A stretch of DNA of 32,443 nt from an uncultured Elusimicrobium sp. (lineage in GTDB: Bacteria > Elusimicrobiota > Elusimicrobia > Elusimicrobiales > Elusimicrobiaceae), in contig CACZKQ010000001.1 of the NCBI GenBank assembly GCA_902781765.1, forward strand, positions 1 to 32,443, given 5' to 3'. Within the stretch, counting starts at the first letter, position 1. The number at the start of each line of letters is the position of its first letter. A program made the position numbers and the translations under genes. The notes under the pieces are model-generated. The model did not search any database. It worked only from the letters and a program-made list of their open reading frames with translations, and had not been told where the DNA came from. Of this stretch, positions 1 to 32,443 are shown one piece after another.

Positions 1-868
1 AAAAAGGATCCGTACCGATTAAACGCAAAAATTCATTCGCTCCGGCCGTAACTTCATCATATTGACCCGTTTCATACAAACAAATCACTTCCACATAACG
101 CATCAAGGGATTGTTGGGATATTTGGAGCGTAACTCGCGGATAAATTCAAGCGATCTTTGCGGATTATAAAATTTACTGCCGCGCGTGTTTTGTACTTCA
201 ATTAAAATAAGCTTGGCACTATCCGACGTAAAAGTTGCTTTTTCGCGTGCTAAATTTAACTGTTCTACACCCTCTTGCGGATTCCCTTTAATAGCCACAA
301 TTTTAGCTAAAATTTTAATAACGGACGGTAACGTCCCGGCTAAATATTGATAAATACCTAACCCAAAATAAGCGTCGTAATAGGTGGGGTCTAACGCGAG
401 TGAATGTTCTAAATTTTTAATGGCTTTCCTTCCGGAAAAATATGCCGTTACCCAACTGCGGTTTCGCATGGAAAAAAGCGCTCGTAATCCGTATAAAGCC
501 CCAATTCCCATGTAAGCGTTGGGGTCGTTGGGGTGTTTCTTCATCCAACGTTGAATGCCGTTAATAGAGTCGTCTAAAATTTTTTCAAAAACTTTGCGTT
601 GTTTATCGTCGCTTGTTTCAAATTCGTACTCGTAACGGCTCCACGCAATCATGGCGTTACCAAAATGGGCAAACGGATGATCCGGTGAGGTTTCAAATAC
701 TTTTTGAATATTTTTTTGGGCGGTAGGATAATCCAAACTGTAGACCCCGTTAATCCCTTCCGTAGCATAAGCCATAATATCCGGCGGGAGTTTTACTTCG
801 GCCCAAGAGAACCCGGCGGAGCTTAGAAAGAAGCACCCCGCCAGGAAAATACCAAAAAATTTACGCAT
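1..868 (-). CDS. TPR-repeat exported protein, C-terminus cut by window edge
   Basis: An open frame read right to left from ATG at 868 stays open to the left edge, giving 289 residues without the C-terminus. The N-terminus is hydrophobic after MRK and ends in a plausible signal-peptidase I site (FSWA, then E). It also contains LAGC at residues 9-12, which could be a lipobox, but the stretch before that Cys is short. The body is helical with tetratricopeptide-like spacing, for example the segment around ALDPTYYDAYFGLGIYQY and a later segment starting YPNNPLMRYVEVICLYETGQ. TPR proteins act as protein-binding scaffolds, and the partner is unknown here. The ATG overlaps the serS stop (TAATG), so it is probably translated with serS. 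No specific function can be given. Confidence 0.8.
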   Translation of the reverse strand, partial: MRKFFGIFLAGCFFLSSAGFSWAEVKLPPDIMAYATEGINGVYSLDYPTAQKNIQKVFETSPDHPFAHFGNAMIAWSRYEYEFETSDDKQRKVFEKILDDSINGIQRWMKKHPNDPNAYMGIGALYGLRALFSMRNRSWVTAYFSGRKAIKNLEHSLALDPTYYDAYFGLGIYQYLAGTLPSVIKILAKIVAIKGNPQEGVEQLNLAREKATFTSDSAKLILIEVQNTRGSKFYNPQRSLEFIRELRSKYPNNPLMRYVEVICLYETGQYDEVTAGANEFLRLIGTDPF

Positions 869-2157
869 TATTTCTTGGCCTCAATTTTGTCTTTGCCAAA
901 GTACGGGCGCAACGCTTTGGGAATGATAACAGAGCCGTCAGCTTGCTGGAAATTTTCCAAAATAGCCGCAAACGTACGGCCTACCGCAAGGCCGCTTCCG
1001 TTAAGCGTATGGACATATTCTTGTTTGCCCAAACTATTTTTGTAACGAAGCCCCATACGACGGGCTTGGAAGTCCAAACAGTTAGAACACGAAGATATTT
1101 CGCGGAATTTATTTTCGCTGGGCATCCAAACTTCAATATCGTACGTTTTAGCAGAAGAAAAACCAATATCACCGCTACATAGTTCTACCACATGATACGG
1201 AATTTCTAACGTTTTTAATACATCTTGCGCGTCAGACACCATTTGCTCCAACATTTCGTACGAATTTTCTGGTTTGGAAAGCATTACCAATTCTACTTTA
1301 TCAAATTGATGGTTGCGAATCAGTCCGCGTGTATCTTTTCCGTATGCCCCGGATTCTTTGCGAAAACACGGCGAATAAGCCGTCAGTTTAATAGGCAGTT
1401 CCGCTTCCGGTACCACGCGCACGCGGTTTAAGTTAGTAAGCGGAATTTCGGCGGTAGAAATTAAAAATTGTTTCGGTTCGCCTAAAAGCTCGTACATATC
1501 TTCGCGAAATTTAGGAAGCTGGCCCGTTCCAACTAAAATATTTTCATTGACAATAACAGGCGGCATAATTTCGGTGTATCCTTTTTTAGCATGCAAGTCC
1601 AGCATAAAGGCAATAATAGCACGTTCCAAACGCGCACCGTCCCCTTTAAAAAGGGCAAAACGACTACCGGATAAAGCAGCGGCAGCTTCAAAATCTAAAA
1701 TTCCCAACTTCTCACCAACTGCTTGGTGATCTAACGGTTTAAAATCAAATTTCGGCAAGGGAATCGTACACGGAACTACTTCCGGGTTATCCGCATCACT
1801 TGCCCCTACCGGGATTTTTTCATTCGGCAAGTTGGGAATAGATAGTAACAAATCATCAATTTCTTTTTTGAGGGGTTCCATTTTGCTTTCAGCGGCACTC
1901 ATTTCTTCTTTGAGCTTACCTACTTCGGCCATGGCGGCTTTGGCAGCTTCGTCCCCTTGTTCTTTTTTAATTTTTCCAATGGATTTAGACATTTCATTAC
2001 GTTTAGCACGTAATTCTTCCACCTTGGCTAGAACCGTTTTATAAGCGGTATATTTTGTCAATACTTCATCAATTTGTCCGGCATGTTCCGGTTTACGTAA
2101 AGACAAGCGTTTTTTAACTTCTTCGGGGTTTGCAACAATTTGTTTAATATCTAACAT
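868..2157 (-). CDS. serS: Seryl-tRNA synthetase
   Basis: Cytoplasmic class II aminoacyl-tRNA synthetase that charges tRNA-Ser, and tRNA-Sec where present, with serine using ATP. The 429-residue length is normal. The N-terminal coiled-coil arm (about residues 25-100, rich in K/E/A) is followed by the catalytic core: the TAEIPLTNL segment, motif 2 (FRKESGAYGKDTRGLIRNHQ) and motif 3 (GLAVGRTFAAILENFQ). The start is placed at ATG 2157 because AAAGAGG lies five bases upstream and SerRS proteins typically begin MLDIK/MLD. A TTG six codons upstream has no better ribosome site and would overlap the preceding gene. It is the third gene of a four-gene unit and its stop overlaps the next start. Confidence 0.97.
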   Translation of the reverse strand: MLDIKQIVANPEEVKKRLSLRKPEHAGQIDEVLTKYTAYKTVLAKVEELRAKRNEMSKSIGKIKKEQGDEAAKAAMAEVGKLKEEMSAAESKMEPLKKEIDDLLLSIPNLPNEKIPVGASDADNPEVVPCTIPLPKFDFKPLDHQAVGEKLGILDFEAAAALSGSRFALFKGDGARLERAIIAFMLDLHAKKGYTEIMPPVIVNENILVGTGQLPKFREDMYELLGEPKQFLISTAEIPLTNLNRVRVVPEAELPIKLTAYSPCFRKESGAYGKDTRGLIRNHQFDKVELVMLSKPENSYEMLEQMVSDAQDVLKTLEIPYHVVELCSGDIGFSSAKTYDIEVWMPSENKFREISSCSNCLDFQARRMGLRYKNSLGKQEYVHTLNGSGLAVGRTFAAILENFQQADGSVIIPKALRPYFGKDKIEAKK

Positions 2158-2171
2158 AAATGCCTCTTTAA

Positions 2172-2423
2172 TCAATGTGTTTCAATTTCTACTGCATACG
2201 GTGCCGGGAAATAAGGACGCACCGGCTTAAAAGTACTTACGGCATACTCCATAGCATACGACGTTAACAGACGCACACTAACCGGAGCTACCGAACTCTG
2301 TGCTGCTATCAAAGCGCCTACCACTAAAATTAACAACACAAATGTCATCTTAACCAAAGCAAAAAAACTTTTTAATAAAATTCGTATAGATTGCTTGGCA
2401 AAAATGCCTTGCTCTGTGTTCAT
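2172..2423 (-). CDS. Small single-span membrane protein, function unknown
   Basis: An 83-residue protein with a basic, amphipathic start, one strong membrane segment (about residues 22-42, MKMTFVLLILVVGALIAAQS-like composition) and a roughly 40-residue tail rich in P, Y and V. The ATG overlaps the TGA of the upstream lipoprotein gene (ATGA). AGGAG lies inside that gene's end, so translation is probably coupled. It resembles LapA-type small membrane proteins only in size and topology. I do not recognise the family. Its conserved-looking position between a lipoprotein and serS suggests a real gene. Confidence 0.7.
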   Translation of the reverse strand: MNTEQGIFAKQSIRILLKSFFALVKMTFVLLILVVGALIAAQSSVAPVSVRLLTSYAMEYAVSTFKPVRPYFPAPYAVEIETH

Positions 2424-3097
2424 TCTTTCTCCTGCAATTTAGCAAGCTCTTTGGTAAAACTTTTTACTAAGCGGCGCGCGATACTGTCTGCCGCGTCTAA
2501 TGGCCGGGCGGCGGAATCATCCAAGGAACCAATCCACACAATTTCGCCCGTTTCCACATCTACCAGCTTAGCAATAATACCTACTTGTGCGTTGATGGTA
2601 TATTCCGTCGGACGCACTTCGGTGGAATGGGAAACTTGTGTCCCTGTGTTACGCATATAGGCCACCGGAGTTCCGTCCGGCAACATCATTACCTCTTGCG
2701 TATACACCGGTTTAGATTCACTGCGCCGATTCATCACCGTTGTTAATTCTGTACGCGCAGGCGTATATGAACTTACTTCTCCAACAAGTAGCGTATCTAC
2801 TCCTAAAATTCGGCCAATTTCGCGCGTGGTTTCCGGGGCTAGGTATCCCGACACTGAAAGACCATGCTCTTTAAGAACACTCTCCAATTGCGCACGCTCC
2901 ACTACTTTAAAACCCGAACGAATCAGGTACTTGGCAAACAAATTCTCCACCCCTTGAATGCCCGACCAAGGTGTGGAAAAAGCCATAATCCCAATACGGT
3001 TCATTTGATCAAAATTATATGAATTACTAATCACTGTCTTCGGGGTACATCCGGCTAAACCCAAAAAGCAGAGAAGTAGCACTAACAACTTTTTCAT
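2420..3097 (-). CDS. CsgG/LpoB-like lipoprotein
   Basis: A 225-residue exported lipoprotein. The signal peptide MKKLLVLLLCFLGLAGC ends in a clear lipobox (LAGC), with Cys17 to be lipidated. The mature part has the hallmarks of the CsgG/LpoB/curli-transport superfamily: an early IGIMAF strand, VVERAQLESVLKEHGLSVSG, EIGRILGVDTLLVGEVSSY, and a late AKLVDVETGEIVWIGS. Family members either form outer-membrane secretion pores (CsgG) or activate penicillin-binding proteins (LpoB). At this length, and without csg neighbours, the LpoB-like periplasmic form is more likely than a pore. It is the first gene of the serS unit. No Shine-Dalgarno precedes the ATG; a TATAAT lies six bases upstream (see the promoter entry). 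Confidence 0.82.
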   Translation of the reverse strand: MKKLLVLLLCFLGLAGCTPKTVISNSYNFDQMNRIGIMAFSTPWSGIQGVENLFAKYLIRSGFKVVERAQLESVLKEHGLSVSGYLAPETTREIGRILGVDTLLVGEVSSYTPARTELTTVMNRRSESKPVYTQEVMMLPDGTPVAYMRNTGTQVSHSTEVRPTEYTINAQVGIIAKLVDVETGEIVWIGSLDDSAARPLDAADSIARRLVKSFTKELAKLQEKE

Positions 3098-3103
3098 ATT
3101 GTT

Positions 3104-3109
3104 ATTATA
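3104..3109 (-). promoter_or_regulatory. -10 element placed for a leaderless start (lipoprotein-serS unit)
   Basis: On the minus strand, TATAAT is followed by exactly six bases (AACAAT) and then the ATG at 3097, so the expected +1 is the A of the start codon. No Shine-Dalgarno is visible and no good -35 was found. Confidence 0.5.
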
Positions 3110-3147
3110 TAATTTTTAGCGCAACAGAACTGACTACACAAAACAAG

Positions 3148-3176
3148 TTGTAAAATGGACTAAAAATTTTTACAAT
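3148..3176 (+). promoter_or_regulatory. Promoter of the beta-barrel protein gene
   Basis: TTGTAA (3148-3153), a 17-base spacer, then TACAAT (3171-3176). The gene itself has AAGGAG shortly before ATG 3206. Confidence 0.65.
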
Positions 3177-3205
3177 ATAGTTGAATTCTATTTTCAAGGA
3201 GTCTT

Positions 3206-3826
3206 ATGAAAAAACTACTATTGTTGTGTGCTTTGTTTGTAGCAGTACCCGCCATTGCGCAAGACTACTATGGCTTGCAAGAATATGGCCTTCGCAAAAA
3301 TACGACCCGCGTAGAATTTTATGGGGGTATGATTCTTCCCCAAAATAACTGGAAACCGCATGGGACCGATTTGGGAACCACCGGTTGGACTGCCGGTATC
3401 GGTTTTACACGCAATCTCGTTCCGTTCTTTGGACTGGGTTTAGATGCCAACTATGCCCAACTTGGCGACGGTGAGAAAAATTCAGCTAACTCTTATTACC
3501 GCACCGGGATTGCTACCGGGCTTGTTACCGGGCGTTTTAGCTTCTTCCCCTCTCAAGCCACTCGCTTATACATTCCTTTCGGTATCGGGCTTGGCCATAC
3601 GTTTACACGGTTGAAAAACGCGGATGGTTCTCACTTAACTACCGACGGAACAGACCTCGCTCAAATGGTAGGGGCAGGCTTGGAGTTTGATTTAGACGAA
3701 ACCCTTGTCTTTGGATTAGAAGGCCGTTACTATTTAATTGAAGCCGCAAACGAATTCAAAAAAGCGTTTGATAAAAGCCGGTATCACCATTTTTTAATCA
3801 TGTTAAAAGTGGGTTGCCGTTTCTAA
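3206..3826 (+). CDS. Outer-membrane beta-barrel protein (OmpA-barrel/OmpW type)
   Basis: A 206-residue outer-membrane protein. The signal peptide MKKLLLLCALFVAVPAIA has an AIA cleavage site before QDYY. The mature part shows alternating aromatic/glycine strands (RVEFYGGMILP, GWTAGIGFT, FFGLGLDANYA, ATGLVTGRFSF, RLYIPFGIGLGHTF, QMVGAGLEF, LVFGLEGRYYL) and ends in phenylalanine (HFLIMLKVGCRF), the usual C-terminal signal for the Bam machinery. Size and strand number fit a small eight-stranded barrel. It is a single-gene unit with its own promoter, an AAGGAG site and a strong downstream terminator. The ligand or role cannot be read from the sequence. Confidence 0.82.
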   Translation: MKKLLLLCALFVAVPAIAQDYYGLQEYGLRKNTTRVEFYGGMILPQNNWKPHGTDLGTTGWTAGIGFTRNLVPFFGLGLDANYAQLGDGEKNSANSYYRTGIATGLVTGRFSFFPSQATRLYIPFGIGLGHTFTRLKNADGSHLTTDGTDLAQMVGAGLEFDLDETLVFGLEGRYYLIEAANEFKKAFDKSRYHHFLIMLKVGCRF

Positions 3827-3841
3827 GCTTTGATTCGCACC

Positions 3842-3873
3842 AAAAAGCCGCCGATTTATCCGGCGGCTTTTTT
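3842..3873 (+). terminator. Intrinsic terminator after the beta-barrel gene
   Basis: GCCGCCG (3847-3853) pairs with CGGCGGC (3861-3867) across a 7-base loop. A-rich and T-rich flanks extend the stem, and a run of T follows. Confidence 0.9.
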
Positions 3874-3899
3874 GCTTTTTTTCAAAAAAACAATATAAT
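3872..3899 (+). promoter_or_regulatory. Promoter of the ChaN-like gene, leaderless geometry
   Basis: TTGCTT (3872-3877), a 16-base spacer, and TATAAT (3894-3899), then six bases (ATCTAT) before ATG 3906. The predicted +1 is the A of the ATG. No Shine-Dalgarno is present. The -35 overlaps the T-run of the preceding terminator. Confidence 0.55.
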
Positions 3900-3905
3900 A
3901 TCTAT

Positions 3906-5261
3906 ATGAAAAAATCACTTTTGTGGGTACTTATACTACTAATAAACGTGCCATTTTGCACGGCCGCTTCTACGCAACAAACGATAGAGGCCGCGTTGTC
4001 TGCGCACATACAGCAAAAAACCCCAAAAGCACCTCAAGATTCCACTTTAACTACTTCCCGGAAACAACAAATTCGCTTGGCACTGCAGGCTGTTATGCAA
4101 AAACATCAGCTCAAAAATAGTGTACCGATTTCTTTTGATACGTTTCTAAATAAATCCAATCAATTACAAAAAACGCAACAACAAGCTGCTCATATTCAAG
4201 AGCAGGCACAAGCTGCTTTTTATCAAGCTTTTTTCTTTAAAGGGCAACCGCGTATGTTGTTTCAGGGACTCCCGGATTATGCAAAAGATTTACAGGGGAA
4301 AAAATATATTTTTATTGGAGAAGCCAGCGATCATGACCAACACGCACCTGTCCAACATACCGTACATATTTTAAAAACGATTCGTGCCAAAAATCCTCAG
4401 GCAAAAATGTTACTTGCGAACGAATTTTCCCTTATAAGTGATACGCACACGTGGCCTATTAGATTTGCCAATATAAAGAACGAAAATATCACTACCTTTG
4501 AAGGATATGACGTGTTAGAGTCAGTAGCAGACCGGCTAAATATTGATATTTTAGCGTTAGATGATGGCTGTCTTGAAGAAGATGCAACCGGAACTTTTTT
4601 CTCAAAAATAGGGCCTCAGTGGGTTTCTTTTAATCCCAAAGATAGCCGTATTCAAAATATAGCCTCTGATTTTGGAATGGATTCCACCGACCCTAACATG
4701 ACCGCCGTGTCTTTTCAATATTTTTTGGCAAGCAATCCCTATGGGGTAGAATTAAGAAACAGACAATGGGTTTCTTATCTCAAAGCCATTGAATCCTTTT
4801 ACGATATTATCGTGGTATACGCCGGGAATGCACATGTAGATATTTCCGGAGATCGTGATTCGGTACCGCTTATGTTAAACCCTTTGCAAGCTGTAACTAT
4901 TTATCTTTATAGTACGGAAGAGCTACCCGCTCAGTTAAAAGAAGATTATGCAACCCGTGAAAAAATACAAAATAAATTTAAAAATAAAACGGAAGATTTA
5001 CAACCCATAGAAACTTTTGAAGATAACCTGGAAGAGGAAGATTTAAGCGACGATATTGATTTTACGATTGATTTTTCCAAACCCAATTATCGCCGATATG
5101 ATGGGAAAATAACAACGGCCTGGAGAGAAAAACACATTCGTAATCAGTCCGCTTTTAATACCTTTAAACAACAACAATTTGCTTTTGAAAATCTACTAGG
5201 CCGAAAACCATTGAATTTCCCTCAATGGCTAACTTTTGATGTATATCTTGATGGTTTTTAA
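3906..5261 (+). CDS. Secreted ChaN/Tiki-superfamily-like protein
   Basis: A 451-residue protein with a signal peptide (MKKSLLWVLILLINVPFCTA). A Q/A-rich helical stretch at about 25-115 leads into a domain resembling the ChaN/TraB/EreA-like fold. It has the strand YIFIGEASDHDQH (134-146), where ChaN proteins have GE.HD..HH. Next come the strand MLLANEF with Glu173, an R.RQW helix near 284-288, and the strand IIVVYAGNAHVD (301-312), where the family has a glycine/His motif. The C-terminal 110 residues have a very acidic linker (about 365-400) and a tail I do not recognise. Tiki/ChaN members bind haem or act as metalloproteases or esterases; which applies here is unknown. The family call rests on motif resemblance only. 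Confidence 0.6.
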   Translation: MKKSLLWVLILLINVPFCTAASTQQTIEAALSAHIQQKTPKAPQDSTLTTSRKQQIRLALQAVMQKHQLKNSVPISFDTFLNKSNQLQKTQQQAAHIQEQAQAAFYQAFFFKGQPRMLFQGLPDYAKDLQGKKYIFIGEASDHDQHAPVQHTVHILKTIRAKNPQAKMLLANEFSLISDTHTWPIRFANIKNENITTFEGYDVLESVADRLNIDILALDDGCLEEDATGTFFSKIGPQWVSFNPKDSRIQNIASDFGMDSTDPNMTAVSFQYFLASNPYGVELRNRQWVSYLKAIESFYDIIVVYAGNAHVDISGDRDSVPLMLNPLQAVTIYLYSTEELPAQLKEDYATREKIQNKFKNKTEDLQPIETFEDNLEEEDLSDDIDFTIDFSKPNYRRYDGKITTAWREKHIRNQSAFNTFKQQQFAFENLLGRKPLNFPQWLTFDVYLDGF

Positions 5262-5284
5262 CCGAACAGTTATCCTGGTTAGAA

Positions 5285-5296
5285 GAATAATTATTC
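5285..5296. promoter_or_regulatory. Perfect 12-bp palindrome upstream of the mgtC-like gene
   Basis: GAATAATTATTC is a perfect palindrome eight bases upstream of the predicted -35 of the next gene. It resembles the half-sites of Fur/PerR-type boxes only loosely. It is a candidate operator. Confidence 0.25.
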
Positions 5297-5303
5297 GTTA
5301 CGT

Positions 5304-5333
5304 TTGCTTTTGCTCACGTACGTATTGTATGAT
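5304..5333 (+). promoter_or_regulatory. Promoter of the mgtC-like gene
   Basis: TTGCTT (5304-5309), an 18-base spacer, then TATGAT (5328-5333). The ATG follows after eight bases (5342), so the leader would be zero to two bases long. No Shine-Dalgarno is present. Confidence 0.5.
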
Positions 5334-5341
5334 AAAAGTAT

Positions 5342-5971
5342 ATGGAAGAAATCCTTATTAAAATTTTCCTTGCTATCGTGCTAGGTGGTGCTTTAGGAAT
5401 GGAACGCCAATATCACGATAAGCCGGCAGGATATGCCACCAATTGTTTAATTTGTGTGGGGGCGATGCTTTTTACTGTTTTGTCTGAGTATATGGGCGCT
5501 GCCGGCGGAGATCCGGGGCGTATTGCCGCCCAGGTGGTAACGGGCGTCGGTTTTATCGGGGCGGGTTCCATTTTGCGCGACGGCAATAAAATTTCCGGTT
5601 TAACTACGGCCGCCGGAGTGTGGTTAGTTGCTGCAATCGGCATGACCGTTGGATACGGACAATATATCTTGGCAACTGTTACGGCTTGTGCTATTTTAAT
5701 TTTTCAACTAGGCGCACGAAAAACGATTAAACTTGTTGAATTGTTCAGACGTTACGACACGATTAACTTGGTGTGTGATCCAAATTGGAAAACCGTGGAA
5801 AAAATTGCAAAAATAGTCCAAGACCAAAAAATTACAATCCTCAAACAAGAAGTTACCAAACAAGATAACCGTTTTCATATTTCTATGGTGGCTACTTTTT
5901 CCGGGCATGAATTTCAAACTATTACTAAAAAATTATTAGAAATGCCGGAAGTATATAGTTTGTATAAATAA
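5342..5971 (+). CDS. MgtC/SapB-family inner-membrane protein
   Basis: A 209-residue protein with the MgtC/SapB membrane domain. The first helix carries ALGMERQYHDKPAG, then come GAMLFTVLSEY and the signature VVTGVGFIGAGSILRDG...GLTTAAGVWLVAAIGM. A further helix ends near residue 122. The last 75 residues form a soluble ACT-like domain (TINLVCDPNWKTVEKIAKIV...ITILKQEV). MgtC in pathogens supports growth at low Mg2+ and modulates the F1Fo ATPase; most other members have no defined role. The aminotransferase gene starts 19 bases downstream, so the two are probably cotranscribed. Confidence 0.9.
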   Translation: MEEILIKIFLAIVLGGALGMERQYHDKPAGYATNCLICVGAMLFTVLSEYMGAAGGDPGRIAAQVVTGVGFIGAGSILRDGNKISGLTTAAGVWLVAAIGMTVGYGQYILATVTACAILIFQLGARKTIKLVELFRRYDTINLVCDPNWKTVEKIAKIVQDQKITILKQEVTKQDNRFHISMVATFSGHEFQTITKKLLEMPEVYSLYK

Positions 5972-5990
5972 TTAGGAGAAACTCAAAATT

Positions 5991-7121
5991 ATGACTGATG
6001 AATTAAAACCTATCCCTCTTTTTAACCTCAAAGAACAGCATGACTCTTTAAAAAAAGAAATCAATACAGCTGCAACAGATGCTTTAAATTCCATGCATTG
6101 GCTTTTAGGCCCGCAAACTGAACAATTTGAAGCAGAATTTGCTAAAACTATCGGCGTAAAACATTGTATTACTTGCTCCTCTGGCGCAAGTGCCATTCAA
6201 ATTGCCTTAAAAGCAGCCGGAATCGGCGAAGGGGACGAAGTTATTACTACCCCTTTTACCTTTATTGCCACCACTTCTTCGGTTTCATTAACCGGAGCAA
6301 AATTTGTATTTGCCGATATTGACCCTATTACTTACAATATTGACGTTGCCGACGTGGAACGAAAAATTACCAAAAATACAAAAGCCATTTTACCGGTACA
6401 CTTGTATGGATATCCGGCCAATATGAATGCGATTATGCATTTGGCCAACGAACATGGCTTAAAAGTAATTGAAGATTGCGCCCAAGCACATTTAGCAACT
6501 GCCGACGGCGTAATGGTAGGCGGCATTGGAGATGCGGGTTGTTTTAGTTTTTATCCCAGCAAAAATTTAGGTGCGTGCGGCGATGCCGGTTGTATTACAA
6601 CTAATGACGACGAAATTGCGGCGCGTTGCCGTTCTTTGCGCCATAGCGGGCGCGCACTTGGCAAAGCCTACGAATATGATTTGGAAGGTTCTACACTACG
6701 CATGGATGAAATCCAAGCCGCTATCTTGCGTGTGAAACTGCCGCATTTAGAAGAATGGACGGAAAAACGCCGCAAAGCGTCCGCGTGGTATGCCGAAGGA
6801 CTCGCCGGAGTGCCGGTGGTTTTACCCCCCACCCCGCCGGCCGGGTATTCCCAATCCTACTATGTCTACACCATTCGTTGCGAACACCGCGACGAATTAC
6901 AGGCTTATTTAAAAGAAAAAGGCATTGGCTCGGCCGTATATTATCCGGTACCGCTCTACAAACAACCGGCGTATAAGCATTTAGGTTTTAAAGCCGAGGA
7001 TTATCCACAAGCTGAAAAGGCCGCTAAGGAAGTGCTTTCTATCCCCATGTTCCCGGAAATTACCGAAGAACAAGTAAGTAGAGTTTGCGACGCAATTCGC
7101 GAATTTTACGAAAAGAAATAA
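5991..7121 (+). CDS. DegT/DnrJ/EryC1/StrS-family PLP aminotransferase
   Basis: A 376-residue cytoplasmic fold-type I aminotransferase that usually transaminates nucleotide-linked keto-sugars for LPS, capsule or glycan synthesis. Visible family features are CSSGASAIQIAL (phosphate-binding turn), the strand GDEVITTPFTFIAT, EDCAQAH (Asp162 contacts the PLP ring), and FSFYPSKNLGACGDAG with Lys191 as the PLP lysine. The C-terminal part carries the usual R.DEIQAAILRVKL and YYPVPLY segments. AGGAG precedes the ATG. It follows the mgtC-like gene by 19 bases. The substrate cannot be assigned because no other sugar-nucleotide genes flank it. Confidence 0.93.
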   Translation: MTDELKPIPLFNLKEQHDSLKKEINTAATDALNSMHWLLGPQTEQFEAEFAKTIGVKHCITCSSGASAIQIALKAAGIGEGDEVITTPFTFIATTSSVSLTGAKFVFADIDPITYNIDVADVERKITKNTKAILPVHLYGYPANMNAIMHLANEHGLKVIEDCAQAHLATADGVMVGGIGDAGCFSFYPSKNLGACGDAGCITTNDDEIAARCRSLRHSGRALGKAYEYDLEGSTLRMDEIQAAILRVKLPHLEEWTEKRRKASAWYAEGLAGVPVVLPPTPPAGYSQSYYVYTIRCEHRDELQAYLKEKGIGSAVYYPVPLYKQPAYKHLGFKAEDYPQAEKAAKEVLSIPMFPEITEEQVSRVCDAIREFYEKK

Positions 7122-7126
7122 AAACT

Positions 7127-7144
7127 ATTCTCGTTGAGAATTTT
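7127..7144 (+). terminator. Weak hairpin after the aminotransferase gene
   Basis: ATTCTC (7127-7132), loop GTT, GAGAAT (7136-7141), then TTT. The short stem and short T-run make termination here uncertain. Confidence 0.35.
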
Positions 7145-7152
7145 ACAAATAG

Positions 7153-7221
7153 ACACGTCCCTGGGGACGTCATCCTGAATTTAGTTCAGGATCTCGTCGT
7201 ACTCCTAGGGACGTGTTTTTT
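7153..7221 (+). repeat. Fold-back repeat element, copy 1, with terminator-like 3' end
   Basis: An outer stem ACACGTCCCT (7153-7162) with AGGGACGTGT (7207-7216) encloses an inner hairpin ATCCTGAA (7172-7179) with TTCAGGAT (7185-7192). Six T follow the outer stem, so it may end transcription from the aminotransferase. Positions 7169-7194 match 8135-8160 at 21 of 26 bases, showing a dispersed repeat family. Confidence 0.65.
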
Positions 7222-7234
7222 CAATGAAAACTAC

Positions 7235-7263
7235 TTGTATATTTTTCCCTTTTTTCTTATAAT
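7235..7263 (+). promoter_or_regulatory. Strong promoter of the structured RNA
   Basis: TTGTAT (7235-7240), a 17-base spacer, then a perfect TATAAT (7258-7263). The expected +1 is about G7270, about 290 bases before the pilin ATG. Confidence 0.7.
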
Positions 7264-7289
7264 AATTCTGTCGTAAAGGAGATTTTATA

Positions 7290-7325
7290 TTGTCCGTCCG
7301 CAAACGGACAAAACTAAAAATTTGA
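7290..7325 (+). CDS. Possible 11-codon basic leader peptide
   Basis: AAAGGAG (7275-7281), eight bases, then a TTG-initiated frame MSVRKRTKLKI and TGA. Six of the eleven residues are R or K. It lies at the 5' end of the structured RNA and spans its first hairpin. A second frame from ATT at 7289 stays open to TGA at 7460-7462, but would need a start codon known mainly from infC. Either could be chance; the good ribosome site in an RNA that otherwise looks non-coding is the only support. Confidence 0.2.
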   Translation: MSVRKRTKLKI

Positions 7326-7499
7326 TTCTGTTTTTGGAACCGTATGAAAAATACGGGGAGTTTGCCAACGCAAACACCCTTTCACACCAAAAACAGCTGT
7401 TTAAGCACAAAATGAACGGACTAATTACCCGGTTGTTTTGTGCTGAATGTTTATCGTTTTGACGATAAGCTACGGCTGTTTTATTTGTGTCTGTGAAAG

Positions 7500-7525
7500 G
7501 GTCGCAAATAATGCGGCCGTTTTTT
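7500..7525 (+). terminator. Intrinsic terminator of the structured RNA
   Basis: A seven-pair stem 7500-7506/7512-7518 (one G-U) with loop AATAA, then G and six T. It lies 21 bases upstream of the pilin Shine-Dalgarno. A possible promoter overlaps it (TTGTGT 7485-7490, 16 bases, AATAAT 7507-7512), so the pilin need not depend on readthrough. Confidence 0.75.
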
Positions 7526-7559
7526 ATGGGCTCGTTAAGCAGATTCAAAGGGAGAAATT

Positions 7560-8048
7560 ATGAATAAAAAGAAACGAGGTTTTACCCTCATTGAACTGTT
7601 GGTCGTTGTGCTAATTATCGGTATTTTAGCCGCAGTGGCACTGCCTCAATACCAAAAAGCGGTAGATAAAGCTTCTTTTACTTGCACTATGACGATTCTT
7701 AAATCATTAACAGACGCACAAACTGTGGCCGCGTTGGAAAATGGCGGCTATCCGCCAAGCGGCCACTATTTTACATTTAACGATTTAAATATAACTATCC
7801 CGGTCGAAGATCAAAATTGTTTAGAAACCGATTTATGTAGTATAAAATGTAGCGGGAAACCTTATGGTATTGTTTTACGTAATACCGAAACTTGGGCAGG
7901 TTTTTACTTTTGGGCAGGCAGTTTAGAACGCTTAGTCTACAGAAAGGGAAACGCGCTTCCTTGGCAGTTACAATGCGTGTCCGCGCGTTGCAGAGAAACC
8001 GCCAAAGCCTTTGGAGCGACCGATTGCACCGGAGGTCTTTGTTGGTAA
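7560..8048 (+). CDS. Type IV pilin-like protein (major or minor pilin/pseudopilin)
   Basis: A 162-residue prepilin. The class III leader is MNKKKRG, cleaved before Phe8, followed by FTLIELLVVVLIIGILAAVALPQ with Glu at position +5 of the mature protein, as prepilin peptidase PilD requires. The helix continues through YQKAVDKA, the form familiar from Elusimicrobium pilin paralogues. The globular part has six or more Cys residues (C-rich segments near 43, 81-86, 91-95 and the final DCTGGLCW), consistent with disulfides. AAAGGGAG lies five bases before the ATG. No pilus assembly genes are nearby, so it is an isolated pilin gene. Upstream lies the structured RNA, a candidate regulator. Confidence 0.93.
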   Translation: MNKKKRGFTLIELLVVVLIIGILAAVALPQYQKAVDKASFTCTMTILKSLTDAQTVAALENGGYPPSGHYFTFNDLNITIPVEDQNCLETDLCSIKCSGKPYGIVLRNTETWAGFYFWAGSLERLVYRKGNALPWQLQCVSARCRETAKAFGATDCTGGLCW

Positions 8049-8128
8049 TTGTGGCCTTACCGCTTCAATACGCACCGGAAAGTTGTAATCCGGAGGACTG
8101 TGTATAGTATTCTTGGCTGGTTATTTGT

Positions 8129-8207
8129 CTTGCTGTCATTCTGAACTTGTTTCAAGATCTAAACGGTACTGTGGAGGGATGCTGAAATAAATTCAGCATG
8201 ACACAAG
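8129..8207. repeat. Fold-back repeat element, copy 2
   Basis: The ends are inverted repeats: CTTG-C-TGTCAT (8129-8139) against ATGACA-CAAG (8198-8207). Inside are a hairpin-forming segment resembling copy 1 (8135-8160) and ATGCTGAA/TTCAGCAT (8179-8186 with 8192-8199, approximately). No coding capacity. It looks like a small dispersed palindromic or MITE-like repeat. Confidence 0.6.
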
Positions 8208-8283
8208 AAAGAAATACCGAAACCCCTACGGGCATTAGGCATAACCCATGTTGTAGCTTTAGCAGGACTTTATTTTTAGAAAA

Positions 8284-8342
8284 TAGTTATTTGGCATAGC
8301 AAAGGCGGTAACTTTACGCTACCGCCACGCTATGAATAACTA
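8284..8342. terminator. Long imperfect hairpin downstream of parB, possible terminator
   Basis: Three helices in register: TAGTTATT/AATAACTA (8284-8291/8335-8342), CATAGC/GCTATG (8295-8300/8329-8334) and GGCGGTA/TACCGCC (8304-8310/8320-8326), with a nine-base loop. It begins 16 bases past the parB stop. Read on the minus strand, the helix is followed by TATTTTC, a weak T-run. Confidence 0.5.
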
Positions 8343-8358
8343 AACTTTACATCCGCCG

Positions 8359-9261
8359 TTATAACATCTTATTTTTTAGGCGGCTAGCTATATTGTCTAG
8401 CTCATCAAGCGAATGATAGTGAATAACAAGCGTACCTTTCTTCATCTTCCGCCCATATTTCACTTCCACTTTTGTGCCTAGGGCTGATTGCAACTCATTC
8501 TCAAAGCTGGCAACTTCGGCCGGTTTGGCCCCTTTAGCGGCCTTTTTGGTGGGGAATAGCAAGGCACGGGCCGCATTTTCGGCTTGACGAACGGACATCT
8601 TACTAGTTGCCATCTTTTTAAAGAGCGCTTCGCGTTGGGTAGGATTGGTTACCATTAAAAGAGCGCGGCCATGCCCTTCGGTAATAGTACCGTTTTGCAG
8701 CGCATCTTGAATCTCCGGCTCTAATTCCAATAGACGCAAAGCATTGGATACTGCCGCTTTAGATTTACCACAGTAGCTCGCCAAATTGCTTTGCGTAATG
8801 GAAAATTTGCTCATCAAATTACGGTAACCCAGAGCCGTTTCAATAGGATTTAAATCCTCGCGTTGAATATTTTCAATAAGCGCAAGGGCACACATCTCTT
8901 GGTCGCCCAAATGTTTATGGACAATCGCGTCAATTTCGGTGAGTCCGGCCAATTGCGTAGCGCGAAAACGACGTTCCCCGACGACAATTTCATATTTATC
9001 TAGCCCCGCATCATATACTACTACAATCGGCTGGGTGAGTCCGTGTTCCTTAATGGATTGCGCGAGTTCTTGCAATTTTTCTTCATCAAACACGCGGCGC
9101 GGTTGAAAACGGTTGGGAACAATTTTGCTAACATCAATTTTACTGACAGACACCCCTGTTTGTGGTGCAGTTTGGACGAGTTCGTCCGTCGTCATTTGAG
9201 AAATTTCTTGCGTTTGTTTAATTAAAGCATCTAACCCTTTACCTAAAGCTTGTCTAGTCAT
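8359..9261 (-). CDS. parB: Chromosome-partitioning protein ParB (CTPase, parS-binding)
   Basis: A 300-residue ParB/Spo0J protein. It binds parS, loads as a CTP-gated clamp, spreads along DNA and stimulates ParA for origin segregation. The start MTRQALGKGLDALI is the usual ParA-interacting leader. The N-terminal domain has GERRFRATQLAG (CTP-binding arginine patch) and ENIQREDLNPIE. The helix-turn-helix lies in SITQSNLASYCGKSKAAVSNALRLLEL. The C-terminal dimer domain is at about 240-300. GGAGG for this gene lies inside the last codons of parA, five bases before its start, so the pair is translationally coupled. Three parS-like sites lie 0.9-2 kb upstream. Confidence 0.97.
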   Translation of the reverse strand: MTRQALGKGLDALIKQTQEISQMTTDELVQTAPQTGVSVSKIDVSKIVPNRFQPRRVFDEEKLQELAQSIKEHGLTQPIVVVYDAGLDKYEIVVGERRFRATQLAGLTEIDAIVHKHLGDQEMCALALIENIQREDLNPIETALGYRNLMSKFSITQSNLASYCGKSKAAVSNALRLLELEPEIQDALQNGTITEGHGRALLMVTNPTQREALFKKMATSKMSVRQAENAARALLFPTKKAAKGAKPAEVASFENELQSALGTKVEVKYGRKMKKGTLVIHYHSLDELDNIASRLKNKML

Positions 9262-9266
9262 AAAAA

Positions 9267-10100
9267 TCAGCCTCCGAAATCGTAGTTAATGGGAGTAGCT
9301 CCCGTCATTTTAAAATCTTGATAGAGTTTGGCATCTGCCCCGCGGCGGACTAAAAATTCGATAGCAAGTTGAATATAGGCATTCGCTCCGCGGCAAGCCG
9401 GATCATAGTCAAAAATAGATTGTCCAAAGCTAGGCGCTTCCGCTAAGCGGATATTGCGCGGAATCGGCGTTTTGTAAACTTGATTTCCAAAAAAACGGCT
9501 TACCTCTGCAAACACTTGTTTAGATAAATTGATACGGGAATCGTACATAGTAAGCACACCGCCATCCATTTTAAGCTTAGGATGTAAAAATTGTTTAATT
9601 TTAGCTACGGTACTCATAAAATGTGCAAGCCCTTCCATGGCATAATACTCACATTGAACCGGAGTAATCACACTATCGGCCGCCATCATGGCATTTAAGG
9701 TCAGCAAACCTAACGAAGGAGGACAATCGATAATAATGTAATCGTACATTCCCCGGTAGGGCGCTAAGGCATCTTTAAGCATATTTTCACGCCCACGGAC
9801 ATTAACAAGTTCCACTTCCGCGGCAGCTAAATCTTTACAAGACGGCAAAACATCCAGTAGTTCGTTAGAAGACTGACGAATCACTTGTTCAAAAGAAGCG
9901 GTTTTTGTCAATAAATGATAAACGGATTTATCCCCCTCTGCCACATTCACACCTAACCCTGAACCGGCATTTCCCTGCGGGTCAAAATCCACCAATAAAA
10001 CTTCTTGATTTAAACAAGCTAATGCATACGATAAATTGATAGATGTTGTTGTCTTTCCAACGCCGCCTTTCTGGTTTGCTACAACCACAATTTCTGCCAT
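9267..10100 (-). CDS. parA: Chromosome-partitioning ATPase ParA/Soj
   Basis: A 277-residue ParA/MinD-type ATPase that binds the nucleoid as an ATP dimer and pulls ParB-parS complexes apart. The deviant Walker A is KGGVGKTTTSINL (residues 11-23). The A' motif is LLVDFDPQGNAGSGLG and the Walker B is YIIIDCPPSLGLLT. The rest carries QCEYYAMEGLA and IPRNIRLAEAPSFGQSI, characteristic of chromosomal Soj proteins. A GGAGGAATT ribosome site precedes the ATG. In several bacteria Soj also modulates DnaA, relevant because dnaA is about 5.5 kb away. Candidate promoter at 10127-10155. Confidence 0.97.
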   Translation of the reverse strand: MAEIVVVANQKGGVGKTTTSINLSYALACLNQEVLLVDFDPQGNAGSGLGVNVAEGDKSVYHLLTKTASFEQVIRQSSNELLDVLPSCKDLAAAEVELVNVRGRENMLKDALAPYRGMYDYIIIDCPPSLGLLTLNAMMAADSVITPVQCEYYAMEGLAHFMSTVAKIKQFLHPKLKMDGGVLTMYDSRINLSKQVFAEVSRFFGNQVYKTPIPRNIRLAEAPSFGQSIFDYDPACRGANAYIQLAIEFLVRRGADAKLYQDFKMTGATPINYDFGG

Positions 10101-10126
10101 AATTCCTCCTCGTTGAATATACTTAT

Positions 10127-10155
10127 ATTAAACATAAATTGATGAGAAAAAGCAA
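10127..10155 (-). promoter_or_regulatory. Candidate parAB promoter
   Basis: On the minus strand, TTGCTT (10155-10150), 17 bases, then TTTAAT (10132-10127). A parS-like palindrome ends three bases upstream of the -35, so ParB loading could affect its own promoter. Confidence 0.45.
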
Positions 10156-10157
10156 CT

Positions 10158-10173
10158 GTTTTCACGTGAAAAC
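10158..10173. promoter_or_regulatory. parS: parS-like site 1
   Basis: A perfect 16-bp palindrome GTTTTCACGTGAAAAC. It shares the central TTTCACGTGAAA with the B. subtilis parS consensus and differs at the outer two pairs. It lies between lepB and parA. Confidence 0.85.
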
Positions 10174-11141
10174 TACTTAACAAATCCAGCCCGTTTAAGC
10201 GGCCAGTGAATAAACCAGGCCTTCCCCTTAATATTTTCCCGCGGGACAGGCCCCCAAAAGCGAGAATCACACGAATTATCCCGGTTATCCCCCATCACAA
10301 AATACGAGTTCGGCGGAACAACAACCGGGCCAAATTGATCCCTTAAAGCTAATCCATAAATAGAATCTAAATAATGTTCTTCCCATAATTTTTGATACAT
10401 CTCCGGATCCATTTCATCTTCAAAATGAACACGCTCTACCGCTTCATATCGTTCGTACGAACGAGCTGGGAAAGGGTTGCCGTTTACATAGGGCTTGGAA
10501 TCTTTTACTTCAACAGTATCCCCCGGAAGCCCTATGACCCGTTTTACAAAATCACGGCCATATTGGCTACCGCCACAGTTTTGTTGTTCTTTGTCTTTTG
10601 CGGGAAATTTGAAAATAACAATATCTTCCGCTTCAATCGGTTTAAAAGCTCCAAAAAAGTGCTTTCCAAAGGGAAGACGAAAACCATAAACCGCTTTATT
10701 AACAAACAAATGATCTCCTTCTAAAAAAGTATCCCGCATGGAAGCAGAAGGAATTTGAAACGCTTGTATGAATAAAAACATAATAATGGAAGCAGAAAAT
10801 CCGGCAAAATAGACCGTATTACACCAATCAAAAGCGGCCTTTTTAGCAGATTCTTGTTTAGTTTTATCATTTCCTTTTTCTTTATACAATCTATAAGCGC
10901 TATACAAAAGGATAATCGCAGAACCGACTGCCATTTTCATCAAGGGGAAAACCGCTCCTTCCCCCCCACTGGAAACAAATAAATACAAATATAAAGCACA
11001 ATGTAAAATGCAAATCCGATAAGCAAAATGCCACCAAACAAAATAGGCTGCTCCAATCAGTTTGCCTTTTTTATCTAAAAACCGAGAGGCCAAAGAAAAT
11101 GCATACATAATACATGCAATTATAAATAATCTAATTTCCAT
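10173..11141 (-). CDS. lepB: Signal peptidase I with extended membrane N-terminus
   Basis: A 322-residue inner-membrane serine/lysine protease that removes Sec/Tat signal peptides on the outer face of the membrane. Catalytic motifs are IPSASM with Ser134, FVKRVIGLPGD with Lys200 as general base, and GDNRDNSCDSRFWG (box E). Before the catalytic domain are four hydrophobic segments (about 4-20, 35-57, 63-83, 108-128), more than the one or two typical of the family; the first three may form an extra membrane module. AAGGAG sits before the ATG. It follows the glycosyltransferase by 53 bases, a gap that contains a parS-like site. Confidence 0.94.
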   Translation of the reverse strand: MEIRLFIIACIMYAFSLASRFLDKKGKLIGAAYFVWWHFAYRICILHCALYLYLFVSSGGEGAVFPLMKMAVGSAIILLYSAYRLYKEKGNDKTKQESAKKAAFDWCNTVYFAGFSASIIMFLFIQAFQIPSASMRDTFLEGDHLFVNKAVYGFRLPFGKHFFGAFKPIEAEDIVIFKFPAKDKEQQNCGGSQYGRDFVKRVIGLPGDTVEVKDSKPYVNGNPFPARSYERYEAVERVHFEDEMDPEMYQKLWEEHYLDSIYGLALRDQFGPVVVPPNSYFVMGDNRDNSCDSRFWGPVPRENIKGKAWFIHWPLKRAGFVK

Positions 11142-11158
11142 AGATACTCCTTTGAAAA

Positions 11159-11174
11159 GTTTTCACGTGAAAAC
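11159..11174. promoter_or_regulatory. parS: parS-like site 2
   Basis: Identical 16-bp palindrome GTTTTCACGTGAAAAC in the gap between the glycosyltransferase and lepB, 29 bases from site 3. Confidence 0.85.
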
Positions 11175-11194
11175 ACCTAACATTCTACTAATTT

Positions 11195-12313
11195 TTACGC
11201 ATTGTTTTCACGTGAAAACTCTCCCGTTAATATTTGTTTATAAATTTGTTGATACTGTGGAAAAAGCACTGTTTGTTTATTCATTTTCTCTAACGAAAAT
11301 TGCCCTTGTTTCTCGCGCAATTCTTTTTGGGTACAAAGCTCTGTCAAAAAACAGCTTAGCAACGTGATATCCCGGGGGGGAAAAACAAAACCGTTTTTTC
11401 CATGTTCTACCCATAAAGGCATATCCCCAACTTTACTTACCACGCAAGGCAACCCCACTTGTAGAGCCTCTAACAAAGAAAAAGGAAGACTTTCCTCGTT
11501 GGAAGGAAGAACAAAAATATCGGCCATATTAAGCCACGGATTTACTTCTTCTTGAACTCCAGCCAGAAATACTTTTCCCTTTAAACCGCTTTCTTCTATA
11601 AAATTTTCCATTTTATTAGATTCGCTCCCTTCTCCTACGTATACAAGCCGAGCCATTGGATAAGTGCGCAAAAGATTCCTAAAGGCACCCAATAATAAAA
11701 GTGGATTTTTTACAGGTTCCAAACGAGATACTTGCAAAATAACAACATCATTTTCATTGTAATGATATTTAGTGCGCATTTCTTTACGCAAAGAATTGCT
11801 TTTAAAATACCTTGCATTATCTACACTATTCGGCAGAAAAAAGACTTTTTCCTTAGGATATTTTTGATGAGAAATTAAATATTGGGCTGTTGATAAAGAT
11901 TCTGCAACCGTTAAATTATCTCTTCCTCTTAATAAAAAATCTAAAATACGTTGATAAAAAGGACGTTTAGATAGATCAAAGTGGGGGGAAGTAATCAATT
12001 TAACTTTCTTTCCTGCACACGCAATTCGGGCAAATATAATTGCCCAATACAAAAAAGCATGTACAATATTCGGCTTAAATTCATCTAATTGTTTTTGAAT
12101 TTGTTTAACTACCTTTCCCGGCCACTCTTTTTTGGTAATATTAAAGGAAACAACCTCTATCCCTTGCTTCTTTAATTCGTTTGCCAATATACCCGCTGGA
12201 CGCAAACTTAACACGCGAACGGTATGTTCCTTGGCAACGTTTGAAACCAAATCTACCAGCGCTTTTTCTGCGCCTCCTAATTCTGTAGATGTGGTAAGAT
12301 AGAGAATTTTCAT
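11195..12313 (-). CDS. GT4-family (GT-B fold) glycosyltransferase
   Basis: A 372-residue cytoplasmic or membrane-associated glycosyltransferase that transfers sugar from a nucleotide donor. The N-terminal Rossmann domain starts MKILYLTTSTELGGAEKAL, with the glycine-rich acceptor loop GGAE. The C-terminal donor domain has VILQVSRLEPVKNPLLLL, LVYVGEGSE, and FVLPSNEESLPFSLLEALQVGLPCV, the E-x7-E region of GT4 enzymes. Likely substrates are LPS or other surface glycans; none is shown. No Shine-Dalgarno precedes the ATG, and TATAAT lies six bases upstream. The last codons contain a parS-like site, so that DNA carries both coding and centromere-like sequence. Confidence 0.9.
   Translation of the reverse strand: MKILYLTTSTELGGAEKALVDLVSNVAKEHTVRVLSLRPAGILANELKKQGIEVVSFNITKKEWPGKVVKQIQKQLDEFKPNIVHAFLYWAIIFARIACAGKKVKLITSPHFDLSKRPFYQRILDFLLRGRDNLTVAESLSTAQYLISHQKYPKEKVFFLPNSVDNARYFKSNSLRKEMRTKYHYNENDVVILQVSRLEPVKNPLLLLGAFRNLLRTYPMARLVYVGEGSESNKMENFIEESGLKGKVFLAGVQEEVNPWLNMADIFVLPSNEESLPFSLLEALQVGLPCVVSKVGDMPLWVEHGKNGFVFPPRDITLLSCFLTELCTQKELREKQGQFSLEKMNKQTVLFPQYQQIYKQILTGEFSRENNA
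11204..11219. promoter_or_regulatory. parS: parS-like site 3, inside the glycosyltransferase 3' end
   Basis: A third identical copy of GTTTTCACGTGAAAAC. It encodes part of the terminal residues (EFSREN) of the glycosyltransferase. Confidence 0.85.
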
Positions 12314-12319
12314 ATCTTT

Positions 12320-12325
12320 ATTATA
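12320..12325 (-). promoter_or_regulatory. -10 element with leaderless geometry (glycosyltransferase)
   Basis: On the minus strand, TATAAT, six bases (AAAGAT), then ATG at 12313. The predicted +1 is the A of the ATG, and no Shine-Dalgarno exists. The -35 is not convincing. Confidence 0.5.
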
Positions 12326-12362
12326 ATATATCCATTAACAAAAAATCACTTTTTTCTATCAT

Positions 12363-12394
12363 AAAAAACGGGCTTTTTAAATCGCCCGTTTTTT
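12363..12394 (-). terminator. Intrinsic terminator after the rubredoxin gene
   Basis: An eleven-pair stem 12363-12373/12384-12394 (core CGGGC/GCCCG, then A/T pairs) with a ten-base loop. Read on the minus strand it ends in a T-run. It separates the redox operon from the glycosyltransferase promoter. Confidence 0.88.
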
Positions 12395-12447
12395 ATTTTA
12401 AAAAAATGCTTAAATTTTAAGTATTTTTTTTAAAAATGCCCCAAAAT

Positions 12448-12609
12448 TTAATTTTCGGGCTTAAACTGGTCCTTTCCTACCCCACAAACCGGGCAAACCC
12501 AGTCCTCTTTTACGTCTTCCCAAGCAGTATTGGCCGCAATTCCATTGGCCGGATCTCCTACTGCCGGATCATAAACATAACCACAAATTTCACATACATA
12601 TTTCACCAT
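12448..12609 (-). CDS. Rubredoxin
   Basis: A 53-residue one-iron electron carrier. Two CxxCG knuckles bind iron: [11 protein letters not shown] (Cys6, Cys9) and [12 protein letters not shown] (Cys39, Cys42). Between them is the usual GDPANGI...[12 protein letters not shown] stretch with its aromatic core. AGAGG is seven bases before the ATG. It is the last gene of the redox operon, 17 bases after the flavin reductase. Rubredoxins pass electrons to flavodiiron proteins and superoxide reductases, and both are encoded just upstream. The stop is about 50 bases from a strong terminator. Confidence 0.97.
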
Positions 12610-12626
12610 ACAAATACCTCTCTTTT

Positions 12627-13142
12627 TTAAGATACATGTGTTGCTCCCGCCGGAGTTTTTCCCTTAATGACATGATGATAAAAATCATACGTCATAGCTT
12701 TTCCGGCGGAATTTAAAATTCCTACATCTTTCACTTCTCCTATAAAAAGCGTGTGTGTTCCTACATCTATTTTTTTTTCTACTTCCACTTCTAAATAGGA
12801 AAGCGTATTTTCTACGACGAGCGGACAACCCAAAAATCCCATTTTATAGGGAACTTTTGCCAACTTATCAAAGTTTCTTCCGGTACGAAAACCAAAAATT
12901 CCAATAAAAGGTAACGTCGCTTTTTCGTCAAGCGGCATAGCAGCAAATACACCGCTTTTTGCAATCAATTCATGTGTTAAACTTTTTTTATTGACGGAAA
13001 TAGCTACTCGCGCCGGCTCTGCCGTTACTTGAAAAACGGTATTTACAATCATTCCGTTTTTTTGGTGTTCGTACGCTGATGTAACGATATAAAGCCCATA
13101 CGTAATATAACTTAACCCTTTATTGATTTCTTCGGCTGTCAT
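12627..13142 (-). CDS. Flavin reductase-domain (flavoredoxin-like) protein
   Basis: A 171-residue FMN-binding split-barrel protein of the flavin-reductase-like family. It matches the N-terminal half of the high-molecular-weight rubredoxin (Hrb) type: [45 protein letters not shown], then [12 protein letters not shown] and [27 protein letters not shown]. In Hrb this domain takes electrons from NAD(P)H and passes them to a fused rubredoxin; here the rubredoxin is a separate downstream gene. Its ATG overlaps the stop of the flavodiiron gene (ATGA). The electron donor role is inferred from the family and neighbours. Confidence 0.88.
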
Positions 13143-14332
13143 TGTATTTTTTCCGCTAATTTTTGGCTAATAAGTTTGCCTAATTCAAAACAAGATTTTT
13201 TAATATTTTCGTCGGGAACAAAAGGAGATTTAATGGCCGGTGCAACTACAGCAACTCCCATTTCCTCCAATGTTTTTGTTAAACTATCCACCGGCGAACC
13301 GTTCCACCCGTACGAACCAAAAGCCGCTCCTATTAACCCTTTTTTACGAAGGCCCTTTAAGTAACAAAGTACGTCGGCCATGGCGGGGAAAATTTGACTA
13401 TTTAGTACCGGCGAACCAATTAAAAGTGCCGACGCATCTAAAATTTCCAAGGCTACTTTACTTCGGTCGTTACTGTGCATAGAAATCAGACGTACTTCGC
13501 TGCCGCCAGCGCGTAGTCCGTCGGCAATTTGGCGCGCCATTTGCTCGGTACTTCCCCACATAGTATCGTAGACAATTACCGCTTTGTTTTTTGGAGCTTG
13601 AGCGGCCCATTTGGCATATAAATCCACAATCCGCGCCGGGTCTTTACGCCAAATAAACCCATGGTCCGGAGCAATCATCTTCGGCGACAGTCCCATCTTT
13701 TTTACTTGGTCTAAAAACCGAAGTACAATATCGCTATACGGAAGCACAATGTTAGCGTAGTATTTCTCCGCTTCGGTTAACCAAATACGTTCATCATTTT
13801 CGTCGTCAAATAATTTACTTGTTGCGTAGTGCATACCAAAAACATCATTACTAAATAAAATATTTTCTTTTTCTAAATAAGAAAACATGCTATCCGGCCA
13901 ATGTAACATTCTGGCTTCTACAAAAGAGATTGTATCTCCGCCCACGTCAATTTTATCTCCGGTTTTGACTACTTTCATTTTTAAATCTTGATGAAAATGT
14001 CCTGTTAAATCTTTCTGTCCCATCGCCGACACATAAACTTCTGTTGGTGCAACCGCAGCAATCACCTGCGGTAATGCGCCGGAATGATCTAATTCCGAGT
14101 GGTTAGAAATAATAATTTCAATTTTTTTAGGATCTATGACGCTGGCAATACGCTCCATCATTTCGCCGTAAAATTCTTTTTTTACTGTATCAATTAAAGT
14201 AGGTTTTTCACCTAAAATTAAATAAGCATTGTACGTAGTACCACGTTTGGTAGAATAACCATGAAAATCACGAATATTCCAATCAATCGCACCCACCCAA
14301 TAGACATTTGTTGAAACTTGTACTGCTTGCAT
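13139..14332 (-). CDS. Flavodiiron protein (rubredoxin:O2/NO oxidoreductase)
   Basis: A 397-residue A-type flavodiiron protein that reduces O2 to water, or NO to N2O, with electrons from rubredoxin. The metallo-beta-lactamase domain carries the di-iron ligands His78-x-Glu80-x-Asp82-His83, His144, Asp163 and His224. The flavodoxin domain begins near 251 with VIVYDTMWGSTEQMA, the FMN phosphate loop. The start is set at ATG 14332 (MQAVQVSTNVYWVGAID), which matches family N-termini and has GGGAG ten bases upstream. The TTG three codons earlier sits almost on that site. It is the third gene of the redox operon. Confidence 0.96.
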   Translation of the reverse strand: MQAVQVSTNVYWVGAIDWNIRDFHGYSTKRGTTYNAYLILGEKPTLIDTVKKEFYGEMMERIASVIDPKKIEIIISNHSELDHSGALPQVIAAVAPTEVYVSAMGQKDLTGHFHQDLKMKVVKTGDKIDVGGDTISFVEARMLHWPDSMFSYLEKENILFSNDVFGMHYATSKLFDDENDERIWLTEAEKYYANIVLPYSDIVLRFLDQVKKMGLSPKMIAPDHGFIWRKDPARIVDLYAKWAAQAPKNKAVIVYDTMWGSTEQMARQIADGLRAGGSEVRLISMHSNDRSKVALEILDASALLIGSPVLNSQIFPAMADVLCYLKGLRKKGLIGAAFGSYGWNGSPVDSLTKTLEEMGVAVVAPAIKSPFVPDENIKKSCFELGKLISQKLAEKIQ

Positions 14333-14370
14333 AAAATACAATCTCCCTTGTTAGAAACTTGTAAGAATTT

Positions 14371-14754
14371 TTAATTGTCGGCCTGCCACAAACCATGTAA
14401 ATTACAATATTCCCGGGCAGTTACTTTTTCGGCATCCGTCGCAAAGAAAGCTTCCGGTTTATCGCCGGGTTTTAAATACTTGCGCTGCACTTTACCGCAC
14501 GGACAAATCAATTCAATCCACTCAATATAATGGGCTTCTGTAGACGGATGTTCCACACTCCCTACTTTTACCGTGTATCCGCCATCTACTTTTTCAATCA
14601 CGGGTACATGTTTTTCAGCTGCTCCGTCAGAAGTTCCTGCTACTTGTAATTTCATAGGCTGTCCGCAACAAACTAATTCTCCTGCACCTGCGTGTACCAC
14701 TTCTACCTGATTGCCACAAACCGGGCATACGTAAATTTCATTTAATTTCACCAT
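14371..14754 (-). CDS. dfx: Desulfoferrodoxin-type superoxide reductase (2Fe)
   Basis: A 127-residue superoxide reductase that reduces superoxide to H2O2 without making O2, typical of anaerobes. The N-terminal desulforedoxin domain has the FeCys4 ligands Cys10, Cys13, Cys29 and Cys30. The catalytic site II has Lys48 and His49 (EKHVP), His69, His75, Cys117 and His120 (CNLHG), all present. The gene lies 11 bases after tpx and 38 before the flavodiiron gene. The H2O2 it makes would be a substrate for the neighbouring Tpx. Confidence 0.96.
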
Positions 14755-14765
14755 ATTTATTCCCC

Positions 14766-15272
14766 CTATAATACTTTTTGAATTTCAATAAGAATCTCAT
14801 CATAATTAGGTTCATGAGAAACTTCCGGCACAAATTGAATATAACGAATAATACCTTGTCCGTCTACAATAAAAATAGCACGGGTCAGTAATCCTAAATC
14901 TTCTAATAAAACACCATATTCTTTTGCAAATCCAAAATCTCGGTAATCGGAAGCTGTTAATACATTATTTACTCCGGCGGCCGCACACCAACGCGCTTGG
15001 GCAAAGGGTAAATCTTTACTTACCGTCAATACACGGACTCGATCGGATAATTTTCCGGCCATTACATTAAAACGACGTGTTTCTATATCACAAACCGGTG
15101 TATCTACCGACGGAACACAGGAAATAACTAACACTTTTCCTTCAAAATCTTGTTTTTGAATGATATTTAACGAATTGCCGACTAATTTAAAATTAGGAGC
15201 TTTATCTCCAACACAGAGCGTATTACCTGTCAAAACGACCGGCAGACCGTTCATAGAAATAGACTTGTCCAC
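14766..15272 (-). CDS. tpx: Thiol peroxidase Tpx (atypical 2-Cys peroxiredoxin)
   Basis: A 168-residue thioredoxin-fold peroxidase that reduces H2O2 and alkyl hydroperoxides. The peroxidatic Cys61 is in [17 protein letters not shown], and the resolving Cys96 is in ARWCAAAGV, the Tpx arrangement. The start is GTG at 15272, preceded by GGGAGGG at good spacing; the next ATG is six codons in and has no better site. It is the first gene of the oxygen-defence operon. Just upstream are a TATACT and an inverted repeat that could be an operator. Confidence 0.95.
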
Positions 15273-15282
15273 GGGAACCCTC

Positions 15283-15306
15283 CCTAAATACTATTAGGAA
15301 AGTATA
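15283..15306 (-). promoter_or_regulatory. Candidate promoter/operator of the redox operon
   Basis: On the minus strand, TATACT (15306-15301) would give a +1 near 15294. The inverted repeat CCTAA-N6-TTAGG (15283-15298) would overlap the +1. No clear -35 is visible. The regulator is unknown; PerR- and Rex-type sites look different. Confidence 0.3.
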
Positions 15307-15581
15307 TAAAATTTTAATTATCTTCGTACTTTTATTATGAATAAAATATATTTATTTCACAACCATTAAAAATAACTAAAATAGAAGAAATTTCTGTTTT
15401 TTACTTAAAATTGATTTTTAAAGTGTTTATTTTAATTTCAATATCCAACTAGCCATTTTTTTAAAAATACTTAAATTAACCCTATTTTAATCGTTTAAAC
15501 ACTATTTTTATGTTTTTTAGTTGACCAACGGTTTTAATAAGTGATATGATATAGTAAATTAGTGGCAGGTGGATTTATTTT
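15299..15581. other. AT-rich dnaA upstream gap, probable oriC part
   Basis: The gap between the divergent tpx and dnaA genes is extremely AT-rich (9 G+C in 60 bases at 15361-15420). The genes on both sides point away from it for several kilobases. It contains the dnaA promoter, but no perfect DnaA box other than the one on the dnaA start codon. This fits a DNA-unwinding region. The exact origin could instead lie in the dnaA-dnaN gap. Confidence 0.5.
15521..15550 (+). promoter_or_regulatory. dnaA promoter
   Basis: TTGACC (15521-15526), an 18-base spacer, then TATGAT (15545-15550). The predicted +1 is near 15557, giving a 25-base leader that contains AGGTGG (15567-15572). Confidence 0.65.
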
Positions 15582-15589
15582 GTGGATAA
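15581..15589. promoter_or_regulatory. DnaA box overlapping the dnaA start codon
   Basis: TGTGGATAA, the exact reverse complement of the consensus TTATCCACA, begins one base before the GTG start codon. Binding here could block elongation or initiation of dnaA (autoregulation). Confidence 0.6.
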
Positions 15590-16922
15590 TATAGCATCAT
15601 ACCCGGAGTTAGTTCCTGTTTTTCAAGATATTGAAACAATTATAGGCAAAGATACCTACGATATGTGGTTAAGGCCTGTTCATTTTGTTTATGAAAACAA
15701 CACGTTAAAATTATCTTTACCCAATCAATTTTGGGGGCAAACAATTCGTGAACGTTATCATCATATTATTACAGATGCTTTTTTAAAACATTTAGGTGTA
15801 AATATAACCGTTATTTATGAAATTACACCTCAAACACCGACGGTAACTCCAATTCCAAAACCTAATCCTGTTATTAAAAAAAATACGTTTGTATCTCGTT
15901 TAAATTCATCTTATACTTTTGAAAATTTTATTGAATCCCCTTCAAACCGCTTCGCATACAAAGCGGCACAGGCGGCTGCCCATAAAATGGGTGCGCGGGA
16001 AAATAATCCAATTGTTATTTATTCTTCCCCGGGGTTAGGAAAAACACATTTACTACATGCAATCGGTAATGAAATAGTAAAAACGAATCCTTTTGCAAAA
16101 GTTTTGTATATGTCCGGCGAAGAATTTGTCAGCGAATATATAGAAGCCCTGCAAAATAAAGAAGCAGAAAGTTTCCGAAAAAAATACAGGACATTGGATT
16201 GTTTTTTAATGGATGATATCCAATTTGTATCCGGTAAAGAGGCCTGTACCCAGGAATTTTTTAATACATTTAATGTATTATTTGAAAGCCGTAAACAGAT
16301 TGTTTTATCTTCGGATAGAACCCCTCAACAACTAGAATGGGATGAAAGATTATCCTCGCGTTTATTATCCGGGCTTCCTGTAGAAATTAAAAGGCCTAAT
16401 TTGGAAACACGTATAGCTATTTTACGCCAAAAACGCGATTCTATTAACTTTGATATTGGAGATGATGTACTTGCTTTTATTGCGGAAGGAGTACAAACAA
16501 ACGTACGTGAATTAGAAGGTTCTTTATTTAGACTAGTGGCCTATTGCGGTATGCATGGAATTGTGCCTACAATTTCAATAGCTCAAGAATTATTAGCTGA
16601 TATTTTAGTAACTCAACGAGATAAATCGATTAACGTTAATAGTATTAAAAAAGTAGTAGGAAAACATTTTAATATAAAAATGGAAGATTTTAATTCTAAA
16701 CGTAAAACCCAATCTGTGGCGTGGCCTCGTCAAATCGCCATGTTTTTGACTACAGAACTCACGGATTTATCTCTGCCGGAAATTGGGCGAGAATTTAACC
16801 GCGATCACAGCACTGTTGTACATGGCCGTGATTTAGTGAAAGAAAAAATAGATACAGATCCTTTTTTTACAGCGGAAATCAATCAAATTATTGCAGAAAT
16901 TAAATCTGTGGATAAAGTTTAA
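15582..16922 (+). CDS. dnaA: Chromosomal replication initiator DnaA
   Basis: A 446-residue AAA+ initiator that binds DnaA boxes and melts oriC. Domain I (1-85) mediates self and helicase contacts. A short P/T/K-rich linker (85-105) is domain II. Domain III has Walker [11 protein letters not shown] (149-158) and Walker [12 protein letters not shown] with Asp211/Asp212. Domain IV carries the DNA-binding signature [15 protein letters not shown] near the C-terminus. The GTG start is supported by AGGTGG nine bases upstream. A DnaA box overlies the start, and another lies in the final codons. It heads the dnaA-dnaN-dciA-gyrB-gyrA block. Confidence 0.98.
16907..16915. promoter_or_regulatory. DnaA box at the dnaA 3' end
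   Basis: A perfect TGTGGATAA within the last dnaA codons. A one-mismatch copy AGTGGATAA follows at 16928-16936 and TAATTCACA at 17041-17049. Confidence 0.6.
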
Positions 16923-17091
16923 AAATTAGTGGATAAATGAAGGATAACTACTTAATTTAAGGGTATGTTTTTATAACCAGTTTAAGATGTTTATAAAATA
17001 ACGAAGTTATAAACAAGACTGATAAAAAATTTGTATAGGATAATTCACAAAATCAACACAATAAACAGGATATATTACAGGAATTATAAAT
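16923..17091. other. dnaA-dnaN gap with DnaA-box-like sites and an inverted repeat
   Basis: A 169-base AT-rich gap. It holds a near-consensus DnaA box (16928-16936), the inverted repeat TGTTTATAA/TTATAAACA (16988-16996/17007-17015, ten-base loop) and TAATTCACA (17041-17049). Each TTATAAACA arm differs from a DnaA box at two bases. It is an alternative or second half of oriC. Confidence 0.45.
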
Positions 17092-18201
17092 ATGAAAATA
17101 AATATTACTAAATCAACCCTACTTGAAGGAATCCAAATTATTTCGGCAGGTGTATCTTCCCGCACTACGCTTCCTATTTTGCATAATTTTTTAATGGAAG
17201 CTACCGGCGGAAAATTAAAATTAGTTAGAACGGATATGGAGATGGCCACCGTCCATTATGTAAATGCTGAAATTGAAGAAGAAGGAAGTATTACAATCCC
17301 TTTAAAAGAATTTAGTGATATTATTAAAAATTTACCGGATGATAAAGAAATAAATTTACAGTTAGATGAAAATAATAAATTTCATATTAAATCGGGTAAA
17401 AGTAAATTTTGGGTAATTGGTACTCCTAAAAATGAATATCCTGCTATTCCCGAAGTGGAACATAAAAACAGTGTTGTTTTAAATCCGATTGAACTTCAAA
17501 ATATGATTGAAAAAACAGCCTTTTCCGCTTCTACACAAGAAACACGCTATATTTTAAACGGTCTTTTATGGAATAATACGGCGGAAAAATTTGAAATTGT
17601 GGCGACCGACGGCGGACGTTTAGCAATTGCTACTCATAGTGCTTTAGTTGGTTCTAAAGAATTTAAAATTATTATTCCTACGAAAATTTTAAACGAAGTG
17701 TGCCGTTATATTTCGATTGCCAAACCGGCTAAAGACGGAACAATTGAAGTAAATGTTTCTGCTAACCAAGTTAGTTTTGTAATAAAAGAAACAACCTTTA
17801 TTTCCCGTTTAATAGAGGGGAATTTTCCAAATTATAATCAAGTAATTCCTACTAAGAAAAATATCAACTTTGAAGTTTTTTCAAAAGAATTATTAGCTTC
17901 TACTCGCCGTTCTGCGCTTTGTGCGGGGGAATTTGGCAGTGTAGTGAAATATAAACTAGAAAATAATAATTTAACAGTTTCTTCTAATTCACAAAATATG
18001 GAATTTACCGACGAAATTCCGGTGGAATATACCCAAGAACCGTTTGAAGCAGCTTTTAATCCGCAATATATTATTGATGTATTAAAAAATATCGGTTCGG
18101 AAAAAGTATCTTTTTCCTTTGTGAATGCTTCACAGCCGGTGCTTGTTGAACCGGTAGAAGATAATACATTTAAATATGTAATTATGCCGGTGCGCGCTTA
18201 A
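17092..18201 (+). CDS. dnaN: DNA polymerase III beta subunit (sliding clamp)
   Basis: A 369-residue clamp that forms a dimeric ring tethering polymerase and other enzymes to DNA. The three-domain repeat is normal in length. Typical segments are SRTTLPILHNFLMEA near the start, FWVIGTPKNEYPAIPE, the domain 2 stretch TRYILNGLLWNN...ATDGGRLAIA, FISRLIEGNFPNYNQVIP, and the C-terminal YVIMPVRA. AGGAA precedes the ATG. Its stop overlaps the next start (TAATG). Third-position A/T is very high: 17341-17400 has only 11 G+C in 60 bases. Confidence 0.98.
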   Translation: MKINITKSTLLEGIQIISAGVSSRTTLPILHNFLMEATGGKLKLVRTDMEMATVHYVNAEIEEEGSITIPLKEFSDIIKNLPDDKEINLQLDENNKFHIKSGKSKFWVIGTPKNEYPAIPEVEHKNSVVLNPIELQNMIEKTAFSASTQETRYILNGLLWNNTAEKFEIVATDGGRLAIATHSALVGSKEFKIIIPTKILNEVCRYISIAKPAKDGTIEVNVSANQVSFVIKETTFISRLIEGNFPNYNQVIPTKKNINFEVFSKELLASTRRSALCAGEFGSVVKYKLENNNLTVSSNSQNMEFTDEIPVEYTQEPFEAAFNPQYIIDVLKNIGSEKVSFSFVNASQPVLVEPVEDNTFKYVIMPVRA

Positions 18202-18497
18202 TGAAATTTGGCGAAAAACCCAAAAAAATTTGGCATTCCAGTTCAGATTTAAAAAGTCAGTTTAACCGTTTAAATAATCGTTTAAACCGCTTGCTTATTT
18301 TAGACCATGTCTGGAGCCAATTAGTTGGAAACCGGGAAAAATTTTGGGTATTAAAAGCAGTACAAAAAGATACGTTATACGTAAGGGTAAAAGTATCAGT
18401 AGCCCGTAGTGAGTTAATAGCTAAAAGGGAGCAGCTTATTAAAGAATTAAATAAGCATTTTGATACTCCCTGGATTAAAAAAATAGAAATTCAGTAA
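18201..18497 (+). CDS. dciA: DUF721/DciA-family protein, probable replicative helicase loader
   Basis: A 98-residue protein with the DUF721 (DciA) core: a basic helical N-terminus, then ILDHVWSQLVGNREKFWVLKAVQKDTLYVRVKVSVARSEL and a helical end IAKREQLIKELNKHF. DciA proteins load or stimulate DnaB in bacteria without DnaC/DnaI. The gene sits between dnaN and gyrB, where recF is found in many genomes; no recF is present. TAATG overlap with dnaN suggests coupled translation. The family call is based on motif pattern and position, and the loader role is from the family. Confidence 0.82.
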   Translation: MKFGEKPKKIWHSSSDLKSQFNRLNNRLNRLLILDHVWSQLVGNREKFWVLKAVQKDTLYVRVKVSVARSELIAKREQLIKELNKHFDTPWIKKIEIQ

Positions 18498-18522
18498 ATT
18501 TTGTTATTTTTACAAGGAGTAG

Positions 18523-21000
<2,478 letters not shown>

Positions 21001-21006
21001 TTTCGC

Positions 21007-21028
21007 GCCGGGCATTTTTCCGCCCGGC
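21007..21028 (+). other. GC-rich hairpin between gyrB and gyrA
   Basis: GCCGGGC (21007-21013) pairs with GCCCGGC (21022-21028) across eight bases. No T-run follows. It may stabilise mRNA or weakly attenuate; the gyrA Shine-Dalgarno (TAGGAG) is downstream. Confidence 0.5.
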
Positions 21029-21059
21029 CCGACGATTTAATCTTTTAGGAGATTTTTAA

Positions 21060-23573
21060 ATGAGTGAAGAAAACAGCAATTTGCCACAAACCCAAAACGT
21101 TAATGTAAACGTGGATTTGTTTGGCGATATTCAACAACGCGATATTGCGGGCGAAATGCGCTCGTACTACATTGACTATGCGATGAGCGTTATTGTCGGG
21201 CGTGCCTTGCCCGACGTGCGCGACGGTTTAAAACCGGTGCACCGCCGTGTATTATATTCCATGAACGAAATGGGTTTAAAATACAATAAACCCTACAAAA
21301 AATCCGCCCGCGTGGTGGGGGACGTACTCGGTAAATACCACCCGCACGGCGATACGGCTGTGTACGATACGCTCGTGCGTATGGTGCAGGATTTTTCGCT
21401 TCGCAAACCGTTAATTGACGGTCAGGGCAACTTCGGTTCCATTGACGGCGACTCCGCTGCCGCTATGCGTTACACCGAATGCCGCTTGCAAAAAATTTCC
21501 GAAGAAATGCTGGGCGACCTCGATAAAGACACCGTCAAAATGATTCCCAACTACGACGGCTCTTTATTGGAACCTTCCGTTTTGCCGGCCAAACTTCCGG
21601 CCTTACTCGTCAACGGTTCGTCGGGTATTGCCGTAGGTATGGCTACCAACATTCCCACCCACAATTTAGGTGAAGTGTGCGACGGAATTATTGAATATAT
21701 CAAAAATCCGGAAATTACCACCAAAGAGATGATGAAAATCATCAAGGGACCGGATTTCCCGACGGGAGCAATCATCCGCGGTACCAAAGGCATTTACGAG
21801 TATTTTGAAACGGGCCATGGCAGTGTAAAAGTGCAAGCCCGCACGGAAATTGAAGAACGCAAAGGCGGCCGCGAAGCGATTGTAGTAACCGCTATTCCGT
21901 ACCAAGTCAACAAAACCGCTTTAATTGAAAATATCGTCGGCCTGGTACGCGATAAAAAAGTAATGGATATTTCCGATATTCGCGACGAGTCGGACCGCCG
22001 CGGTATGCGCCTGGTGATTGAAATTAAGCGCGACGGTAATGCCCAAGTGGTGCTCAATCATCTTTTCAAACATACGCAACTGCAAACGTCGTTCCCGGTC
22101 AATATGCTGGCGATTGTGGACGGCCGCCCGCGTGTGTTGTCGCTCAAAGAAGTAATGAAAGCGTATGTTAAACACCGCAAAGAGATTGTTACCAACCGCA
22201 CCAAATTTGATTTAAATAAAGCGCAAAAACGCGAGCATATTTTGAACGGGTTGTTAATTGCCATTGCGAATATGGACGAAGTCGTAGCTATCATCCGCAA
22301 AGCCAAAGACCCGACGGAAGCCAAGTTTACCTTGATGACGCGCTTTACGCTGACCGAAGTGCAAGCTCAAGCAATTTTGGATATGCGCTTACACCAGCTT
22401 ACGCAACTGTCCGCGCTCGCCATTGAAAACGAACGCAAAGATTTATTAAAGCTGATTGCGGAGTTACAAGATATTTTAGCCAATCCGCAACGTGTATTGG
22501 ACATTATCGTAAGTGAACTGGCCGAGCTCAAAAAGACGTACGGCGACCCGCGCCGCACCGAAATCGGCCCGGATATGACGGATTTCTCCATGGAAGATTT
22601 CATTGAGAAAGAAGACGTCGTCATCACGATTTCCAACGACGGTTACGCCAAACGTATCCCGGTTTCTACCTATAAGAGCCAAAACCGCGGCGGCAAAGGC
22701 ATTATCGGCAGCAAAACGAAAGAAGAAGATTTTATGGAACACTTGTTCATCACTTCTTCGCACGCTACGATTTTGATGTTCACCAACCGCGGCCGCGTGT
22801 TTGCGCTGCGCGCCTTTGAAATTCCCGAAGGCAACCGTATGTCTAAGGGGAAAGCGCTTGTCAACCTCTTGCAATTAACCGGCGAAGAAAAAGTTACTTC
22901 CGCCGTAGCGATTGAGGATTTTGACCCCAAACACAGCGAAAACACGTATCTTACTATGTGTACGCGCTTTGGCAGTATTAAACGTGTGGAGCTGAGTGAA
23001 TTTGCCAACATTCGCCGCGCCGGTATTATTGCGATGGGCCTGGAAGAAGGCGACGTACTGATTAGCGTACAGATGACGTTTGGTAAGTCCGATATTATCG
23101 TGGCGACCAAAAACGGCAAATCTATCCGCTTTGATGAAAACCAAGTCCGCGCCATGGGCCGCCCGGCCAAGGGTGTACGCGCCATTAACTTAGGCGAAGG
23201 TGACGTCGTAGTCGGCATGGAACATGCGCCCAACGACCAACCGCAGCCCGACGTGCTTTCCGTGTGCGAAAACGGCTTTGGTAAGCGCACTGAATTTAGC
23301 GAATACAAACGCCAAAACCGCGGCGGTATGGGGGTTATTACGATTAAAACCTCGGCCCGCAACGGCTCGGTAGTGGGTATTAAGCTTGTAGACGAGAGCA
23401 AGGACTTAATGATTATTACCGAAAAAGGCATGACCATTCGTGTACGGTGCGGAGACATTCGTTCCGTCAGCCGCAATGCCCAAGGGGTAACCTTGGCGAA
23501 GATGGAGCCGGGCGATAAGATTGCACGTATTGCGCCGGTAGTCAAAGAAGAAGAAAAAGAAGACGAAGAATAA
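21060..23573 (+). CDS. gyrA: DNA gyrase subunit A
   Basis: The 837-residue cleavage/wrapping subunit. The winged-helix core has [20 protein letters not shown], and the catalytic Tyr138 is in [10 protein letters not shown]. The quinolone region reads [10 protein letters not shown]; Thr99 and Asp103 correspond to E. coli Ser83 and Asp87. The C-terminal beta-pinwheel contains QNRGGKG (541-547) and QNRGGMG (752-758) where gyrases carry the GyrA box QRRGGRG; both have Asn at the second position. The tail is acidic. TAGGAG lies before the ATG. A strong terminator follows. The G+C level is high for the window (35 of 60 at 22501-22560). The full pinwheel and the gyrB partner favour gyrase over topoisomerase IV. 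Confidence 0.96.
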
Positions 23574-23602
23574 TAACGGCTGATATTAAGTTTCGTTATG
23601 CG

Positions 23603-23636
23603 CATAAAACGCAGACTGAAAAGTCTGCGTTTTATG
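23603..23636 (+). terminator. Intrinsic terminator after gyrA
   Basis: A fifteen-pair perfect stem 23603-23617/23622-23636 capped by a GAAA tetraloop. The 3' arm ends in TTTTATG, then TCTT. Confidence 0.85.
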
Positions 23637-23691
23637 TCTTAACAAGGGCCAACCATTTGCCACATTTGAGTATCTTTGCAGTCCCTTACCC

Positions 23692-23719
23692 TTGACGTAG
23701 ATACCGCTACTCTTATCTT
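23692..23719 (+). promoter_or_regulatory. Candidate upstream promoter for the lipoprotein gene
   Basis: TTGACG (23692-23697), 16 bases, TATCTT (23714-23719). It would give a leader of about 135 bases. Confidence 0.3.
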
Positions 23720-23777
23720 AATTTTGCAACCAGGACCTATCCAAAAGGCCTATCGGTAAGTTGGGCCTAAAAATCGG

Positions 23778-23806
23778 TTGACGCAAATAAAAAAGTATCA
23801 TAACCT
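23778..23806 (+). promoter_or_regulatory. Candidate proximal promoter for the lipoprotein gene
   Basis: TTGACG (23778-23783), 17 bases, TAACCT (23801-23806). The -35 is good and the -10 weak. Confidence 0.3.
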
Positions 23807-23862
23807 AGTTAAAGACACCTTGCTCGTTACCTAGAGTTTATTTTTATATGTGCGGAGGAAAT

Positions 23863-24585
23863 ATGAAAAAAATAATTACAGCAGTGTTGTTATTTGTTGG
23901 AATATGTGCATTGGGCGGATGTGTAGAAGATGAAGATTTTGAATTGTTCAGTCAGCATTCTACATACCGAAATGGGGAGAAAACGCCTTGGGGAACAAAA
24001 GTCAAAGATCCGGAACCGAATAATCCATATCCTTTGTATGTTTTCCCGTCTGTTTTCCCTGATAAGACCGGAGATTTTGCGTTTCACTTTGCTAATCCCT
24101 GGGCTTTTGAAACTACGCAAGATTATCAACAGGCAAAAGATCCTTCAAAACGTTTGGTTGTTACTGCAATCTATCCGGAACCGGAAAAATGTTTGGATTG
24201 TGATGTCCAATTTCCTTATTTTGAGCGGTTGGCAAAGCAATTTGAGGGAAGCGGTGTTGAATTTGTTGTGTTGTTTTTCGGGAAAGATAGAGAAAAACTT
24301 GCTTCTTTAGATTGGCTGCAAGCGGCGGACAAAGCGCAAGTATATTATAATTCTTTTGATTGGTGTAAAGACGGGCTTCATGGTTATTGTCCTAATGCAG
24401 CAGATGTGGAGTGGTTTGCCGGATCTAAAAAAGCAAATCTAGCCGGACAGATAGGCTTTCCTACTTCGCAAAATGAAGCGATCTCTCCTGAAGAAGTATA
24501 CGAAAAATACGTCAAACAAACTTGGGATTTGTTAGAAAAATACGGAGATGAAACACACCAAGCTTGGGTCTCGGCAAATAAGTAA
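23863..24585 (+). CDS. Thioredoxin-like lipoprotein, function unknown
   Basis: A 240-residue lipoprotein. The signal MKKIITAVLLFVGICALGGC ends in a lipobox (LGGC, Cys20). The start at 23863 is preferred over ATG 23848 because GGAGG lies six bases before it and the longer form puts MCGGN ahead of the signal. The mature part has a thioredoxin-like layout: the strand RLVVTAIYPEPEKCLDC with Cys110-x-x-Cys113, a helix FPYFERLAKQFEGSGVEFVVLFFGKD, and GQIGFPTS in the place of the cis-proline loop. Two more Cys lie near FDWCKDGLHGYC. It could be a periplasmic redox protein, but the CLDC motif is unusual and no partner is nearby. It is a single-gene unit with its own terminator. Confidence 0.7.
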   Translation: MKKIITAVLLFVGICALGGCVEDEDFELFSQHSTYRNGEKTPWGTKVKDPEPNNPYPLYVFPSVFPDKTGDFAFHFANPWAFETTQDYQQAKDPSKRLVVTAIYPEPEKCLDCDVQFPYFERLAKQFEGSGVEFVVLFFGKDREKLASLDWLQAADKAQVYYNSFDWCKDGLHGYCPNAADVEWFAGSKKANLAGQIGFPTSQNEAISPEEVYEKYVKQTWDLLEKYGDETHQAWVSANK

Positions 24586-24614
24586 GAATAAGATTATCAA
24601 TTAGTAGTATTTTT

Positions 24615-24641
24615 AATCCCCCGTAACAGGGGGATTTTTTT
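24615..24641 (+). terminator. Intrinsic terminator after the lipoprotein gene
   Basis: AATCCCCC (24615-24622) pairs with GGGGGATT (24629-24636) across GTAACA and is followed by a T-run. Confidence 0.92.
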
Positions 24642-24667
24642 ATCAAAATTTACTTCTAAAAAAAAGG

Positions 24668-24696
24668 TTTACAAGTCGCGTCCAAAGTGCTATAAA
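24668..24696 (+). promoter_or_regulatory. Extended -10 promoter of the GH13-ATP synthase unit
   Basis: TTTACA (24668-24673), a 17-base spacer ending in TGC, then TATAAA (24691-24696). The +1 is near 24703, directly before GGGGAG (24704-24709). No other convincing promoter was seen before the atp genes. Confidence 0.65.
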
Positions 24697-24717
24697 TTTT
24701 ATAGGGGAGAATCTACT

Positions 24718-26166
24718 ATGAGAACCAATCCACATATTTTGGAAATCAATACGCGTTCGTGGCTTCGTCGGTTAAGTGAAGAGTACGGACGCAATTTTAC
24801 GTTAAGTGATGTACCAGAAGACTTTTTAAACAAAGTAAAAAATTTGGGCTTTGATGCTATTTGGTTGATGGGTGTTTGGCAGGAAAGCCCCTCGGCGCGC
24901 GATATTGCACGCAATTCTAAAGAAGTACAAGACCAAATCCGCGCCTTCAAGCCGGACTTTAATACCGACGATATCTCCGCTTCTCCTTATGCCGTTTATG
25001 ATTACAACGTAGATGCTTCCCTCGGCGGCAATGAAGCCCTTGCAAAACTGCGAGAGCGGTTGCGAGAAAAAGATATTTTGCTTTTACTTGATTTTGTAGG
25101 CAATCATATGGCGTTGGACTGCCCTGCTGTTACCGAACATCCGGAATTTTTTATTAACACCGGTATGCAAGAGCCGTCCGTGCATAAGGATTGGTTTTTT
25201 AAAAACGCTAACGGCGTGTATATTGCACATGGACGCGATCCGTATTTTGCTCCTTGGACGGATACGGCGCAACTTAATTATTTTAACCCGAAAACGCGTG
25301 AATTTATGCTCGCCAATTTACGGCGCGTGGCTGATATGTGTGACGGTGTACGTTGTGATATGGCCATGTTGACACTAAATAAAGTGCACCGCGATACCTG
25401 GTGGGAATTTATCGGCGGGGAACTTCCTAAAGAAGAATTTTGGTTTCAAGCACTGGAAAATATACGTGAAGACCACCCGGAATTTGTCTTTATTGCCGAA
25501 GTGTATTGGGGATTAGAATGGGAAATTCAGGAAATGGGTTTTGATTATACCTACGATAAAGTGCTTTATGACCGGTTGCGTTTTTCTAACCCCGAAGATA
25601 TTAAAGGGCATTTGCGTGCGGAGCATTTATATCAAATGCGTTCTATTCGCTTTACGTCCAACCACGATGAAGAAGAAGCATTAAAAGCCTTTGGACGGGA
25701 AAAATCACTGGCGGCTAGTGTAATTATCGCCACGCTTCCCGGAGCGCGTATGTTTCACTTATTCCAGATTTTAGGCCGTAATGCGCGTATGCCGATTCAA
25801 TATGCACATGACGAATTTGTAGTAGCAGAGGATGTTCGTGCCTATTATCACAAATTATTCACGATTGCTTCTGCCCCGGCCTTCCATGGAGGACAGTGGT
25901 CTATGCGTGGATTAGATAGTGCGGGAGATGACTCTTTCCACAATATCCTTTCCTGGCAGTGGAAGCAAATGAACACCGGGAAATTAGTTGTGATTAACTA
26001 TAGTGCTTCCCCAGCGAAAGCACACTTATCGCTAAAAGGTGTACAGGGCGAAGTGACAGAAGAATTTTCAGGTAGAAAGATTAACATCTCTGCGGAAATG
26101 GCTGCCCAGGGGGCAACCTTAGAATTGTTGCCATACGAAAGTAAAATTTTTACCTATACGGTGTAA
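24718..26166 (+). CDS. Cytoplasmic GH13 alpha-amylase-family enzyme
   Basis: A 482-residue glycoside hydrolase family 13 protein with no signal peptide, so it acts on intracellular alpha-glucans or oligosaccharides. The (beta/alpha)8 motifs are DFVGNH (125-130, region I), GVRCDMAML with Asp214 as nucleophile (region II), FIAEVYW with Glu261 as acid/base (region III) and FTSNHDE with Asp317 as transition-state stabiliser (region IV). A C-terminal beta domain follows (about 400-482). The exact specificity (amylase, glucanotransferase, phosphorylase-like) cannot be told. The stop is only 12 bases from atpZ, so it probably leads the ATP synthase transcript. Confidence 0.9.
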   Translation: MRTNPHILEINTRSWLRRLSEEYGRNFTLSDVPEDFLNKVKNLGFDAIWLMGVWQESPSARDIARNSKEVQDQIRAFKPDFNTDDISASPYAVYDYNVDASLGGNEALAKLRERLREKDILLLLDFVGNHMALDCPAVTEHPEFFINTGMQEPSVHKDWFFKNANGVYIAHGRDPYFAPWTDTAQLNYFNPKTREFMLANLRRVADMCDGVRCDMAMLTLNKVHRDTWWEFIGGELPKEEFWFQALENIREDHPEFVFIAEVYWGLEWEIQEMGFDYTYDKVLYDRLRFSNPEDIKGHLRAEHLYQMRSIRFTSNHDEEEALKAFGREKSLAASVIIATLPGARMFHLFQILGRNARMPIQYAHDEFVVAEDVRAYYHKLFTIASAPAFHGGQWSMRGLDSAGDDSFHNILSWQWKQMNTGKLVVINYSASPAKAHLSLKGVQGEVTEEFSGRKINISAEMAAQGATLELLPYESKIFTYTV

Positions 26167-26178
26167 TTAGAAATCAAT

Positions 26179-26433
26179 ATGGCACTCGGTCCGTTTTCTA
26201 AGCAAGACCATTTACAAATTTCTTCGTTAGGAATGGAATTTGCTGTTGCGGAAATTTTAGGAACAGGACTTGGTTTTTGGCTAGATAGCAAATGGGGAAC
26301 AACCCCGTGGATGTTGTTAGTAGGAGTAGCCGGGGGATTTGCCCTTGGGTTTTACATGATTTGGCGCGCGGCAAAGGAAATGGAAAAGGAAGCGCAAGCC
26401 GGCAAGGTAAAAGAAAAAGATGGACATTGCTGA
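26179..26433 (+). CDS. atpZ: AtpZ/AtpI-family ATP synthase accessory protein
   Basis: An 84-residue membrane protein with two spans: FAVAEILGTGLGFWLDSKWG, then TPWMLLVGVAGGFALGFYMIWRA, followed by a charged tail. The G-x-x-L-D hinge between the spans is typical of the AtpZ/AtpI family. Members help assemble the c-ring or carry Mg2+/Ca2+. It overlaps atpB by 14 bases. The Shine-Dalgarno is weak, suggesting coupling to the GH13 gene. Confidence 0.85.
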   Translation: MALGPFSKQDHLQISSLGMEFAVAEILGTGLGFWLDSKWGTTPWMLLVGVAGGFALGFYMIWRAAKEMEKEAQAGKVKEKDGHC

Positions 26434-27181
26434 AATTATTGCACATCATATTTTAGATCACGATTGGGGAATTACGCTGGGCGGATTTCGGTTGCCGATT
26501 ACTACCCATTCGGTAACTATTTTTGCGGTCAGCGTGCTTTTACTCCTGGGATTAGGGTGGATTTCCCGTTCTCCCGTAAGCCGTAGTGGCCGGTTGCTTA
26601 CCACGTTGGCAGAAAGCTACATCACGTTTATTCGCGATAGTTTAGTCCTTCCCAATATGGGCGCGGAAGGCCGCGGATTTTTACCGTATTTTTGTACGTT
26701 ATTTTTATTTATTTTAACGGTTAATCTTGTGGGAATGATTCCGGAAATGAAAACCGCTACTTCCAACATTTCTGTAACAGCAGCGCTTGCTCTTTGTTCC
26801 GGAGGAGTGATTCTTTACAGCGGGCTTAAATATCATGGAATTGTGGGATTTTTAAAAGGGTTTGTTCCTTCCGGAACGCCTATTTGGTTGATACCGCTCA
26901 TTTTCCCGTTGGAAGTCATCAGCACAATTATTAAAGTGTGCGTGTTAGCAATTCGTTTGTTTGCGAATATGCTTTCCGGGCATATGGTTTTATTGTGCTT
27001 GCTTTTAATTATTTTTGTGGTTGGACAAATGCATATTGCCGCTGGAGCGGGGGCATTACTTCCGGCCATGGTGCTTGAAATTTTTATGACGTTTTTGGAG
27101 TTGTTAGTTGCGTTTTTACAGGCGTATGTGTTTACCTTGTTGACGGCCATTTTTGCCGGAAGCGTAATTCATACGCACTAA
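26420..27181 (+). CDS. atpB: ATP synthase Fo subunit a
   Basis: A 253-residue integral membrane subunit forming the proton half-channels against the c-ring. The essential arginine is Arg179 in VLAIRLFANMLSGHMVLL, equivalent to E. coli Arg210. Other conserved parts are NLVGMIPEMKTATSNISVTAALAL and FPLEVISTIIKVCV. The last helices are FLELLVAFLQAYVFTLLTAIFAGS. It begins within atpZ and is followed by atpE after 38 bases. It has five to six membrane segments, as expected. Confidence 0.97.
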   Translation: MDIAEIIAHHILDHDWGITLGGFRLPITTHSVTIFAVSVLLLLGLGWISRSPVSRSGRLLTTLAESYITFIRDSLVLPNMGAEGRGFLPYFCTLFLFILTVNLVGMIPEMKTATSNISVTAALALCSGGVILYSGLKYHGIVGFLKGFVPSGTPIWLIPLIFPLEVISTIIKVCVLAIRLFANMLSGHMVLLCLLLIIFVVGQMHIAAGAGALLPAMVLEIFMTFLELLVAFLQAYVFTLLTAIFAGSVIHTH

Positions 27182-27219
27182 TTTATTTTGAATGGGGCGT
27201 TTGCCCAAAGGAGAAAAAA

Positions 27220-27450
27220 ATGGAACTCGTAGCACTTAAATATATTGCCGCCGGTATCGGTGCCGGTTTAGTTGTTATTGGTGCGGGGCTTGGATTAGGG
27301 AAAATCGGTACTGCCGCGTTGGAAGGGACGGCCCGCCAACCGGAAGCTGGTTCCGATTTAAGAACCACCATGATTATTATTGCCGCGTTGTTAGAAGGGG
27401 CAGCCATGTTGGGTTTGGTAATTTGCTTGCTCACCATGGTAATGAAATAA
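27220..27450 (+). CDS. atpE: ATP synthase Fo subunit c
   Basis: A 76-residue hairpin of two helices joined by the polar loop ARQPE (38-42). The ion-binding carboxylate is Glu59 in AALLEGAAMLGLV. The residues that coordinate Na+ in Ilyobacter-type c subunits (Gln in helix 1, Ser/Thr after the Glu) are replaced by Leu and Gly, so H+ coupling is inferred. The first helix is rich in the glycine packing motif GAGLGLGKIG. AAAGGAG lies before the ATG, the best ribosome site in the operon, in line with the many copies of c needed. Confidence 0.97.
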   Translation: MELVALKYIAAGIGAGLVVIGAGLGLGKIGTAALEGTARQPEAGSDLRTTMIIIAALLEGAAMLGLVICLLTMVMK

Positions 27451-27465
27451 AACAGGTTGTAATTT

Positions 27466-27960
27466 ATGGAAGATTTACTCAAGCCCGATTACGGGGTAAT
27501 GATTCTTACCATCTGTAATTTCCTGCTCCTGGTTTACTTGCTAAAGCGTTTTGCCTGGGACGGGCTGATTGGTGCGCTTGAAAAACGAGAAGAAAAAATC
27601 ACTTCGGATATTCAAAAAGCCGAAGCGGACCGGGTCTCTGCTGAAACGTTGAAGCGTGAATTAGATGAAAAACTAGCTCAAATTTCGCAACAAGCTTCTC
27701 AAAAAATGCAGGAAGCTGTTAAATTGGGGCAAGCTCAAAGCGCGCAACTTCTTGCCCAAGCGCAAGAACAAGCCAATCGTCTGTTGGAACAAACAAAGCA
27801 GCAGTTAGAAGTAGAAAAAAACCAAGCACTGGCGGATGTGCGTAAAGAAATTGTTGAGACGGCCGTTCTTGCGGCTCAAAAGGTATTGCAAGAACAGATA
27901 AGCACTAAAGCTGCAGATGATGCCGTTTCGCGCGTTTTAGAAGAAATAAAAACGAAGTAA
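27466..27960 (+). CDS. atpF: ATP synthase Fo subunit b
   Basis: A 164-residue peripheral stalk subunit. One N-terminal membrane span (MILTICNFLLLVYLLKRFAW) is followed by KREEKITSDIQKAEADR and a long right-handed coiled coil rich in A, E, K and Q. The tail VSRVLEEIKTK contacts delta. It lies 15 bases after atpE and three bases before atpH. Confidence 0.96.
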   Translation: MEDLLKPDYGVMILTICNFLLLVYLLKRFAWDGLIGALEKREEKITSDIQKAEADRVSAETLKRELDEKLAQISQQASQKMQEAVKLGQAQSAQLLAQAQEQANRLLEQTKQQLEVEKNQALADVRKEIVETAVLAAQKVLQEQISTKAADDAVSRVLEEIKTK

Positions 27961-27963
27961 ATT

Positions 27964-28491
27964 ATGAATAGTACGAATAGAATTGCCGCCCAGCGTTATG
28001 CGGCTGCCTATGACGCTTTAAGTAAAACAAAAGAGGAAGCTTCCCGTAGAAGCAGTTTACTTCGGGAGGCGCAAACGGCGCTTGCTGCGCAACAAGAGGC
28101 GATGACAAACCCTCGGATTTCGTTGCAACTTAAAAAGGAAGCGGTGCGTGAAGCGTTGGCAGGGGCGCCGGAAACGGCTTCGTTTATTGAATTATTATTA
28201 GATGCTAAACGCTATTATTTATTGCCGGAGATTACGCGTCGGGTGGATGCATTGTTAGATGAACGGCTAGGTATTATTCGTGCCCAAGTATATGCAGCTA
28301 AGGAATTGACAACAACTCAGCAGAAACAAACACAGGACGTATTATCCAAACGTTATGGTGGACAAGTGGAAGCGGAGTTCATTACGAGTCCCGGTTTACT
28401 AGGTGGTCTTAAAATTTTTTGCCGTGGTGAACAGATAGACGGGAGTTTGAAAAATAAATTGGAAAAATTACAAGAAGAATTAACAAAATAA
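27964..28491 (+). CDS. atpH: ATP synthase F1 subunit delta
   Basis: A 175-residue subunit that joins the b stalk to the top of the alpha/beta hexamer. The N-terminal helical bundle begins IAAQRYAAAYDALS, with a middle FIELLLDAKRYYLLPEI segment. The C-terminal part carries the family mark LLGGLKIFCRGEQIDGSLKNKLEKL. It begins three bases after atpF with only a weak ribosome site, so it is probably coupled. Confidence 0.95.
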   Translation: MNSTNRIAAQRYAAAYDALSKTKEEASRRSSLLREAQTALAAQQEAMTNPRISLQLKKEAVREALAGAPETASFIELLLDAKRYYLLPEITRRVDALLDERLGIIRAQVYAAKELTTTQQKQTQDVLSKRYGGQVEAEFITSPGLLGGLKIFCRGEQIDGSLKNKLEKLQEELTK

Positions 28492-28503
28492 CGGTATTTA
28501 AAT

Positions 28504-30030
28504 ATGGCAATCAGACCAGAAGAAATAACAAGTATTATTAAAAGCAAAATTGAAAAAGCGGATACATCTTTGGATATCAATGAAGTGGGTACCGTTATCC
28601 AAGTGGGCGATGGTATTGCGCGCGTACATGGATTAAACCGGGTAAAAGCGTCAGAATTAGTTGATTTTGGCCATGGGGTTAAAGGAATGGCGATGAACTT
28701 GGAATACGACAATGTAGGTTGTATTTTGATGGGTTCGGATCAACAAATTCACGAAGGTACTACCGTTAAACGTACGGGGGAAGTAATCAGTATTGCGGTA
28801 GGGAAAGAGGTTATCGGCCGCGTGGTGGATCCGTTGGGTAATCCGCTAGACGGCAAGGGGGAAATTAAATCCGAAAAAACCATGCCGCTAGATATTGTGG
28901 CCCCCGGGATCATTGATCGTCAACCGGTTAAACAACCGCTTCAGACCGGTATTAAAGCGATTGATTCCATGGTTCCGATTGGAAAAGGCCAGCGCGAACT
29001 TATTATCGGCGATCGTCAAACGGGTAAAACGGCGATTGCGATTGATGCGATTATCAATCAAAAAAACATTCCGGAAAACGAACGTTGTATTTGTATTTAT
29101 GTTGCGATTGGGCAAAAACAAAGTACGGTCGCTCAAGTCGTCAAAACGTTGACCGATTTTGGCGCGATGGATTATACGGTAGTTGTTTCTGCAACCGCTT
29201 CGGATCCGGCTTCGTTACTTTATATCGCTCCGTACGCCGGGTGTGCCATCGGGGAATTTTTCATGTGGCAAGGCAAAGATGTACTTATTGTCTATGACGA
29301 TTTATCCAAACACGCGCAAGCATACCGTCAAATGTCATTACTCTTGCGCCGTCCGCCAGGACGCGAAGCTTACCCCGGAGATGTATTTTATTTGCACTCC
29401 CGTTTGCTGGAACGCGCTTGCAAACTTTCCAATGAGAACGGCGGCGGTTCTTTGACAGCTTTGCCGATTATTGAGACGCAGGCTAACGATGTTTCTGCGT
29501 ATATTCCTACGAACGTAATTTCCATTACCGACGGGCAGATTTACTTGGAAAGCAACCTCTTTTTAAGCGGTATTAAACCGGCTGTAAACGTTGGGCTTTC
29601 CGTATCGCGTGTAGGTGGAAGCGCCCAGCGCAAAACCATGCGTAAAGTAGCCGGAACACTTCGTATTGATTTATCGCAATATCAGGAACTTGCCGGATTT
29701 GCTCAATTTGGTTCGGAATTAGACAAAGAATCCCAACGTCAAATTGAACGCGGTAAGCGTATGACGGAACTTTTGAAACAAAATCAATATTCGCCGCTTA
29801 AAGTGGGCGAAGAAGTGTTGGTTTTGTATGCAGGAACCCATGGATATTTAGATGATATTCGTGTAAGTGATGTGTTAGTTTATGAACAACAACTGCTTAG
29901 TTTCGCGCGAACGGAACGGAAGGATACGTTGGACGAACTAAATGCTGCTAAGGAACTAACGGAAGAGTTAGAAACACACATCAAAAAATTATTAGAAGAT
30001 TTTAAAACGGTTTTTAAAACCGGGAAATAG
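28504..30030 (+). CDS. atpA: ATP synthase F1 subunit alpha
   Basis: A 508-residue non-catalytic nucleotide-binding subunit. Walker A is GDRQTGKT (169-176), and the strand [11 protein letters not shown] is the Walker B region. [10 protein letters not shown] contains the arginine finger completing the catalytic site of beta. The N-terminal barrel carries [14 protein letters not shown]. Length is normal. A separate epimerase gene, not atpG, follows nine bases later. Confidence 0.98.
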
Positions 30031-30039
30031 GAGCTTAAT

Positions 30040-30978
30040 ATGGACGCAAAATCTCGCAAAAAATATTTAGTAACCGGTGGCGCCGGATTTATCGGGAGCA
30101 ATATTGCTAAAACCCTGGAAGCGCAAGGTCACGAAGTAACCGTATTGGATGACTTTCACAAAAACGGACATTTTAAGAATTTAATTGGTTTTAAGGGCGA
30201 TGTAATAGCCATGGATTTATTTGAAAAAGTTCCACATGACATGTATTTTGACGCTATTTTCCATGAAGCCGCTATTACCGATACAACTGTTATGGACCAA
30301 AAAGCCATGATGGAACAAAACGTAGAAGCATTTAAAAATCTGCTTAATTTTGCCGCAGAAAATGAAATTAAAAAAGTAATTTATGCTTCCAGCGCGGCAA
30401 CCTATGGCAACGGACCGGTTCCCAACGTGGAAACACAACCCACCCATCCGGAAAATGTGTACGGATTTTCTAAGGCAATTATGGACAATGTTGCCCGTCA
30501 ATTTGCCGAAGATAACCACGATATGACCATTATTGGATTGCGTTATTTTAATGTTTACGGACCCGGTGAATATTACAAGGGAAAAATGGCCAGCATGGTG
30601 TATCAATTGTACAACCAAATGAAAGAGGGCAAACGTCCGCGCGTATTCAAAATGGGCGAACAAGAACGCGATTTTGTCTATGTAAAAGATATTGTCAAAA
30701 TCAATTTATGCGCGCTGACCAACGGTAAAGAAACCGGTGTATATAACGCGGCAACGGGTATTCCGCGTAATTTCAACGATATGATTGCGTGCCTCAATAA
30801 GGAAATGGGAACAAATTTAGAACCCGAATATATCGATAATCCGTATAAGGCATTTTTCCAGGTAAAAACACAAGCGGATATTACCAAATCAAAAGAAAAA
30901 CTCGGCTATACGCCCGATTATTCTTTAGAAGACGGTATTGCCGATTACGTGAAAATTTTAAAAGCGGAAAATAGATAA
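30040..30978 (+). CDS. hldD: ADP-L-glycero-D-manno-heptose 6-epimerase-like protein, inserted in the atp operon
   Basis: A 312-residue extended SDR enzyme. The Rossmann motif is TGGAGFIGS (12-20), with VLDDF for the cofactor adenosine end. The catalytic Ser118 and YGFSK (Tyr141, Lys145) are intact. The stretch RYFNVYGPGEYYKGKMASMV matches the HldD-specific pattern (KG-x-MAS), as does RVFKMGEQERDFVYVKDIV. HldD converts ADP-D-glycero- to ADP-L-glycero-manno-heptose for the LPS inner core. The gene has its own AGGAG site, and its stop abuts the atpG ATG with no gap, so it is a fixed member of the transcript. A generic sugar epimerase is the alternative. Confidence 0.88.
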   Translation: MDAKSRKKYLVTGGAGFIGSNIAKTLEAQGHEVTVLDDFHKNGHFKNLIGFKGDVIAMDLFEKVPHDMYFDAIFHEAAITDTTVMDQKAMMEQNVEAFKNLLNFAAENEIKKVIYASSAATYGNGPVPNVETQPTHPENVYGFSKAIMDNVARQFAEDNHDMTIIGLRYFNVYGPGEYYKGKMASMVYQLYNQMKEGKRPRVFKMGEQERDFVYVKDIVKINLCALTNGKETGVYNAATGIPRNFNDMIACLNKEMGTNLEPEYIDNPYKAFFQVKTQADITKSKEKLGYTPDYSLEDGIADYVKILKAENR

Positions 30979-31881
30979 ATGGAATCGTTACGCGACATCC
31001 GGCAAAACATTAAAGCCATTAAATCCACCCAGCAGATCATGCAAACCATGAAGATGATCTCCAATGCGCGCATTCGTAAAGCGCAAGATGCCATGGTGGC
31101 GGCTCGTCCTTTTGCCAAAAAGATGTTGGAGATGGTAACAGATTTAAAAAACGAAGTGCTTGCCTTGCCTCAACCGGAAATCGGGGAGAGCTGGGCAAGC
31201 CGGTTTTTTATCAACCGGACCGGGGATCCCCATAAAATCGGGTTGCTGGTAATTACGGGGGATAAAGGCCTTGCCGGTTCATTTAATGCGGTCGTTTTGC
31301 GCGCAGCGGTACGTTTTCTAAAAGAAAACCGCGATAAGCAAATCACTGCTTTTGTTGTTGGTAAAAAAGGACGTGATTTTTTGGCTCGGCTACGCATGAA
31401 CAATTTAACAATTGCGTATGAAAGTATAGGAATTTTTCCTAAAGTTTCTTACGCGCACGCGGAGTTGTTGGGCGAAGCAATTATGAAATCCTTTTTAGAA
31501 GAAAATTTGAGTACGGTTACGCTGATCTACAATGATTTTAAATCTATGGCGAGCCAAAATTTGGTAGAAATTCCCTTTTTACCGTTTACTCTTTTATCTT
31601 CACAAAAAGCGCAAGATGAACACGAGTTTGAATTTGAACCGGGGCTCTTGGAGATTTTTAAACTGCTCGTGCCGCGGTTAATTAAGGCAAATATGTACCG
31701 CATTTTACTGGAATCTCAAGCGGCGAACTTAGCCGCTACAACGAATGCCATGGACGCAGCCAGTAAGAATGCAGGAGAAATTGTAGATGCTTTAGGTTTA
31801 AAATTAAATAAAGTGCGTCAGGCCGGCATTACCAATGAAATTTTGGATATAGTCAACGGGGCGGAAGCCTTAAATAACTAA
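30979..31881 (+). CDS. atpG: ATP synthase F1 subunit gamma
   Basis: A 300-residue rotor shaft that couples c-ring rotation to catalysis. The N-terminal helix SLRDIRQNIKAIKSTQQIMQTMKMI and the C-terminal helix AATTNAMDAASKNAGEIVDAL...NKVRQAGITNEILDIVNGAEAL form the coiled coil. The middle has LVITGDKGLAGSFNAVV and the usual Rossmann-like domain. Length is normal. It starts directly at the end of the epimerase gene. Confidence 0.97.
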   Translation: MESLRDIRQNIKAIKSTQQIMQTMKMISNARIRKAQDAMVAARPFAKKMLEMVTDLKNEVLALPQPEIGESWASRFFINRTGDPHKIGLLVITGDKGLAGSFNAVVLRAAVRFLKENRDKQITAFVVGKKGRDFLARLRMNNLTIAYESIGIFPKVSYAHAELLGEAIMKSFLEENLSTVTLIYNDFKSMASQNLVEIPFLPFTLLSSQKAQDEHEFEFEPGLLEIFKLLVPRLIKANMYRILLESQAANLAATTNAMDAASKNAGEIVDALGLKLNKVRQAGITNEILDIVNGAEALNN

Positions 31882-31894
31882 CACATAGGGATAA

Positions 31895-32443
<549 letters not shown>

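Follow-up and report, generated by a model that had tools for sequence, protein, structure and literature searches.

The window (the whole stretch of DNA analysed, 32,443 nucleotides from an uncultured Elusimicrobium sp.) carries on its forward strand a promoter, a structured leader with a terminator hairpin and, behind it, the gene for a 162-residue type IV pilin-like protein. A structured leader upstream of a pilin had been proposed in an earlier note made from the sequence alone, and the product of the gene matches the N_methyl domain PF07963. The features of the locus are as follows.

7235–7263, + strand: promoter, TTGTAT, 17 nt, TATAAT (−35 at 7235–7240, −10 at 7258–7263), by sequence inspection
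7275–7282, + strand: AAAGGAGA, SD-like 5′ segment, found in part of the copies
7292–7309, + strand: P0, optional 5′ hairpin GTCCGT/ACGGAC, in part of the copies only
7328–7337, + strand: S1, 5′ strand of P1 (CUGUUUUUGG), near-invariant; another, complementary sequence in type II
7340–7356, + strand: P1a hairpin, in which all six pairs covary
7360–7375, + strand: P1b hairpin, variable by comparison of copies
7377–7386, + strand: VAR, hypervariable strand with partner VAR′ (own-partner test across 123 copies)
7387–7399, + strand: S2 (CCAAAAACAGCUG), shared by P1 (as 3′ strand) and the antiterminator (as 5′ strand), from covariation and the type I/type II comparison
7404–7444, + strand: P2 stem-loop, 8/8 basal pairs covarying
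7422–7427, + strand: palindromic UAAUUA in the 9-nt P2 loop ACUAAUUAC (7420–7428), candidate site of kissing-loop dimerisation (palindrome test, class counts)
7449–7470, + strand: P3 hairpin, with one extra covarying pair (A7447–U7471 in the window; A-U or G-C in relatives)
7472–7487, + strand: S3 (ACGGCUGUUUUAUUUG), shared by the antiterminator (as 3′ strand) and the terminator P4 (as 5′ strand), from covariation and the type I/II comparison
7492–7501, + strand: VAR′, strand inside the P4 apical loop, partner of VAR (own-partner test)
7503–7525, + strand: S4 with the U-run, forming the 3′ side of the intrinsic terminator P4 (local hairpin and covariation)
7526–7559, + strand: pilin leader after the terminator, with an SD near 7549–7555; many copies show pairing of its 5′ part with the start region
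7560–8048, + strand: downstream gene, type IV pilin-like, N_methyl PF07963, 162 residues, ATG at 7560 (domain match)

The promoter had been called strong. Its two hexamers and 17-nt spacer are present and the −10 element is perfect, but the −35 element agrees with TTGACA at only three of six positions, so that the adjective rests on the −10 element. Among the 123 copies that could be parsed, a −10 match of at least 5/6 lies upstream of S1 in 112 (63% in shuffles) and a perfect match in 56 (46%, compared with 12% in shuffles). The three 5′ hairpins seen earlier (P0, P1a and P1b) are all present. The 5′ end comes in two promoter-proximal variants, one with an SD-like AGGAGG and a hairpin (the window, L011, L012 and L021) and the other starting near AGTAGTA. 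A short palindromic repeat, CCTGAACTTGNTTCAGGATCT, occurs at 7174–7194 and 8140–8160 of the window and at 34 places in its genome; in several pilin ORFs (e.g. L014, L020 and L009) it lies, seemingly in frame, within N-terminal extensions and resembles palindromic elements inserted into genes.

The leader is a member of an apparently undescribed structured-RNA family. Searching the window's own genome at the DNA level located 20 sites, whose cut-outs share the same anatomy and almost always have a pilin downstream, and a covariance model built from 18 copies raised the count to 25 in this 1.44-Mb genome. With 61 genomes of relatives the leader was found in 34, all of the same genus, one genome carrying at least 39 copies; the 24 genomes of another family of the same order all lacked it. 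Throughout the phylum Elusimicrobiota it is present in 94 of 341 genomes and is confined to two families. A pattern scan of named genomes led to Elusimicrobiaceae and other Elusimicrobiota MAGs, with many sample names indicating rumen, faeces or gut. The phages and plasmids searched contained no match, and the pattern matches on viral contigs (seven) and those outside Elusimicrobiota were set aside as chance, since they showed no more than an inverted repeat of the S1/S2 kind or weak partial scores that did not exceed 26.6 bits. A mobile element was also rejected: copies within one genome are mostly ∼70–75% identical where they align over their length, and each precedes its own gene. At the gathering threshold the window, like the leaders of both subfamilies, matches no Rfam family (GEMM-I, GEMM-II, T-box, ROOL, GOLLD and OLE among them), in agreement with the initial impression that no known family was involved, and permissive filters returned only sub-threshold chance matches for both subfamilies. 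No published description was found in the open-access literature searched.

Covariation was assessed on 125 non-redundant copies, 123 of which were parsed. In two alignments fitted to the model, 96.6% and 95.9% of cells are paired and 40 and 37 pairs show two-sided changes; none of 500 shuffles reached as high a covariation. In a plain MAFFT alignment, not fitted to the structure, of the window and 93 copies from other records, the covariation score is 0.483, compared with 0.203 for shuffles and at most 0.149 for slid controls. The check proposed at the outset, compensatory change in related genomes, thus came out strongly positive, and a chance origin is excluded by the 25 copies in the genome together with the covariation.

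P1 pairs S1 (7328–7337) with S2 (7387–7396); both strands hardly vary, apart from G-C pairs replaced by A-U, and 99.7% of its cells are paired. P2 and P3 covary along the whole stem, and P3 is extended by one pair (columns 159–197) between the third base of a conserved GARY at the P2/P3 junction and the base after P3 (GC in 53 copies, AU in 38). A second conserved element, GGAA, follows S1. The local hairpin with a run of six T residues at 7500–7518 that had been taken for the terminator does exist; the helix that emerges from the comparison, P4, is larger, pairing S3 (from 7473) with S4 (to 7519), covarying in its upper part and holding VAR′ in its apical loop. The helix noted earlier at 7390–7400/7472–7482 is real and corresponds to S2/S3. 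It is paired in 98.4% of cells in the 94 type I copies, where it varies by G-U exchange and never changes on both sides, so that its covariation support comes from the comparison of type I with type II. Immediately 3′ of S2, the YY positions are almost always pyrimidines, opposite GG. S1 to S4 are near-invariant and the other stems drift freely. P1, the pseudoknot described below, the palindromic P2 loop and the membership of a multicopy, phylum-restricted family with two subfamilies had all been missed in the earlier note.

The helix seen previously at 7376–7386/7492–7502 proved to be VAR/VAR′, and it covaries in nearly every copy. VAR consists of 10 nt just 5′ of S2 and has 116 distinct sequences among the 123 copies; in 117 of these a copy's own VAR′ is the best partner of all 123. 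The helix has a mean length of 10.1 bp, a mean score of 24.2 with its own partner and 11.1 with crossed partners, and a duplex energy of −13.6 kcal/mol. The complementarity is specific to each copy. When P1 and P4 are formed VAR/VAR′ is a pseudoknot, and when S2/S3 is formed it is nested. The flanks are only moderately conserved, and comparison of the copies revealed no conserved ligand pocket around VAR. In L199 (252–466) a VAR′ of the L200/L113 type accompanies a different VAR and the private helix is broken, possibly through recombination between leaders.

A second subfamily, type II, was found upstream of another pilin in the window's genome. Its strands are S1 GAUUAUUUG, S2 CAAAUAAUCGUC and S3 GACG(A/G)UUAUU; with respect to S2, AACAGYCG in type I becomes AAUAAUCG in type II, and these C to U and G to A changes are matched in S1, S3 and S4. 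P1 is 8–9 bp long and S2/S3 reaches 10 bp in 13 of the 15 type II leaders, and P4 and VAR/VAR′ are retained as well. When strands of the two types are crossed, the mean pairing scores fall from 17.7, 20.3 and 15.5 to 9.1, 9.3 and 10.1; in this comparison L250 was mis-parsed and L255 pairs less well. The palindromic P2 hairpin is absent from type II; dimerisation would therefore be an add-on to the switch.

The apical loop of P2 varies from copy to copy and keeps its self-complementarity by covariation, as expected of a kissing loop. The loops include UAAUUA, UUAUAA, UCAUGA, UUCGAA, UUGCAA, CUCGAG, UCUAGA and CUAUAG, and the shorter GAUC, GGCC, AGCU and GUAC. Among 36 distinct P2 loops, 18 contain a palindrome 6 nt or longer (1.6 on average in shuffles, maximum 7) and 32 contain one of 4 nt or longer (12.1 on average in shuffles, maximum 21), and no 6-nt palindrome occurs in 59 P3 loops and 114 P1 loops. 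Several of the remaining copies have a GACG tetraloop at P2 instead; in the leaders of similar HsdR-like genes from two species, the loop is UAAUUA in L152 and GACG in L045. A single genome can contain at least six different P2 loop classes. From these loop sequences, selection of P2 for homodimerisation by kissing loops appears likely. GACG tetraloops have been implicated in retroviral RNA dimerisation (PMC516450).

An ORF in a suitable position close behind the terminator is present in 121 of 125 copies. About 79 of these ORFs are pilins (75 by motif and four evident by eye), and nearly all copies in this group lie 29–60 nt ahead of an SD-led ORF, the pilin ATG mostly following at 30–50 nt from the terminator. 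The ORF test covered one strand only, so the argument from downstream genes rests on distance and on gene types. The other targets are glycosyltransferases of families GT2 and GT8, an RgpF-like protein, an EcoRI-type methylase and HsdR-N-like proteins, with lipoprotein-like or outer-membrane-like proteins recognized by eye. Surface and DNA-modification genes are the kinds that bacteria usually switch by phase variation, and the target set of the leader resembles them. The window's genome encodes 68 N_methyl proteins. Many of the leaderless pilins inspected have tracts of T10–13 between −35 and −10, the usual sign of slipped-strand phase variation, and these promoters are probably phase-variable in this way. 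A T10–13-GATATATAATA promoter motif precedes several leaderless pilins (contigs C5, C11, C28, C31, C39, C55, C68, C102 and C136). No long homopolymer tract was found in the window's promoter, where the longest T run of the spacer is six.

In 30 of 72 pilin leaders, compared with 12% of shuffles, the sequence beyond the terminator pairs with the start region, and this may provide a second layer of control; general sequestration of the SD was rejected, SD pairing being no more frequent than in shuffles. An S2-like word, (C)CAAAAACAG, recurs in this region of pilin leaders (AAACAG in 17 of 72, with 1.8 expected) and could pair with a free S1, in cis or in trans; most copies are without it. Just before the SD of part of the pilins (e.g. 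L069, L120 and L081) stands CCAAAAACAGA, which resembles the 3′ strand of P1.

The S1/S2, S2/S3 and S3/S4 pairings are mutually exclusive and all three are kept in two subfamilies of different sequence; the leader thus has the anatomy of a terminator/antiterminator switch. As in terminator-type attenuators, S3, the 5′ strand of the terminator, has an alternative partner upstream, S2. The three-way junction described at first is the antiterminator state with S2/S3, which is not the lowest-energy fold: at full length the MFE structure matches S1/S2 plus S3/S4 in 111 of 123 copies. The P1 + P4 state surpasses the antiterminator by 5.5 kcal/mol on average with the pseudoknot left out, and for the window the values are −78.0 and −74.5 kcal/mol before the pseudoknot is added. 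Computed along the growing transcript, the energies favour the antiterminator in 102 of 119 copies when S3 has just emerged and in 117 of 119 once VAR′ has followed, the latter figure being overstated by a model without pseudoknots, as P1 with the VAR/VAR′ pseudoknot could rival the antiterminator at that point. At full length the terminated state is favoured in 114 of 119. That the helices form, exclude one another and stand ahead of surface genes is supported by comparison of the copies, and from this we infer how termination, readthrough, the direction of control and an effect of dimerisation would arise in the cell. Polymerase starting from the leader's own promoter would make S1 and S2, which pair as P1. 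On emerging, S3 could take S2 to give the antiterminator, reinforced by VAR/VAR′. S4 would then take S3 to form P4, with P1 re-forming and VAR/VAR′ persisting as a pseudoknot, and transcription would stop with an RNA of ∼256 nt. Transcription would run into the pilin gene if some signal of the cell, a protein or a partner RNA delayed the exchange of S3 to S4. Controlled readthrough had been suggested as possible earlier, and the strands shared between competing helices fit it. The trigger could be a metabolite, a protein or a partner leader RNA; ligand control is possible, but no core that would bind a ligand was recognized. The palindromic P2 loop probably pairs a leader with a second copy of itself, or with a paralogue having the same loop, and this pairing would either tune the choice between terminator and antiterminator or tie up the terminated RNA.

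The reading that we favour, with reasonable confidence, is that of a cis-acting transcription attenuator which works by strand exchange ahead of pilins and other surface or DNA-modification genes. It is harder to credit, and we put it forward as a speculation with the odds against it, that released leaders dimerise with nascent leaders of the same loop class, each keeping its private VAR/VAR′, and that through the resulting feedback on their own gene or class, RNA alone, without DNA rearrangement, would make the expression of a repertoire of some 60 pilins selective or mutually exclusive. A static leader, in which P1, the pseudoknot and the terminator form a rigid constitutive attenuator and S2/S3 is a by-product of the resemblance of S2 to S4, would account for P1 + P4 being the MFE fold in those 111 copies and for type I S2/S3 pairs varying by G-U alone. 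We nevertheless judge it improbable, since a 10-bp S2/S3 helix persists, in a different sequence, in 13 of the 15 type II leaders, the YY after S2 is held to pyrimidines opposite GG, and S1 to S4 stay near-invariant amid freely drifting stems.

The leader might instead act as a standalone structured RNA and assemble into homo-oligomers, as ROOL, GOLLD and OLE do, the terminated RNA being the functional product and the surface gene a habitual neighbour or a minor product of readthrough. Its own promoter and terminator, its extensive fold and a P2 loop that is either one of many palindromes or a GACG tetraloop would suit such a role, and natural homo-oligomers of RNA alone exist (PMC12286853). 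The tight distance to an SD-led ORF, the enrichment of pilins, the retention between types of three exclusive helices (the terminator included) that a static RNA would not need, and the lack of the palindromic hairpin in type II all speak against it, and we consider it rather unlikely. The related proposal of the earlier note, a standalone small RNA with the pilin driven by a promoter overlapping the terminator, fares poorly because the copies sit tightly 5′ of an SD-led ORF and no conserved second promoter between terminator and pilin ORF was seen by eye across the copies. Least probable is that the palindromes act in DNA, as methylation or recombination sites for phase variation, and not as kissing loops in RNA. 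Several loop words are typical of restriction sites (GATC, TTCGAA, CTCGAG and GGCC), a methylase gene is among the downstream targets and sister pilins have T tracts like those of phase variation; yet the palindrome occupies precisely the apical loop of an RNA stem with strong covariation, with none in the P1 and P3 loops, at least six loop classes share one genome, and several copies have GACG, which is not palindromic and is a known retroviral dimerisation loop (PMC516450).

The leader appears to represent an undescribed RNA family, and its comparative support is unusually strong. Small genomes of gut bacteria carry dozens of copies, and the family is tied to pilins, glycosyltransferases, lipoproteins and DNA-modification genes. 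A VAR strand that is hypervariable yet complementary, together with many self-complementary loops, suggests RNA recognition private to each gene copy. If true, a phylum of which hardly any members have been cultured would manage a large repertoire of surface proteins at the RNA level. Transcription attenuators and kissing loops are each familiar; what is new, to our knowledge, is that they are combined in a large set of paralogues with private helices.

With terminator/antiterminator riboswitches and attenuators the leader shares its 5′ position, its own promoter and the exclusive P1, antiterminator and terminator strands just before the SD. It differs from terminator-type members in several respects: it has no Rfam match and no recognized ligand pocket, its hypervariable helix is compatible with both states, it carries a palindromic loop, and there are up to about 25–40 paralogous copies per genome, each with its own VAR. 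GEMM (c-di-GMP-I/3′,3′-cGAMP) riboswitches control pilin genes in other bacteria and are similar in their position before such genes; the leader matches no GEMM model and differs in architecture and conserved sequence, as the earlier note had held. The 9-nt P2 loops, composed of two nucleotides, a 6-nt palindrome and one nucleotide at the tip of a long hairpin, are like the HIV-1 DIS, and the GACG tetraloops, likewise at the tip of a long hairpin, are like the gammaretroviral dimerisation hairpins (PMC516450). Unlike these, the present hairpin belongs to a bacterial leader with many palindromes in one genome; it is a candidate for dimerisation and no homology is implied. The large structured homo-oligomers of bacteria, ROOL (also from rumen), GOLLD and OLE, are comparable through this candidate dimerisation, whereas the leader is smaller, is unrelated in sequence and fold, and has a terminator switch and a gene in cis.
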